64,000 bases of DNA from Nitrosomonas halophila (GTDB taxonomy: Bacteria; Pseudomonadota; Gammaproteobacteria; Burkholderiales; Nitrosomonadaceae), in NCBI RefSeq assembly GCF_900107165.1, contig NZ_FNOY01000007.1, positions 1 to 64,000 of the forward strand. Direction: 5' to 3'. Below, piece after piece: positions 1-64,000 of the stretch (its first letter is position 1; the number at the start of each line of letters is the position of its first letter). The notes below the pieces were generated by a model, which saw only the letters and a program-made list of their open reading frames with translations, made no database searches and was not told the DNA's origin. A program made the position numbers and the translations under genes.

Positions 1-43
1 CCGAGGTCGACGATGCGCTGCTCGTTCCCATCGTAGTTGCCAT
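1..43 (-). CDS. amoC: Ammonia monooxygenase subunit C, N-terminal fragment
   Basis: Only the first 14 codons lie in the window; the gene continues past the left edge. The minus strand reads MATTMGTSSASSTS. From family knowledge this closely resembles the conserved start of AmoC in Nitrosomonas (MATT.GTSSASS). A perfect AGGAGG at 51-56 sits 7 nt upstream of the ATG, as expected of a very highly expressed gene. AmoC is a membrane subunit of ammonia monooxygenase, which oxidises ammonia to hydroxylamine and is normally encoded as amoCAB. Nitrosomonas genomes often carry several amoCAB copies and a lone amoC, and the fragment cannot show which kind this is. The call rests on a short but distinctive peptide plus the strong ribosome site. 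Confidence 0.85.
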   Translation of the reverse strand, partial: MATTMGTSSASSTS

Positions 44-80
44 CTCTATTCCTCCTGTTCACTACATTTTTGTTAGAAAC

Positions 81-108
81 AGTAATGAAATACTCTGCTT
101 TCATTACT
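81..108 (-). repeat. Perfect 10-bp inverted repeat in the amoC 5' leader
   Basis: AGTAATGAAA (81-90) and TTTCATTACT (99-108) are exact reverse complements around an 8-nt loop. The repeat starts 38 nt upstream of the amoC start codon, so it would form a stem-loop in the untranslated leader of any amoC mRNA started upstream. It could be an operator, an mRNA-stabilising hairpin or a translational control element; the sequence does not decide between them. Confidence 0.7.
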
Positions 109-218
109 CACTTTAGCAAATAACCACATTTTTTTTATGGTCTTTGCTTGATCTATGACTAAATACTTCATGTTTTGTTCCAGCAAAGTTTCATCCACCT
201 CCACTAGATACATATGAA

Positions 219-247
219 AGGCTAGTCACCTTACGACTTTTAGTCAA
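219..247 (-). promoter_or_regulatory. Candidate sigma-70 promoter P1 for amoC
   Basis: On the minus strand TTGACT (247-242, 5 of 6 consensus bases) is followed after 17 nt by TAGCCT (224-219, a weak -10 element). A start near position 212 would give a leader of roughly 170 nt. The strong -35 box with ideal spacing and the position ahead of amoC support the call. The poor -10 match limits it. Confidence 0.5.
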
Positions 248-376
248 GCTTTTTTTCCACACCTTTATTAGGGAATTATAAAAATAAATAAAATCATAGG
301 GTTTTATATTTACTCAATTACGGTATTTTGGCGTCGTAGATGGGCAAAATGTCCTCATAACATTACTGTTATAGTG

Positions 377-404
377 GTTATATGGTCGGCTTTTTTGGAG
401 TAAA
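377..404 (-). promoter_or_regulatory. Candidate upstream sigma-70 promoter P2 for amoC
   Basis: On the minus strand TTTACT (404-399) and TATAAC (382-377, 5 of 6 bases) are separated by 16 nt. A 6-bp inverted repeat (ATAACA, TTAC loop, TGTTAT, 357-372) lies where transcription would begin, which is a plausible place for an operator. This is motif reading only. Confidence 0.35.
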
Positions 405-581
405 AATTTGCACCATACAACCATACCACTCACCTCTTCTTAAAGCCCGATTGATTAACGAATCAGTCTTGACATCCAGACTGATATTTGAGCCAGGATT
501 GTCGACTCAAATCCGTGCCTGCAGACCAGCCGATTAGTCCGCCCTGGCTTCAAAGTATATGCATTGGCGACGCGCTAGAAG

Positions 582-1622
582 TTAATCTTGGGGTGCAAGC
601 GAGGCTTCGATGAAAACACCAAATGCCAAAGATAACTTGCTGATTTCTTTGCAGAGCGCATGATTTACAATCAAATCGCCATGGTCAAGCAGATTCGACA
701 AGGTAAGATGACCATGCTTACCCTGATGCTGCAATACGTCATGCAATTGAATGGATTCACTACTGGGAATCACCCTGTCGCGCTGCCCATGGATTAAATT
801 GACTGAAAATGTGACTTGCTCCAGCTTGTCTGCAAGATTGAATTTTTCTGCCCAGGATTCGCTTTGATCAACATCTGCAAACGCCCCGTAAACAATTCCC
901 CGCCTGAAATCCACATCGTTCAGCATTTTCCAGAAAACACCTATATTATCGGGTGATGTGGCCTGTAACACTTGAGGAAGTCGCGGAACCTTTCTTCGGA
1001 AACCATTATCGGCTATCGCTACATCAAGCAAATTTACTAGCTCGTTATTATGCCGATCACTTCGTTGCAGAAAATTGCGCAGCAAAATATACCTTGCATA
1101 TTCATCGATAGCTTCTTCTTCAACAACAAATCGCAGCACATTCCGGAAATCGGCGAAAGCACCCAGCAGGCAAATTGTATTGACACATGATGCAGTTTGG
1201 TAACGGGCTGCCGCCAGCATCGCGATTCCGCCAGAATACGATGCGGCAAAAATACTGATGGCGCGCTTACTCGAATTAATGCTGTCATCAGCGCGTATTG
1301 CCTCGATCAGAGCGGCAAACTTATCGATGGAAACCGGATGTATGCGCAACTGATCAATATCCGCCACATAGGGAGTTACGACTCGCATCCCTTGGCGCGC
1401 AAAAGCGCGTGAAAGTCTGGCCAGGCGCTTATCTCGATACCCATGAACAGAAAAGCCCGAAAAAGTGATCAGCGTCGCTGCAACCTTTCCGGGCGGCTCA
1501 TAAACAAGAATTGGATAATTTTCATTCGCGGCGCGAATGATTTGCTGCGAAACTCGAACCCGACCAAAGTCAGGGATATAATTATTCAACAAAAAACGAT
1601 AGCCCAACCGATAACAGGACAT
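582..1622 (-). CDS. Alpha/beta hydrolase family protein, substrate unknown
   Basis: The 346-residue protein has the layout of an alpha/beta hydrolase. A nucleophile-elbow motif SYSGG (Ser130, near residues 128-132) follows a beta strand, where the usual first glycine of GxSxG is serine. The sequence GQRDRVIP supplies the probable acid, and LLDHGDL near the C-terminus supplies the probable catalytic histidine. No signal peptide or membrane segment is evident, so it is probably cytoplasmic. It lies 25 nt downstream of gatB on the same strand and may be co-transcribed with gatCAB, but nothing ties it to tRNA charging. Its substrate cannot be read from the sequence; an esterase, thioesterase or peptidase role are all possible. 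Confidence 0.7.
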   Translation of the reverse strand: MSCYRLGYRFLLNNYIPDFGRVRVSQQIIRAANENYPILVYEPPGKVAATLITFSGFSVHGYRDKRLARLSRAFARQGMRVVTPYVADIDQLRIHPVSIDKFAALIEAIRADDSINSSKRAISIFAASYSGGIAMLAAARYQTASCVNTICLLGAFADFRNVLRFVVEEEAIDEYARYILLRNFLQRSDRHNNELVNLLDVAIADNGFRRKVPRLPQVLQATSPDNIGVFWKMLNDVDFRRGIVYGAFADVDQSESWAEKFNLADKLEQVTFSVNLIHGQRDRVIPSSESIQLHDVLQHQGKHGHLTLSNLLDHGDLIVNHALCKEISKLSLAFGVFIEASLAPQD

Positions 1623-1647
1623 TTTCGCACTGATGGCAAATTGAAAA

Positions 1648-3084
1648 TTACTCGCTCAGCTTCCGCTTGAGTATCGAATTGACTTGGGCTGGATTCGCTT
1701 TTCCTTTCGACACTTTCATTACTTGACCAACCAGTGAGTTGAAGGCCTTTTCTTTCCCGGACTGGTAATCGGCGACTTGCTGGGGATGAGCGATCAGCAC
1801 GTCGTCCACCAATTTTTCAATCTCACTATCATCCGAAATTTGTTTGAGGCCTTTTGCCGCAATGATGGCATCAGCGTCATTTCCCTCACCAGACCATATG
1901 CTATCAAACACCTCTCTAGCCATTTTCCCCGAAACGGTTCCATCGCTAATCCGTCGCAACAGGCCCGCCAATTGCTCAGGATTAACCGGGCATTGCGCGA
2001 TCTCAAGCCCTTCCTTATTCAATCGACCACTCACTTCACCCATGATCCAGTTAGCACTAAGCTTGCCTTGCCCGGGTAGCATCTCTACCGTTTGGTCGAA
2101 ATAGTCCGAGAGTTCGCGTGTGACGGTCAGCACGCTGGCATCATATGCCGACAGACCATGCTGTTTGACGTATCGGGAACGCTTGTCTTCCGGCAACTCG
2201 GGCAGACTCTTTTTGGCATGTTCAATCCACTCTCCAGAAATGACTACCGGCAACAAATCAGGATCCGGGAAATAGCGATAGTCCTGCGCATCCTCTTTAC
2301 TGCGCATGCTGCGTGTTTCATCCCGGTCCGCATCATATAGCCTGGTTTGCTGGATAATGCGGCCTCCTTCTTCCAGAATATCAATTTGCCTCGCCACTTC
2401 ATGATCAATGGCTCTTTCAAGAAAGCGGAAGGAATTCAGGTTCTTGATTTCGCACCGCGTTCCCAGTTTTTCCGTCCCCAGTGGCCTTACCGAGACATTC
2501 GCATCACATCGGAATGACCCTTCCTGCATATTACCATCGCATATCCCAATCCAGCGCACCAGAGAATGCAGTGTCTTGGCATAGGCAACCGCCTCGGCAC
2601 TGCTGCGCATATCGGGCTCAGAGACAATCTCCAGCAATGCTGTACCCGCGCGATTCAAATCGATGCCAGTCATGCCATGAAAGTCTTCGTGCATCGATTT
2701 TCCTGCGTCTTCTTCCAAGTGCGCGCGAGTCAGGCGTATGGTTTTCTCTCTGTCACCAACCTGGATACTGACATGCCCTCCCTCCACGATTGGGCGCTCG
2801 AATTGGCTAATTTGGTAACCTTTTGGCAAGTCGGGATAGAAATAGTTTTTACGCGCAAAAATCGAAGGCGAATTGATTTTTGCATCAATAGCCAGCCCGA
2901 ATTTGATTGCACGTTCTACCGCTCCCTGATTTAAAACTGGCAGCACGCCTGGTAAGGCTATATCCACGGCGCATGCTTGTGAATTCGGTCGGGCGCCATA
3001 GGCAATCGATGCGCCGGAAAATATTTTAGACCGCGTTGAAAGTTGTGCATGTATTTCAAGACCAATTACAATTTCCCATTGCAT
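1648..3084 (-). CDS. gatB: Asp-tRNA(Asn)/Glu-tRNA(Gln) amidotransferase subunit B
   Basis: GatB is the tRNA-binding and kinase subunit of GatCAB. The complex amidates Glu-tRNA(Gln), and in many bacteria Asp-tRNA(Asn), using ammonia supplied by GatA. The 478-residue length is typical. The N-terminus has [13 protein letters not shown] and the middle has [12 protein letters not shown], both hallmark GatB blocks. The C-terminal third is the YqeY-like helical domain that contacts tRNA. The ATG start at 3084 matches the family start. The gene is last of gatC-gatA-gatB, separated from gatA by a 213-nt spacer with repeat debris. The window also holds glnS, so the complex is more likely needed for Asn-tRNA here; that is inference. 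Confidence 0.97.
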
Positions 3085-3196
3085 GATCAGGCAATCCTTA
3101 TCTTCTCTAAATTTTAATCAAGATTCACTGGTTAGGCGGACAAAGCGTGTGATTTCGCGGATGTCAAACAGCATACATCCTATGAATGACTCTTTT

Positions 3197-3311
3197 ATGT
3201 CAAGGCATTGCAGCAGGGCCTAACGTCGTCCTGGTAAAGACGCCCAGCGTATGCTCAAGTTATTTATTAACGAGCCCTGAGGCCCAACCTTATAGACTCA
3301 TGCCTTGACAT
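3197..3311. repeat. 12-bp inverted repeat across the gatA/gatB spacer
   Basis: ATGTCAAGGCAT (3197-3208) and ATGCCTTGACAT (3300-3311) are perfect reverse complements. The right arm overlaps the last codons of gatA, and the left arm lies in the spacer before gatB. The arms flank the isolated element end at 3243-3277. They could base-pair in the gatCAB mRNA between the two cistrons, or they may be a by-product of an insertion. Confidence 0.65.
3243..3277 (-). mobile_element. Isolated end of the 230-bp TA-flanked element
   Basis: These 35 bases match the reverse complement of one terminus of the full element (39394-39428) with a single mismatch. The rest of the element is absent here, and the base pair after the terminus is TG instead of TA. 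This looks like the remnant of a decayed copy that once sat between gatA and gatB. Confidence 0.7.
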
Positions 3312-4761
3312 CCGATGGCATCCGATGATGCCAATCCGTCACCTGCTGATAACGATGGGCAGCATTCAACATTTGCGCCTCCTTGAAATAATTGCCAATG
3401 ATATGCAATCCTACCGGGCGATCCTTTTTGCCGAATCCGACTGGTATCGACATGCCTGGCAATCCTGCAAGACTGGCAGCGCTGGTATAGACATCCGACA
3501 AATACATCTGAATCGGGTCATCACATTTCTCGCCTATATCAAAAGCGACCGTCGGAGAAGTTGGCCCCATGATCAAATCGCATTGCTGAAAGGCATCAGT
3601 GAAATCCTTGGCAATCAGGCGCCGTAATTTCTGGGCCTGAAGGTAATAGGCATCATAGTAACCATGGGACAATACATAGGTACCAATCAAAATACGCCGC
3701 TTCACTTCCTCGCCAAATCCTTCCGCTCGCGTTCTTTTATACATGTTTTCCAGATCAGTGTATTGCGCGGCACGATAACCATAGCGCACACCATCAAAGC
3801 GGGACAGATTGCTGGAAGCCTCAGCCGGCGCCAGTACATAATAGACCGGGATTGCAAGCTTGCTATTCGGCAAGGATATGTCCACAAAGGTTGCACCCAA
3901 TTTGCGGAATTCGTCCAGAGCAGCTTCTATCGCGCTGGCAACATCGGTGCTCATACCTTCTGCAAAAAATTCCTTCGGCAACCCAATACGCAATTGCTCA
4001 ATCGGCTTTTCCAAGTCGCGCGCATAGTCCTCGATATCACGTTGCAAGCTCGTCGAATCGCGTTCATCGAACCCTACCATCAGATTCAAAAGCAACGCGA
4101 GATCTTCCGCGGATTTTGCCATCGGCCCGCCCTGGTCAAGACTGGAAGCAAACGCGATCATCCCATAGCGCGAAACCAAGCCATAAGTTGGCTTGATACC
4201 ACTGATTCCGCACAATGCGGCAGGCTGGCGAATCGATCCACCCGTATCGGTCCCGGTGGCAGCCGGTGCCATGCGCGCGGCGACCGCACAGGCGGAACCA
4301 CCAGAACTGCCACCGGGAACCGCCGATAGGTCCCAGGGATTTCTGACGGGCCCATAATAGGAAGTTTCGTTGCTGGAACCCATGGCGAATTCATCCATAT
4401 TGGTTTTACCGAGATTCACCAGCCCAGCCTGATTAAATCGTTCGATCACGGTCGCATCGTAAGGCGACACAAAATTCGAAAGCATTTTCGACCCACAGGT
4501 AGTCAACCAACCCTGCGCACAAAAAATATCTTTCTGCGCCAGTGGTATTCCTGTTAACGGCATTGACCGCCCTGACGCAATCATCTCGTCAGCGTCTCGG
4601 GCCTGGGCCAGGCTTTTTTCCTCATCAAGAGTGATAAAGGCATTCAACCCGGAATTGAGCGTCTGGATACGGGCCAGAAATTCACTGGTAAGTTCGACGC
4701 TGGAAATTTTTTTTTCAGACAACAACAAGGAAAGTTGCTTAAGGCTGGCGTTTATTAGCAT
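3298..4761 (-). CDS. gatA: Asp-tRNA(Asn)/Glu-tRNA(Gln) amidotransferase subunit A
   Basis: GatA is the glutaminase subunit of GatCAB. It frees ammonia from glutamine and channels it to GatB. The protein has the amidase-signature serine region (GGSSGGSA) followed by [16 protein letters not shown]. These supply the Ser-cisSer-Lys catalytic machinery together with the upstream lysine in PLAQKD. The length of 487 residues is normal. I take the ATG at 4761 ([11 protein letters not shown]) as the start; an in-frame TTG two codons earlier (4767) is possible but less likely. The gene lies 57 nt downstream of gatC. Its last codons take part in a 12-bp inverted repeat. Confidence 0.96.
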
Positions 4762-4818
4762 GTCCAATCAACAAGATTCTTGAAAAGAAGGTGATCGCGT
4801 AAATGCGCACAAGAGATT

Positions 4819-5106
4819 TCATTCAATCACTTTGGGAACCAAGTAAAATCCCGCTTCGACTTGAGGCGCAATGGATTGAAACAATACATGCTGATCAGAC
4901 TCGGTGACGACATCCTCGCGCAGTCGTTGCACCATGTCCTGGGAATGACTCATGGGCTCGACGCTTTCGGTGTCAACGGCCTGCATTTGTTCGATTAAAT
5001 TGAATATCCCCGATAAATGGGCCAGCGTTTGCTGCGCATCGCCCTCGCTAATTTCTATACGGGCCAGATTCGCAATACGTTTAACATCGTCAAGTGATAG
5101 GGTCAT
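4819..5106 (-). CDS. gatC: Asp-tRNA(Asn)/Glu-tRNA(Gln) amidotransferase subunit C
   Basis: GatC is the small subunit that wraps around GatA and stabilises the GatA-GatB interface. The 95-residue protein shows the usual start [20 protein letters not shown] and the later block [20 protein letters not shown], which binds the partner subunits. It is the first gene of gatC-gatA-gatB and is divergent from mreB, with 154 nt between the two start codons. That is a common arrangement in betaproteobacteria. Confidence 0.96.
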
Positions 5107-5157
5107 TTTCCTGAAGCTTTATATTGAGACACATAATAGAGTATCATGACGCGTTTG

Positions 5158-6322
<1,165 letters not shown>

Positions 6323-6624
6323 TTGCTCTCTGACAAGGCAATCCTCGAAACATTGATGCTGATCGATAGCGACGGATTACGCATATGATCTGGTCATGAC
6401 TGAATTATGGTTGCAATCAACCCTCTTGCCTCGCCCAGTACTGACAAACCACTCATTGATGTGCGCAACCAGTCTAGGCATTGCCCGGAAAACGGCTTAT
6501 CATACAAAAATATATGCCGGGCAGCGCCGGCCTTGTGTGATCAGTCTGTTGGCCTATCATAGTATTTTTCCCGGATCTGCTGACTCCCTAACACCTTCCT
6601 GAAATGTTGAAAAGTTAAGGCTGC
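6323..6624 (+). other. mreB-mreC spacer with no clear feature
   Basis: This 302-nt gap is long for an mre operon. Its short open frames resemble no known protein and lack convincing ribosome sites. I see no strong hairpin with a T-run. It may hold a second promoter for mreC onward, but no box pair is good enough to call. Confidence 0.4.
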
Positions 6625-7533
6625 ATGCAAACTCCTCCACGATTCTTCAGGTTAGGCCCCAGTCCACTGGCTAAGTTGTTTTTTTTTGTATTGCTATCCA
6701 TTTTTATCATGATAGCGGATCACCGGTCTGAACTGCTTTCAGAAGTACGACGCGTTATCGGCACCATCATCTATCCCTTGCAACAACTCGCGCATACCCC
6801 TTTTCAGTTGCGCAATCGACTGGAACGCTATGTATCCGATTTCAGACTCATCAAAGAAATCGATTTTCTCAGACGCGAATATCTCACCAGTCAGTACAAG
6901 TTTTTCCAGTTAAAAGCATTGACCGCCGAAAACAAACAATTGCGCGCTCTGCTTGGAGCTGCGCAACAAACAGAAATTGAAGTCGTGCTGGCAGAAATAT
7001 TGCATACACCACGCGACCCATTCAATCGCAAAATAACCTTGAACAAGGGCAATACCAGCGGCGTCAAGGAAGGTCAAGTCGTCATCGATGATCTGGGCGT
7101 TATCGGACAAGTCACACAAGTATATCCGTGGACGTCGGAAGTCACTCTTATCACTGACAAGGATCATTCTGTCCCAGTACAGATCGCCCGCAATGCATTA
7201 CGAACAGTGATTTCCGGTGCAGGCAGAAATAACCAATTAGAGTTACGGTTCCTGTCAATCAATGCCGATGTCCGCAATGGCGACTTGCTCATCACCTCGG
7301 GTATAGGCGGTGTTTATCCAGCAGGCCTGCCAGTAGGCCGCATCACCCATATCGAATATGACCGTTCGCGGGAATTTGCGCGAATTATTTGTGCGCCGGT
7401 GGCTGGTGTAGACCGCCACAGACAGGTACTGATTCTTATCGCCTCTCCGCTCACAACTTTTGAAGAAAAAACCAAACATCCCGACGCCCATGCCACTCAG
7501 CCCAACCAACAAACCCAAAGTCACGTGCCATGA
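6625..7533 (+). CDS. mreC: Rod-shape-determining protein MreC
   Basis: MreC is a periplasmic scaffold anchored in the inner membrane that links MreB filaments to PBP2 and RodA. The 302-residue protein has one N-terminal membrane segment (about residues 14-32). A coiled coil follows (about 70-110, including FLRREYLTSQYKFFQLKAL), then the two beta-barrel lobes typical of MreC. The start at 6625 has a TAAGG-type ribosome site. Its 3' end overlaps mreD by 44 nt, which suggests translational coupling. The short C-terminal tail rich in polar residues is not conserved in the family. Confidence 0.95.
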   Translation: MQTPPRFFRLGPSPLAKLFFFVLLSIFIMIADHRSELLSEVRRVIGTIIYPLQQLAHTPFQLRNRLERYVSDFRLIKEIDFLRREYLTSQYKFFQLKALTAENKQLRALLGAAQQTEIEVVLAEILHTPRDPFNRKITLNKGNTSGVKEGQVVIDDLGVIGQVTQVYPWTSEVTLITDKDHSVPVQIARNALRTVISGAGRNNQLELRFLSINADVRNGDLLITSGIGGVYPAGLPVGRITHIEYDRSREFARIICAPVAGVDRHRQVLILIASPLTTFEEKTKHPDAHATQPNQQTQSHVP

Positions 7534-8041
7534 CTACCTTGGTCAGGAACTGCCGCTTCCAGCCAAAAGTTCACTGGTTTATTTAAGTCTCATTGCAGCT
7601 ATTCTGCTTAATTTGCTGCCATTTGAGAACATGGCCGCCATACTCCGTCCGGATTTTGTTGCGCTGGCCCTGCTTTACTGGAGTATCCATCAGCCGCAGC
7701 AAACCGGCATGAGCATCGCCTTCGTCATGGGTCTGATCATGGATGTCATCGATGCAAGCATCATGGGGCAGCATGCGCTGGCTTATTGCCTGCTTACATT
7801 CTTTGCTCTAATCCTGCATCGGCGTTTACGCATGTTCAATGCCTTCCGGCAGATCCCGGCCGTTTTATGGATGTTATTCCTGGCTCAAATCGTGGTATTT
7901 TTGACCGGAACTCTGGCAGGCACATATTTCCCTGAATGGTATGTTTTGCTTTCGAGCGTCACGGGGGCACTTTTCTGGCCCTTAATTTCAATTATCCTGG
8001 GCAAATTCCTTAAACAACGCACCGATCCAGATGAAATATGA
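7490..8041 (+). CDS. mreD: Rod-shape-determining protein MreD
   Basis: MreD is a small integral membrane partner of MreC. The 183-residue protein has about five hydrophobic segments (for example SLVYLSLIAAILLNLLPF and FFALILHRR) and the conserved block RPDFVALALLYW. I chose the ATG at 7490, inside the end of mreC. The frame is open from a TTG at 7460, but that would add only a charged tail. The stop overlaps the mrdA start as ATGA, so the two are probably translationally coupled. Confidence 0.92.
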   Translation: MPLSPTNKPKVTCHDYLGQELPLPAKSSLVYLSLIAAILLNLLPFENMAAILRPDFVALALLYWSIHQPQQTGMSIAFVMGLIMDVIDASIMGQHALAYCLLTFFALILHRRLRMFNAFRQIPAVLWMLFLAQIVVFLTGTLAGTYFPEWYVLLSSVTGALFWPLISIILGKFLKQRTDPDEI

Positions 8042-9915
8042 AGGAAACCGTCGAACTTCGCGATCATTTGCACGAACTCCGGCAATTCCGCATCAGATTG
8101 ACAATCAGTGCAATTGGAATTCTGCTCCTATTCTGCCTATTATTCGGCCGCTTTGTTTATCTCCAGGTTTTACGCAGCGAACATTACAATACGCTCGCGG
8201 AAGCAAATCGCATTGCTATTATGCCGCTGGTTCCCAATCGTGGCCTGATATTCGACCGGAATGGCGAAATTTTGGCACAGAATTTCACGGCCTATACCCT
8301 GGAAATCATTCCTGATCAAGTCGCCGACCTTGAAGCAGTCATCGATGAATTGGCAACCTTAATCGAAATCACGCCCGAAGACCGCAGACGTTTCAACAAG
8401 CTCAAGCGGGAAAGCACGCGTTTCAAAAGCTTACCGATACGCTCCCGTTTAACGGATATCGAAGTCGCACGATTTGCCGAGAACCGCTACCGTTTTCCGG
8501 GGATGGATATCAGGGCACGTCTGCTTAGACATTATCCAAAAGGGGAATGGGTCTCACATGTCATCGGCTATATCGGCCGTATTAACGATAAGGATTTGGA
8601 ACAACTCGAAGCCAATCAACAGTTAGAGAATTATCGTGGCTCTCTTCATATTGGCCGTACCGGCATTGAAAAAAGCTATGAAAGTGCGCTGCATGGATTG
8701 ACTGGATTCGAGCAAGTCGAAACGGATGCTGTCGGCCGTCCTGTTCGCACTTTGCTGCGCGCACCACCCGTTGCTGGCAGCGATCTTACGCTTACTCTCG
8801 ATATAGGTTTACAACAAGCGGCCATAGAAGCATTTGGTGAATTCCGTGGTGCGCTGGTAGCCATGGACCCTTCCAATGGCGAGATATTGGCCTTTGTCAG
8901 CAAACCGGGCTTTGATCCCAATTTATTTGTTGATGGCATTGATCACTATAACTGGCGCCTGCTGAATGAATCCAAAGACAGGCCACTGAATAATCGCGCC
9001 CTGCGTGGTGTCTACCCGCCAGGCTCCACCTTCAAGCCTTTCATGGCACTGGCCGGATTGGAATTGGGCAAACGCACACCTCATTACGCCATCAACGATC
9101 CAGGATTTTTCAGTCTGCCCGGCAGCTCTCACCGTTTTCGAGACTGGAAGCCGGGAGGGCACGGCCGGGTTGATTTGCATAAATCCCTGGTTGTATCCTG
9201 TGATACCTACTACTACATGCTCTCGCATGATCTGGGTATCAGCAACATTCACACCTTCATCGCACAATTTGGCTTTGGCAACAAAACCGGGGTCGATATT
9301 CCCGGCGAGATGAGCGGACTGCTGCCCTCCCCTGAATGGAAAAAAGAACGCTTTAACCAACCCTGGTTTCCAGGCGATACGATTTCAGTCGGGATTGGTC
9401 AAGGGTTTAACCTGGCTACGCCACTGCAACTCACTTTCGCAACCATGTTACTGGCAAATAATGGCAAGGCCTTCCGGCCGCATTTCATCAAACAACAGGC
9501 AAATCACCAGCAGGATTTGATCAAAGATAACTTTGCCGAGGAAATGTACAGACTGAATCTGAAGCAAGAACATCTCGACCATATCAAGCAGGCTTTGGTC
9601 GATGTCACACGTCCTGGCGGTACTGCCGCACATGCCGGCGCCGATGCAGCTTATACCTTTGCCGGAAAAACCGGCACGTCCCAAGTCATCAATATCAAAC
9701 AGGGAGAACGCTATATCGCTAGCAAAATCGACGAGCGGCATCGCGACCACGCGCTTTTTACGGCCTACGCGCCTGCAGAACACGCTCAAATCGTCCTGAC
9801 AGTACTCGTTGAGAATGGAGGATCGGGGGGGGCGACAGCAGCGCCGATTGCACGCAAAGTTCTCGACTATTTTTTTCTTGGGATAATGCCCGAGCCCATC
9901 GAAAAACCAGGATAA
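8038..9915 (+). CDS. mrdA: Penicillin-binding protein 2, elongation-specific transpeptidase
   Basis: PBP2 cross-links new peptidoglycan during cell elongation and works with the glycosyltransferase RodA. The 625-residue protein has an N-terminal membrane anchor (about residues 20-42) and a pedestal domain with the dimer block. Its transpeptidase domain carries the SxxK motif in PGSTFKPF (nucleophile Ser), the second motif as SCDTYYY (the SxD form usual for PBP2) and KTGTSQV. Length matches the family. It overlaps mreD by 4 nt and is followed after 129 nt by rodA. Confidence 0.97.
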   Translation: MKETVELRDHLHELRQFRIRLTISAIGILLLFCLLFGRFVYLQVLRSEHYNTLAEANRIAIMPLVPNRGLIFDRNGEILAQNFTAYTLEIIPDQVADLEAVIDELATLIEITPEDRRRFNKLKRESTRFKSLPIRSRLTDIEVARFAENRYRFPGMDIRARLLRHYPKGEWVSHVIGYIGRINDKDLEQLEANQQLENYRGSLHIGRTGIEKSYESALHGLTGFEQVETDAVGRPVRTLLRAPPVAGSDLTLTLDIGLQQAAIEAFGEFRGALVAMDPSNGEILAFVSKPGFDPNLFVDGIDHYNWRLLNESKDRPLNNRALRGVYPPGSTFKPFMALAGLELGKRTPHYAINDPGFFSLPGSSHRFRDWKPGGHGRVDLHKSLVVSCDTYYYMLSHDLGISNIHTFIAQFGFGNKTGVDIPGEMSGLLPSPEWKKERFNQPWFPGDTISVGIGQGFNLATPLQLTFATMLLANNGKAFRPHFIKQQANHQQDLIKDNFAEEMYRLNLKQEHLDHIKQALVDVTRPGGTAAHAGADAAYTFAGKTGTSQVINIKQGERYIASKIDERHRDHALFTAYAPAEHAQIVLTVLVENGGSGGATAAPIARKVLDYFFLGIMPEPIEKPG

Positions 9916-10044
9916 TCCAACTGCTTGCTGAATCCGTTGGCGCTTTTGTTTTGATGGCTTGACCAGAGCACCCGACAGAAAATCGCCTCATGGCGCTCAA
10001 CCGAGAAATCCAAGTTTATTGACGTCAGAATCCATTTTTCATGA

Positions 10045-11169
10045 ATGCAGGCTAGAAACATGATCACTCTGAACGCAGAAAAATTATGGTATTACCTGAC
10101 TCGCTATATCGATAATTTTCTGCTGGCGGGCATATTCTTACTAATGATCACAGGCATAGTCGTTCTGTTTAGCGCAACCGGCGGCAACACTGCTCGTGTG
10201 ATAAGCCAGCTGCTCAACATGGCCATCGCGCTTGTGATCATGTGGAGCATTGCGAACATCCCTCTGCAGAAAATTATGCGCCTTGCCTTGCCCCTGTACA
10301 TATTAGGTATCGTGCTCTTGATTGCCGTGGCATTATTTGGCGAGATTCACAATGGTGCGCGCCGCTGGCTGAATCTAGGGCTTACTCGTATTCAACCTTC
10401 AGAATTATTGAAAATCGCCGTCCCACTGATGATGGCATGGTATTTTGACAAGGCTAATCTCACCTTGCGGTTGCGCGATTATCTCGGTGCAGCTTTGATT
10501 TTATTGTTGCCGGTACTGTTGATCGCACGCCAACCCGATCTTGGCACGGCTTTGATGATCTCAGCCAGTGGATTTTATGTATTATTCTTGGCTGGATTAT
10601 CATGGCGCATCATAATCAGCCTGACGATCGCAGCGGCGATCAGTCTGCCTCTTTTCTGGAGCTTCGGCATGCACGATTACCAACGCAAGCGCGTCATGAC
10701 CATGCTCGATCCCTCGCAAGATGCACTGGGCGCAGGTTACCATACCATCCAGTCCAACATTGCCATCGGCTCCGGTGGGATCTCGGGCAAGGGGTGGCAG
10801 AAAGGCACGCAGTCTCAGCTCGATTTTCTGCCCGAACCCAGCACTGATTTCATTTTCTCGGTATTTTCAGAGGAATTTGGGCTGATTGGTAACGGTTTGT
10901 TACTGTTGCTTTACATAATAGTGATCGGACGCTGCCTAGTCATCACGGCCAAAGCCCCGACGCGGTTCACACGCCTGGTTGCCGGCTCGATCACATTGAC
11001 TTTCTTTACTTATGTATTTGTCAATATTGGCATGGTCAGCGGCATTCTGCCTGTAGTTGGCGTTCCTCTTCCGCTCATCAGTTATGGGGGAACCTCAATG
11101 GTGACCATCCTGCTGGGTTTTGGTATTTTGATGAGCATTCACACGCACCCCAAACTGGTTAAAACTTGA
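10045..11169 (+). CDS. rodA: Peptidoglycan glycosyltransferase RodA
   Basis: RodA is a SEDS-family lipid II polymerase of the elongasome. The 374-residue protein is almost wholly hydrophobic with about ten membrane segments. It has the SEDS hallmarks GARRWLNLG, RKRVMTMLDPSQD, a loop with FLPEPSTDFIFSVFSEEFG, and the C-terminal VPLPLISYGGTSM. An alternative ATG at 10060 (MITLNAEKL) is equally plausible, since neither start has a strong ribosome site. It sits between mrdA and rlpA, its usual partners. Confidence 0.96.
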   Translation: MQARNMITLNAEKLWYYLTRYIDNFLLAGIFLLMITGIVVLFSATGGNTARVISQLLNMAIALVIMWSIANIPLQKIMRLALPLYILGIVLLIAVALFGEIHNGARRWLNLGLTRIQPSELLKIAVPLMMAWYFDKANLTLRLRDYLGAALILLLPVLLIARQPDLGTALMISASGFYVLFLAGLSWRIIISLTIAAAISLPLFWSFGMHDYQRKRVMTMLDPSQDALGAGYHTIQSNIAIGSGGISGKGWQKGTQSQLDFLPEPSTDFIFSVFSEEFGLIGNGLLLLLYIIVIGRCLVITAKAPTRFTRLVAGSITLTFFTYVFVNIGMVSGILPVVGVPLPLISYGGTSMVTILLGFGILMSIHTHPKLVKT

Positions 11170-11181
11170 CGCAGCGCAAAT

Positions 11182-12108
11182 ATGACGAATCAACCTGATC
11201 TTTCTCGCCGCAACATGATGCCACTGATCCCCTTTCTGGTGATCGCTACGCTATATCTGACCAGTTGCAACAGTCTGTCTCCATCCAAACAATCAGCAAA
11301 CCGCATTGATAAACAATATTCTTCACATGCAATCAAAGGGGGCGGCTATTATCTCGATGATGGTCCCGGGCACAACCCGCCCGCCAATCTGGATGCCATT
11401 TCCGATGCCGTGCCCCGCAAGGAAGCATTGAGAACCGCCAACATGCGTCCATATGTCGCCCTGGGCAAAACTTACACCCCGATGACCCGACTCGAGCCCT
11501 ACAAAGAACGAGGGCATGCATCCTGGTACGGCAGGCGTTATCACGGCAAAAAGACAGCTTCGGGCGAGATTTACGACATGTACGCCATGACTGCCGCCCA
11601 CCCCACCTTGCCGATACCAAGCTATGCCCGGGTCACGCATCTGCAAAACGGCAAATCTGTGATCGTTCGCATCAATGATAGAGGGCCCTTTCTATCCAAC
11701 CGCTTAATCGATCTATCCTATGTTGCTGCCTATAAACTGAATATCCTTGCCAATGGCAGCGCATGGGTTGAAGTTGAAAGCATCGTTCCTGGACAAGCAA
11801 GCGCGCACCTTGATCAGAACCAGACCCCGTCCGCCATGGCACTCAAATCCAGCAGCCAGGCAAGCGAGCTCTATTATTTACAACTCGCCGCATTCGGCTC
11901 CGCCCGCAGCGCACATAATTATCTTGCACAATTGCGCTCGGATCTGCCGGCAATGAGTCAACAGGCTCGTATCGACGAAACCAGTGGTTTATATAAAATT
12001 CTGGTCGGACCTTTTGAAAACCGGCATTCTGCCGGGCAGGCAGCGGATATCATTACAGAATCAATCTCGATAAAACCCATGCTGGTCCAACATACAGCTG
12101 TGGATTGA
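11182..12108 (+). CDS. rlpA: RlpA-family septal ring lipoprotein with SPOR domain
   Basis: RlpA proteins are outer-membrane lipoproteins that bind, and in some species cleave, denuded glycan strands at the division site. The 308-residue product has a signal sequence ending in a lipobox (LTSC, Cys about residue 29). Next comes a double-psi beta-barrel domain (GHASWYGRRYHGKKTASGE to VRINDRGPF, about 112-170). A C-terminal SPOR domain (about 232-306, LYYLQLAAFGSARSAHNYL) would bind peptidoglycan. It starts 12 nt after rodA and closes the operon. Whether this protein has lytic activity cannot be read from the sequence. Confidence 0.93.
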   Translation: MTNQPDLSRRNMMPLIPFLVIATLYLTSCNSLSPSKQSANRIDKQYSSHAIKGGGYYLDDGPGHNPPANLDAISDAVPRKEALRTANMRPYVALGKTYTPMTRLEPYKERGHASWYGRRYHGKKTASGEIYDMYAMTAAHPTLPIPSYARVTHLQNGKSVIVRINDRGPFLSNRLIDLSYVAAYKLNILANGSAWVEVESIVPGQASAHLDQNQTPSAMALKSSSQASELYYLQLAAFGSARSAHNYLAQLRSDLPAMSQQARIDETSGLYKILVGPFENRHSAGQAADIITESISIKPMLVQHTAVD

Positions 12109-12257
12109 GCGCGACCAGGCCGGGGAATCGCTCGCGGGCAGTGCCCACTCCCAAGGAAACGTGGATTCCCCTTGATTCTCACAAGATCAGTAGAACTGCA
12201 CAAACCCATCAGCCTACGAACCAGCCAGCCGTTACTTATCATTCCCGCAGCCCTTGG

Positions 12258-12424
12258 CTAGGAGGCTGTCCGAGAATAGCAATCGTAGCGAGGACGAAGC
12301 TGGCTGAGCGGGATTTTTCGATCATTTGAGGCGAATAGTGGTTCTATTCAACGAAAAGGATCGGAAAATCCAGCCTGGCAGGTTCGTCCGCAGTAGATCA
12401 GTCTGTTCTCGGACAGCCTCCTAG
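12258..12424 (+). mobile_element. 159-bp palindromic MITE-like element, copy A
   Basis: The element (12262-12420) begins GAGGCTGTCC and ends GGACAGCCTC, perfect 10-bp terminal inverted repeats. It is flanked on both sides by CTAG (12258-12261 and 12421-12424), a target duplication of the YTAR type known from IS5-group insertion sequences. Both arms continue as an imperfect palindrome of about 60 nt, meeting at a small central hairpin (GAATAG, TGGTT, CTATTC). No transposase is encoded, so it would move only with help in trans. Two further copies lie at 39324-39720 and 40822-40988. Confidence 0.88.
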
Positions 12425-12618
12425 TATCAGAAAAAATGCCAACATTTTGAACTGGTATGCATTTTCTTGCACAATGTCACTCTGCGCAGCCTTGCTGATT
12501 AACACTCTTATCGGCAAAGCCGATCATTCCGAATGCATCGGGCCTGCGCAAAAACTTTCCTCTTCCCGGTAAAATTGCAATATTAATATGCAATGCTGGC
12601 CTGTTTCTGGTTCCGAAA

Positions 12619-12649
12619 TTGACTATATTTCGTTTAGCCGTTATATGAT
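12619..12649 (+). promoter_or_regulatory. Candidate sigma-70 promoter for yggX
   Basis: TTGACT (12619-12624) is followed after 17 nt by TATATG (12642-12647), overlapping a TATGAT (12644-12649). The pair lies 30-60 nt ahead of the yggX start codon. Confidence 0.5.
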
Positions 12650-12679
12650 AGAAGGCCTTTAATACACAATGGGAAAAAT

Positions 12680-12952
12680 ATGATTAGAAAAGTACAATGC
12701 ATCAAACTTGGACGTGAAGCGGAAGGGCTTGATTTCCCTGTTTATCCTGGAGAACTGGGGCAGAAGATATATCACAATATTTCGAAACAAGCTTGGGGGG
12801 AGTGGCTTAAACATCAAACCATGCTGGTCAACGAAATGCGGCTTAATTTGGCGGATATCAAAGCACGCAAATACCTTGCCAGCCAAATGGAGGCCTATTT
12901 CTTCGGTGATGGCGCGGATCAACCGGCTGGTTACATCCCGCCGGAGCAATAA
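12680..12952 (+). CDS. yggX: Probable Fe(2+)-trafficking / oxidative damage protection protein
   Basis: This 90-residue protein is a clear YggX family member. It shares the order Cys7, [30 protein letters not shown] and a C-terminal GYIPPEQ. In enterobacteria YggX protects iron-sulfur enzymes from oxidative damage and is thought to handle labile iron. That role is attractive in a cell loaded with haem and iron proteins for ammonia oxidation, but it is inference here. It lies 57 nt before ppk on the same strand and has a candidate promoter of its own. Confidence 0.95.
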
Positions 12953-13009
12953 AATTGCATCACAACCAATCAGCTTCTGTATACGTTATAACAATAACAG
13001 TCCTATCCC

Positions 13010-15136
13010 ATGGCAGATAACGAATCCAGCCTTATTGCGACGAACAAGTCTGACATTCCCATTTCCAAGCAATTCCTTAATCGCGAACTCAGCCAGATCG
13101 AGTTTAATCGCCGAGTATTGGCACAGGCCGAGAATGAACAAGTTCCCTTGCTGGAACGTCTCCGTTTTATCTGTATTGTCAGTAATAATTTCGATGAATT
13201 TTTCGAGGTCCGTGTTGCTGGCCTGAAAGAGCAGATTAAATTGGACTCTCCCGGATTTGGACCCGATGGCATGGCGCCAAGCCAAGCTTTCAATCTGGTC
13301 TCGGAACGAGCCCATCAGGTGGTTGCGCGTCAATACCATCTTTTTAACAACAGCATTTTACCGGCACTGGCAAAACAAGGTATTCAATTTCTGCGCCGCA
13401 ACACCTGGAACGATGCGCAACGCGAATGGATCAAGAGTTTCTTTTTTCGGGAGCTGATGCCCATGCTCACGCCGATCGGTCTGGATCCTTCACACCCTTT
13501 TCCGCGTGTACTGAATAAAAGTCTGAACTTTGCAGTGGAGCTGGAAGGTAAAGATGCATTTGGCCGCAACTCGGGTATTGCCATCGTCCAGGCGCCACGC
13601 ATCTTGCCGCGAGTCATACGACTGCCCCAAGAAGTTAGCAAAGATCCCTATGGTTTTGTATTTCTATCATCCATTATTCATGCACATGTAGGAGAACTGT
13701 TCACGGGGATGCATGTTGTCGGTTGCTACCAGTTCCGCGTCACCCGGAACAGTAATTTATTCGTCGACGAAGAAGAAATCAAGAATCTTCGTATTGCTTT
13801 ACAGGGCGAATTGCCCCAACGCCATTTGGGAGATGCGGTCAGGCTCGAGGTTGCCGATAACTGCTCGCAACATATGGCCGAATTCCTGTTGGAGCAGTTT
13901 TCCTTAAAAGATGTCGATCTGTTTCAGGTGAATGGCCCGGTCAATTTAGTGCGGCTCATACAAGTCTCTGATCTAATCGATCGCCCCGAACTCAAATTTC
14001 CCAAGTTCATTCCTGGCTTGCCATTTCTGTCGCAGAAAAAGAAGGCCAATAATATTTTTCAGGTCATCCGCAAGGGAGATATTTTACTGCACCACCCCTA
14101 TCAATCATTCCAGCCGGTCATCGAATTCATTCAGCAGGCTTCAATCGATCCGGATGTCGTGGCCGTCAAACAGACCGTTTACCGGGCAGGGTCGGATTCG
14201 ACTTTGATGGAGGCGCTCATAGCGGCAGCCAGCATGGGCAAAGAAGTGACGGTAGTGGTGGAACTGTTGGCCCGTTTTGATGAGGAAGCCAACATCAACT
14301 GGGCAGGCCGGCTTGAAGAAGTGGGTGCACATGTCGTCTATGGCATCGTTGGACATAAAACACACTGCAAAATGGCCATAGTAGTCCGACGAGAAGCTGG
14401 CCAACTCAAACGCTACGCACATCTTGGCACAGGAAATTATCATCCCGGCACGGCACGCCTTTATACCGATTTTGGCTTACTGACCTGTCATGAGGAAATT
14501 TGTGCTGATGTCAATGAAGTCTTTCTACAGCTGACTGGTCTTGGCAAAGCGAGCAAGTTGAAACATCTCTGGCAATCGCCATTCAGCCTTCACAACCAGA
14601 TTCTCAATAGCATCCAGCAGGAAATCGAGCATGCGAACAAAGGCAAGCCGGCTGCAATCATCTCCAAGATGAATGCCTTGCTGGAGCCGGTGGTGATTCA
14701 GGCACTGTACGCAGCTTCCAGGGCGGGCGTCAAGATCAATCTGATTGTGCGTGGCGCCTGCGCCCTCCGTCCCGGTGTGCCAGGCCTGTCGGAAAATATT
14801 CGGGTACGTTCCATCATCGGCCGCTTCCTCGAACATTCCCGTATTTTTTATTTTCACAATAACAATCACCCTAACGTCTATCTCGCCAGTGCCGATTGGA
14901 TGGATCGTAATTTTTTCCGGCGCGTTGAAGTCTGCTTTCCCGTTCTTGACTCCCGACTTAAGAAGCGCATAATCACAGAAGGACTCAAGCCTTATCTGCG
15001 GGACAACATACAGGCATGGGAAATGAACAGTGAAGGCGACTATAAACATAAGTCAGCCCGACGCAGCAGAAGATATTGCGCCCAGGAGGATCTGCTTGCA
15101 AAACTCGCAGCTGTCAAACAAGACTCGATCGAATGA
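13010..15136 (+). CDS. ppk: Polyphosphate kinase 1
   Basis: PPK1 reversibly builds inorganic polyphosphate from the terminal phosphate of ATP. The 708-residue protein has the family start (LNRELSQIEFNRRVL) and helical N and H domains. Its two C-terminal phospholipase-D-like domains contain KTHCKMAIVVRR, whose His is the expected phospho-acceptor, and HLGTGNYHPGTARLYTDFG. Length is typical. Only 4 nt separate its stop from the start of the CYTH-CHAD gene, so the two are very likely co-transcribed. Confidence 0.97.
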   Translation: MADNESSLIATNKSDIPISKQFLNRELSQIEFNRRVLAQAENEQVPLLERLRFICIVSNNFDEFFEVRVAGLKEQIKLDSPGFGPDGMAPSQAFNLVSERAHQVVARQYHLFNNSILPALAKQGIQFLRRNTWNDAQREWIKSFFFRELMPMLTPIGLDPSHPFPRVLNKSLNFAVELEGKDAFGRNSGIAIVQAPRILPRVIRLPQEVSKDPYGFVFLSSIIHAHVGELFTGMHVVGCYQFRVTRNSNLFVDEEEIKNLRIALQGELPQRHLGDAVRLEVADNCSQHMAEFLLEQFSLKDVDLFQVNGPVNLVRLIQVSDLIDRPELKFPKFIPGLPFLSQKKKANNIFQVIRKGDILLHHPYQSFQPVIEFIQQASIDPDVVAVKQTVYRAGSDSTLMEALIAAASMGKEVTVVVELLARFDEEANINWAGRLEEVGAHVVYGIVGHKTHCKMAIVVRREAGQLKRYAHLGTGNYHPGTARLYTDFGLLTCHEEICADVNEVFLQLTGLGKASKLKHLWQSPFSLHNQILNSIQQEIEHANKGKPAAIISKMNALLEPVVIQALYAASRAGVKINLIVRGACALRPGVPGLSENIRVRSIIGRFLEHSRIFYFHNNNHPNVYLASADWMDRNFFRRVEVCFPVLDSRLKKRIITEGLKPYLRDNIQAWEMNSEGDYKHKSARRSRRYCAQEDLLAKLAAVKQDSIE

Positions 15137-15140
15137 ACTG

Positions 15141-16721
15141 ATGCCAATAGAAATCGAACTCAAGCTGGCACTACCCGCCCCCTGTTGCGCCAAGCCGGCG
15201 CAGGAAATGGCATGGCTGGAGCCACTGAATATCTCGGCAGCCATCACCCAAAAGCTGTATAGCATCTATTACGATACGCCCGATCTGAAACTCAAGCAAA
15301 TGGGTTGCTCATTAAGGTTACGACGTATTGGCAAGGACTGGGTACAGACGATCAAGGCGGGCGGCAGTATTGTTGCAGGCCTGCATCAGCATGATGAATG
15401 GGAGACGCCATTAGCCGCTGCATATCCCGATTTCAGCGCAATTCAGCACCGCGGAATCAAACAACTCTTCAAAAATCCTCAATTTCGGGCAGCACTGCAG
15501 CCTGTATTCACCACTAAATTTACCCGCCATTTGCAACACTTGCACCTGGAGAATGGGAGTGAAATCGAGATTTGCCTCGATCATGGCAGAATCATCACCG
15601 GTACCGGTAACAGGCAAATGCCAATTTGCGAGATCGAGCTTGAACTCAAATCAGGGGAACCGATCAAGCTGCTGCAATTGGCACGCAGCATAGTCGATCG
15701 CGCCCCCTTTCCACTTAGGCTGGAGAATGCCAGCAAGGCCGAACGTGGCTACATCCTTTTTTCCCGGCAGCACCCCTCTCCGTTCAAAGCCATCAAGACC
15801 GAGATCAAACCAGAAATGCGCCTGCACCAGGCACTCAGAATGATCATGCATAACTGCCTCATTCAGGTTGGCAGAAATGAAAATGATATGCTCATGGCCA
15901 ACGGCGATATTGAATACCTGCATCAAATGCGTGTCGCCTTACGGCGATTTCGCTCGGCCTTAAATACCTTCTCCGAAACCGCTCCAGGCGATGAAGTGAC
16001 TGCTATCGGGAAAGAGTTGAAGTGGCTCTTTCGACAACTGAATCCAGCCCGGGACTGGGACATACTGGTAACCGAAACTCTTCCAGACATCATCTCCCAC
16101 TTCCCCAAACAGACAGGACTTCCGTTAATCCGCGAGCATTGCCAGAAACTGCGTCAGCAATACAATGCAGCCGCACGCAAGCGTGTCAGTTCCAGGCGCT
16201 ATACCAGATTGATGCTGGATATATTGATTTGGCTGAATAAGATTGACCAGAATGAATCGCTGGCCTCATTCGTTGGGCGTGATCAAGCGTCACCGCCAGG
16301 TGACATCAAAACATTCGCCACAACCAGCATGGCTGCAATGCATCAGGCAATCATGCAAACGGGTGAAAAGTTAAAAGGGCTGGATGCTCCGGCTCTGCAC
16401 GCCTTGCGGATAGACATTAAGAAACAGCGCTATATCGCTGATTTTTTTCAGGCACTCTATCCCCAGGCATCCTGTAAACGTTATATCGCTCTACTTGCAG
16501 CACTGCAAGACGATCTTGGCGCGATCAATGACTATGCCGGCACCCAGAAATTTCTGGATGAACTGGACATCAAAAAAAACCAACGCGAGGAGCAATATGA
16601 AGCCATCGGCATTATTCGCGGATGGAGTATAAGCTGCATGCTTGAAAAGAAGAAAGCACTTGATCAATCCTGGGATGCATTCAGAAAAGCCAAACTTTTC
16701 TGGGGGAGGACAGTTAATTGA
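15141..16721 (+). CDS. CYTH and CHAD domain protein, likely triphosphatase / polyphosphate-binding
   Basis: The protein starts at the ATG at 15141 (527 residues); the frame is open further upstream inside ppk but that part is not protein-like. The N-terminal CYTH domain (about 1-200) opens with the diagnostic ExExK motif (EIELK) and resembles YgiF-type inorganic triphosphatases, which hydrolyse tripolyphosphate with a divalent metal. The C-terminal CHAD domain (about 225-520) is helical, rich in basic residues and conserved histidines (LHQMRVALRRFRSAL; LHALRIDIKKQRYIADF). CHAD domains bind polyphosphate. Placement directly after ppk fits a role in polyphosphate turnover or anchoring. The exact substrate is inferred. 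Confidence 0.9.
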   Translation: MPIEIELKLALPAPCCAKPAQEMAWLEPLNISAAITQKLYSIYYDTPDLKLKQMGCSLRLRRIGKDWVQTIKAGGSIVAGLHQHDEWETPLAAAYPDFSAIQHRGIKQLFKNPQFRAALQPVFTTKFTRHLQHLHLENGSEIEICLDHGRIITGTGNRQMPICEIELELKSGEPIKLLQLARSIVDRAPFPLRLENASKAERGYILFSRQHPSPFKAIKTEIKPEMRLHQALRMIMHNCLIQVGRNENDMLMANGDIEYLHQMRVALRRFRSALNTFSETAPGDEVTAIGKELKWLFRQLNPARDWDILVTETLPDIISHFPKQTGLPLIREHCQKLRQQYNAAARKRVSSRRYTRLMLDILIWLNKIDQNESLASFVGRDQASPPGDIKTFATTSMAAMHQAIMQTGEKLKGLDAPALHALRIDIKKQRYIADFFQALYPQASCKRYIALLAALQDDLGAINDYAGTQKFLDELDIKKNQREEQYEAIGIIRGWSISCMLEKKKALDQSWDAFRKAKLFWGRTVN

Positions 16722-16793
16722 TCAAACGCCGCATTGATCCGATTGCGACCTCTGTTTATTCGGATCATGCAGCGTTATATCAGTAGAACAAGG

Positions 16794-17858
16794 TTATTTA
16801 ATGATGGCCTTTAATTCGCCACGCGCATAGCGGCCAGCCATTTCGTCCAGCATAATGGGCTTGATTTTGCTGGCCTGACCTGCGGAACCAAATGCTTCAA
16901 AGCGTGCTTTACAGATGTCCTTGGCGGCAGCGGTTGCATCCTTCAGGAATTTACGCGGATCAAATTCACTTTTGTTTTTGGCCAGATGGCGGCGTATCGC
17001 ACCAGTCATTGCCAAGCGAATATCGGTATCGATATTCACCTTGCGCACCCCATGCTTGATCCCTTCCTGAATTTCCTCCACCGGAACACCATAGGTTTCT
17101 TTCATTTCACCGCCATATTCACGGATGATCTCCAACCATTCTTGCGGAACAGAGCTGGAACCATGCATTACCAGATGGGTATTGGGAATGCGTTGATGGA
17201 TTTCCTTGACGCGCTCAATCGCGAGAATATCGCCTGTGGGTTTACGAGTAAATTTATAAGCACCATGGGAAGTCCCAATCGCAATCGCCAAGGCATCCAC
17301 TCCGGTTTTCTTGACGAAATCTGCAGCCTGCTCAGGATCAGTCAATAATTGATCATGCGTCAGTTGGCCCTCGGCACCATGGCCGTCCTCGGCTTCTCCC
17401 ATGCCGGATTCCAGCGATCCCAGGCAGCCTAATTCGCCCTCAACGGAAACACCCACGGCATGCGCCATCTGCACCACTTGAGACGTAACCTGTACATTGT
17501 ATTCATATGAGGAAGGCGTCTTGCCGTCTTCTTCCAGTGAGCCATCCATCATGACGCTGGAGAAACCACTGCGAATCGCATTGATACAGACAGCTGGAGA
17601 AGCACCATGGTCCTGATGCATGACGACGGGAATATGCGGATAAGCCTCAACTGCAGCGGCAATCAAGTGACGCAAAAACGCCTCGCCCGCATATTTACGT
17701 GCGCCAGCCGAGCCTTGCATGATGACTGGACTATTGCATTCATCAGCCGCTTGCATGATGGCATGAATTTGCTCAAGATTATTGACATTGAAAGCTGGAA
17801 GCCCATATCCATTTTCTGCTGCATGATCCAATAATTGGCGTAATGATACGAGTGCCAT
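16794..17858 (-). CDS. fba: Class II fructose-bisphosphate aldolase
   Basis: The enzyme condenses dihydroxyacetone phosphate with glyceraldehyde-3-phosphate, or with erythrose-4-phosphate to give sedoheptulose bisphosphate in the Calvin cycle. The 354-residue protein is of the CbbA/Fba class II type. It has MHQDHGASP with zinc-binding histidines, the metal-binding E/H block around [12 protein letters not shown] and the GSSSVPQEW phosphate-binding region. A good AAGGAG site precedes the ATG. It is last in tkt-gap-pgk-pyk-fba but is separated from pyk by 514 nt, so it may have its own promoter. Confidence 0.96.
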
Positions 17859-18372
17859 TCAGGTCTCCTTTTATATAAATTTTGTATGATCTTTAAATAA
17901 AACTGGTATGCGCATGCGAGCATTCCGCGTAGCATCGGAAATCCCGCTAGCCTCATAAAAACCCAGAATAATGTGTAGACAGACAGCTATTACAGTAGAG
18001 TGACGACCGCCCCGCCATATAATTGCCCAATTTTACAAATTCAGTATCTATCGTCCTCGATTATACGTTGCCTTGCGATAGATGCATGCCAAGATTAGAT
18101 ACAACATCCAACCACCACCCCCGCTTTGTTGCCCGGCATCCAGCTGCCACTTCAGACATACTTTTTTCCTGCATTTCATCCGCACTCATCTTGTGGGGCA
18201 AAACAGAACAGTTGTCTCGACGAATAACGGCCCACTTCCTACTGGCAGGTGTAACAGGGCAGCATGTCCAACCTAAGGATCGTGGTCAACCATGCAAGAT
18301 TATAGCAACGATGCGGATGCTTTTGTGGGTTCCAAATTGCCGGCATTATGACTCTCTGTTGGCACAAGAAAT
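17859..18372. other. pyk-fba spacer, no gene supported
   Basis: In this 514-nt gap there is one open frame of 117 codons on the plus strand (18023-18376). It overlaps the end of pyk, has no recognisable domain and lacks a good ribosome site, so I do not call it. The part next to fba (17859-17905) is AT-rich and could contain the fba promoter. I see no strong terminator or riboswitch-like structure. Confidence 0.4.
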
Positions 18373-19833
18373 CTAAGCGGTCTCCTTGCCTGGCTGGGAA
18401 GAAAGCTTTTGATCCCCGACTCTCACGATTTTCAGGGTATTGGTTCCGCCCGCTTTCCCAACTGGTTCGCCGATCGTCATCACGATCAGGTCCCCTTCTC
18501 GTACGGCGCCGCGCTTGAGCAATTCTTGCTCGGCCATGTCAAGAATCAGTTCAGGATCACACAAACCCTGTCCAAATTCAATCGGGTATACGCCGCGAAA
18601 CAAGGTCATTTTACCAAGGGTATCTTCCTGCGGGCTCAGCGCAAAAATAGGCACCTTGGAACTTCTGCGAGACATAAATCGCGCTGTCACACCACTCTGA
18701 GTCAGCGCGGCAATTGCACGAATCTTCAGGCCGGCTGCAGTATACATGGTCGCGCGTGCAATCGCCTCTTCAATACTTTCCGGCAACGAATCGGGAGGAC
18801 GACGAAAATCCAGATTGACTGTATACTCCTTCTCAGCTTCCAGACAAACCCTCGCCATCGCTTCGACAGACTCGACTGGATACTGCCCTGCAGCCGACTC
18901 GGCCGACAGCATAACCGCGTCAGTGCCATCCAGAACAGCATTGGCGACATCCGAGACCTCTGCCCGGGTTGGAATCGGACTGAAAATCATCGATTCCATC
19001 ATTTGTGTTGCCGTCACGACCAGTTTATTGGTTGCTCGCGCTGACCGGATCATTCTTTTCTGCAATGCAGGGACGGCCGCATCCCCCACCTCTACAGCCA
19101 GATCACCACGCGCCACCATGATCGCATCTGAAGCATCGAGAATATCATCCAGTGCCAGGATCGCCTCGGAACGCTCAATCTTCGCCATCAGCAAACTATG
19201 CCCCTGGGCCTCCTGCATCAACGCTCTGGCCATTCGTATATCCTCACCGGAACGAGGAAAGGATACAGCAAGATAGTCGGCTTTAAGAACCGCAGCAGTC
19301 TTGATGTCCAGCAAATCCTTGGCAGTCAGGGCCGGTGCACTCAAACCACCACCTTTGCGATTGATGCCTTTGTTATTGGAAAGGATGCCGCCTTGTACCA
19401 CCTGGCAATGGATCTCGCTGCCGTTAACTTTGTTAACAGTGAGCACAATGCGCCCATCATCCAGCAACAAGGTTGCGCCAGCTTCCACATCATTGGGCAA
19501 CTCGCGGTAGTCAAGTCCGACTCTCTCCTGGTTGCCTAATTCGCACTCGGCATCGAGTATAAATTCGCTTCCGGTTTTGAGGCTTATTTTTCCCTGATCG
19601 AATTTCCCAATGCGGATTTTTGGCCCTTGCAAATCAGCCAGCACGCCTACAGTCCGGCCGACCGAGCGCGCCAGCGAGCGTATCTGTTCCACATAGGCGA
19701 TATGCTCTTCTCGAGTACCATGCGAGAAATTGATGCGAACAACGTCCACACCGGCTTCAATCATTCGCTCCAGGACTGCCGAGCTGCTGGATGCTGGCCC
19801 CAGCGTGGCCACAATTTTTGTTCTTCGCATCAT
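18373..19833 (-). CDS. pyk: Pyruvate kinase
   Basis: Pyruvate kinase transfers phosphate from phosphoenolpyruvate to ADP. The 486-residue protein begins MMRRTKIVATLGPAS. It contains VVRINFSHGT (substrate loop), LADLQGPKIRIG, the K+/Mg2+ catalytic region with MAKIERSEAI and MVARGDLAVE, and the C-terminal regulatory fold. Two consecutive ATG codons open the gene. It lies 25 nt downstream of pgk. In an obligate lithoautotroph it would mainly feed biosynthesis from Calvin-cycle products; ppsA at the right end of the window does the opposite conversion. Confidence 0.96.
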   Translation of the reverse strand: MMRRTKIVATLGPASSSSAVLERMIEAGVDVVRINFSHGTREEHIAYVEQIRSLARSVGRTVGVLADLQGPKIRIGKFDQGKISLKTGSEFILDAECELGNQERVGLDYRELPNDVEAGATLLLDDGRIVLTVNKVNGSEIHCQVVQGGILSNNKGINRKGGGLSAPALTAKDLLDIKTAAVLKADYLAVSFPRSGEDIRMARALMQEAQGHSLLMAKIERSEAILALDDILDASDAIMVARGDLAVEVGDAAVPALQKRMIRSARATNKLVVTATQMMESMIFSPIPTRAEVSDVANAVLDGTDAVMLSAESAAGQYPVESVEAMARVCLEAEKEYTVNLDFRRPPDSLPESIEEAIARATMYTAAGLKIRAIAALTQSGVTARFMSRRSSKVPIFALSPQEDTLGKMTLFRGVYPIEFGQGLCDPELILDMAEQELLKRGAVREGDLIVMTIGEPVGKAGGTNTLKIVRVGDQKLSSQPGKETA

Positions 19834-19858
19834 TCCCAGGAAATGATTTCTTCAGGTT

Positions 19859-21037
19859 TCAACGTGCACGCAATTCAAGAATTTCAACAGCAGGCAATTT
19901 TTTTCCTTCCAGAAACTCCAGGAATGCACCACCGGCAGTAGATATATACGAGACCTTGTCATAGATATCGTATTTTTGAATGGCTGCGATAGTGTCTCCG
20001 CCACCGGCTAGAGTGAAAGCGCTGGTTTCGGCAATCGCTTTGGCAATCGCACGTGTACCTTCGCCAAATTGATCAAATTCAAACACACCGACTGGACCGT
20101 TCCAAACGACCGTCCCAGCCTGCATGATAATGTCAACCAGTTCCTGCGCGCTTTTGGGACCGATATCAAAAATCATGTCGTCATCAGCAACATTGTCCGC
20201 AGTCTTCAAAACTGCCGGCTCATCCGCTGAAAAATTCTTGCCCACTACGACGTCGACTGCGATTGGAATAGTCGCATTGCGCGCCTGCATTTTTTCCATC
20301 AGAGATTTGGCAACCGGCACCAGATCGTCTTCGCAGAGCGACTTGCCAACATTATGACCCGCTGCTCTGAGAAAGGTATTGGCAATTCCGCCACCAACCA
20401 CTAGCTGATCCACCTTTTCGGAAAGGGATTCCAGAACCGTCAGTTTGGTAGAAACTTTGGATCCCCCGACAATCGCCACCATTGGTCGCGCCGGCTCATG
20501 CAGCGCCTTGGTGAGCGCATCGAGCTCCTCTGTCAGCAGAATTCCTGCGCAGGCGACCGGTGCATATTGTGCGACCCCATGGGTTGACGCTTCTGCCCGG
20601 TGCGCAGTACCAAAAGCATCCATCACGAAGATGTCGCATAGACTGGCATATTTGCGTGCAGTCTCCTCGTTGTTCTTTTTCTCACCCTTGTTGATTCGGC
20701 AGTTTTCCAGGACCACCAGCTCGCCCGCTGCGACTTCAAATCCCCCATCCATCCAGTCCTTGATCAGACGAACAGGCTTTCCCAGTCGTTTGCTAATATC
20801 ATCAGCTACGGGTTGAAGGGAATTTTCCACAGTCCATACACCTTCTTCAGGGCGACCTAAATGGGAAGTAACCATCACTCTCGCGCCTTGTGCCACGCAG
20901 TGATTGATGGTAGCCATGGATGCAGCAATTCGCGCATCGGAAGTGACTTTCCCGTCTTTAATCGGCACATTGAGATCGGCGCGGATAAAGACACGTTTAT
21001 TATTTAAGTCTAGATCGATCAGTTTAATGACGGACAC
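19859..21037 (-). CDS. pgk: Phosphoglycerate kinase
   Basis: The enzyme phosphorylates 3-phosphoglycerate with ATP in the Calvin cycle and runs the reverse way in glycolysis. The 392-residue protein shows the N-terminal substrate site ([16 protein letters not shown]), SHLGRPEEG, the hinge block [19 protein letters not shown] and the nucleotide loop [11 protein letters not shown]. The start is a GTG at 21037 preceded by GGAG at 5 nt; no in-frame ATG is nearby. A 363-nt spacer containing a strong inverted repeat separates it from gap. Confidence 0.97.
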
Positions 21038-21400
21038 ATTAACTCCATATCTTGCGGATGTTGGTAAAGAAGCGGAAGATGGTTACCTTCCGGTATTTGA
21101 ATTCAGGAAGAATAATCGCGAAAGCCCTGTTGCCGAAAGGCAGAAATGCGTGTTACTCGATGGTTGTCTCAAGCTGTTTATTCCTGTCTGCAATCACCAG
21201 GCACGGGATATAACAATTGACTGCATGACAATTGCTTGAAGGCTTGCCCGCTATGATTTTCAAGGAAAATTCACTGGTCTACCCCTGACGAAGTATGCGA
21301 AACCGATCCGCATGCTTCGTCAGGGACGTCCAATTCGGGCCATACGAGCACCTTTCATGGACACCATCCACTCTTGCAGGCTCTTGCTAATTCAGCATGG
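21038..21400 (-). other. gap-pgk spacer
   Basis: A 363-nt gap within the Calvin/glycolysis cluster. Its one clear feature is the long inverted repeat at 21283-21325. No protein-coding frame here is convincing, and no box pair good enough to call a pgk promoter was found. Confidence 0.45.
21283..21325 (-). repeat. 17-bp inverted repeat between gap and pgk
   Basis: Arms 21283-21299 and 21309-21325 (CCCTGACGAAG...) pair over 17 positions with one mismatch around a 9-nt loop. The hairpin lies 76 nt after the gap stop in the direction of transcription. No T-run follows, so a simple intrinsic terminator is unlikely. An RNA-processing or stabilising hairpin that sets different gap and pgk levels is a reasonable guess. 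Confidence 0.65.
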
Positions 21401-22414
<1,014 letters not shown>

Positions 22415-22463
22415 TTATGCAAAAACTTGTGCCATCGACGAAAAATAAATTTCATCCATTCAT

Positions 22464-24482
22464 TTACAGAATCTTTTTCACCGCATCAACGACGTTGTCG
22501 ACCGTAAATCCGAAATACTTGAATAGCTCCCCTGCTGGTGCCGATTCACCGAATGTATCGATTCCGATCACCACGCCATCCAAGCCGACATACTTGCGCC
22601 AATAATCGGTCACACCGGCTTCCACCGCCACACGCTTGATCCCGGCCGGCAATACACTCTCGCGATAGTCCTGTTCCTGCCTATCGAATACGCTCGTGCA
22701 AGGCATTGAAACGATGCGCACCATCACATTGGATTCAGCCAGCACTTTCTGCGCAGCCATGGCCAATCCCACTTCGGAGCCGGTCGCAATAATGATTGCC
22801 TGAGGTTTTCCATTGGTTGCTTCGGACAGAACATAGCCACCTTTGCTAACCAAACCAATTGTCATCGCATCCCGTTTCTGGAACGGCAAATTCTGACGGC
22901 TAAATATGAGGGAAGTGGGTCCCTCACGCCGCTCTATGGCACGCACCCAAGCAATGGTAGATTCCACGGTATCACATGGCCGCCAAACATCCATATTCGG
23001 AATCAGTCGCAGCGTTGCTGTCTGTTCGACTGGCTGATGGGTCGGTCCATCTTCACCCAGGCCGATCGAATCATGGGTAAATACAAAAATATTACGAATT
23101 TTCATCAATGCTGCCATGCGCAAGGCATTGCGAGCATACTCCGAGAACATCAGGAAGGTGCCACCGTACGGGATAATGCCCCCATGCAGTGACATGCCAT
23201 TCATGATGGCACTCATACCAAATTCCCTGACGCCATAGTAAACATAGTTACCCGTACTGTCCGCACTCACCCCCTGGGAGCCTGACCACATTGTCAGATT
23301 GGAACCTGCCAGATCAGCTGATCCGCCCACCAATTCAGGCAACACCGGCGCCAGCGCCTCAATCGCATTCTGCGAGGCCTTGCGCGTAGCAATAGTTTCC
23401 TCTCTGGCATTGATTTGACTGATGACCCCATCGACATAATCAGACCAGTTGGCCGGCAGCTCGGCAGCCATGCGGCGATTGAACTCCGCAGCCTCAGCTG
23501 GGTATTTGTTGGCATATTCTGCAAACATCGCATTCCACTGGCTTTCCAACGCTTGGCCCTTGGCTCGCGCATCCCATGCATCGTAGACATCTTGCGGAAT
23601 TTCGAAAGGCAAATGATGCCAACCGATATGCGGACGGGCAGCAGCAATTTCCTCGTCTCCCAATGCCGCACCATGTACTGCGTGGGTATTGGCCTTATTT
23701 GGCGAGCCCATTCCGATAACCGTTTTGCAGCAAATCATGGTGGGTTTATCCTGCACTTTTTTCGCCGCCTCGATGGCCGCCTCGATCGCTTCAGGATCAT
23801 GTCCATTCACATCAGGTATGACGTGCCAGCCATAGGCTTCGAAGCGTTTGGGCGTATCGTCCGTGAACCAACCTTCCACATGACCATCAATGGAAATCCC
23901 GTTATCGTCATAGAAACAGACCAGCTTACCCAGTTTTAACGTGCCGGCCAACGAACAGGCCTCATGCGAAATACCTTCCATCAGACAACCATCACCCAAA
24001 AACACATAAGTGTGATGATCCACGACCGGGAATCCGGGGCGATTGAATTCTTGTGCGAGAATTTTTTCCGCTAGTGCCATGCCCACTGCATTGGTTATGC
24101 CCTGCCCCAATGGGCCTGTCGTCGTTTCAACCCCCGGTGTATAGCCATACTCTGGATGACCGGGCGTCTTGGAATGCAATTGACGGAAATTCTTGATATC
24201 CTCGATGGTTACGTCATAACCCGACAAATGCAGCAATGCGTACAACAACATGGAACCATGGCCATTTGACAGCACGAAACGATCACGATCGGCCCATTTG
24301 GGATTGGCGGGATTATGGCGCAAATGATGAATCCACAGCACTTCGGAGATTTCTGCCATGCCCATTGGCATACCAGGATGACCGGAATTGGCTTTTTGGA
24401 CAGCATCCATAGCCAGTGCGCGGATGGCACTAGTCAAATTTTTGAATACTGGCGCGTCGAAATCCTTAAATGCTTCCTTCAT
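22464..24482 (-). CDS. tkt: Transketolase
   Basis: Transketolase moves two-carbon units between sugar phosphates and is essential for ribulose-1,5-bisphosphate regeneration. The 672-residue protein has the thiamine-diphosphate motif (GDGCLMEG to [12 protein letters not shown]). It also has the N-terminal [14 protein letters not shown], the pyrimidine-domain block [20 protein letters not shown] and the C-terminal domain ending in VDAVKKIL. It is the first gene of the cluster tkt-gap-pgk-pyk-fba. Confidence 0.97.
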
Positions 24483-24636
24483 TTATTCTCACCCTTGAAT
24501 TATTCAAAAGACTCAGCCCGATCTTCCGCGCCATACGACAACAAAAGCCGGCAAAAACGTATATTATCTCTTAAGTTAAAATACTTCACAACTGAATGTT
24601 TGCTTGTCTATTCACATTACAGGATTTATTCCGGGG

Positions 24637-24664
24637 TTGCTGTAGAGGCGCTCACTGGTAAAAT
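24637..24664 (+). promoter_or_regulatory. Candidate promoter for tRNA-Ser
   Basis: TTGCTG (24637-24642) and TAAAAT (24659-24664, 5 of 6 bases) are separated by 16 nt. They lie about 60 nt before the mature tRNA 5' end on the same strand. Confidence 0.45.
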
Positions 24665-24726
24665 GCTCCTGGAGCAGGTATCATGCGCACAAGCACAGCA
24701 CGAGTAACTGGAAGTCAAGCAGCATA

Positions 24727-24814
24727 GGAAGAGTGGCCGAGTGGTTGAAGGCACTGGTCTTGAAAACCAGCAACAGGAAACTGTTCGTGGGTTCGAATCC
24801 CACCTCTTCCGCCA
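24727..24814 (+). tRNA. tRNA-Ser (anticodon UGA)
   Basis: The 88-nt sequence folds as a class II tRNA. The acceptor stem GGAAGAG pairs with CTCTTCC, the D-arm follows TGGCCGAGTGG, and the anticodon loop reads CT-TGA-AA between paired ACTGG/CCAG-type arms. A long variable arm (CAACAGGAAACTGTTC region) and a GTTCGAATC T-loop follow. Discriminator G and an encoded CCA end it at 24814. The UGA anticodon reads UCA/UCG/UCU-type serine codons. It stands alone between tkt and hpnH. Confidence 0.97.
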
Positions 24815-25028
24815 CCTATCCGGAATGTTTCTGAACAAACCAGGGCGATACTGACCAGTCTTTGCATTTAGACTATGTGTTTATTCAAGACTCTTTCGAC
24901 AAAAAAACGCCTGACAAGAGATGAGATGGATTGGCCACTACTGACCGCCGTCATTCTTCAACGCCTGGCGGTGAGAGCGCCCAAACAAACAGAATAGATG
25001 CGCATACCTATAAATGGAGAAATTTTAA

Positions 25029-26192
25029 ATGAGCGTCCCATTTTTGCAGCAATATCGAGTCGGTAGTTACATTCTCAAACAAAAACTACAGGGCAATAAA
25101 CGCTACCCGCTGGTATTGATGCTCGAGCCTCTGTTTCAATGCAACCTGGCCTGCGCGGGATGTGGCAAGATTGATTATCCAGAGGAGACGTTGCGCCGCC
25201 GCTTGAGCGTGGATGAATGCTTGCACGCAGTCGACGAATGCGGGGCGCCGGTTGTTTCCATCGCTGGTGGAGAACCGCTCATTCACAAGGAAATGCCTCA
25301 GATCGTACAAGGCATCATCGAGCGCAAGAAATTTGTCTATTTGTGCACCAACGCGCTCTTGCTGGACAGTCGCATGGATGACTACCAGCCATCACCCTAC
25401 CTGACTTTCTCCATTCACCTGGATGGCAATCGGGAGCGGCATGACACCTCCGTCTGTCGGGAAGGCGTGTATGACAAAGTGATCCCGGTCATTCGACAAG
25501 CGCTAGAAAGAGGGTTCAGGGTTACGGTCAATTGCACCCTGTTTCAACAAGAAACCGCAGAAGAAGTGGCCGAATTTTTCGATACCGCCACCGAACTGGG
25601 CGTCGAAGGCATCAATGTTTCACCGGGTTTCAGTTACGAGCATGCCCCCCGTCAGGATGTCTTTTTGCAACGTTCTGTTAGCAAGCGGCTATTTCGTAAC
25701 ATTTTTCAGCTCGGCAAGAAGCGCAAACAACCCTGGAAATTCAATCATTCCAGTCTCTATCTGGACTTTCTGGCCGGCAACCAGAATTACCAATGCACGG
25801 CCTGGGGCAATCCCACGCGCAATCTCTTCGGTTGGCAACGGCCCTGCTATTTACTGGTGGATGAAGGTTACGCAACGAGCTTTCGCGAGCTGATGGAGGA
25901 AACCGATTGGGATCAGTATGGCGTAGGGAACAATCCAAAATGCGCGAATTGCATGGCGCATTGCGGCTTCGAGCCCACTGCAATCAACGACACCTTCGAT
26001 CATCCGATTAAAGCACTGCGTGTGAGCATGCGCGGCCCACGTACTGAAGGGCCCATGGCGCCGGATCCCTCACAGAAACCCAATCTGTCTCCAGACAACG
26101 GCAGCAAACAGTCAGCCTTTCCTTTACCGGTGACCGTTGAACGCAAGGCTTCCGCAACATCGCAGGATAACTCCTCACGTTCGGACAATTAA
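25029..26192 (+). CDS. hpnH: Hopanoid radical SAM protein HpnH (adenosylhopane synthase)
   Basis: HpnH joins the 5'-deoxyadenosyl group of S-adenosylmethionine to diploptene, the first step of the extended hopanoid side chain. The 387-residue protein has the radical SAM cysteine motif in FQCNLACAGCGK (about residues 37-48) and the GGEPL SAM-binding block. A C-terminal cysteine-rich segment (CANCMAHCGFEPTA) follows, then the family's SMRGPR region. The last ~40 residues are polar and probably disordered. It begins the hpnH-hpnB-hpnM-hpnN run. Squalene-hopene cyclase is not in the window. Confidence 0.95.
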   Translation: MSVPFLQQYRVGSYILKQKLQGNKRYPLVLMLEPLFQCNLACAGCGKIDYPEETLRRRLSVDECLHAVDECGAPVVSIAGGEPLIHKEMPQIVQGIIERKKFVYLCTNALLLDSRMDDYQPSPYLTFSIHLDGNRERHDTSVCREGVYDKVIPVIRQALERGFRVTVNCTLFQQETAEEVAEFFDTATELGVEGINVSPGFSYEHAPRQDVFLQRSVSKRLFRNIFQLGKKRKQPWKFNHSSLYLDFLAGNQNYQCTAWGNPTRNLFGWQRPCYLLVDEGYATSFRELMEETDWDQYGVGNNPKCANCMAHCGFEPTAINDTFDHPIKALRVSMRGPRTEGPMAPDPSQKPNLSPDNGSKQSAFPLPVTVERKASATSQDNSSRSDN

Positions 26193-26400
26193 GCAGCGTT
26201 GCCGGGCAGCCGCCCTGGCCGCCCGTCAGGAAACGACTGGAGCGCAGAGAACCAGTGATCTGGAAACGCCTATCCCCGGCTTGACACAGAACGCGCCCAA
26301 CGAAAAAAGGGCGACGTTCCCCAGCGCACTCTCAGGAACTCAAGTTGCGGTCCGTCATGCATATCTTAACTATTGAACGCATGCCACTCTATCCGTAACA

Positions 26401-27543
26401 ATGAGTACAGTTGCAATCTACTTGGCGCTTGCCGGCACATTTTTCTGGTGGGTGATTTTGCTGGCCCCATGGCAGGCTTGGCGCACCCGCGAATTGCTCG
26501 AGCCCAACGAAAGGCTAGTCGGAGCCGATACGGCAGCCCGGGCATTCAGCGAAGTGACCATTTTGATTCCGGCACGCAACGAAGCCCAGGTTATTGCACA
26601 AACCTTAGACGGCTTACTGGCCCAAAGTCACGACCTGCGAATAATTGTCATCGACGATCAATCAGATGACAATACCGCCGCTTTAGCAAGCCAAAAAGGG
26701 GCGCAGGTAATATCTGGCACATCTCCGCCCAAAGGCTGGAGCGGCAAACTCTGGGCATTGCAACAGGGATTACGGGAAGCGCATACCCGCTACACGCTCC
26801 TGCTGGATGCGGATATCACATTGGCACCTGGAACTTTAGCTGCCCTACTCGATAAAGCGCAGCAGGAAAACCTGTCGCTGATTTCCTTGATGGCCAAACT
26901 GTCGACCGAACGTTTTTTCGAGCGCCTGCTGATACCAGCCTTTATTTTTTTCTTTAAACTGCTATATCCATTCAAACTGGCGAATGACCCGGCATCCCGC
27001 ATGGCAGCCGCTGCGGGAGGATGTATGCTAGTCGAAACCCGCGCACTTCGGGCTATCAATGCATTTGCCAGTATCCATGACGCGCTCATTGATGATTGCA
27101 CGCTGGCAAAAAAAATCAAACTGGCCGGTTTCAAGACTTGGATAGGACTCAGCCATGCAGCACAAAGCCACCGGGGTTACAATCGCCTGGGAGAGATTTG
27201 GAACATGGTTGCACGAACCGCCTATACGCAACTGCATTACTCCTTACCCTTGCTGCTACTATGTAGCATGATCATGACAAGCATGTTTTGGTTTGCGCCC
27301 ATGTCCGTCATACTTTCATCAGATACACTCTTCCTCGTCACGGGAATACTGGCTTGGCTGGCCATGTCGGTCGTTTATATACCGACGCTCAGGTTCTACC
27401 GCTGTTCATTACTCTGGGTATTGACCCTGCCCGTAATCGGCACGCTCTATCTGATGATGACATGGACCTCAGCGATTCGCTACTGGCAGGGCCAACGTGC
27501 CCAATGGAAAGATCGAAACTATGAGACTCCCAACAATGTTTAA
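26401..27543 (+). CDS. hpnB: Hopene-associated glycosyltransferase HpnB
   Basis: This 380-residue protein is a family 2 glycosyltransferase with an N-terminal membrane segment (about 4-22). The nucleotide-sugar fold includes VTILIPARNEAQVIA and IIVIDDQSDDNT, and the metal-binding DXD-like LLDADITLAPG. Two to three C-terminal membrane segments follow. The pattern PPKGWSGKLWALQQG is characteristic of HpnB. It is thought to act on hopanoid side chains, but its exact product is not established. A 208-nt gap with no evident feature separates it from hpnH, and its end overlaps hpnM. Confidence 0.9.
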   Translation: MSTVAIYLALAGTFFWWVILLAPWQAWRTRELLEPNERLVGADTAARAFSEVTILIPARNEAQVIAQTLDGLLAQSHDLRIIVIDDQSDDNTAALASQKGAQVISGTSPPKGWSGKLWALQQGLREAHTRYTLLLDADITLAPGTLAALLDKAQQENLSLISLMAKLSTERFFERLLIPAFIFFFKLLYPFKLANDPASRMAAAAGGCMLVETRALRAINAFASIHDALIDDCTLAKKIKLAGFKTWIGLSHAAQSHRGYNRLGEIWNMVARTAYTQLHYSLPLLLLCSMIMTSMFWFAPMSVILSSDTLFLVTGILAWLAMSVVYIPTLRFYRCSLLWVLTLPVIGTLYLMMTWTSAIRYWQGQRAQWKDRNYETPNNV

Positions 27544-28150
27544 AAAAGCGCTTAGTTTTCTGTTAATTGCGACCATGCTGACAACGGTGACTGCCACCTG
27601 GGCAGAGCAACCGCACCAGCAGGATCCCGAACAAGTGATCACCATACTTCAAGAGACGCTCATTCAAGCCATGCAGCAAGGGCAGCAAATCGGCTACGCC
27701 GGGCGTCTGAAGCTACTGGCGCCCGTTATCGAACAATCGCATGATCTCGCAACGATCATCCGCACCGCACTGGGCGCGCATTGGGCCGGACTGAGCACCG
27801 AGCAGCGGCAAGCCATCATCAAAACGTTCTCGGAACATAGCATCGCCACTTATGCGGACAGATTCGATCAGCACGACGGTGAGCACTTTACCATCATCGA
27901 ACAACGACAGCTTCCACGCGAACGAATACTGGTTCGCAGCCAGCTCGTTCAGGCTGATCGCACGACCATCACCTTCGATTACGTGCTGCATTATGTCGGC
28001 AATCAATGGCGCATTATCAATATCGTAGTCGATGGCGTCAGCGACCTGGCATTAAAGCGCGCCGAATACAACGCCGTCCTGCAGAAGGATAATATTGAAA
28101 CCTTGATTGGCATCCTGGAAGATAAAACCGCTCAACTGGGCCGGAATTGA
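27521..28150 (+). CDS. hpnM: Hopanoid-associated MlaC/Ttg2D-type transport protein HpnM
   Basis: The ~209-residue product has a signal peptide (about 1-29, ending ATWAEQ) and the MlaC-type fold: LLAPVIEQSHDLATI, TEQQRQAIIKTFSEHS and VDYVLH..GNQWRIINIVVDGVSDL-like blocks. MlaC proteins carry phospholipids across the periplasm; in hopanoid clusters the HpnM form is proposed to ferry hopanoids with HpnN. I chose the ATG at 27521, which overlaps hpnB by 23 nt; 27536 is also possible, and an earlier start at 27497 would give a poor signal sequence. Confidence 0.88.
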   Translation: MRLPTMFKKALSFLLIATMLTTVTATWAEQPHQQDPEQVITILQETLIQAMQQGQQIGYAGRLKLLAPVIEQSHDLATIIRTALGAHWAGLSTEQRQAIIKTFSEHSIATYADRFDQHDGEHFTIIEQRQLPRERILVRSQLVQADRTTITFDYVLHYVGNQWRIINIVVDGVSDLALKRAEYNAVLQKDNIETLIGILEDKTAQLGRN

Positions 28151-28263
28151 CCATCACCAGCATCAATCGAAAACGCAACTATATAAAAAATGACAATTTA
28201 TCATCTTTATAACCATATGTTATCTATATAGAATCGCGATCAACCCAGAATTCCAGGTTCAAT

Positions 28264-30930
28264 ATGCCCAACCCATACAGCACCAGCCAACGACTTTTTC
28301 TTGGCTGGATCGAATTTTCATATCGTCATGCCGCCTGGATCCTGTTGACTTTACTGCTGCTGGCAGTCATTGCAACGGGCTACACTGCACGCAATCTGGG
28401 TATTTATACCGACACGGCAGATATGCTTTCCGAGGATTTGCCATTCCGCGTCAATCTCGCGCGCTTTAATGAGTCCTTCCCTCAATACGATGAGACACTA
28501 TTATTGGTACTGGATGCGCCCACACCTGAGCAAGCGCACCAGGCCGCCACACGGCTGACTGCTTTTTTGCAGGCTGCTCCCGCTAGCAGCGGAGAAATAT
28601 ACCACCTCAGCGGTGAAGAATTTTTCCAAATCAATGGCCTGCTCTACAATGACCCCGACGAACTGGCGCAACTGGCTGATCGGCTGTCCGCCGCCCAGCC
28701 ACTGATCGCCAGAATCTCGCGTGATCCGACACTCCATGCTTTTCTCGAGGTGCTGAATGAGGCAATCGAAGCATTGCGCACAGGCAGGGAACTGGAACTG
28801 GCCGCCATTCTGCGAGATGTCGCCACCACACTCAAGGCCAATGAAAGCGGAACAAGGCATCCATTATCCTGGCAGGCATTGTTTCAGGAAGATGACAGAA
28901 AAACCAGCTATCGCGAATTCATCACTCTGAAACCGGAATTAGATTTTGAGCAACTTTTTCCAGCTGAGCAGATCATCTCCACCATCCGTGACGCCGTGCG
29001 CGAGCTCGACTTGGAGGGCCAATACGCAACCCAATTGCGCATCACGGGAGAAGTCGCCTTATCACACGAGGAGCTCAACAGCGCCATGCTCGGCGCGCAG
29101 GATGCTGGCGTCATCGCTCTGATCTGTGTTGCAGTCATACTGTTCGTCGCGCTGCGCTCGATCGGATCCGTGATCACGGTACTCGTCAGTCTGATGCTGG
29201 GGCTGATGCTGACCGCAGCTTTTGCCACCGTGGCTGTCGGTCATCTCAACCTGATCTCGATTGCATTTGCCGTACTCTATATCGGGTTGGGCGTAGATTA
29301 CGCGATTCATCTGCTGCTGCGCTATGCTGAATTGGCGAAAGACCACCGTCCCGGCACCGAAATTCTGTTGATCGCAGGACGCGACACGGGGCGATCATTG
29401 ATCATTTGCGCCCTCACCACGGCGATTGGCTTCTATGCCTTTACCCCCACGGACTATAGCGGCATCGCCGAACTCGGTGTAATTTCCGGCACAGGCATGC
29501 TCATCAGCCTGGTTGTTACCCTGACCGCCGTCCCCGCACTGCAACGCTTCCTGCCGGTCAAGGCAGAAGCGCTTCACAAAAGAACTATCACATCATGGCT
29601 GGCGACACACTGGCTACGCAAACCCAGAGCCGTTTTACTGGTTACCCTGCTAACTGCCCTGGCCTCGGCGACAACACTGCCCTATGTGCAGTTTGATCAC
29701 AACCTGCTGAATATGCAAAATCCGCAAGGAGAAGCCGTTCGCACCTTCCGTGAATTGCTGGCCGATAAGGATCACACACCTTGGTTTGGAGCGATTCCGG
29801 CACACAGCCTCCAGAAAGCAGAACAATTAACCCGGGAACTGGCCCAGCTGCCCGAAGTCAACAAAGTGATTAGCATCTCGGATTTCGTGCCCACGCAGCA
29901 AACCGAGAAACTTGCTCTGATCGATGATATTGCCTTAACTCTAGGGCCGGATTTTTTTGCAGAAATACCGCAGCGGGCGAATGCCCATCCCATCGAACAA
30001 CAGCAGGCGATACTGGAGACGTTACAACAATCCCTGGAACGTTTTGTGGCAGAAAGGCCGGAACACCCCACCTCATCAGCTGCATATGAACTCAGCACCA
30101 CCATCGGCGCATTGCGCTCGCGTCTGGCTGCACTGAATCCGCCTCAATCCATGGCATTGCTGGAAGCAATCAATCAGGATTTGCTGGGATTGCTGCCCGA
30201 TTCGCTTGAACGCCTACAAAAAGCACTGACTGCCGAGGCAGTTGATATCCAAACACTTCCAGAGTCCCTGCGCGTGCGCTGGCAGAGCGCAACCGGTGAC
30301 TATCTTGTCCTGGCCTACCCCGCCAGCAATATTGACGATAACGAAGCATTGCGAAGATTTGTGCGCACGGTACAACAGCATGCGCCGCAGCTCAGCGGCA
30401 CCCCTGCGATCATTCTTGAAGCCGGCGATGCGGTCGTGAACGCTTTCATACAGGCCTTCGCGCTGGCACTGATTGGCGCTGTACTCACATTGCTCTGGCT
30501 GCTCCGGAGCGTGGCTTCAACCGTGTTGGTTCTGATCCCGCTGCTACTGGCCGCCTTGTTCACCGTTACGGCAACTGTTGTATTCCACATTCCGTTCAAC
30601 TTTGCCAACATCATTGCCCTGCCATTATTACTGGGAATCGGCATCGACAGCAGCATACACATGGTGACCCGTAGCCGCCACCATCGCCTGACTGGCCACG
30701 GTCTCTTGCACACCAGCACGGCACGTGCAATTTTCTACAGCGCCATGTCGACAATGGCAGGCTTTGGCAGCCTGAGTTTCTCCACTCATCTGGGAACCGC
30801 CAGCATGGGATTGCTGCTTGCCATAGGCGTATTTTTCATCCTGGTCTGTGTATTCCTGGTTCTGCCCAATCTGCTGCAAGTACTGGACAGGACATCCATG
30901 ACAATCAACAAACGTGAATCAGGCGCTTGA
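28264..30930 (+). CDS. hpnN: Hopanoid RND transporter HpnN
   Basis: HpnN is an RND-superfamily (MmpL-like) inner-membrane exporter needed to move hopanoids to the outer membrane in species where it has been studied. The 888-residue protein has a membrane helix at about 20-38 and a large periplasmic domain. A first helix bundle (about 270-430) carries YIGLGVDYAIHLLLRY, a second periplasmic domain follows, and a second bundle (about 725-880) carries LLLGIGIDSSIHMV. The internal duplication of GxGxDxxIH is typical of this family. It lies 113 nt after hpnM. Confidence 0.94.
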   Translation: MPNPYSTSQRLFLGWIEFSYRHAAWILLTLLLLAVIATGYTARNLGIYTDTADMLSEDLPFRVNLARFNESFPQYDETLLLVLDAPTPEQAHQAATRLTAFLQAAPASSGEIYHLSGEEFFQINGLLYNDPDELAQLADRLSAAQPLIARISRDPTLHAFLEVLNEAIEALRTGRELELAAILRDVATTLKANESGTRHPLSWQALFQEDDRKTSYREFITLKPELDFEQLFPAEQIISTIRDAVRELDLEGQYATQLRITGEVALSHEELNSAMLGAQDAGVIALICVAVILFVALRSIGSVITVLVSLMLGLMLTAAFATVAVGHLNLISIAFAVLYIGLGVDYAIHLLLRYAELAKDHRPGTEILLIAGRDTGRSLIICALTTAIGFYAFTPTDYSGIAELGVISGTGMLISLVVTLTAVPALQRFLPVKAEALHKRTITSWLATHWLRKPRAVLLVTLLTALASATTLPYVQFDHNLLNMQNPQGEAVRTFRELLADKDHTPWFGAIPAHSLQKAEQLTRELAQLPEVNKVISISDFVPTQQTEKLALIDDIALTLGPDFFAEIPQRANAHPIEQQQAILETLQQSLERFVAERPEHPTSSAAYELSTTIGALRSRLAALNPPQSMALLEAINQDLLGLLPDSLERLQKALTAEAVDIQTLPESLRVRWQSATGDYLVLAYPASNIDDNEALRRFVRTVQQHAPQLSGTPAIILEAGDAVVNAFIQAFALALIGAVLTLLWLLRSVASTVLVLIPLLLAALFTVTATVVFHIPFNFANIIALPLLLGIGIDSSIHMVTRSRHHRLTGHGLLHTSTARAIFYSAMSTMAGFGSLSFSTHLGTASMGLLLAIGVFFILVCVFLVLPNLLQVLDRTSMTINKRESGA

Positions 30931-31180
30931 TGCTAAAATGGCTCGCTGTCAGTCTATGTACAACCGAGTAACATGCCGCTCCCCGGTCTCATAGCCAAGG
31001 CTTCACATGTGGGTGATGAAACATGGAGGCTGATTCTAATCCCTGGAAAAATACATTACGCAAAATTCTCTGACCGGCCGATCATGACTATTCTTTACGT
31101 GGTTATTGCATCATTTCCCTAGTAAAAAACCTTCATTCGCGGCCTGATTAACATTATTTCACCATTACCGAAGTCTATAC

Positions 31181-33739
31181 ATGGATCAATTCGCAAAGGA
31201 AACCCTGCCCATCAGCCTTGAAGAGGAGATGCGGCGTTCTTATCTCGACTATGCAATGAGTGTCATCGTGGGCAGGGCCCTGCCCGATGTACGTGATGGA
31301 CTAAAACCTGTTCACCGCCGCGTACTTTACGCCATGCATGAATTATCCAATGATTGGAACCGGCCCTACAAAAAATCCGCTCGTATCGTGGGTGACGTGA
31401 TCGGTAAATACCATCCACATGGCGATACCGCTGTCTACGACACCATCGTGCGCATGGCCCAGCATTTCTCTTTACGCTATATGCTGGTTGACGGCCAGGG
31501 CAATTTTGGTTCGATTGATGGCGACAATGCAGCCGCCATGCGTTACACTGAAATCAGGATGTCGCGTATTGCGCATGAGTTATTGGCTGATCTTGACAAG
31601 CACACAGTCGATTTCGGGCCGAACTATGATGGCTCGGAACAAGAGCCGCTCATTCTACCGGCCAAAATACCCAATTTATTGATCAATGGGTCATCGGGTA
31701 TTGCAGTGGGAATGGCCACCAATATTCCGCCGCACAACCTGAACGAAGTCATTGATGCCTGCCTGCTGCTGCTCACAAATCCCGAAGCCGATATCAGCGA
31801 ATTGATGACCTACATTCAAGCGCCTGACTTTCCGACAGCCGGCATCATCTATGGCACGGCCGGGATAAAAAACGGTTATCAGACCGGGAGAGGACGCGTG
31901 GTGATGCGGGCCCGCACACACTTTGAGGACATCGATAAAGGTCACCGTCAGAGTATTATCATTGATGAGTTACCTTACCAGGTTAACAAAGCCAATTTAT
32001 TGATCCGTATCGGCGAATTGGTCCGCGACAAGAGAATCGAAGGTATTTCTGATTTGCGCGATGAATCGGACAAATCCGGCATGCGTGTCGTCATCGAGCT
32101 CAAGCGAGGGGAATTACCTGAGGTCATCCTGAATAATCTGTACAAAGAAACACAGATGCAGGATACATTCGGCATGAATATGGTCGCCCTGGTCGATGGA
32201 CAGCCGCGCTTGCTCAATCTCAAGCAAATGCTGGATTGCTTCTTGCGCCATCGGCGCGAGGTCGTCACACGGCGAACACTTTTCGAGCTCAAGAAAGCAC
32301 GGGAGCGGGGCCATTTATTGGAAGGCCTGGCCGTCGCACTATCGAATGTGGACGAGATCATCGCCTTGATCAAGGCAGCACCCAATCCACCCGAAGCCAA
32401 GAAAGCCCTGATGGCCAGACCATGGCGTTCACAATTGGTTGAGGAAATGCTGCGACGTGCCACCATGGATGCCGCCACTTTCCGCCCCGATACACTGGCA
32501 GATGGGTTCGGCCTGTCGGATCACGGTTACCGTTTGTCGGACGCGCAGGCTCAAGCCATTCTCGACCTCAGGCTGCAACGCTTGACCGGTCTCGAGCAAG
32601 AAAAAATCGTCACAGAATACCGGGAGATCATCGACAAGATCGTCGATCTCATGGACATTTTGGCAAACCCGGAACGCATCACGACCATCATCAGTGAAGA
32701 GCTCACGGCTATCAAGCAACAATTCGGCGACCCCCGGCGCAGCGAAGTCGTGATCGATACCCAGGAACTGAATACCGAGGATTTGATCACCCCGGCCGAC
32801 ATGGTGGTCACTTTATCGCATGCCGGTTATATCAAATCCCAGTTACTGGATGATTATCGTGCACAAAAGCGCGGTGGCCGTGGCAAACTGGCCATCACCA
32901 CCCGAGAAGATGATTTCATCGACAATTTATTCATCGCCAACACGCATGATTACATTCTGTGCTTTTCCAGTCTGGGACGCATCTATTGGATCAAGGTATA
33001 CAATGTCCCGCAAGGGAGTCGCTCCGCGCGCGGCAAACCGATCAACAATCTGGTTCCCTTGGAACACAATGAAAAAATCAATGCTGTCTTGCCGGTTAAA
33101 TCCTTTGACGACACCCGCTATGTGTTTATGGCAACAGCCTATGGCACCGTTAAAAAAACACCGCTCTCCGAGTTTTCACGGCCGCGCGCCAGTGGCATCA
33201 TCGCCATCGGCCTGGATGAGGGGGACTACTTGATTGGTGTTGCCCTGACCGAAGGGAAACACGATGTCATGCTTTTCTCCGATGCCGGCAAAGCCATGCG
33301 TTTCGATGAAAATGATGTCCGTCCTGTAGGACGCAGTGCACGAGGTGTACGCGGCATGAAACTTGGAGCAGGCCAGCAAGTAATTTCCCTGCTGGTAGCT
33401 GATAACGAAAACTTGACGGTACTCACTGCCACCGAAAATGGTTACGGCAAGCGCACACCTATCAGCGAATACACCCGACACAGCCGCGGTACTCAAGGTA
33501 TGATTGCAATTAATACCAATATTCGTAATGGAAAAGTTGTCGCGGCGCAACTCGTCGAGCCCAATGATGAAATTATGTTGATTACAACTGGTGGCATCAT
33601 GATTCGTACCCGTGTCAGCGAAATTCGCGAGATGGGCCGGGCCACGCAAGGTGTCACCCTGATCAATCTGGATGTAGGTGAGAAACTTGCCGGATTGGAA
33701 AGAATCGTTGAAACTGACGAAAATTCACCGAGCATATAA
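31181..33739 (+). CDS. gyrA: DNA gyrase subunit A
   Basis: GyrA breaks and rejoins DNA during negative supercoiling. The 852-residue protein has [21 protein letters not shown], the catalytic tyrosine in [11 protein letters not shown] and the coiled-coil gate. Its C-terminal beta-pinwheel includes a GyrA-box-like QRGGRGKL. The quinolone-determining region reads [10 protein letters not shown], so residue 83 (E. coli numbering matches directly) is Thr and 87 is Asp. Thr83 is also the wild-type state in some other bacteria. The gene leads gyrA-serC-serA-pheA-hisC-tyrA, with serC only 4 nt behind. Confidence 0.98.
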
Positions 33740-33743
33740 CGTC

Positions 33744-34850
33744 ATGAATAAAGTCTACAATTTTAGCGCAGGACCAGCCGTTCTGCCGGAGGAAGTTCTC
33801 CGGCAGGCTCGTGACGAAATGCTGGATTGGCATGGCAGCGGCATGTCAGTCATGGAAATGAGCCATCGTGGCAAAGAGTTCATGGCTATAGCAGAGAAAG
33901 CTGAACATGATTTACGTGCCTTGGCGGATATCCCCGCAGACTATAAAGTGCTTTTTCTTCAGGGCGGGGCATCCAGTCAATTTGCCATGGTGCCGATGAA
34001 TCTTCTGGGCGGGCACCATTGTGCCGACTACATCAATACTGGCCAGTGGTCACAAAAAGCCATCGCCGAGGCCAGACGCTACAGTACCGTTCATATTGCG
34101 GCCTCATCAGAGCCAGATGGATTCAATTCCATACCGCTGCTCGATCAATGGAAGATCACACCTGACACGGCTTATCTTCATTACACCCCCAACGAAACCA
34201 TCGGTGGCGTCGAGTTTCACTGGACCCCTGATCCATCCGCTGTGAGCGGTGGGAACAGAGATATTCCGTTGGTGGCGGACATGTCGTCCAATTTTCTTTC
34301 CCGGCCACTTGATATTCGCAAATTTGGACTCATTTATGCCGGTGCACAAAAAAATGTCGGCCCTGCTGGGCTGGTCATCGTCATCATTCGGGAGGATCTG
34401 CTGAACCTTCCCCCGCTTGATGGCACGCCCACCATGTATCGTTACAAAACACACGCCGAGCATGCCTCCATGTATAACACACCACCCACTTACGCCATAT
34501 ATATCATGGGACTGGTCATGGAGTGGCTGCAAAAGCAAGGTGGGCTGGCAGCGATGGAACAACGCAATATAGCCAAGGCCAACCTGATTTATGAGCGTAT
34601 CGACAACAGCGACTTTTATCGCTGCCCAGTCACCAAAACCGACCGGTCGCGCATGAACGTTCCCTTCACCTTGCATGACGCCCGCCTGGACGAAGTTTTT
34701 TTACAGCAAGCCAAGGCCCGCGGTTTGATACAACTGAAAGGCCATCGTTCTGTTGGCGGCATGCGTGCATCAGTCTACAACGCCATGCCGCTGGAAGGTG
34801 TGCTGGCTTTGACAACATTCATGCAAGAATTCGAGCAAACCCATGCCTGA
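33744..34850 (+). CDS. serC: Phosphoserine aminotransferase
   Basis: SerC converts 3-phosphohydroxypyruvate to phosphoserine and also serves pyridoxal-phosphate synthesis. The start at 33744 gives MNKVYNFSAGPAVLPEEVL, the standard N-terminus (368 residues). The sequence includes FLQGGASSQFAM, the PLP-lysine region LIYAGAQKNVGPAG and the C-terminal HRSVGGMRASVYNAMP. The gene begins 4 nt after gyrA and overlaps serA by 8 nt, so the serine-pathway genes are tightly coupled. Confidence 0.97.
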   Translation: MNKVYNFSAGPAVLPEEVLRQARDEMLDWHGSGMSVMEMSHRGKEFMAIAEKAEHDLRALADIPADYKVLFLQGGASSQFAMVPMNLLGGHHCADYINTGQWSQKAIAEARRYSTVHIAASSEPDGFNSIPLLDQWKITPDTAYLHYTPNETIGGVEFHWTPDPSAVSGGNRDIPLVADMSSNFLSRPLDIRKFGLIYAGAQKNVGPAGLVIVIIREDLLNLPPLDGTPTMYRYKTHAEHASMYNTPPTYAIYIMGLVMEWLQKQGGLAAMEQRNIAKANLIYERIDNSDFYRCPVTKTDRSRMNVPFTLHDARLDEVFLQQAKARGLIQLKGHRSVGGMRASVYNAMPLEGVLALTTFMQEFEQTHA

Positions 34851-36054
34851 CATGACACGCCAGATTTTCAAGGTTCTCACCCTCAACGCGATCGCTGCAG
34901 TGGGACTCAAGCGCCTCCCTCCGGAGCTTTTCCAAATCGGCCAGGACATGACCGATCCGGATGTGGTATTGGTGCGTTCTCATAACATGCATGACATGCA
35001 CATTCCCGAGAGCGTCATCGCAATCGGGCGCGCAGGTGCGGGCACCAACAATATTCCGGTCAACCGGATGAATGCACGCGGCGTCCCAGTCTTCAACACG
35101 CCTGGTGCCAATGCCAATGCCGTCAAAGAACTCGTGCTGGCCGGCATGCTGATGGCGTCACGCAACCTGATTCCTGCCCTGCGCTTCGTCGACAACCTGG
35201 AAGGCGATGATCAAACCCTGCACGAACAAGTTGAAGCCGGCAAGAAGCAGTTTTCCGGCATGGAACTGCCTGGCCGGACGCTGGGCATCGTGGGCCTGGG
35301 CAAAATCGGCCGGTTGTTGGCAGATGCCACGCTCAAGCTCGGCATGAAAGTACTGGGTTACGATCCCAAGATCACGGTCGAGTCTGCATGGAGCCTCTCG
35401 GCAGAAGTGCAAAAAGCGCATCAAATCGAAGATCTGGTCCGCCGCAGCCACTTCATTTCGCTACATGTCCCGCTCAACGACTCTACCCGCCATCTGATCG
35501 ATCACGACCTGGTGGCATGTATGCAGAAAAATACTATTTTGCTCAATTTCTCCCGCGACGCCATCGTTGACGAGGATGCCATACTCATGGGCATCGAAAA
35601 TGGGACCATCAAGTATTATGTCTGCGACTTCCCGAGCCGGAAATTACAACATCAACCAGCAGTCATTACGCTTCCCCATCTCGGTGCCTCGACCCAGGAA
35701 GCAGAAGAGAACTGCGCCATGATGATCGCTGACCAGATCATCGACTATGTGCAAAACGGCAATATCCTGCATACCGTTAATTTCCCGGATGTCACAATGG
35801 AGCGGGAATCCCCTTTCCGAATTGCCGTCGCCAACGCCAATGTTCCCAATCTGCTCGGACAAATCTCAACCTGCATGGCAAATGCCGGCTTGAATATTCA
35901 TAACATGGTCAACAAATCGCGGGGAGAAATGGCCTATACCCTGGTTGATACTGACAACCCCGTCCCGGCGGAAACCATTACGGCCATTGCCGGGATCAGC
36001 GGTGTTCTTATGGTGCGTTATTTACCCGAACCCTCATTCAAAGCAAATTTATGA
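34843..36054 (+). CDS. serA: D-3-phosphoglycerate dehydrogenase with ACT domain
   Basis: This is the first enzyme of serine synthesis, oxidising 3-phosphoglycerate with NAD. The 403-residue protein has substrate-domain blocks (GRAGAGTNNIPVNRM), the dinucleotide fold (LGIVGLGKIGRLLADA) and NFSRDAIVDEDA. The catalytic His is in LPHLGASTQEAEENCA, and a C-terminal ACT domain (about 325-395, NVPNLLGQISTCMANAGLNI) probably senses serine. It overlaps serC by 8 nt. The ordering serC-serA before pheA puts phosphoserine synthesis in one transcript with aromatic amino-acid genes. Confidence 0.94.
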   Translation: MPDMTRQIFKVLTLNAIAAVGLKRLPPELFQIGQDMTDPDVVLVRSHNMHDMHIPESVIAIGRAGAGTNNIPVNRMNARGVPVFNTPGANANAVKELVLAGMLMASRNLIPALRFVDNLEGDDQTLHEQVEAGKKQFSGMELPGRTLGIVGLGKIGRLLADATLKLGMKVLGYDPKITVESAWSLSAEVQKAHQIEDLVRRSHFISLHVPLNDSTRHLIDHDLVACMQKNTILLNFSRDAIVDEDAILMGIENGTIKYYVCDFPSRKLQHQPAVITLPHLGASTQEAEENCAMMIADQIIDYVQNGNILHTVNFPDVTMERESPFRIAVANANVPNLLGQISTCMANAGLNIHNMVNKSRGEMAYTLVDTDNPVPAETITAIAGISGVLMVRYLPEPSFKANL

Positions 36055-36174
36055 CCATGACCCCCAAGCCTGGCCAGGTGGTGCAATAAGCAAACCCGAT
36101 GAGAGACGTGACAACCACAAATAACGGCTGACTTAAATGTTTTTACCGGTTGACAGACTGTAAATTTATACTCG

Positions 36175-37242
36175 ATGACTGAACAATTGACACGATTGCG
36201 CGACGAAATCGATGCGATCGATAATGAGCTGCTCCAACTACTCAACACGCGCGCCCGACTGGCTCAAGAAATCGGACGAAAAAAATCTGGTACTGCTTAT
36301 CGCCCGGAGCGCGAATCGCAAATTTTTACGCGCCTGAAACAATTGAATGCTGGGCCACTGAGCCACGAGCGCATCATCCAGCTTTTCACAGAAATCATTT
36401 CAGCCTGCCGCGCACTGGAGGAGCCCTTTACCGTCGCATATCTTGGACCACAAGGGACTTTCTCCGAGGAAGCGGTTACCAAACGATTTGGCAGCGCCAT
36501 TAATACGCTTGCCAGCAGCTCTATTGACGATGTTTTCCGCAAGGTGGAATCCGGAACGGCTCATTACGGCGTGGTACCGGTAGAAAACTCAACCGAGGGC
36601 GCTGTCGGCAGAACCATGGATTTGCTGCTGCAAACACCTTTAAAAATTTGTGGAGAAATCGAACTGTCCGTGCATCAATGCCTGATGGCACAACATTCCG
36701 AGCTAACCAAGATCAAGAAAATTTACTCGCATCCACAATCATTCGCACAATGCCAGAAATGGCTCAAAGAGAATCTGCCCAACCTGCATGTCATGGATCG
36801 CATCGATGCCGCCAGCAATGCGGATGCAGCTCGTCTGGCCGCGTCTGACCCGCATGCTGCCGCCATAGCCGGCAAAAAAGCGGCAGAAGTATTTGGACTG
36901 ACACTGTGCGCCCGCAACATTGAAGACAACCCCAATAATACTACGCGTTTCCTGATTATCGGCACTCAGCATATTGCGCCTTCCGGCAAGGACAAAACTT
37001 CGCTGGCCATGGCAACCAATAATAGGCCGGGCGCGGTTCATGAGCTATTGGCCCCCCTGGCACACCACCGGGTCAGCATGACTCGCTTGGAATCACGCCC
37101 CTCGCGTGCAAATCTGTGGGACTATGTCTTTTTTGTGGATATTGAAGGCCATCAGGAAGATGAGCATATCGCCAAAGCGCTCCAGGCGTTACGCAACAAC
37201 GCAACTTTTCTGAAGATACTGGGCTCTTATCCTGCTGCGTGA
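36175..37242 (+). CDS. pheA: Bifunctional chorismate mutase / prephenate dehydratase
   Basis: The P-protein converts chorismate to prephenate and then phenylpyruvate. The 355-residue protein has a chorismate mutase domain (about 1-85, LRDEIDAIDNELLQLLNTRA). A prephenate dehydratase domain follows (about 90-270, VAYLGPQGTFSEEAV and VPVENSTEGAVGRTMDLLL). The C-terminal ACT domain (about 283-350, NNRPGAVHELLAPLAHHRVS, ESRPSR) normally gives feedback inhibition by phenylalanine. It lies 120 nt after serA. Confidence 0.97.
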   Translation: MTEQLTRLRDEIDAIDNELLQLLNTRARLAQEIGRKKSGTAYRPERESQIFTRLKQLNAGPLSHERIIQLFTEIISACRALEEPFTVAYLGPQGTFSEEAVTKRFGSAINTLASSSIDDVFRKVESGTAHYGVVPVENSTEGAVGRTMDLLLQTPLKICGEIELSVHQCLMAQHSELTKIKKIYSHPQSFAQCQKWLKENLPNLHVMDRIDAASNADAARLAASDPHAAAIAGKKAAEVFGLTLCARNIEDNPNNTTRFLIIGTQHIAPSGKDKTSLAMATNNRPGAVHELLAPLAHHRVSMTRLESRPSRANLWDYVFFVDIEGHQEDEHIAKALQALRNNATFLKILGSYPAA

Positions 37243-37288
37243 AATCACCACTTATCCTTCTTAAAAATATTACTGATTCCGAATTATT

Positions 37289-38407
37289 ATGAACCTTTGC
37301 GAACTCGCCCCGGAATATATCCGGGCCATCCAACCGTACCGGCCAGGCAAGCCCATTTCAGAGCTGGTACGGGATCTTGGGCTCAATAAGAGCGAAGTCA
37401 TCAAACTCGCCTCCAACGAGAACCCGCTCGGCACCAGCCCGCTTGCCAAAGAGGCCATGATACAGGCGCTCTCGGAAGCGGCACGTTACCCGGACGGTAG
37501 CGGCTACGAGCTTAAAGAAGCGTTATCCGAACGTTTGGGGGTATCGACCGAGCAAATCGTGCTGGGAAATGGCTCCAATGATGTGCTCGAGCTTGCCGCC
37601 CGCATTTTCCTGAGACCCGGTGCCGCTGCGATATATTCACAGTATGCTTTTGCCATCTATCCCCTGCTGGCTCAGGCTGTCGGTGCAACTGGAATCCGCG
37701 TGCCTGCACGAGATTTTGGCCATGACCTGGCAGCCATGCTGGACGCGATCACACCGGAAACTCGGATCGTATTTATCGCCAACCCCAATAACCCGACTGG
37801 CACCCTCTGCGAAGCCAGGGATCTCCTGCGTTTCATGGAACGGGTCTCGCAGGATGTACTGGTCATTCTGGACGAGGCTTATGATGAATATCTGCCGGAA
37901 GCGAATAAGGCCAACAGCATTGCCTGGCTGAAGAATTTTCAGAATCTGGTCATCACCAGAACCTTCTCCAAGGCCTATGGCCTAGCCAGTGTCCGGGTCG
38001 GCTTTGCGTTAGCCCACACCGATCTGGCCAATCTCATGAACCGCATCCGCCAGCCTTTCAACGTCAACAGTATCGGGTTGGCTGGCGCGCTTGCGGCATT
38101 ACAAGATGTCGAATTCGTCAAGCATTCTTATACGACCAACCGGACGGGCATGCTGCAAATGACCAGCGGCCTGCGCCAATTGGGCATCGAATATATTCCA
38201 TCTTATGGCAATTTCGTCAGCTTCCATATCTCCGGTAATCCAACCAATGGCTTGAAGGTATACAAAAACCTCCTGCAACAGGGCGTCATCGTTCGTCCTC
38301 TAGGCAACTATGACATGCCCAATCATTTGCGGGTCACAATTGGCCTGGAAGCAGAAAACAAGAAATTTCTGTTTGCCCTGGAACAAGCACTAAAGGAAAT
38401 TGGTTGA
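37289..38407 (+). CDS. hisC: Histidinol-phosphate / aromatic aminotransferase
   Basis: This fold-type I PLP aminotransferase has [15 protein letters not shown], the [10 protein letters not shown] cofactor site, [19 protein letters not shown] and the PLP-lysine motif [17 protein letters not shown]. The 372-residue protein belongs to the HisC family. Located between pheA and tyrA, it is likely to act on aromatic keto acids, possibly alongside a second hisC in the histidine operon; that is inference from context. Its stop codon overlaps the next gene's TTG start as TTGA. Confidence 0.93.
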
Positions 38408-39327
38408 TCAGTCAAGAAACTGCGCCCGCTGTCCCGCCCCTGCCGCACATCTCAAAACTGGTCATCATTGGCGTAGGGCTGATCGGCGGTTCATTTGCCC
38501 TGGCCCTGCGCCAGGCCGGCCTTGTTGAACATGTCCTGGGGATTGGACGCAGTCCCGAAAACATGCAGCGTGCGTTGGCACTGGGCGTCATTGATGCATA
38601 CACTGACGACTTCGCTGCTGCTCTGCCAGGGGCCGATTTCGTTTTGCTTGCCGTACCCGTCAGGCAAACCGCTCATATCATGTCCAACATGGCGCCCTAT
38701 CTTGATACCAATACCATTGTCTCGGATGTCGGCAGCACCAAACAACATGTGGTACTGGCCGCCCGCGCCCACTTGCATGCACACCTAGACCGGTTCATAC
38801 CTGCACATCCGATTGCGGGCACAGAGTTCAGTGGTGCACAGGCAGCCGACCCAAATCTGTTTCGTAACAAACCGCTCATTCTGACTCCCTTGCCGGAAAA
38901 CAGTCCGCAAGCACTCGCTTTCGTAGAGGCCCTATGGCAGCACTGCGGCGCGAAAATCTCACACCTGCCAGTCGAGCGGCATGATCAGATTCTTGCTGCG
39001 ATCAGCCATCTCCCGCATATGCTGGCGTTCACGCTGATGCAGCATATCCGTACCCTGGGTGGAAATGATCCGATGGCACTCTTGCGTCTCGCAGGCACCA
39101 GTCTGGATGATATGACGCGTATTGCCGGCAGTTCACCGGAAATGTGGCGCGATATCTGCCAAGACAATCGTGCAGCATTGCTGGCCCAAATCGAGGCCTA
39201 TCAGGCTCAACTCTCAAACCTCCATCAAATGCTGGCCCAACATGATGACCAGACGCTGGAGCGGCTATTTGCCGAAGCACGGGAAACCCGCAGGCATTGG
39301 CTTGAGACTAAAAACCAGTCCCCCTAG
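38404..39327 (+). CDS. tyrA: Prephenate dehydrogenase
   Basis: TyrA oxidatively decarboxylates prephenate to hydroxyphenylpyruvate for tyrosine. The 307-residue protein has the NAD motif [19 protein letters not shown], the core motif [12 protein letters not shown], the catalytic His region [16 protein letters not shown] and H.PHMLAFTL. It starts with TTG at 38404, overlapping hisC by 4 nt. Its TAG stop is the last three bases of the CTAG target of an inserted palindromic element. In related genomes aroA, cmk and rpsA commonly follow; here the operon ends at the insertion. Confidence 0.95.
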
Positions 39328-39720
39328 GAGGCTGTCCGAGAATAGCGATCGTAGCGAGGGCGAAGATGGCTGAGTGGGATTTTTCGATCATTAGGGCTCG
39401 TTAATGAATAACTTGAGCATACGCTGGGGTCGCTTTTGGCGCAGACCAAGGCGCAAGACACGCCGTTGTGTCATTCACAACAAGTGGCTTGCAACGCCGG
39501 TATGCGCCAAAAGCGACCCCAGCCCGAAGGGTTGTTGCGTATTCGGGCATCTGCGGCGTTGCGAGGCTTGCATCTTTCCCGAATACGTAACAACGTATAT
39601 CCAAGTTATTCATTAACGAGCCCTAAGAGGCGAATAGTGGTTCTATTCAACGAAAAGAATCGAAAAATCCAGCCTGGCAGGTTCGTCCGCAGTAGATCAG
39701 TCTCTCGGACAGCCTCCTGG
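39324..39720 (+). mobile_element. 159-bp family palindromic element, copy B, split by a second element
   Basis: The element runs from GAGGCTGTCC (39328) to GGACAGCCTC (39716). The left target CTAG (39324-39327) contains the tyrA stop codon; the right one reads CTGG (39717-39720), one base changed. The copy is interrupted at 39392-39625 by the 230-bp TA-flanked element and has lost four bases near its right end. Its outer halves match copies A and C closely and are in the same orientation. Together with the nested element it fills the 442-nt gap between tyrA and rfbA. Confidence 0.88.
39392..39625 (+). mobile_element. 230-bp TA-flanked element with three-stem palindromic structure, nested in copy B
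   Basis: The element (39394-39623) has terminal inverted repeats beginning GGGCTCGTTAATGAATAACTT, with the right arm its exact complement. TA occurs on each side (39392-39393, 39624-39625), a target typical of IS630/Tc1-like elements. Inside, arms 39424-39443 and 39503-39522 pair perfectly over 20 bp. Arms 39531-39547 and 39578-39594 pair over 17 bp with one mismatch. The whole would fold as two hairpins on a closed base. No transposase is encoded. An isolated end of this family lies at 3243-3277. Confidence 0.85.
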
Positions 39721-39769
39721 TACTTCTGCCCAGCAAGTCCGGTCAACCTATCTTTTGTTCCGCACCGGC

Positions 39770-40693
39770 TCACAAAGCAGCTTGCCTGAGGATCCTCAAT
39801 AGATACTGCCCATAACCATTTTTGGCCAGAGGCTGGGCAAGCGTTTCCAGTTGCGCCTGATCAATCCACTTATTCCGGTAGGCCACTTCTTCCGGGCAAG
39901 CAATTTTGAGTCCCTGACGACGCTCAATCGTCGCCACAAATTGGCTTGCATCCAGCAACGATTCGTGAGTACCCGTATCCAGCCACGCGTAGCCCCGCCC
40001 CATGATTTCCACGTTGAGCCCACCTTCTGCAAGATACAGCAAATTGATGTCGGTAATCTCCAGCTCGCCGCGCGCGGACGGCTGGAGCGTTCTGGCCATG
40101 CTCACAACATCCTGATCGTAGAAATACAAACCGGTCACCGCATAATTGGATTTAGGGGATTGGGGTTTTTCCTCCAGATTGATCGCATGCCCTGCGCGGT
40201 CAAATTCCACAACGCCGTAGCGTTCCGGGTCATGGACATGATAGGCAAATACACTGGCACCGCTGGTTCGCCGCATGGCACTGCCGAGCAAATGGTGAAA
40301 ATCATGTCCGTAGAAAATATTGTCGCCTAGGATGAGCGCACTCGGATCGTTCCCGATAAATGAAGCACCAATGATGAATGCCTGCGCCAATCCATCAGGC
40401 GAAGGCTGCACGGCATATGAGAGATTAAGCCCCCATTGCTCCCCGTCCCCAAGCAAATTTTCATAACGGGGAATATCTTCGGGTGTCGAAATAATCAGGA
40501 TGTCCCGAATCCCTGCCAGCATCAGTGTGCTGAGCGGATAATACACCATCGGCTTATCAAAGACAGGCAACAATTGCTTGGAAACGACCTGGGTCACTGG
40601 GTAAAGCCGTGTGCCGGAGCCACCCGCGAGAATAATCCCTTTCCTGCTAAAATTGGCAGAAACTTCCCGCCCTGTTTCTGGTTGCTTGATCAT
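39770..40693 (-). CDS. rfbA: Glucose-1-phosphate thymidylyltransferase
   Basis: The enzyme makes dTDP-glucose from dTTP and glucose-1-phosphate, the first step to dTDP-rhamnose for surface polysaccharide. The 307-residue protein has the nucleotide signature [50 protein letters not shown] and LGDNIFYG. About 15 extra residues precede the usual start; a GAGGAT ribosome site supports the ATG at 40693. No rfbB, C or D gene is adjacent. The gene sits alone between two same-orientation copies of the palindromic element. Confidence 0.95.
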
Positions 40694-41120
40694 TTATCCT
40701 CTTGGCAATGCAATTCAAATCCTCTAACCTAGCGAACCGGGCCAAGTCGATGACAGCAAACACACCCGAAATACGTCAGCAAAAGACATGATTCCAGCTG
40801 CACGGCCGATCACAAACCCGGCTAGGAGGCTGTCCGAGAATAGTGATCGTAGCGAGGGCGAAGCTGGCTGAGCGGGATTTTTCGATCATTTGAGGCGAAT
40901 AGTTGTTCTATTCAACGAAAGGGATCGAAAAATCCAGCCTGGCAGGTTCGTCCGCAGTAGATCAGTCTGTTCTTGGACAGCCTCCTAGCGCATGCTGCCC
41001 GGATAATCGCGGCCCCCTTCCAAGCTTCTATTATAAGCCAAGCTGATTATCAGCCGCCCTGTGAGCTGATATAGTTTCATCCATATTTTCTATTTTTGTG
41101 ATCGATATTCTCTCTTACTC
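40694..41120. other. rfbA to ABC-exporter intergenic region
   Basis: This 427-nt gap separates the divergent rfbA and ABC-exporter genes. It contains palindromic element copy C (40822-40988). The remaining parts (40694-40821 and 40989-41120) presumably hold both promoters, but no box pair is clear. Confidence 0.4.
40822..40988 (+). mobile_element. 159-bp palindromic MITE-like element, copy C
   Basis: Element 40826-40984 has the same 10-bp terminal repeats and the same length (159 bp) as copy A. It is flanked by intact CTAG duplications (40822-40825 and 40985-40988). It lies upstream of both rfbA and the ABC exporter, in the same orientation as copy B. Sequence identity to copy A is high by eye over the full length, which suggests recent movement. 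Confidence 0.88.
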
Positions 41121-42782
41121 ATGTCATTCAAGCCATCGACTATCGAAATAGTACCGCTCCGCCGTTTCCTGGCATGGAGCACGCCTTATTGGACATCACT
41201 CATTCCGGCAATCCTCGCCGGCAGTCTGATTGCCCTGGCAGTCTCCTGCATGCCGTTCGTGACCAGCCAGTTATTCATTCATGCCCTGCCCGGCGGTAAT
41301 AAACAATTGCTTCAAGAACTCCCGGTACTATTGACAGTCCTTTTGATAGCAGCCGCCCTTGCCAATCTGGCCAGCCATCACTCACTCTGCCGCATCTGTA
41401 ACCGGCTCGCGCTGGAATTGCGCATGCAATTATTCGAGAAACTATTGGCCCTACCGCATGCCCGGTATGATTTTTCCACCACCACGATTAGTGCACGTTT
41501 CTTCACCGACATGGAAAAATTGTGCCACCTTGCAAGCCGTCTGGGCACCAATCTCTCCCGGGACTTATTGATCTTCATCGGGCTGTCCGCCGTCATGATG
41601 CACCTGAACACGGAAATGGCAGTACTTGTATTTGCCATGCTGATTGCATTATATCTCGTCATTCAGATGTCTCGTGGCAACGCTCACCACCACGGAACAC
41701 GCTCCCAGACGCGGGCAGATCTATCCAGAGCCCTACACAAAGCGATACAACATTTCAGAGCGATACATTTGGATCAGGGCAACCAGCAGGAAAGCCAGCA
41801 TATCCGTGGTCTCCTTGAGCGCTATCAGGATGACATGATGGCGCAGGCACGCCAAATCAGAATCGTTGGGCTATTGGCCATGATGTTGCTAATTGGCATG
41901 CTGACCGCCTTTCTTTACTACCTGATACAGCAACTCACGCTCGGCAAGCTGGCGCTGGATGATGCCGCAGCATTCCTGATGGCCATGCTCTTGCTCGTCT
42001 TCCCATTGCTGCGGCTGATCGATCTCAGATCGACAGTGGCTGAATGCAGCCAATTGCTGCGCTCACTGTTCTCCTTGCTGGATCAGCAATCCGGGGTAAT
42101 TTCGGAATCCTCACCATTGTTGCCGACAAACAGGCCCATCAGGGGGAAATTGGAAATCGAAGCGGTCAGCTTCAGAAACAGTGGTCAACGTAAAACGTTA
42201 CCCTCTCTTAGCATCAAACCCGGCAAGAAAATCGGCTTGATTGGTGGTGACAATCCGGTCAAGCGACTGCTGGCTGATCTGGTTTGCGGTTTCATACGCC
42301 CCGAGACTGGAAAAATCCAGCTCGACAATCAAACCATCGGGCGCATGAGCCGGGCGAATTTATATGCGCATATTGCCTGGATCACACCGGATAAAACCCT
42401 ATTGTCCGACACCATGGCCGCTAATATTGCCTACGGCGCAATGCGCTGCAGTACTGAAGCCGCTATCACTGCAGCCGCCCAGGCCAGTCAGGCATCTGAA
42501 TTCATCCGTGAAATGCCGCATGGCTTGCAAACGAAAGTAGATCATCAGGCTGCGCAGCTTTCCGACAACCAGCGCCAGCGTATCCTCATCGCGCGGGCAT
42601 TACTCAAAAACCCCGCAATTGTGATCCTAGATGAAACCCGTGCGTACTTCGACATGAGCTGTCTGGCATTACGTGCCGGTCTGGCAACATTGCTCCGGAA
42701 TCGAACTGCGTTGATCCTGTCTTCACGCCCGGCCATGCTGGCCTTCGCTGATCATGCTTATCGAATCAACCCGAATGCATAG
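41121..42782 (+). CDS. MsbA-like ABC exporter with degenerate nucleotide-binding domain
   Basis: The 553-residue protein has the layout of an MsbA-type half-transporter: about six membrane helices (residues ~20-300) fused to a C-terminal nucleotide-binding domain (~335-550). Most ATPase motifs are altered. The A-loop tyrosine is replaced (NSG), the Walker A position reads GGDNPVKR (375-382, no GKS/T) and the Q-loop glutamine is missing (ITPDKTLL). The signature reads LSDNQ (480-484, normally LSGGQ), and the H-loop histidine is Ser535 (LSSRP). Walker B and its glutamate (VILDE, 501-505) remain. The frame is intact. It could be a pseudo-ATPase with a structural role or a gene in early decay. 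It lies near rfbA, which hints at envelope lipid or polysaccharide work. Confidence 0.85.
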   Translation: MSFKPSTIEIVPLRRFLAWSTPYWTSLIPAILAGSLIALAVSCMPFVTSQLFIHALPGGNKQLLQELPVLLTVLLIAAALANLASHHSLCRICNRLALELRMQLFEKLLALPHARYDFSTTTISARFFTDMEKLCHLASRLGTNLSRDLLIFIGLSAVMMHLNTEMAVLVFAMLIALYLVIQMSRGNAHHHGTRSQTRADLSRALHKAIQHFRAIHLDQGNQQESQHIRGLLERYQDDMMAQARQIRIVGLLAMMLLIGMLTAFLYYLIQQLTLGKLALDDAAAFLMAMLLLVFPLLRLIDLRSTVAECSQLLRSLFSLLDQQSGVISESSPLLPTNRPIRGKLEIEAVSFRNSGQRKTLPSLSIKPGKKIGLIGGDNPVKRLLADLVCGFIRPETGKIQLDNQTIGRMSRANLYAHIAWITPDKTLLSDTMAANIAYGAMRCSTEAAITAAAQASQASEFIREMPHGLQTKVDHQAAQLSDNQRQRILIARALLKNPAIVILDETRAYFDMSCLALRAGLATLLRNRTALILSSRPAMLAFADHAYRINPNA

Positions 42783-42858
42783 CGGCGGCTCGCATCCGTC
42801 AGCCAGGCTCTCTCTACAGGGCTGCTGCAAAGACCGGAGGCAATCCTGGAATGGCTCG

Positions 42859-42892
42859 AAGCATAATGGAGCCCGCAGGCTCCATTATGCTT
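42859..42892. terminator. Perfect 15-bp hairpin between convergent genes
   Basis: Arms 42859-42873 and 42878-42892 pair without mismatch around a CGCA loop. The hairpin lies between the convergent ABC-exporter and hsp20 genes and overlaps the first two bases of the hsp20 stop codon. Position suggests a bidirectional terminator. Neither side has a T-run, so it may instead be a transcript-end stabiliser. Confidence 0.55.
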
Positions 42893-43328
42893 ACTCGGCA
42901 ATGGTTACATTGATTTTTTTAGGTTGAACCGATTCACGTTTTGGAATCACAATTTCCAGCACGCCATTTTTGGTGCCTGCCGTGATCGCATCGGGATTGG
43001 CTGTATCCGGCAGGCTGAAACGACGGTAGAAAGACCCATAAGTCCGCTCTACCCGCTTGTATCCTTCCTGCTCAGTTTTGGCCTCAGTGCGTTTCTCGCC
43101 TTTGATCGTGAGCACACCGTTTTCCATGCTGACATCGATATCTTCGGGTTTGACTCCAGGCAAATCCGCCTGCAAAACAAACTTATCACTTGCCTCCTTG
43201 ATATCCACAGCAGGCGCCCATTCAGCAGTTGCTGATGAGCCATCGCCGGAGACATCATCCCGGACCCGCTCGAGTTCGCGCTGTAACTGTGTCAGTAATC
43301 CCCATGGTTCATATCGTGTAATTGCCAT
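42891..43328 (-). CDS. Small heat shock protein, Hsp20 family
   Basis: Small heat shock proteins bind unfolding proteins without ATP and hand them to refolding chaperones. The 145-residue product starts at the ATG at 43328 (MAITRYEPWG), which has GGAGG just upstream. An earlier in-frame start would add 12 residues without a ribosome site. The alpha-crystallin domain (about 38-130) includes ADLPGVKPEDIDVSMENG, F.RRFSLPDTANPDAI and GVLEIVIPK, and a KINV motif near the C-terminus could serve oligomer contacts. I saw no good sigma-32 promoter upstream. Confidence 0.95.
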   Translation of the reverse strand: MAITRYEPWGLLTQLQRELERVRDDVSGDGSSATAEWAPAVDIKEASDKFVLQADLPGVKPEDIDVSMENGVLTIKGEKRTEAKTEQEGYKRVERTYGSFYRRFSLPDTANPDAITAGTKNGVLEIVIPKRESVQPKKINVTIAE

Positions 43329-43548
43329 AATAGCCTCCATACAAATCAAGAACACTCGTAACACGACAGGTTGTCATTGTCTGCTAGGGTGCGACATACC
43401 TGCGCCCAACCAAAGCTTGGCCAAACATCCTGAATCTCTGTCACCAGAAGGTCAGGCCGACTGTTGATTATCAACTTACAACCAATATGCGTTTGTTCTG
43501 GACAATTTCAAGCCTGCCAATACAAATTCAATCCAAATTCCCCACCAC

Positions 43549-44211
43549 TCACTTCCCTTTCTCGAGCGCTCTGCGATATTCCTCAAGCTTGGCATGATAA
43601 TCCTGCGCGTCCCCGTATTCCATAAATCTGGCGTAGCGGGAATGCGTGTCCAGGAGCTTGCGGGCATGCTTAATCGGGCAAAAGTACTGCTCGGTTCTCG
43701 CAATGATCTCTCTCATATAGGCAATCAGACCATTCGCATATTCGCAATAGGTACAATGAAATTTTTCTATGAAATTCAGGTAATTAAGATATTTTCGATC
43801 AAACACGATATAGTCTGAACGACGCACTTTCTGAATACCGTAAATCGGAAAGCAGGTCACCTGATATAAGCTGATACAGAAATCGGTAATCAGCAATGGA
43901 ACTATCATGGCATAGATAATCGGCCCGGTTATCAGATTTTGCGGACGATTGACAACCAGCCAGCGAAAAAAATTTGTCTTAAGGCGCTGATGGGCTTCCT
44001 TAATCGATTGCTCGAATTTAATGCGCTTTCCCTGGATCTGAAAAACGATCGTGGATTGCTGCTCGTTCAGGGCCGCTCGCAACTCATCTTCCAACACGGT
44101 AATTTGTGCGAGTAACTGACTGATTCTTTCATTCACAACTGGTTTTTTCCCTGCTTTGACTCGATTGATCGTATGCAGCCGCGCCTCATCCCTATCCCTA
44201 TCCTTATACAA
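43549..44211 (-). CDS. Conserved hypothetical protein with membrane segment and CxxC pair
   Basis: I do not recognise a named family. The 220-residue protein has an N-terminal coiled-coil-like region (about 27-80) and one hydrophobic stretch (about 92-118, NLITGPIIYAMIVPLLITDF). A Cys-rich segment (FHCTYCEYANGLIAYMREI, then YFCPIKHARK) could bind metal. The C-terminus is highly charged (YHAKLEEYRRALEKGK). The start appears to be a TTG at 44211; no in-frame ATG fits. It lies 40 nt after hemF on the same strand. A membrane-tethered metal- or haem-related role is only a guess from its neighbour. Confidence 0.7.
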   Translation of the reverse strand: MYKDRDRDEARLHTINRVKAGKKPVVNERISQLLAQITVLEDELRAALNEQQSTIVFQIQGKRIKFEQSIKEAHQRLKTNFFRWLVVNRPQNLITGPIIYAMIVPLLITDFCISLYQVTCFPIYGIQKVRRSDYIVFDRKYLNYLNFIEKFHCTYCEYANGLIAYMREIIARTEQYFCPIKHARKLLDTHSRYARFMEYGDAQDYHAKLEEYRRALEKGK

Positions 44212-44251
44212 GACTGATTCGCCAGCAACCTGGCGATGCAGATATAGGTAC

Positions 44252-45157
44252 TCAAGCCAATTGCAGCCAGTCCTTGCCGATCAGGAAATCGGTATAGAGC
44301 TTCGATTCCGGACTGCCTGGCTGGGGCGACCAGTCGTAACGCCATTTAACAATGGGAGGCAAAGACATCAAAATGGATTCGGTCCGGCCGCCCGTCTGCA
44401 AACCAAAGAGTGTACCGCGGTCCCATACCAGGTTGAATTCCACGTATCGACCGCGCCGGTAAGCCTGGAAATTCCGCTCACGCTCACCATAGGGCGTTTC
44501 GTACCGCTTCTGCAAAATTGGCACGTAAGCAGGCAGGAAATGATCACCCACGCTCTTTGTCAAACTAAAGCAAGTCGCAAAATCCGGCTGATTCAGATCA
44601 TCAAAAAATATGCCCCCGATACCACGTGGCTCCTTACGATGCTTCAGATAGAAATACTCATCACACCATTTTTTGAAACGCGGGTAATACGCTTCTCCTG
44701 ATGGCTGGAGCGCATCCCGGCAGACTCGATGAAAATGCTCTGCATCCTCCTCGAAACCATAATAAGGTGTCAGATCCATCCCGCCGCCAAACCACCAGAC
44801 AGGTTCAGCGCCCTCCTTGGTTGCTTCGAAAAATCTGACATTCATATGGACGGTCGGTGCATAAGGATTACGCGGATGCAGCACCAGCGAGACCCCGGTT
44901 GCCTCAAATGCCCTGCCGGCCAGTTCGGGCCGGGCGGCAGTCGCCGAAGCAGGCAGACCACTGCCGTAAACATGAGAAAAATTAACACCCCCCCGTTCCA
45001 GCACATTGCCTTCCTCGATCACACAACTTGCCCCCCCGCCCCCTTCCGGCCGATCCCAGGCATCGCGGCGAAACGATTTGCCATCCACTCGCTCCAGTTC
45101 ACTCACGATCCGGTTCTGCAGATCGAGCAAATATTCCTTGACTTGTGCGGTATTCAT
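44252..45157 (-). CDS. hemF: Oxygen-dependent coproporphyrinogen III oxidase
   Basis: HemF decarboxylates coproporphyrinogen III to protoporphyrinogen IX using oxygen, a late step of haem synthesis. The 301-residue protein has the family blocks [21 protein letters not shown]-type start and [18 protein letters not shown]. Further on are [28 protein letters not shown] and [16 protein letters not shown] strong AGGAGG site precedes the ATG. Demand for haem is high in ammonia oxidisers because of their multihaem cytochromes. It is divergent from aroC. Confidence 0.97.
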
Positions 45158-45318
45158 AATCCTCCTGGTTGACTCCGATACAATATTGACACTCGCCCCA
45201 TTTTACCCGCATGCATTGGAATTTGACACGCCCATCAGCATAGTAAACAACGCTGCCTGTCCATCTTCTCACTTTTGCTTATGTTAGACTTCACTTCTCG
45301 ATTTACCAAGGATTAGGA

Positions 45319-46491
45319 ATGTCTGGCAATACACTCGGAAAATTATTTTGTGTGACGTCATTTGGCGAATCACACGGCCCTGCCATTGGTTGTATCGTCG
45401 ATGGATGCCCGCCCGGTTTGCAATTATCCACCGAAGATATTCAATCGGAACTCGATCGGCGCAAACCCGGCACCTCCCGTCATGTCACGCAGCGGCGTGA
45501 AGCAGACCGGGTAGAGATTCTCTCGGGCGTGTTCGAGGGCACAACAACCGGCACGCCCATCGCACTCCTGATACGCAACGAAGACCAGCGCAGCAAGGAT
45601 TACAGCAAGATCATGGATACCTTCCGGCCAGGTCATGCCGATTATACCTACTGGCAGAAATATGGCATCCGTGACTACCGTGGTGGCGGGCGCGCCTCTG
45701 CACGCGAAACGGCTGTCCGGGTCGCTGCGGCAGCGATCGCAAAAAAATGGCTGCGCGAGCGTTATGGTGTTGTGATCCGGGGCTACATGGCGCAACTTGG
45801 CCCGATAGTCATTCCGTTTGAATGCTGGGAGGATGTCAATCAGAATCCTTTCTTCGCTGCGAACAACGACTATGTCCCGCAACTGGAAGCCTTTATGGAC
45901 AGTTTGCGCAAATCGGGCGATTCGATCGGCGCCAGAATCAGCGCGGTTGCGGAAGGCGTGCCGGTCGGTTGGGGTGAACCGGTCTATGACCGGCTGGACG
46001 CTGAAATCGCTTATGCGATGATGAGCATCAATGCCGTGAAAGGTGTTGAGATCGGGGCCGGTTTTGGCTGCGTCACACAGAAAGGCACCGAACATTCGGA
46101 TGAAATCACGCCGGACGGTTTCCTGAGCAATCATGCCGGCGGTATTTTGGGCGGAATCTCAACTGGCCAGCCGTTGGTGGTCAATGTGGCGATCAAGCCG
46201 ACCTCCAGCATCCGCCTGGAGCGGCGTTCGATCGATAAAGCAGGTAATCCGGCCATCGTCCAGACACATGGCCGTCACGATCCCTGTGTCGGCATCCGTG
46301 CCACACCCATCGTGGAAGCCATGCTGGCCATCGTTTTAATGGATCATGCACTCCGTCATCGTGCCCAGAACGCTGATGTCGTAGCGACCACGCCGCGCAT
46401 ACCAGGCCACTATACCGGCCAGCCCGAGCAAGATAAACCATCTTGCCCGTCTGTTATCACAGAAGATCCAGAGCCCAATGAAGCCTCATGA
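45319..46491 (+). CDS. aroC: Chorismate synthase
   Basis: AroC forms chorismate from 5-enolpyruvylshikimate-3-phosphate with reduced FMN. The 390-residue protein begins with the usual [20 protein letters not shown]. It has the second signature [16 protein letters not shown]-like region, GTPIALLI and [20 protein letters not shown]-type FMN site. The third signature, in the [21 protein letters not shown] region, and [14 protein letters not shown] are also present. The product feeds the pheA/tyrA branch also in this window. The C-terminal tail (last ~20 residues) is polar and not conserved. Confidence 0.97.
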
Positions 46492-46660
46492 CTTGCGACT
46501 CCACCTACGAATTCCCGCTCAAGCCGGCGCAGACGCGCTGCTGGCGGGATAAATGCCGGGAAAATGCCGTGCCATATCTTGCGGCGACAGCGCTTGCATG
46601 AATTGCAAAAGCTGCCAGGCATCCTCCGCTGGCAGCATAAAACTTCCTCAAGCAGGGTAG

Positions 46661-48199
46661 CTAATTTGCGCTCTGCCGGGAAAAATCTCGCAAGCGAAAT
46701 CCCAACAGCCACAAGCAGGAAAAATAAACCAGCGCACCCAACAGCACAATCCCCCCCAGTCGCAATGCACGCTCCGCAGCACCGGCAGCAAGCCACTCAG
46801 CACTGCTGCCGGCAGCCAAACCAACTACCCCGCCCATCACTGCCAATGCGATCATGATTTTCAACATAAACACCCCCCAGCCAGGCTGGGGTTGATAAAT
46901 GCCATGAACGCGCAGTTTATGATAGAGCAATCCCGAATTCAGGCACGCGCCCAATCCTATGGCCAATGCCAGGCCAGCATGCTGTAATGGAATAATGAAG
47001 GCCAGGTTCATCAGCTGGGTAGCCGCAAGCGTCATGACTGCAATTTTGACTGGTGTTTTGATGTTCTGCCGGGCATAGAAACCCGGTGCCAGGACTTTGA
47101 CCAGTATCAGCCCGAGCAAACCGACGCTATACGCCATTAACGCTTGCCGCGTCATCCAGACATCCTCAGTCGTGAAAGCGCCATAATGAAACAGGGTCGT
47201 GATCAGGGGCGTCGCCAGTAACGCCAATGCCATGGCAGCCGGCAAAGTCAGCAAAAAAGTCAGGCGCAGGCCCCAGTCGAGCAAACGTGAATACGCCTCC
47301 GTGCTGTGTTGGGCATAATGCCGCGAAAGAGAAGGCAGAATCACCGTGCCAAGCGCCACACCCAGCAAGCCGGCCGGAAATTCCATCAAACGATCCGCAT
47401 AATAAAGCCAGGAAACGCTACCAGTCACCAGGAGCGAAGCAAAGATGGTATTGATCAGCATGCTGATCTGCCCGATCGATACGCCGAATACGGCCGGCCC
47501 CATCAAACCGAGCACCCGCCATGCGCCGCTGTTCCGAAAGTTGAAACGCAATCGCGGCATTTTTTTGAGGTGCAACAAAAAAGGGATCTGGAGCGCCAGC
47601 TGAAGAATGCCCCCGATAAATACCGCCCAGGCCAGGGCCAACACTGGCGTATCCATCACTGGGGCGAGCCATAGGACGCATCCAATGAATGAAAGATTCA
47701 GTAAAACCGGGGTAAAGGCGGGTATAGAAAAATAACTGTAAGTGTTGAGTATGCCGCCGGCCAATGCGACCAGTGAAATAAACAGAATATAGGGAAAAGT
47801 GATCTGCAGCAATTCGACCGTCAATGAAAACTTGTCCGGATCGGTAGAAAAACCAGGTGCGCTGACGTAAATAATCACAGGCGCCGCGATGATGCCTAGC
47901 AGGGTGATGGCAAATAGCGCCATGCCCAACAGGGTCGCAACATGATCGATCAGCTCACGCGTTTGCGCGTCCGAACGGTTATTCTTGTATTCGGCCAGAA
48001 TGGGTACAAATGCCTGGGAAAAAGCGCCTTCAGCAAACAAGCGGCGCAACAAGTTAGGAATGCGGAATGCGACAAAGAAAGCATCGGTGGCCACGCCTGC
48101 GCCAAATATCCTTGCTATCATCAAATCCCGGACAAACCCCAAAATACGTGAAATCAGTGTCATGCCACTGACGGTGGCAAGTGCCTTGAGCAGGTTCAA
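46661..48199 (-). CDS. murJ: Lipid II flippase MurJ
   Basis: MurJ moves lipid II across the inner membrane for peptidoglycan synthesis. The 512-residue protein has about 14 membrane helices. It carries the conserved [15 protein letters not shown] near residue 25, [19 protein letters not shown] and [23 protein letters not shown]. The start is a TTG at 48199 ([18 protein letters not shown]) with an AAGGA site upstream. It converges with aroC across a 169-nt gap. In many betaproteobacteria rpsT is divergent from murJ, but I do not see rpsT here. Confidence 0.96.
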
Positions 48200-48833
48200 T
48201 TATCCAAGATCCTTCAATTGATTGCCGCCTGGCATAACCAGAGGGTTGCAATGATTAAGCATAAGTTGCGGCTTGATAGGCCTTCAAACCATAGACTGTA
48301 TAACATATGAACGATCGTATCGCCGCACGAGGCATGGCTGGACAATTCCAGGCTGAACGGCCCAAAGCAGCAGGGGTTCAGAAAATCACTCCATCCTGAG
48401 AATCCAGGCGATTATCCCGGATTTCATAGCCAATCGCCACTGATTGATTGCAGCGATTTCATAATACGCATGGGATGACTGCAGCAAAGCTATGTCTGGC
48501 ACTGCTGCCAGAAACGGCACATGCCAGTTCATTCAACCAAAAGCCAGGGTTAAAGGATCTTCCTTATCGGAGAAGCAGGCACTGAATCTGAAACGAATGT
48601 ATATAGCGTGTAAAACACTCAAGCTCGGACCAACGGGAATCTGCCGGACTTGAGATAAATCAACTATAGCAATGGAAGTGGATAAGTTGGCTATAGTTTC
48701 AATTTTGACATCTGTGCACGGCAAGCTTGCCGACACACGCACATGCCTCAAGTCCGGCAAAGGCCCCCAGGAGAAAAATCGCGCATATCTCTTTGGGTGA
48801 TTGTAAACAAGGTAGAGGAGACCATGGCACCAA
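48200..48833. other. murJ-flhC intergenic region
   Basis: A 634-nt stretch between the start of murJ and the end of flhC. No open frame is convincing. The part near flhC (48641-48759) contains nested inverted repeats. A 14-bp palindrome (CGGCAAGCTTGCCG) occupies 48719-48732 inside the same block. The part near murJ presumably holds its promoter. Confidence 0.45.
48641..48759. repeat. Nested inverted repeats downstream of flhC
   Basis: Outer arms TGCCGGACTTGAG (48641-48653) and CTCAAGTCCGGCA (48747-48759) are perfect 13-bp complements. Inside are a perfect 9-bp pair (AACTATAGC 48662-48670, GCTATAGTT 48690-48698) and the 14-bp palindrome at 48719-48732. The 119-nt block would fold as a closed stem carrying two hairpins. 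It is 75 nt past the flhC stop. It may be a structured transcript end, a small RNA or a degraded palindromic element. Confidence 0.6.
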
Positions 48834-49388
48834 TCAGGCAGCACACTGTTGTTTGGTCTTGGATTTCAGCGAGTTTTGCTTGGTCTTGCCTGCGCGCGAT
48901 GGCACATGGCAAAGGCCGCAGATATGGTTGGACTGGATATCCAGGCTATGCACCAAAAAATGACCGTTGCATTTGACGCAAGGCGTCACTGACAAAACAT
49001 TGCTTTCGATGAAACGTATCAGCGTCCAAGCACGTGTAAAACTCAGCACGCGCTGTAATTGATTGACCTGAACATGCTCCAGGTAAAGCTGATAACTCTT
49101 GATAATGGCCTCTATGTCATGCACACCCGCGTATTGCACCAAATAATTATAAATATTGACGAACAATGAGGAATGCATGTTGGGTTGCCAGCCCATAAAC
49201 CAATCCTCCGAATAGGGCAGCATCCCTTTCGGCGGCGAAACACCTCTGACTTCCTTGTACAATTTCACGAGCCGCTCACGGCTGAGACTGGTGGACGCCT
49301 CCAGAACTTGTAATCGTGCGCCCAGTTTAACAAGTTCGGTTGCCAGTTGGATTTGCTTGCCTTCGGATAAAATGCTTTTTACTCGCAT
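48834..49388 (-). CDS. flhC: Flagellar master regulator FlhC
   Basis: FlhC joins FlhD in the complex that activates class II flagellar promoters. From the ATG at 49388 the protein has 184 residues. It contains the family blocks IQLATELVKLGARLQVLE, LVKLYKEVRGVSPPKGMLPY, DWFMGWQPNMHSSLF and LTRAWTLIRFIES-like FTRAWTLIRFIES. A zinc site of two CxxC pairs (CVKC and CGLC) lies at about 141-164. A longer in-frame opening overlaps flhD but lacks family similarity, while GGGAGAAGG just before 49388 is a good ribosome site. It lies 25 nt after flhD. Confidence 0.95.
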   Translation of the reverse strand: MRVKSILSEGKQIQLATELVKLGARLQVLEASTSLSRERLVKLYKEVRGVSPPKGMLPYSEDWFMGWQPNMHSSLFVNIYNYLVQYAGVHDIEAIIKSYQLYLEHVQVNQLQRVLSFTRAWTLIRFIESNVLSVTPCVKCNGHFLVHSLDIQSNHICGLCHVPSRAGKTKQNSLKSKTKQQCAA

Positions 49389-49413
49389 AACCCTTCTCCC
49401 GTTGTCATCAGAA

Positions 49414-49731
49414 TTAGGAAACCGTGTCGGCAGGCTGACCTGCCATGAGAATTGCGGCATGGGATTGTGTCAACGCTGGGTCCTGTTTATGGTTCGTCAG
49501 TATTTCTGCGATCAGGCTATCCTCGAACCGGAACCGGCACAGCAACGTATTGGATCCAGCCATTTTCAACAATTGACTCGTAGTCAGCTTGTCTAAAATA
49601 CCCGCCACATCGTCATTGATCCCCAAACGATACATTGCTGCCGCCTTATCTTCGCGCAGCATATGCTGGGCCAGCAGCAAGTAGCCAAGATTGACTTCCC
49701 TGATTTCATCGAGAATTTGATTCGTCTTCAT
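49414..49731 (-). CDS. flhD: Flagellar master regulator FlhD
   Basis: FlhD is the dimeric partner of FlhC and gives the complex DNA-binding specificity. The 105-residue protein from the ATG at 49731 (MKTNQILDEIREVNLGYLL) has GGGGAG 7 nt upstream. It shows the family blocks NLGYLLLAQHMLREDKAAAM, YRLGINDDVAGIL and LLCRFRFEDS. An in-frame ATG five codons upstream (49746) overlaps that ribosome site and is less likely. Placement before flhC matches the enterobacterial order. Confidence 0.93.
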   Translation of the reverse strand: MKTNQILDEIREVNLGYLLLAQHMLREDKAAAMYRLGINDDVAGILDKLTTSQLLKMAGSNTLLCRFRFEDSLIAEILTNHKQDPALTQSHAAILMAGQPADTVS

Positions 49732-50368
49732 GCTGATACTCCCCATACTGAATTGAGCCAAACCGGATTGGCAGAAATGTTAGGTGCATTCTTAACTCTG
49801 ACGCAAAGGGAGTAAAGGGCAACGCTGCCAAATAAACAGTAGGAATAGAGCCGGTTTGTTTGTAGGAAAAACTCCTACAAACAAATAAACAAGACTTTAA
49901 AGAGATTGTTTTTAAATAACTTTTTGATGTGACAAAGCAGCCGACACCACTGCCTGTCTGCCTGAAGAGACGCTAAAATACTGGAGCCACATAGGAAAAA
50001 TAGGGCACAGAATCGATCATTGCGGTCATATTGGAATAGTCCAGCCTTTCTTGAATAAAAGCCATATCTATCCATTGTTGCCTGAAATTTTCATGCAGAG
50101 ACACATTGTACTGCCTGCCGCATGGCATACTGTTACCTGAACAGAAGCTGGACCGCCCCTTATTTCTACTCGCAATGCCATTAAAGGGCCCCGCAGGACA
50201 GAATAATCAGGAGAGATTATTCAGATTAACGGGCATTTGACCAGAAAAAAACACCCCATGAGCACGTATGATTTGACCATCACAGATTTCCATTCAGTTT
50301 GATAGAATTCCTTTTACCTGCCTATCCTGTCAGGATATCAACAAGTTGCAACGATAAGGAGAAACAGC
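49732..50368. other. flhD to c-di-GMP gene divergent control region
   Basis: A 637-nt divergent spacer that should hold the flhDC control region and the promoter of the large GGDEF-EAL gene. The clear element is a perfect 13-bp hairpin at 49855-49885. An open frame of 66 codons on the minus strand (49875-50075) has no family resemblance. No promoter pair stands out enough to place. Confidence 0.45.
49855..49885. repeat. Perfect 13-bp inverted repeat upstream of flhD
   Basis: TTTGTTTGTAGGA (49855-49867) and TCCTACAAACAAA (49873-49885) are exact complements around a 5-nt loop. The repeat starts 124 nt upstream of the flhD start codon. It would be either a protein-binding operator for flhDC or a hairpin in a long flhDC leader. 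Confidence 0.65.
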
Positions 50369-53300
50369 TTGCCGCTCGGCGTGATCCAGAACCGCTTTGT
50401 CCTCGAAGCCATCGCAATTTTCTTCACTGGACTCCTATTGACTGCCTGGGCGGGGTATGCAACCCATCAACATGAGGTGACGCACCAGCGTGACGAAGCC
50501 CTTGTTGTGGCCAGCAATCATGCCACTTTTGTACGCCTGAACATACATCAGACGCTGACCGCCACCAGCGCACTGGCGGCACTGGTGCGCCAAGGCAACG
50601 GCACAGTACCGAATTTCACCGCAGTGGGACAGGAAATCATGGCGCTTTATCCAGGCATTGGTGCCGTTCAGCTTGCGCCAGACGGTATTGTGCAAAGCAG
50701 TTATCCGTTAGCAGGCAATGAACCAGCGATCGGACACAACCTGCTTGCTGATCCCGGTCGGAACCAGGAAGCTTTCCTTGCACGTGATAGCAAGACACTC
50801 ACACTTGCAGGCCCATTCAATCTGATCCAGGGCGGCCTCGGCGCAATCGGCCGTCACCCGGTTTTCCTCCCCAATGAAAACGGCGAGGCGCATTTCTGGG
50901 GATTCACCAACGTCCTGATCCGCTTCCCGCAAATCCTGGAAACGACCAACCTCAATGGTTTGGCGAAACGCGGTTATCACTATGCCCTCTGGCGCATTCG
51001 CCCTGACACGGGTGAACGCCAGATCATCGCCACCAATGCAGGACTGGAATTACTGCATGATCCAGTCGAAATCGAAGTGCCGGTACCGAATGGCAAGTGG
51101 ATATTGAGCACCAGCCCGACCACAGGCTGGGGTGCGCCCACAACGGCCATACTGATCGGTCTTGCTGGAGCTTTGATCAGTCTGTTGGCCGCACAATTCT
51201 ATGCCAATACGCGTCAGCAACTGATGCTGCACCAGGCAGTCATTCGCCGCACCCGGGATCTGGCGGCGAGCGAAACACGTTACCACGAATTATTCAACCG
51301 CTCCCGCGATGCCTTGATGACATTGGCGCCGCCGGCATGGCGGTTCACCGATGCCAATCAGGCGGCCCTGGATCTTTTCGGGGTGCAGCATATTAATGAA
51401 TTCACCCAACTTGGACCCTGGCAACTCTCACCGGAGCGGCAACCCGATGGACAATTATCAAGCGACAAAGCGCTCGAAGAAATAAGCCAGGCTGTCCGGA
51501 CAGGCTCGAACTTTTTTGATTGGGAATACCAGCGATTGAATGGCCAGCGCTTCCTCGCCGAGGTGCAGCTCACTCAAATCGTTGCCGGCAAACAAATCTT
51601 TCTTCAGGCATCCGTACGGGATATCTCCGATCACAAAGCAGCCCAGCGCGCAGCCGCGCGCCTTTCGGAATATCTCGCACTGATGTCCAAACTGGCAACG
51701 GAATTGATCGATTTACCGCTCGAACGCATTGACGATGCGATTCATGCAGCACTCGAGCAGATCAGCCATTTTTTTTCCGCAGACCGGGCCTATGTTTTCA
51801 CTTATGATTTTGTCTCTCGAACCACTTCAAACACGCATGAGTGGTGCGCGCCTGGCGTATCCCCACAAAAAGACAATCTCCAGCATATCCCGCTTGACCA
51901 GATTCCCGAGTGGATCAGCCCGCATTTACAGGGCAATCCGCTATTTATTCAAAATGTCGCCGATCTACCATCCAGTGCCCTGCGAGATATCCTGCAAGCG
52001 CAGAAAATAGAAAGCCTGTTAACGGCACCGCTGATGCGCGGCAGCGATTGCCTCGGATTCGTCGGACTTGATGCGGTCCATTCACGTTTGGCATTTGGCG
52101 CGGAAGAAGCCGAGCTACTCGGCACTTTTGCCAAGCTGCTGGTCAGCGTCGCGCAACGCCGGCATGCTGAAAATGCAGTTAGAAAAGAACGCCAACGCCT
52201 GGCTGATATCCTGTGGGGCACTCACGCAGGCACCTGGGAATGGAATCTTCAGACGAATGAAGTACATTTAAATTCACGCTGGGCCGAGATCATAGGCCAT
52301 ACACTGGATACACTGGGCCCGATCACCACCAAACCCTGGCTAGCGCACACACACCCCGATGATCTCGCGCCTATCGACCAGGCGCTGCACAGGCATTTCC
52401 ACGGTGAAATGGAAACCTTCGAATGCGAGGCGCGCGTGCGCCACAAGCATGGCCATTGGGTCTGGGTGCTCGATCGAGGCAGGGTAATCAGCCGGACACC
52501 GGATGGTCAACCGCTATGGATGTCCGGCACACGCCTCGATATTACCGCCCGCAAGCATACTGAAGAGGCCCTGAAGGAAAGTGCTCATCAACTCAGCGAA
52601 GCCCAGCATATCGCCCGAATCGGCAGCTGGAAGCTGGATCTTGTCCAGGACAAACTGTTTTGGTCCGACGAGATTTTCCATATCTTTGAGATAGACAAGG
52701 CACATTTCGGCGCCAGTTACCAGGCCTTTATCAACACCATCCATCCCGATGACCGCAAGGCAGTCAACACAGCCTATAGCCGCTCGCTGCAGACCCGTGA
52801 ACCCTACGAGCTCACGCACCGCCTGCTCATGAAAGATGGTCGAATCAAATATGTCCACGAACAATGTGAAATCCACTTCGATGCCAAAGGCGACCCATTA
52901 TGCTCAGCGGGCACGATTCAGGACGTGACTGAACAGCATCTGGCCGAGCAAGCCCTGGCCGCGCTCGCCACCACACTCGCGCCGCTCACCGGCAGTGCTT
53001 TTTTCGAAGCCGTGAGCCGACACCTCATCGAAGCGCTGGGACTGGACTACGCCTTTGTTGGACAGCTGAACCCAAGCCGTGATGGGGTCCATCTCATCGC
53101 AGGCTGGGCGCAAAACCAGCCCATGACACCTTTCCACTATGCATTGGCCGATACCCCCTGCGCCAGGGTCATGGAACATGGCTATCAAATCCACCCGGTC
53201 AACGTTCAGGCCCTGTTCCCGGAAGACAAACTGCTGGTCCAAATGAACATTGAGTCCTATATCGGTGGCGCACTGTTTGACAAGCAATATCAACCGATGG

Positions 53301-55831
53301 GCATCCTGGTCGCTCTGGGCACTCGCCCGCTTCAGCAGCCGGAACTGGCCAAGCGCTTGCTTGAAGTCTTTGATGACCGCGTGAGTGCCGAAATATTTCG
53401 TCAGCAGGCCGAGAGAAACTTGCGCGCCAATGAAGAAAAATTTCGTGCCCTGGTCGAAACCACCAACGACTGGATCTGGGAAATGGACATCCATGGCCGT
53501 TACACTTACGTCAGCCCGCAAATCGAATCCCTACTGGGCTACACACCGGAAGAGGTTCTGGGAAAAACACCCTTCGACTTCATGCCGAAGGAGGAAGCGG
53601 CATCTATCCGTCGCGCGTTTCATACCATTGCATCGGAAGGCAGGCCATTCCAGAATCTGGAAAACATCAATCTGCACAAAAATGGCAGCCTGGTCGTGCT
53701 GGAAACCAATGGCATGCCCATTCTTGATGAAAACCAGAAGCTGACCGGTTACCGGGGGATAGATCGCGATATCACCCTGCGCAAACAGGTCGAGCAACAG
53801 CTACGCCAGGCTGCAAGTGTATTCGATCATACCCACGAAGGCATCATGATCACTGACCCGAGCGGCACAATCGTCGATGTCAACGGGGCTTTTTCCCGCA
53901 TTACCGGCTTCTCGCGTGACGAAGTGTTAGGAAAAACCCCGCGTATCCTCAGATCGAACCGGCAAGGTCACACCTTCTACACCGCCATGTGGCATGATCT
54001 GAAGCAGAAGGGTTACTGGGCCAGTGAAATCTGGAACCGGCGCAAGGATGGCTCCATCTACGCACAATATGAAACCATCAGCGCCATCTACGACACCAAG
54101 GGCGAGATCAGCCGTTATGTCAGCCTATTCTCGGATATCACTCAGCTCAAGGAGCAACATCACAGGCTCGAGCGCATTGCTCACTACGACGCGCTCACCG
54201 ACTTGCCCAATCGTGTGCTGCTGGCCGACCGTCTACGCCAGGCCATGACCCTGGCGCAGCGTCATGCCACCCTACTCGCCGTGGTCTATCTTGATCTCGA
54301 CAGCTTCAAGGCAGTCAACGACTCACATGGACACGATATGGGCGACAAGCTGCTCACATTGGTATCGGGTCGCATGAAGCAGGCGTTACGTCAAGGCGAT
54401 ACGCTGGCGCGCCTGGGAGGTGATGAATTCGTCGCCGTACTGCTCGATTTGCATCACAGCGATGCGAGCATACCGATCCTCGAACGGTTGTTGGCCGCAG
54501 CCGCTGAACCGGTGCATATCAACGGTCACACACTCCGCGTCTCAGCCAGTATGGGCGTCAGTTTCTTCCCTCAGACAGGCGATCTGGTGGATGCCGATCA
54601 ACTGTTTCGGCAAGCCGATCAAGCCATGTACGAGGCCAAGCAAGCCGGCAAAAACCGATACCATATCTTTGATGCCGCGCATGATCAGGCCGTGCGGGGA
54701 CGCCACGAAACCCTCGGGCGCATTCGCCAGGCATTGGAAAATGGAGAGCTCGTGCTCCATTATCAGCCCAAGGTTGATATGCGCAGTGGACAGATCATCG
54801 GCGCCGAAGCACTGATTCGCTGGCAGCATCCAGAACACGGCTTGCTATTGCCAGTGGAATTTTTACCTGTCACCCAGAGTGATGCGCTTTGTATCGAAAT
54901 CGGTGATTGGGTACTGGAAACGGCAGCCAAACAAATCGAAGCCTGGCGACACGCTGGTTTGGCACTTGCGGTCAGCATCAATGTCGATGGCCTGCAATTC
55001 ACACAACCCGATTTCATGGACAAGCTGCGACAATGCCTGGTCCGCCACCCGCATGTGCAACCCGGCGACCTGGAGCTGGAAATCCTGGAAACCAGCGCTC
55101 TGGAAGACGTTACCCGAATCGGCGAAATTATCACAGCCTGCCAGGAAATTGGCGTCGGCATTGCGCTGGATGATTTTGGCACGGGTTATTCGACACTCAC
55201 CTATTTAAGGCGCCTGCCCGCGCAGCTTCTCAAGATTGATCAAAGCTTTGTACGCGGCATGCTCGATGATCCCGATGACCTGACCATCCTCGAGGGCGTG
55301 CTCGGGCTGGCCAGCGCTTTCCGGCGAAGAACCATTGCCGAGGGTGTCGAGACAGCCGCACATGGTGCGATGTTGTTATCACTCGGTTGCCACCTCGCTC
55401 AGGGCAACGGTATCGCGCGCTCAATGCCGGCTGAAGCCATCCCGGATTGGGTCGCCAATTGGCGTCCCGACCCGACCTGGTCAAAGTACCCGCGCATCCA
55501 CAGCGACAACCTGCCGGTACTGATCTCGATGGTCGAGCTACGTGCCTGGGTCATGGCAATGGGCGCCTACCTGCGCGATGATGATAATATCCCGCCCCCC
55601 CTGGATCCCCACAAGTGCCGCTTCGGCCGCTGGCTGGACAACATCGGCCGTGCACGCTATGCAAACCACCCGTCACTCATGCAGATTTTAGCGCTTCACG
55701 ATCATATCCATGACAAAGCCAACGAACTGGTCAATCTCAAACAAGCGGGCCACACCCATACCACACAGCGCCTCGGTGAAATCGAAGCGCTACGCGATAC
55801 ACTGCTAACCGAAATGGAACAGTTACTCTAA
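50369..55831 (+). CDS. Multi-sensor diguanylate cyclase / phosphodiesterase (CHASE-PAS-GAF-GGDEF-EAL-CZB)
   Basis: This 1820-residue membrane protein probably makes or degrades cyclic-di-GMP. In order: membrane helix (~10-29), periplasmic CHASE domain (~35-245), second helix (~258-278), PAS (~302-425), GAF (~435-600), two PAS (~610-860), GAF (~865-1015), two PAS (~1020-1265), GGDEF (~1275-1435), EAL (~1450-1700) and a CZB-like zinc domain (~1705-1820). The cyclase motif GGDEF is intact (1350-1354) with an inhibitory RxxD site (1341-1344). EALIR (1480-1484) and DDFGTG (near 1600) suggest an active phosphodiesterase. The CZB-like tail has C1750, H1777 and H1781; the usual first histidine seems absent. 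The start is TTG with AAGGAG 7 nt upstream. Divergence from flhDC suggests motility control. Confidence 0.93.
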   Translation: MPLGVIQNRFVLEAIAIFFTGLLLTAWAGYATHQHEVTHQRDEALVVASNHATFVRLNIHQTLTATSALAALVRQGNGTVPNFTAVGQEIMALYPGIGAVQLAPDGIVQSSYPLAGNEPAIGHNLLADPGRNQEAFLARDSKTLTLAGPFNLIQGGLGAIGRHPVFLPNENGEAHFWGFTNVLIRFPQILETTNLNGLAKRGYHYALWRIRPDTGERQIIATNAGLELLHDPVEIEVPVPNGKWILSTSPTTGWGAPTTAILIGLAGALISLLAAQFYANTRQQLMLHQAVIRRTRDLAASETRYHELFNRSRDALMTLAPPAWRFTDANQAALDLFGVQHINEFTQLGPWQLSPERQPDGQLSSDKALEEISQAVRTGSNFFDWEYQRLNGQRFLAEVQLTQIVAGKQIFLQASVRDISDHKAAQRAAARLSEYLALMSKLATELIDLPLERIDDAIHAALEQISHFFSADRAYVFTYDFVSRTTSNTHEWCAPGVSPQKDNLQHIPLDQIPEWISPHLQGNPLFIQNVADLPSSALRDILQAQKIESLLTAPLMRGSDCLGFVGLDAVHSRLAFGAEEAELLGTFAKLLVSVAQRRHAENAVRKERQRLADILWGTHAGTWEWNLQTNEVHLNSRWAEIIGHTLDTLGPITTKPWLAHTHPDDLAPIDQALHRHFHGEMETFECEARVRHKHGHWVWVLDRGRVISRTPDGQPLWMSGTRLDITARKHTEEALKESAHQLSEAQHIARIGSWKLDLVQDKLFWSDEIFHIFEIDKAHFGASYQAFINTIHPDDRKAVNTAYSRSLQTREPYELTHRLLMKDGRIKYVHEQCEIHFDAKGDPLCSAGTIQDVTEQHLAEQALAALATTLAPLTGSAFFEAVSRHLIEALGLDYAFVGQLNPSRDGVHLIAGWAQNQPMTPFHYALADTPCARVMEHGYQIHPVNVQALFPEDKLLVQMNIESYIGGALFDKQYQPMGILVALGTRPLQQPELAKRLLEVFDDRVSAEIFRQQAERNLRANEEKFRALVETTNDWIWEMDIHGRYTYVSPQIESLLGYTPEEVLGKTPFDFMPKEEAASIRRAFHTIASEGRPFQNLENINLHKNGSLVVLETNGMPILDENQKLTGYRGIDRDITLRKQVEQQLRQAASVFDHTHEGIMITDPSGTIVDVNGAFSRITGFSRDEVLGKTPRILRSNRQGHTFYTAMWHDLKQKGYWASEIWNRRKDGSIYAQYETISAIYDTKGEISRYVSLFSDITQLKEQHHRLERIAHYDALTDLPNRVLLADRLRQAMTLAQRHATLLAVVYLDLDSFKAVNDSHGHDMGDKLLTLVSGRMKQALRQGDTLARLGGDEFVAVLLDLHHSDASIPILERLLAAAAEPVHINGHTLRVSASMGVSFFPQTGDLVDADQLFRQADQAMYEAKQAGKNRYHIFDAAHDQAVRGRHETLGRIRQALENGELVLHYQPKVDMRSGQIIGAEALIRWQHPEHGLLLPVEFLPVTQSDALCIEIGDWVLETAAKQIEAWRHAGLALAVSINVDGLQFTQPDFMDKLRQCLVRHPHVQPGDLELEILETSALEDVTRIGEIITACQEIGVGIALDDFGTGYSTLTYLRRLPAQLLKIDQSFVRGMLDDPDDLTILEGVLGLASAFRRRTIAEGVETAAHGAMLLSLGCHLAQGNGIARSMPAEAIPDWVANWRPDPTWSKYPRIHSDNLPVLISMVELRAWVMAMGAYLRDDDNIPPPLDPHKCRFGRWLDNIGRARYANHPSLMQILALHDHIHDKANELVNLKQAGHTHTTQRLGEIEALRDTLLTEMEQLL

Positions 55832-55937
55832 CCGGATGCCGCGCGAGATGCCAGCCACAGTTGCAATTGCGCATTCAAACGGCTTCAGCAAGGTCTCCCG
55901 GCTGGGGCGTATGCTGACAAACGCTGTTCCCGCCATG

Positions 55938-56588
55938 TCACTGCAGATTCTCAGATTTGCAATCGGCGCGCTCCAGTACGCCAAATTCATTCAGCAGCAC
56001 GCCATCTCCCGGCTGGAATAAAGGTGGACGCTGCTCGGTTACGGTGTAGTGGCTGCCATCAGGCAGAGTGAGATGAATTCTGAAATAAACGGTTTCTTCG
56101 ATATTTTTTTCCGCCGGATAGTAGCCACTGGAACCTACCACCGTTACATTGGCAAAGAATGATTGATCACCAAACCGCCCAAAAGGAATCGCCACCATCC
56201 CCGAAAGCGGAGGATTCGTGGCTCGATCAATATCGCCATAATCCGGATGCAGAAAATGTTCTATATGGCTGACCACACCACAATAACCCACCGGTGGTGG
56301 GTAGGAATAGGCAAAAATTGGGAGCACCGCACCACTACTGATACGACGGGAAGAATATCTTGTTGCCGGCTCGCTCATGTGGCCAACTTCCTGGGTAGAG
56401 AGCGTGACCGCGCCACGAGATACTTGACCAGGAGGCGCTGTATTACCTGTGGATGAAGTGGCAACCGAGCGTGTCCCCGGTTGCGCACTATGCACCGCTG
56501 GCGTGTAGCCTGCTGATATGCTCGCGATCAGAAGCCAACAACACCCCATGAAAGCGTTATGGTAATCATTATTCAAGTCATCGAGCAT
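55938..56588 (-). CDS. Predicted secreted hypothetical protein
   Basis: I do not recognise this 216-residue protein. A hydrophobic N-terminal stretch (about 14-33, MGCCWLLIASISAGYTPAVH) suggests export, with possible cleavage near HSA-QPG. A low-complexity Ser/Thr/Gly region follows (about 35-75). The rest is beta-rich with aromatic blocks (VLPIFAYSYPPPVGYCG, FFANVTVVGSSGYYPAE, VYFRIHLTLPDGSHYTVTEQ) that recall a periplasmic or surface beta-sandwich. The start may instead be the ATG at 56549. It converges with the large GGDEF-EAL gene and precedes lysS in the minus direction of neither operon, so context gives no function. Confidence 0.65.
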   Translation of the reverse strand: MLDDLNNDYHNAFMGCCWLLIASISAGYTPAVHSAQPGTRSVATSSTGNTAPPGQVSRGAVTLSTQEVGHMSEPATRYSSRRISSGAVLPIFAYSYPPPVGYCGVVSHIEHFLHPDYGDIDRATNPPLSGMVAIPFGRFGDQSFFANVTVVGSSGYYPAEKNIEETVYFRIHLTLPDGSHYTVTEQRPPLFQPGDGVLLNEFGVLERADCKSENLQ

Positions 56589-56750
56589 GTGTTTCTGGCA
56601 GTTGAACCTGGATTTCCCGGTCGGACGGGCACAGGATGGAATAACAAATACATGCTATAGCAACGGCCATTCTACCGCTCACTTGAGACCCCATCCGGAA
56701 TAACCGGGCACCTTGTCGCATGGTATAACCCCTTGTTCAGTCACCCCCAG

Positions 56751-58265
56751 TTAATCTTCCTTGCGCAATTGCGGAAACAGAATCACGTCCCGAATGCTGG
56801 GCGCATCGGTAAACAGCATGACCAGGCGATCGATACCGATACCCTCCCCGGCAGTCGGCGGCAGGCCGTATTCGAGCGCATGAATATAGTCGGCATCATA
56901 ATGCATCGCTTCCATGTCGCCAGCATCCTTGGCCTGGACTTGTTCCAGGAATCGCTGCGCCTGATCCTCGGGATCATTCAACTCCGAAAATCCGTTGGCG
57001 ATTTCCCGCCCGGCAATATAAAGCTCGAAACGGTCGGTAACATCCGGGTTGCCATCATTGCGCCGCGCCAGCGGAGAGACTTCCGCCGGATAATCAACAA
57101 TGAACGTCGGCGCAAACAACAGATGTTCGGTTGTTTCATCGAACAGCGAGAGTTGCAAGCCACCGATACCATCGTTCGGATTGTACTTCACGCCCAATTC
57201 CTGCAATGTGGTAATCAGAAAGTCACGATCGCAAAGTTGTGCCGCGGAATACTCGGGATGGTGCGCCAGTATCGCCTGGGTAATAGTCAAACGGGAAAAA
57301 GGTTCCGCCAGATCCATTTCACGTTGCTGGTAGACAATTCGTGTCGTGCCCAGCACATTTACCGCCACCTCCCGCAGCATAGATTCAGTCAAATCCATCA
57401 GGTAATTATGATCCTGATATGCCTCATAAAACTCCAGCATGGTGAATTCAGGATTATGGCGCGTCGAAATGCCTTCATTCCGGAAGTTGCGATTGATTTC
57501 AAACACCTTTTCCATACCCCCCACGACCAAACGCTTCAAATAAAGCTCGGGCGCGATGCGCAAATAGAGATTCATGTCGAGCGCGTTATGGTGCGTAATA
57601 AAGGGTCGCGCCGTTGCGCCGCCCGGAATCGAGTGCATCATGGGTGTTTCAACTTCCAGATAATTCCGTCCGACGAAAAACTCGCGTATGGCCTGAATGA
57701 TTCTTGATCGCGTGATAAACACATGCCGTGCCTCCTCACTGGTAATCAGATCGAGATAGCGCTGCCGATATTTTTGCTCCTGATCGGTCAAACCATGAAA
57801 TTTCTCCGGAAGCGGGCGCAGTGATTTGGTCAACAAACGCAGCTGCGTCACGCGCAAAGAGAGTTCGTTGGTTTTGGTTTTGAACAAAACGCCTTGTGCG
57901 CCAAGTATGTCGCCCAAATCATAGTGCCTGAACGCATCATGAGCCGCCTCGCCGGTATGGTCGTTAGAGATATAAAGCTGTATCCGGCCACTCATATCCT
58001 GGATCGCCGCAAAACTGGCCTTACCCATGATGCGTTTGAACAACATGCGCCCTGCGACTTTCACGACAATCTGCTCACTTTCCAGCGCTTCCTTGGAATA
58101 GCCATCATACTTTTCATGCAAGCCATGGGCCAGGCTGTCGCGACGATAGTCATTCGGGAAAGCATTGCCCTGCTCGCGCAATGCAGCCAGTTTCGAGCGG
58201 CGCTCAACAATCAGGTGGTTTTCATCCTGGGAACTACTGGATTGGTTTTCTTGGGTCATAGCCAT
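56751..58265 (-). CDS. lysS: Class II lysyl-tRNA synthetase
   Basis: LysS charges tRNA(Lys). The 504-residue protein has an N-terminal OB-fold anticodon-binding domain (about 65-150, [19 protein letters not shown]). Class II motif 1 is in [20 protein letters not shown], motif 2 around [20 protein letters not shown] and motif 3 in [15 protein letters not shown]. The length is normal. It is divergent from glnS, with 338 nt between their starts. Confidence 0.97.
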
Positions 58266-58603
58266 CTTAATTTGGTTGTATTGTAATTAATGTATGCATT
58301 GTTCCTTTTGCTGCGAGACGCCTCCATGGCAGCACCAAGGCGGTGCTGCCAACAAGCCGATTGCACGAAGCTGCCTGGCAGGACATGCCGTCTGCTCAAT
58401 CAAGGTGTATTATAGTGACTTTGTTCAACCCATTCTAACAGGGTAATGAAAAACAGCCGTGATGGACGGTCGCCAGCATGCAGGCGCCAGCTCACCCGGC
58501 TCATCGATAGAGAGAGGACTGCCGCACGTTGCCTGGTTAAAGCTCTACCTGTCTCACAAGGCTTTCCCACTCCCTGCTAAGGTCAACTGAGAAAAATATA
58601 TCC
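58266..58603. other. lysS-glnS divergent spacer
   Basis: A 338-nt divergent region with no gene. It contains a perfect 9-bp hairpin (GGCAGCACC 58328-58336, loop of 5, GGTGCTGCC 58342-58350) about 60 nt ahead of lysS. The AT-rich segment 58405-58450 is a plausible promoter area. No T-box signature is visible. Confidence 0.45.
58328..58350. repeat. 9-bp GC-rich hairpin upstream of lysS
   Basis: GGCAGCACC and GGTGCTGCC pair perfectly around AAGGC. It would lie in the leader of a lysS transcript begun in the spacer. Function is unknown. Confidence 0.5.
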
Positions 58604-60280
58604 GTGAACACCATTTCAACAGCTACGCATTTCATCAAAAACATTATTGAAGAAGACAATCGCACCGGCAAATGGAGTGGGCGCGTAGAAACCCGCTTCC
58701 CTCCCGAGCCAAATGGCTATTTGCATATCGGTCATGCAAAAAGCATATGCCTGAATTTTGGACTTGCACATGAGTATGGCGGCACTTGTCATCTGCGCTT
58801 CGATGACACCAATCCTGAGAAAGAAGCACAGGAATATGTCGATGCCATCATTGAGTCGGTCCGTTGGCTGGGTTTCGACTGGGGACAGCACTTGCACTAT
58901 GCCTCGGATTATTTTGACAAACTGTATGAATATGCGGAATACCTGATTACGCAGGGGAAAGCCTATGTAGACAGCCTGCCCGCAGAGGAAATACGCGCGC
59001 TGCGCGGCACTTTGACCGAGGCAGGCACAAACAGTCCTTATCGGGATCGCCCGGTTGCAGAAAGCCTGGATTTGTTCCGGCGCATGCGCGCGGGCGAATT
59101 CGCAGATGGCGCGCATGTGCTGCGAGCAAAAATCGATATGGCTTCTCCCAACATCAATCTTCGTGACCCTGTCATCTATCGCATTCGTCATGTTCACCAC
59201 CAGCGTACCGGCGATAAATGGTGCATCTATCCGATGTATGACTTCACCCATTGCGTCTCCGATGCGCTCGAACAAATAACCCATTCCTTGTGCACGCTGG
59301 AATTTGAGGATCACCGGCCGCTATACGACTGGGTACTGGATCAACTGGCTGATAAAGTCCCCTGTCATCCGCAGCAAATCGAGTTCGCACGGCTCAATCT
59401 AACCTATAGCGTCATGAGCAAACGCAAGCTGATCGATCTGGTCGCAAATGGGCTGGTAGATGGCTGGGATGATCCACGCATGAATTCACTGGCAGGCCTG
59501 CGCCGGCGGGGATATACGCCGGAATCGATTCGCTTGTTTGCTGAACGCATCGGCATCAGCAAGGCCGATTCTTGGATAGACATGACCATCCTGGAAGACT
59601 GTTTGCGCGAAGACCTCAATCAACGTGCCCTGCGCCGCATCGCGGTCCTCGATCCGGTATTGCTTGTCATCGACAATTACCCAGATGATCAGGAGGAAAT
59701 TTGCCATGCACCCAATCATCCGCAGCAACCCGAACTTGGCAAGCGCGAACTGAAGTTAACCAAGTCACTTTATATTGATCGGGCCGACTTCATGGAAACA
59801 CCGAGTAAAGGATTTTTCCGTCTGGCACCAGACGCGGAAGTCAGACTGCGCTATGCATATCTCGTGAAATGCACGCATGTTGTCAAAAACAGCCAGGGGG
59901 AAATAACGACAATCCACTGCAGTTATGATCCCGCTACCAAAAGCGGTACCGCAGGCGCCGACAGCCGTAAAGTCAAAGGGAACATTCATTGGCTGTCTGC
60001 CAGGCATGCACAACCGGTAGAGATCAGGCTATATGATCGTTTATTCAATGATTCCCACCCGGATGCCGAAAACAAGGACTACAAGGCAGCATTAAATCCC
60101 GATTCCAAACAGGTCATTACGGGTTACGTCGAGCCTGCATTGCTCGATTCGCTGCCCGAACAACGTTTTCAATTCGAGCGCCACGGTTATTTTGTAGCAG
60201 ACCGTATCGACACCCGCGCGGGAAAACCGGTATTCAACCGTGCCGTATCTCTGCGCAATACCTGGGCAAAAAGCGTTTAA
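58604..60280 (+). CDS. glnS: Glutaminyl-tRNA synthetase
   Basis: GlnS charges tRNA(Gln) directly. The 558-residue class I synthetase has the HIGH motif in [18 protein letters not shown], the KMSKS counterpart VMSKRKL and the C-terminal beta-barrel anticodon domain. The start is GTG at 58604. Having glnS together with gatCAB means amidated Glu-tRNA(Gln) is probably not the main source of Gln-tRNA here. Confidence 0.97.
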
Positions 60281-60430
60281 ACCGGGAGTAAGACAGGAAT
60301 AGGCATCCATTTGTTGTTTTTGCACCCTGCCTAATCGTAGTAAGCTCCTTCATAAACGTGCATAACACTTCAAGCGAATGCATTACTTGATTATACTTTA
60401 TGCTCTTCTCCAACAACATGAATCGAAAAT

Positions 60431-60952
60431 ATGTCATTCAAACACATTGTCATTCTGTTGATCAGTACAGGCATGGTGATGGGATGTGGGTCCATCGCCA
60501 AGAATACAGAAAGCAGACTGGCCACCCCTTCCCAGCATCGATCCTACAGGCACGCAATACCGCAGGACATCATCAAAGAAGATACGGACACCATCAAAGA
60601 CCGGTTGTATAGCCGCTACCAGGAATGGCGCGGTGTCCGTTACCGGCTGGGTGGCGCCAGCCGGTCCGGCATAGACTGCTCAGCATTCGTTAAAATCATC
60701 TATGAAACGGAGTTTGGCCTCACGCTGCCGCGCACAGCCCTGTCTCAGGCAGAATTGGGTGATGAAATCAATCAAGAAGAGCTCGAAGCGGGCGACCTGG
60801 TATTCTTTAAAACAGGAAGACACTCCTGGCATGTCGGCATTTACCTGGAAAAACGAAAATTTTTACATGTTTCCTCCAAAAAAGGCGTGACCTTGTCGCG
60901 ACTTGATAATATCTACTGGAGATCCAAATACTGGAAGTCAGTCAGAATATAA
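60431..60952 (+). CDS. NlpC/P60 lipoprotein, MepS-like peptidoglycan endopeptidase
   Basis: MepS-type enzymes cut peptide crosslinks so that new glycan strands can be inserted. The 173-residue product has a lipoprotein signal (VMGC, Cys about 19). The NlpC/P60 domain (about 60-170) contains WRGVRYRLGGASRSGIDCSAF with the nucleophile Cys and then LPRTALSQAELG. GDLVFF and RHSWHVGIYLE supply the catalytic His, with a further His in FLHVSS. It closely follows the E. coli MepS (Spr) pattern. It stands alone between glnS and the convergent ppsR. Confidence 0.92.
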   Translation: MSFKHIVILLISTGMVMGCGSIAKNTESRLATPSQHRSYRHAIPQDIIKEDTDTIKDRLYSRYQEWRGVRYRLGGASRSGIDCSAFVKIIYETEFGLTLPRTALSQAELGDEINQEELEAGDLVFFKTGRHSWHVGIYLEKRKFLHVSSKKGVTLSRLDNIYWRSKYWKSVRI

Positions 60953-61076
60953 TGCTGGGGAATACCGGACTCGAGTGATCATTCGCCCCCCGTACTCCTG
61001 CCACCTCACCAATCCCTCAACACCTTTCGTGATCATCCCAACAAGCAAGGCCGGCGGCAATATGGCCCGCCACCGA

Positions 61077-61907
61077 TCATGACGCACCATACAGGCGCCT
61101 CTCCAGATCGGTATGATCCAGAATCGACGCACTGATTTCTTCTATTGAAATGCCGCTGGTATCGATAAAGGGAATATTAAATTGCTGGTACAGCTGATTT
61201 TGCCACTCAAGTTCTCGCTGGCATTCGGGCAATGAAGCATAACGACTGCCAGGATAACGTTCTTCACGGATGGCATGCAGCCGCTCGGCACTGAGCGTCA
61301 AACCAAACAGCTTGTTGCGCAGCGACTGCAGCGGCGGCGGCAAGCGGGCGGCACACATATCTTCTGGTGTAAATGGGTAATTGGCGGCCATCACTCCGTA
61401 TTGCAGCGCGAGATAGACGCAGACCGGCGTTTTACCACTGCGCGACACGCCTACCAGGATCACATCTGCGTCCGCCAGTGCCTTGGCGTTCACGCCGTCA
61501 TCACTATTCAAAGCATACTGAATGGCAGCAATGCGCCGGAAATAAGAGACCTCCTGTCTCAATCCATGAGACCGGCCAGGCACGCGGGCGGAGGGTTGCT
61601 GCAAAATGGCTTCCAGGGCACCCAGATAGGTTTCGAAGAAATCAAAAAAATGGCAGTCCGCCTGACGCACGACAGAGAGTATCGCCGGATCCAGCAAAGT
61701 GCTGAATACCAGCGGCCGCTGCCCTTCCTGCACGGCCGCGGTGTTGATACTTTCGACAACGGTTTGCGCCTTGTTGGTACTGTTCAGAAAGGAAATATGG
61801 TGCTTTTTCCATTCGATCCCGTCAAATTGAGTCAGCAGACTGTGCCCCAGCGTTTCCGCCGTAATGCCCGTCCGGTCCGATAAAAAGAATACGCTGCGTT
61901 GCGACAT
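61077..61907 (-). CDS. ppsR: PEP synthase regulatory protein (kinase/pyrophosphorylase)
   Basis: PpsR (DUF299 family) inactivates PEP synthase by ADP-dependent phosphorylation and reactivates it by phosphate-dependent removal. The 276-residue protein has the family start VFFLSDRTGITAETLGHSLL, a nucleotide-binding P-loop in DVILVGVSRSGKTPVCVYLA and the block YAS..C..EL near the C-terminus. It starts 5 nt after the ppsA stop on the same strand, so target and regulator form one operon. In many related genomes the two are divergent. Confidence 0.95.
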   Translation of the reverse strand: MSQRSVFFLSDRTGITAETLGHSLLTQFDGIEWKKHHISFLNSTNKAQTVVESINTAAVQEGQRPLVFSTLLDPAILSVVRQADCHFFDFFETYLGALEAILQQPSARVPGRSHGLRQEVSYFRRIAAIQYALNSDDGVNAKALADADVILVGVSRSGKTPVCVYLALQYGVMAANYPFTPEDMCAARLPPPLQSLRNKLFGLTLSAERLHAIREERYPGSRYASLPECQRELEWQNQLYQQFNIPFIDTSGISIEEISASILDHTDLERRLYGAS

Positions 61908-61912
61908 GATGG

Positions 61913-64000
61913 CTATTTCCCCGCATCAGCCAAGTGTAACCAAGTATCAATCACTGTGTCCTGATTCAAGGAAATGCTACTGATACCCTGCTCGACCAGC
62001 CACCCGGCGAATTCGGGATAATCGGATGGCGCCTGACCACAAATGCCGACATATTTGTTCTGCTTGCGACAGCTCCCTATCGCCATACTCAGCAATTTCT
62101 TGACCGCTGGATTGCGTTCGTCAAACAAATGCGCAACCAGTTCCGAGTCGCGATCCAGCCCTAGAACCAGCTGGGTCATGTCATTGGAACCGATCGAGAA
62201 ACCATCGAAATATTCAAGAAATTCCTCTGCCAGCACAGCATTGGATGGAATCTCGCACATCATGATCAGGCGCAAATCATTGTGCCCGCGTTCCAGCCCG
62301 TTCTCGGCCAGCAATGCCGTGACTTGGCGCGCTTCCTCTAGCGTGCGACAGAAGGGTATCATGACTTCCACATTGGTGAATCCCATCTCCTCGCGTACTT
62401 TGCGCAAGGCCTGGCACTCCAGCTCGAAACACTGACGGAAAGAATCGGCCAGATAACGTGCAGCGCCGCGCAGCCCGATCATCGGATTTTCTTCGTGCGG
62501 TTCATACCGGTCCCCGGCGATCAGATTAGCATACTCGTTGGATTTGAAATCTGACAAGCGCACAATTACCGCATGCGGGGCAAAAGCGGCTGCAAGCGTT
62601 GCAATACCTTCCGTCAATTTCTCGACATAAAAGCTCACGGGATCGGCATAACCGGCTATCCGCTTATGAATGGCTGCCTGCAGATCTTCCGGCAGTGTTT
62701 CAAATTCGAGCAGGGCCTTCGGGTGAATACCAATGATATTGTTGATAATAAATTCCAGGCGGGCCAGCCCTACCCCCTGATTGGGCAGGCGGGAAAACTT
62801 GAATGCCTGGGCAGGGTTACCAATATTTAACATAATCTTGACCGGCAGATCCGGCATCTGATCGACTTCTGTCGTGCTCCGCTGGAATTCGAGCAAACCC
62901 TCGTAAACAAAGCCGGCATCCCCCTCCGCACACGACACGGTGACCGCTCTGCCATTTTCAATCTTCTCGGTCGCATGCTCGCTTCCCACCACCGCAGGTA
63001 TGCCCAGTTCGCGCGCGATGATGGCCGCATGACAGGTGCGTCCGCCACGATTGGTCACGATCGCTGCGGCGCGCTTCATGATGGGCTCCCAGTCTGGGTC
63101 GGTCATGTCCGTCACCAGCACGTCGCCCGGCTGTATTTCTGCCATTTGCTCGATGCCTTTGATGACTCGTGCCGTTCCCTGCCCGATTTTCTGGCCAACT
63201 GCACGCCCTTGCACCAGCACCTCCCCCCGCTCACACAACCGAAACTGCTCCACAATACGATCGGCCCGGCTTTCCACGGTTTCCGGACGAGCCTGCACAA
63301 TGTACATCTGCCCATCGACGCCGTCGAGCGCCCATTCGATATCCATGGGCCGATTATAATGCTGCTCGATAATCAATGCCTGCCGGGCCAGCTGCTCGAC
63401 TTGTGCGTCAGTCAAAGAGAACCGCTGACTGCGATCGGATGCGACCGGCTGCACGATGGTCGCCTGCCCCGCCTGGACATCGCTGTAGAGCATCTCGGTC
63501 GCTTTGGACCCCAGTCTGCGCGACAGGATCGCGGGCAATCCTTTTTCCAGATTCGGCTTGTAAACAATAAACTCGTCCGGGTTGACGGTTCCCTGCACAA
63601 TGGTCTCACCGAGACCATACGCAGCAGTAATAAACACCACCTCCCGGAAACCGGATTCCGTATCAAGAGTAAACATCACGCCACTGACACCCACGTCGCT
63701 GCGCACCATCTTCTGCACGCCCGCGGACAAAAATACCTGATCGTGGCGAAAACCGTGATGCGTGCGATAAGCAATCGCGCGATCGTTATACAAGGAAGCA
63801 AACACCGTTTTGATTGCCAACAGCAGATTGTCCAGCCCCCGTATATTCAGCAAGGTTTCCTGCTGGCCGGCGAAGGAAGCGTCCGCCAGATCTTCTGCCG
63901 TGGCCGAGGAACGAATCGCAAATGAGGCATCCTCACCACTGTCAGCAGCCAGTTTCTGATAGGCCTCCGCCAAGGCGTGCTTCAAACCTTCCGGCAGTTC
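61913..64000 (-). CDS. ppsA: Phosphoenolpyruvate synthase, 5' end outside window
   Basis: PpsA makes phosphoenolpyruvate from pyruvate and ATP, releasing AMP. About 695 residues are visible, and the frame stays open to the right edge. From the family length of about 790, roughly 95-100 N-terminal residues lie outside. The ATP-grasp part has [20 protein letters not shown]. The swivelling domain has the phospho-histidine in [21 protein letters not shown], and the barrel ends with the catalytic Cys in [12 protein letters not shown]. It allows gluconeogenic flow and opposes pyk; ppsR directly downstream would control it. Confidence 0.96.

Follow-up and report, generated by a model that had tools for sequence, protein, structure and literature searches.

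What remains of an ABC exporter when its ATP site is gone, and why would a cell keep it? The question is raised by a gene in the 64,000-nucleotide stretch of Nitrosomonas halophila DNA analysed here (the window). It encodes a protein of 553 codons in a frame that stays open from the ATG at 41121 to the stop at 42782 (Table 1). Pfam recognizes both parts of an exporter (ABC_membrane at residues 36-296, ABC_tran at 362-506). The best NCBIfam model is that of MsbA (TIGR02203), though with 260.6 bits against a cut-off of 602 the equivalog threshold is missed. MsbA, the ATP-driven lipid flippase of the textbooks, is also a drug target. The descriptive part of our answer (motif loss, orthology and selection) is near certain; our reading of what the protein does is tentative.

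Table 1. Features of the window gene and its divergent neighbour, in window coordinates.
Feature	Position	Strand	Basis
Pseudo-ATPase MsbA orthologue, 553 aa	41121..42782	+	Frame, Pfam/NCBIfam, tree, synteny
Transmembrane domain, residues ~11-320	41151..42080	+	Pfam; helical in both AlphaFold models
A-loop position, Tyr to Asn353	42177..42179	+	Motif table of alignment
Former Walker A, GGDNPVKR (375-382)	42243..42266	+	Motif table
Q-loop position, Gln to Pro423	42387..42389	+	Motif table
Helical subdomain/X-loop (429-475), NIAYG and GLQT, dN/dS 0.12	42405..42545	+	Conservation, regional dN/dS
Former signature, LSDNQ (480-484)	42558..42572	+	Motif table
Walker B AIVILDE (499-505), kept	42615..42635	+	Motif table
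H-loop position, His to Ser535	42723..42725	+	Motif table
Nucleotidyltransferase (rmlA by eye; Pfam NTP_transferase)	39770..40693	-	Pfam, synteny; cluster in 63 of 104 loci

The initial annotation had described an exporter that lost nearly all of its ATP-binding motifs in an open frame and retained Walker B and the membrane part, and both observations are confirmed. The former Walker A matches the consensus at its first glycine and at K381 only. The ILDE of Walker B is whole (D504, E505), and apart from it the surviving residues are K381, the Ser and Gln of the signature and the D-loop Asp511. The Walker A, signature, Q-loop and H-loop residues needed by a functional MsbA or ABC ATPase are not present as a set.

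Orthologues are carried by 119 of 125 Nitrosomonadaceae genomes in four genera, which include Nitrosomonas and, under tentative labels, Nitrosospira and Nitrosovibrio. A match at E 1e-45 or better was obtained in 108 genomes, and a profile search of the other 17 added 11. The first motif table comprised 101 of the 108; the seven omitted and the 11 found by profile were added afterwards, giving 119, of which three (L091, L282, L283; two of them found by profile) are cut by contig ends. The six remaining genomes (G072, G003, G019, G062, G063, G148) gave paralogue-level matches only; all six assemblies consist of more than 100 contigs, and G019 and G062 are more than 90% complete. The 38 family members sampled for a 64-protein tree group as a single clade (SH-aLRT 100) nested within MsbA; the tree was made by a quick method without bootstrap, and in it several degenerate rows carry a flag for odd composition and L118 one for its long branch. 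Next to the clade (support 88) come the MsbA proteins of Gallionella and Nitrotoga and that of a single Rhodoferax record, with the paralogues outside. The window gene is the MsbA orthologue of the Nitrosomonadaceae.

A genuine MsbA elsewhere, for which the initial annotation had suggested looking, does not turn up: no protein exceeds the TIGR02203 cut-off in the 25 Nitrosomonas genomes scored (the own genome and 24 congeners), against 14 of 16 order relatives. The own genome thus has no other, genuine MsbA that passes this threshold.

The motif losses are a property of the family. A strict Walker A (G..G.GK[ST]) occurs in none of the 119 orthologues, against 66 of 66 MsbA from outside the family, and recent local decay, which the initial annotation had left open, is ruled out together with sequencing error because the losses are shared. 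The 66 canonical proteins are uniform at all 15 tabulated positions (the hydroxyl residue of Walker A being either S or T), and their contrast with the family goes far beyond chance. They belong to a reference set of the best 80 of 577 confirmed MsbA loci, the other 14 of which are degenerate and titled Nitrosomonas, Nitrosospira, Nitrosovibrio or Burkholderiales isolate H5_AOB4; among these best 80, no degenerate MsbA came from beyond the family. Two metagenome-assembled records of MsbA relatives are titled Bordetella parapertussis (L198, L206), titles that may be wrong.

The extent of erosion varies between members. From ten key residues, none is kept in 6 of the 119 proteins, 1 in 22, 2 in 24, 3 in 36, 4 in 19, 5 in 5, 6 in 4, 7 in 2 and 8 in 1 (L097, the best-preserved site). 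A loose GxxxxGKT survives once (L108), a [ST]GGQ signature pattern 6 times and an H-loop-like pattern 21 times; the Walker B Glu is present in 99 proteins and the signature Gln in 110. Given these partly surviving sites, residual nucleotide binding may occur in some members. Nitrosospira is the least eroded genus, with a mean of 4.3 key residues against 2.1-2.8 elsewhere. When the motif columns are left out of tree building, parsimony requires 4 to 10 state changes per ATP-motif residue, which suggests that the ATP site was released and then eroded stepwise, repeatedly and separately by lineage.

The cargo of MsbA seems to have disappeared as well. LpxC was found in 0 of 125 family genomes at E 1e-10, in a search that was positive in 4 of 14 control genomes including E. 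coli, with no order relatives among them. LpxB was found in none of 22 family genomes tested against 3 of 3 order relatives, and WaaA in none of the same number against 5 of 5. Since LpxC is absent from the family and LpxB and WaaA from the 22 genomes tested, lipid A is, judged by gene content, not made by the known route in this family. The own genome, like the family, would thus not supply the lipid A on which a functional MsbA acts. Loss of lipid A synthesis is the likely cause of the loss of the ATP site. The positions of E. coli R78 and K299, which contact lipid A, are kept to different extents. At the former, Arg is found in 23/23 Nitrosospira, 8/8 Nitrosovibrio and 58/82 Nitrosomonas proteins, and Ala in the window protein; at the latter, Lys or Arg is found in 21/23, 8/8 and 36/82, respectively, and Leu in the window protein.

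These absences agree with the available text of PMC3087551, according to which, out of nine Kdo2-lipid A genes, N. europaea retains lpxK alone and Nitrosospira multiformis lpxA alone; that text does not mention MsbA. The absence of the pathway was hence already published for two species; here it accompanies the family-wide motif loss in MsbA. A pseudo-MsbA or an eroded LpxK P-loop was not reported in the open-access literature searched.

The remaining lpxK deserves attention in its own right. LpxK (TIGR00682) is present in 82 of 85 Nitrosomonas genomes and in 0 of 40 from the other three genera. All 23 Nitrosomonas P-loops that were read out of the 82 (L319, L165-L167, L320-L338) have Asp in place of the first Gly and a broken Gly pair, compared with the GNIAVGGTGKT of a single canonical LpxK, the gammaproteobacterial L233, which adjoins a canonical msbA. 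Examples are DSITVEDSGKT and, in the own genome, DSLTAGSATKA (L319, G000:C100:28110-28991). The dN/dS of LpxK is 0.10-0.17 (seven pairs), and both proteins scanned end in a fused Trm112 domain. A putative loss of kinase activity in Nitrosomonas LpxK is offered here as a lead. Like the window protein, LpxK is a selected P-loop protein whose Walker A has eroded and whose pathway, that of lipid A, is lost; unlike the window protein, it belongs to a kinase family rather than to the transporters, is confined to Nitrosomonas and retains the Lys-Thr end of the P-loop in 17 of 23 cases.

The transport bridge behind MsbA, in contrast to the lipid A genes, is retained: LptF/G and LptD are found in 22 of 22 family genomes, including the own genome (C116, C79). 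Lpt genes can therefore persist without lipid A genes and, as they are kept without LpxC, LpxB and WaaA, the cargo of the bridge is presumably not lipid A. One source of candidates is PMC11324152, which reports that N. eutropha has good orthologues for 13 or more of the 17 genes in the phosphosphingolipid region of Caulobacter and no orthologue of CC_1166, a potential flippase. Nitrosomonas eutropha is culturable, so the cargo of Lpt in bacteria without LPS becomes testable.

Against this background we favour, tentatively, the reading that the window protein is a pseudo-ATPase MsbA serving, independently of ATP, as a scaffold or adaptor in whichever envelope-lipid pathway has taken over from lipid A, most plausibly beside Lpt. 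The protein would fold into a dimer like that of MsbA, but ATP would no longer drive it through a cycle. Its nucleotide-binding domain (NBD) would cap the intracellular loops as a structural element, and its transmembrane domain (TMD) would be the lipid-facing scaffold or adaptor, the likeliest site of action being next to the retained Lpt machine. That the protein lacks ATPase activity, forms a dimer, faces a lipid and is linked to Lpt is our inference. The lipid-binding scaffold that the initial annotation had mentioned may apply. In a broader conjecture, for which we would claim little probability, the ancestor of these ammonia oxidisers, the Nitrosomonadaceae, dropped lipid A, put the retained Lpt to use for another lipid and made MsbA (with LpxK perhaps following in Nitrosomonas) a nucleotide-independent pseudoenzyme that handles or gates this lipid ahead of Lpt. 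If true, an ATP-free former ABC flippase would work in front of Lpt.

The closest competitor to a scaffold is a protein that still moves lipid: a passive, ATP-independent translocator or loading factor that would hand a lipid A substitute, for example a phosphosphingolipid, to Lpt. The retention of Lpt, the sphingolipid-region orthologues without a CC_1166 flippase in N. eutropha (PMC11324152) and the constraint on the TMD (dN/dS 0.21-0.25) would all fit such a role. Selective transport without ATP is, however, unproven for the ABC exporter fold, and we consider this alternative rather unlikely.

Whether scaffold or translocator, the protein is being maintained. The dN/dS of the degenerate msbA is 0.14-0.36 with a median of 0.22 (Nei-Gojobori, 22 close pairs, picked for closeness and partly non-independent), which indicates purifying selection. 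Frames are open in the 119 genomes, apart from the contig ends noted above, and dN/dS is not near 1 as would be expected for a pseudogene; the earlier argument that an intact frame speaks against simple decay is therefore borne out. Canonical MsbA has a median of 0.096 (27 of the 40 closest pairs, namely those with dS <1.2). Constraint on the degenerate protein is hence about half of that on canonical MsbA (dN/dS about twice as high), yet clearly present in TMD and NBD alike. Neighbouring genes, named by eye, have medians of 0.03 (radA), 0.05 (rmlA), 0.07 (rmlC), 0.06 (wbpM-like) and 0.20 (wecA-like) in the same pairs where present.

Constraint is unevenly distributed within the NBD. Pooled dN/dS is lowest in the helical/X-loop stretch listed in Table 1 and in the helix with Walker B (0.11 for residues 490-505), against 0.23 in the dead Walker A and 0.22 in the signature. 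The same pattern is seen in conservation: the helical stretch scores 0.74 in Nitrosomonas against 0.76 in canonical MsbA, whereas scores drop from 0.86 to 0.54 for Walker A, from 0.91 to 0.55 for the Q-loop and from 0.88 to 0.44 for the signature. Constraint at the DNA level is ruled out as the source of the helical conservation (dS of 0.226 there against 0.238 for the whole gene). In ABC exporters this stretch of the NBD contacts the coupling helices of the TMD. Since it is constrained as in canonical MsbA, the interface between TMD and NBD appears to be retained and the ATP sandwich given up.

These data also bear on the idea of a slowly dying relic, in which the remaining selection would act only against toxic misfolding in the membrane. 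The doubled dN/dS, the separate erosion of ATP motifs by lineage and the six genomes without an orthologue (though all six are fragmented assemblies) are in its favour. However, 119 of 125 genomes from four genera retain the gene, and among the best matches only G075 is flagged for a stop, which is the gene's own, the match running on for three codons beyond it. The dN/dS of the helical stretch and the nearly invariant NIAYG also fit poorly with mere avoidance of toxicity, and we hold a relic to be improbable. The retention of a selected gene rather suggests a new, fuel-free job for the former flippase. A bacterial family that matters to the nitrogen cycle seems to keep MsbA in the long term with neither its ATPase motifs nor its cargo, and so provides a natural experiment on the capacities that the ABC exporter fold retains once ATP is out of play.

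Compared with MsbA as known from E. coli (6bpl), the window protein is orthologous, has the same TMD and NBD fold and belongs to the same gene neighbourhood; it differs in the destroyed ATP site, in the absent cargo pathway and in a C-terminus after the H-loop that is shorter in Nitrosomonas and Nitrosovibrio. Non-canonical ATP motifs in a folded and selected ABC exporter are shared with TAP1/2, TM287/288 and TmrAB. Degenerate ATP sites are common in heterodimeric exporters, according to PMC7756269. These three systems pair a degenerate with a canonical composite site, while in the Nitrosomonadaceae both Walker A and the signature are gone from the only copy of MsbA.

This difference weighs on the proposal that the window protein is the dead half of a heterodimer, the other half of which hydrolyses ATP. 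A partner could be sought in the MsbA-related TIGR02204 exporter, which is canonical and present in the own genome (C134; it scores 832.6 bits, the cut-off being 780.4). The exporters scanned in this genome further comprised one of PrtD type and two below every cut-off shown. By the motif tables, however, a subunit without Walker A and signature would leave no complete ATP site in a homodimer or in a heterodimer with a canonical partner, as each composite site would miss the essential half that this subunit supplies. MsbA-like paralogues are also present in order relatives with a working MsbA, and within the flanks examined (about 6 kb) there is no recurrent second ABC gene. A heterodimer is thus still less probable than a relic. 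From the half-transporter with an active partner that the initial annotation had envisaged, the selected pseudo-ATPase stands, given the shared losses and dN/dS, and the partner finds no support.

The gene neighbourhood ties the degenerate msbA to its canonical counterparts. Names of neighbours (rmlA, rmlC, radA, wbpM-like, wecA-like, purC, TauE, EVE, tolC, pcm, thiC) were assigned by eye, and Pfam checks cover those of the window and the heptosyltransferase and WaaA of L178. TauE and EVE-domain genes adjoin msbA in order relative G047 and in g26 and Nitrosovibrio, and a convergent wbpM-like gene is found in order relative G051 and in Nitrosospira alike. In G044 the order is purC..msbA, heptosyltransferase, waaA, pcm, thiC, and in the g26 locus L146 it is purC..msbA, tolC, pcm, thiC, with msbA in its degenerate form; the pair of LPS core genes has vanished from this locus, and msbA persists. 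Neighbours of canonical msbA in G047, G044 and G051 are thus shared with g26, Nitrosospira and Nitrosovibrio. The flanks of the window share only the rmlA neighbour, and this with other Nitrosomonas. Flanks within Nitrosomonas vary, mostly with rmlA upstream as in the window and with different genes in the N. eutropha-like group, and no lpt operon was seen around the gene in the several contexts of the Nitrosomonas loci.

Across 104 loci, the flanks contain the rmlA cluster 63 times, a wbpM-like gene 61 times and a wecA-like gene 59 times, from which a sensor or regulator (a pseudo-ATPase signalling partner) of envelope glycan synthesis might be proposed; this is very improbable, as the canonical msbA of an order relative (L179) has a wbpM-like neighbour too, so that the linkage looks inherited, and none of the three adjoins the gene in the N. 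eutropha-like L066 and L071.

Two further observations concern the surroundings of the gene and its genome. A second degenerate ABC exporter, also of 553 aa, is encoded on the minus strand at G000:C82:96958-98619 (L172:6959-8620), next to HlyD-like and outer-membrane efflux genes. Its Walker A is intact (GADGSGKSK), its signature, Walker B and H-loop are non-canonical, and no family was assigned to it at 1e-60 in the exporter scan. Upstream of the window gene, about 130 bp before its start, lies a palindromic element of about 165 bp (40822-40988) that occurs in at least 40 places of the genome with 93-100% identity (40 of 139 candidates scored). Another copy, at 39324-39703, is interrupted by some 235 bp of inserted sequence with inverted arms of 36 nt and looks like a case of nested MITE-type elements.
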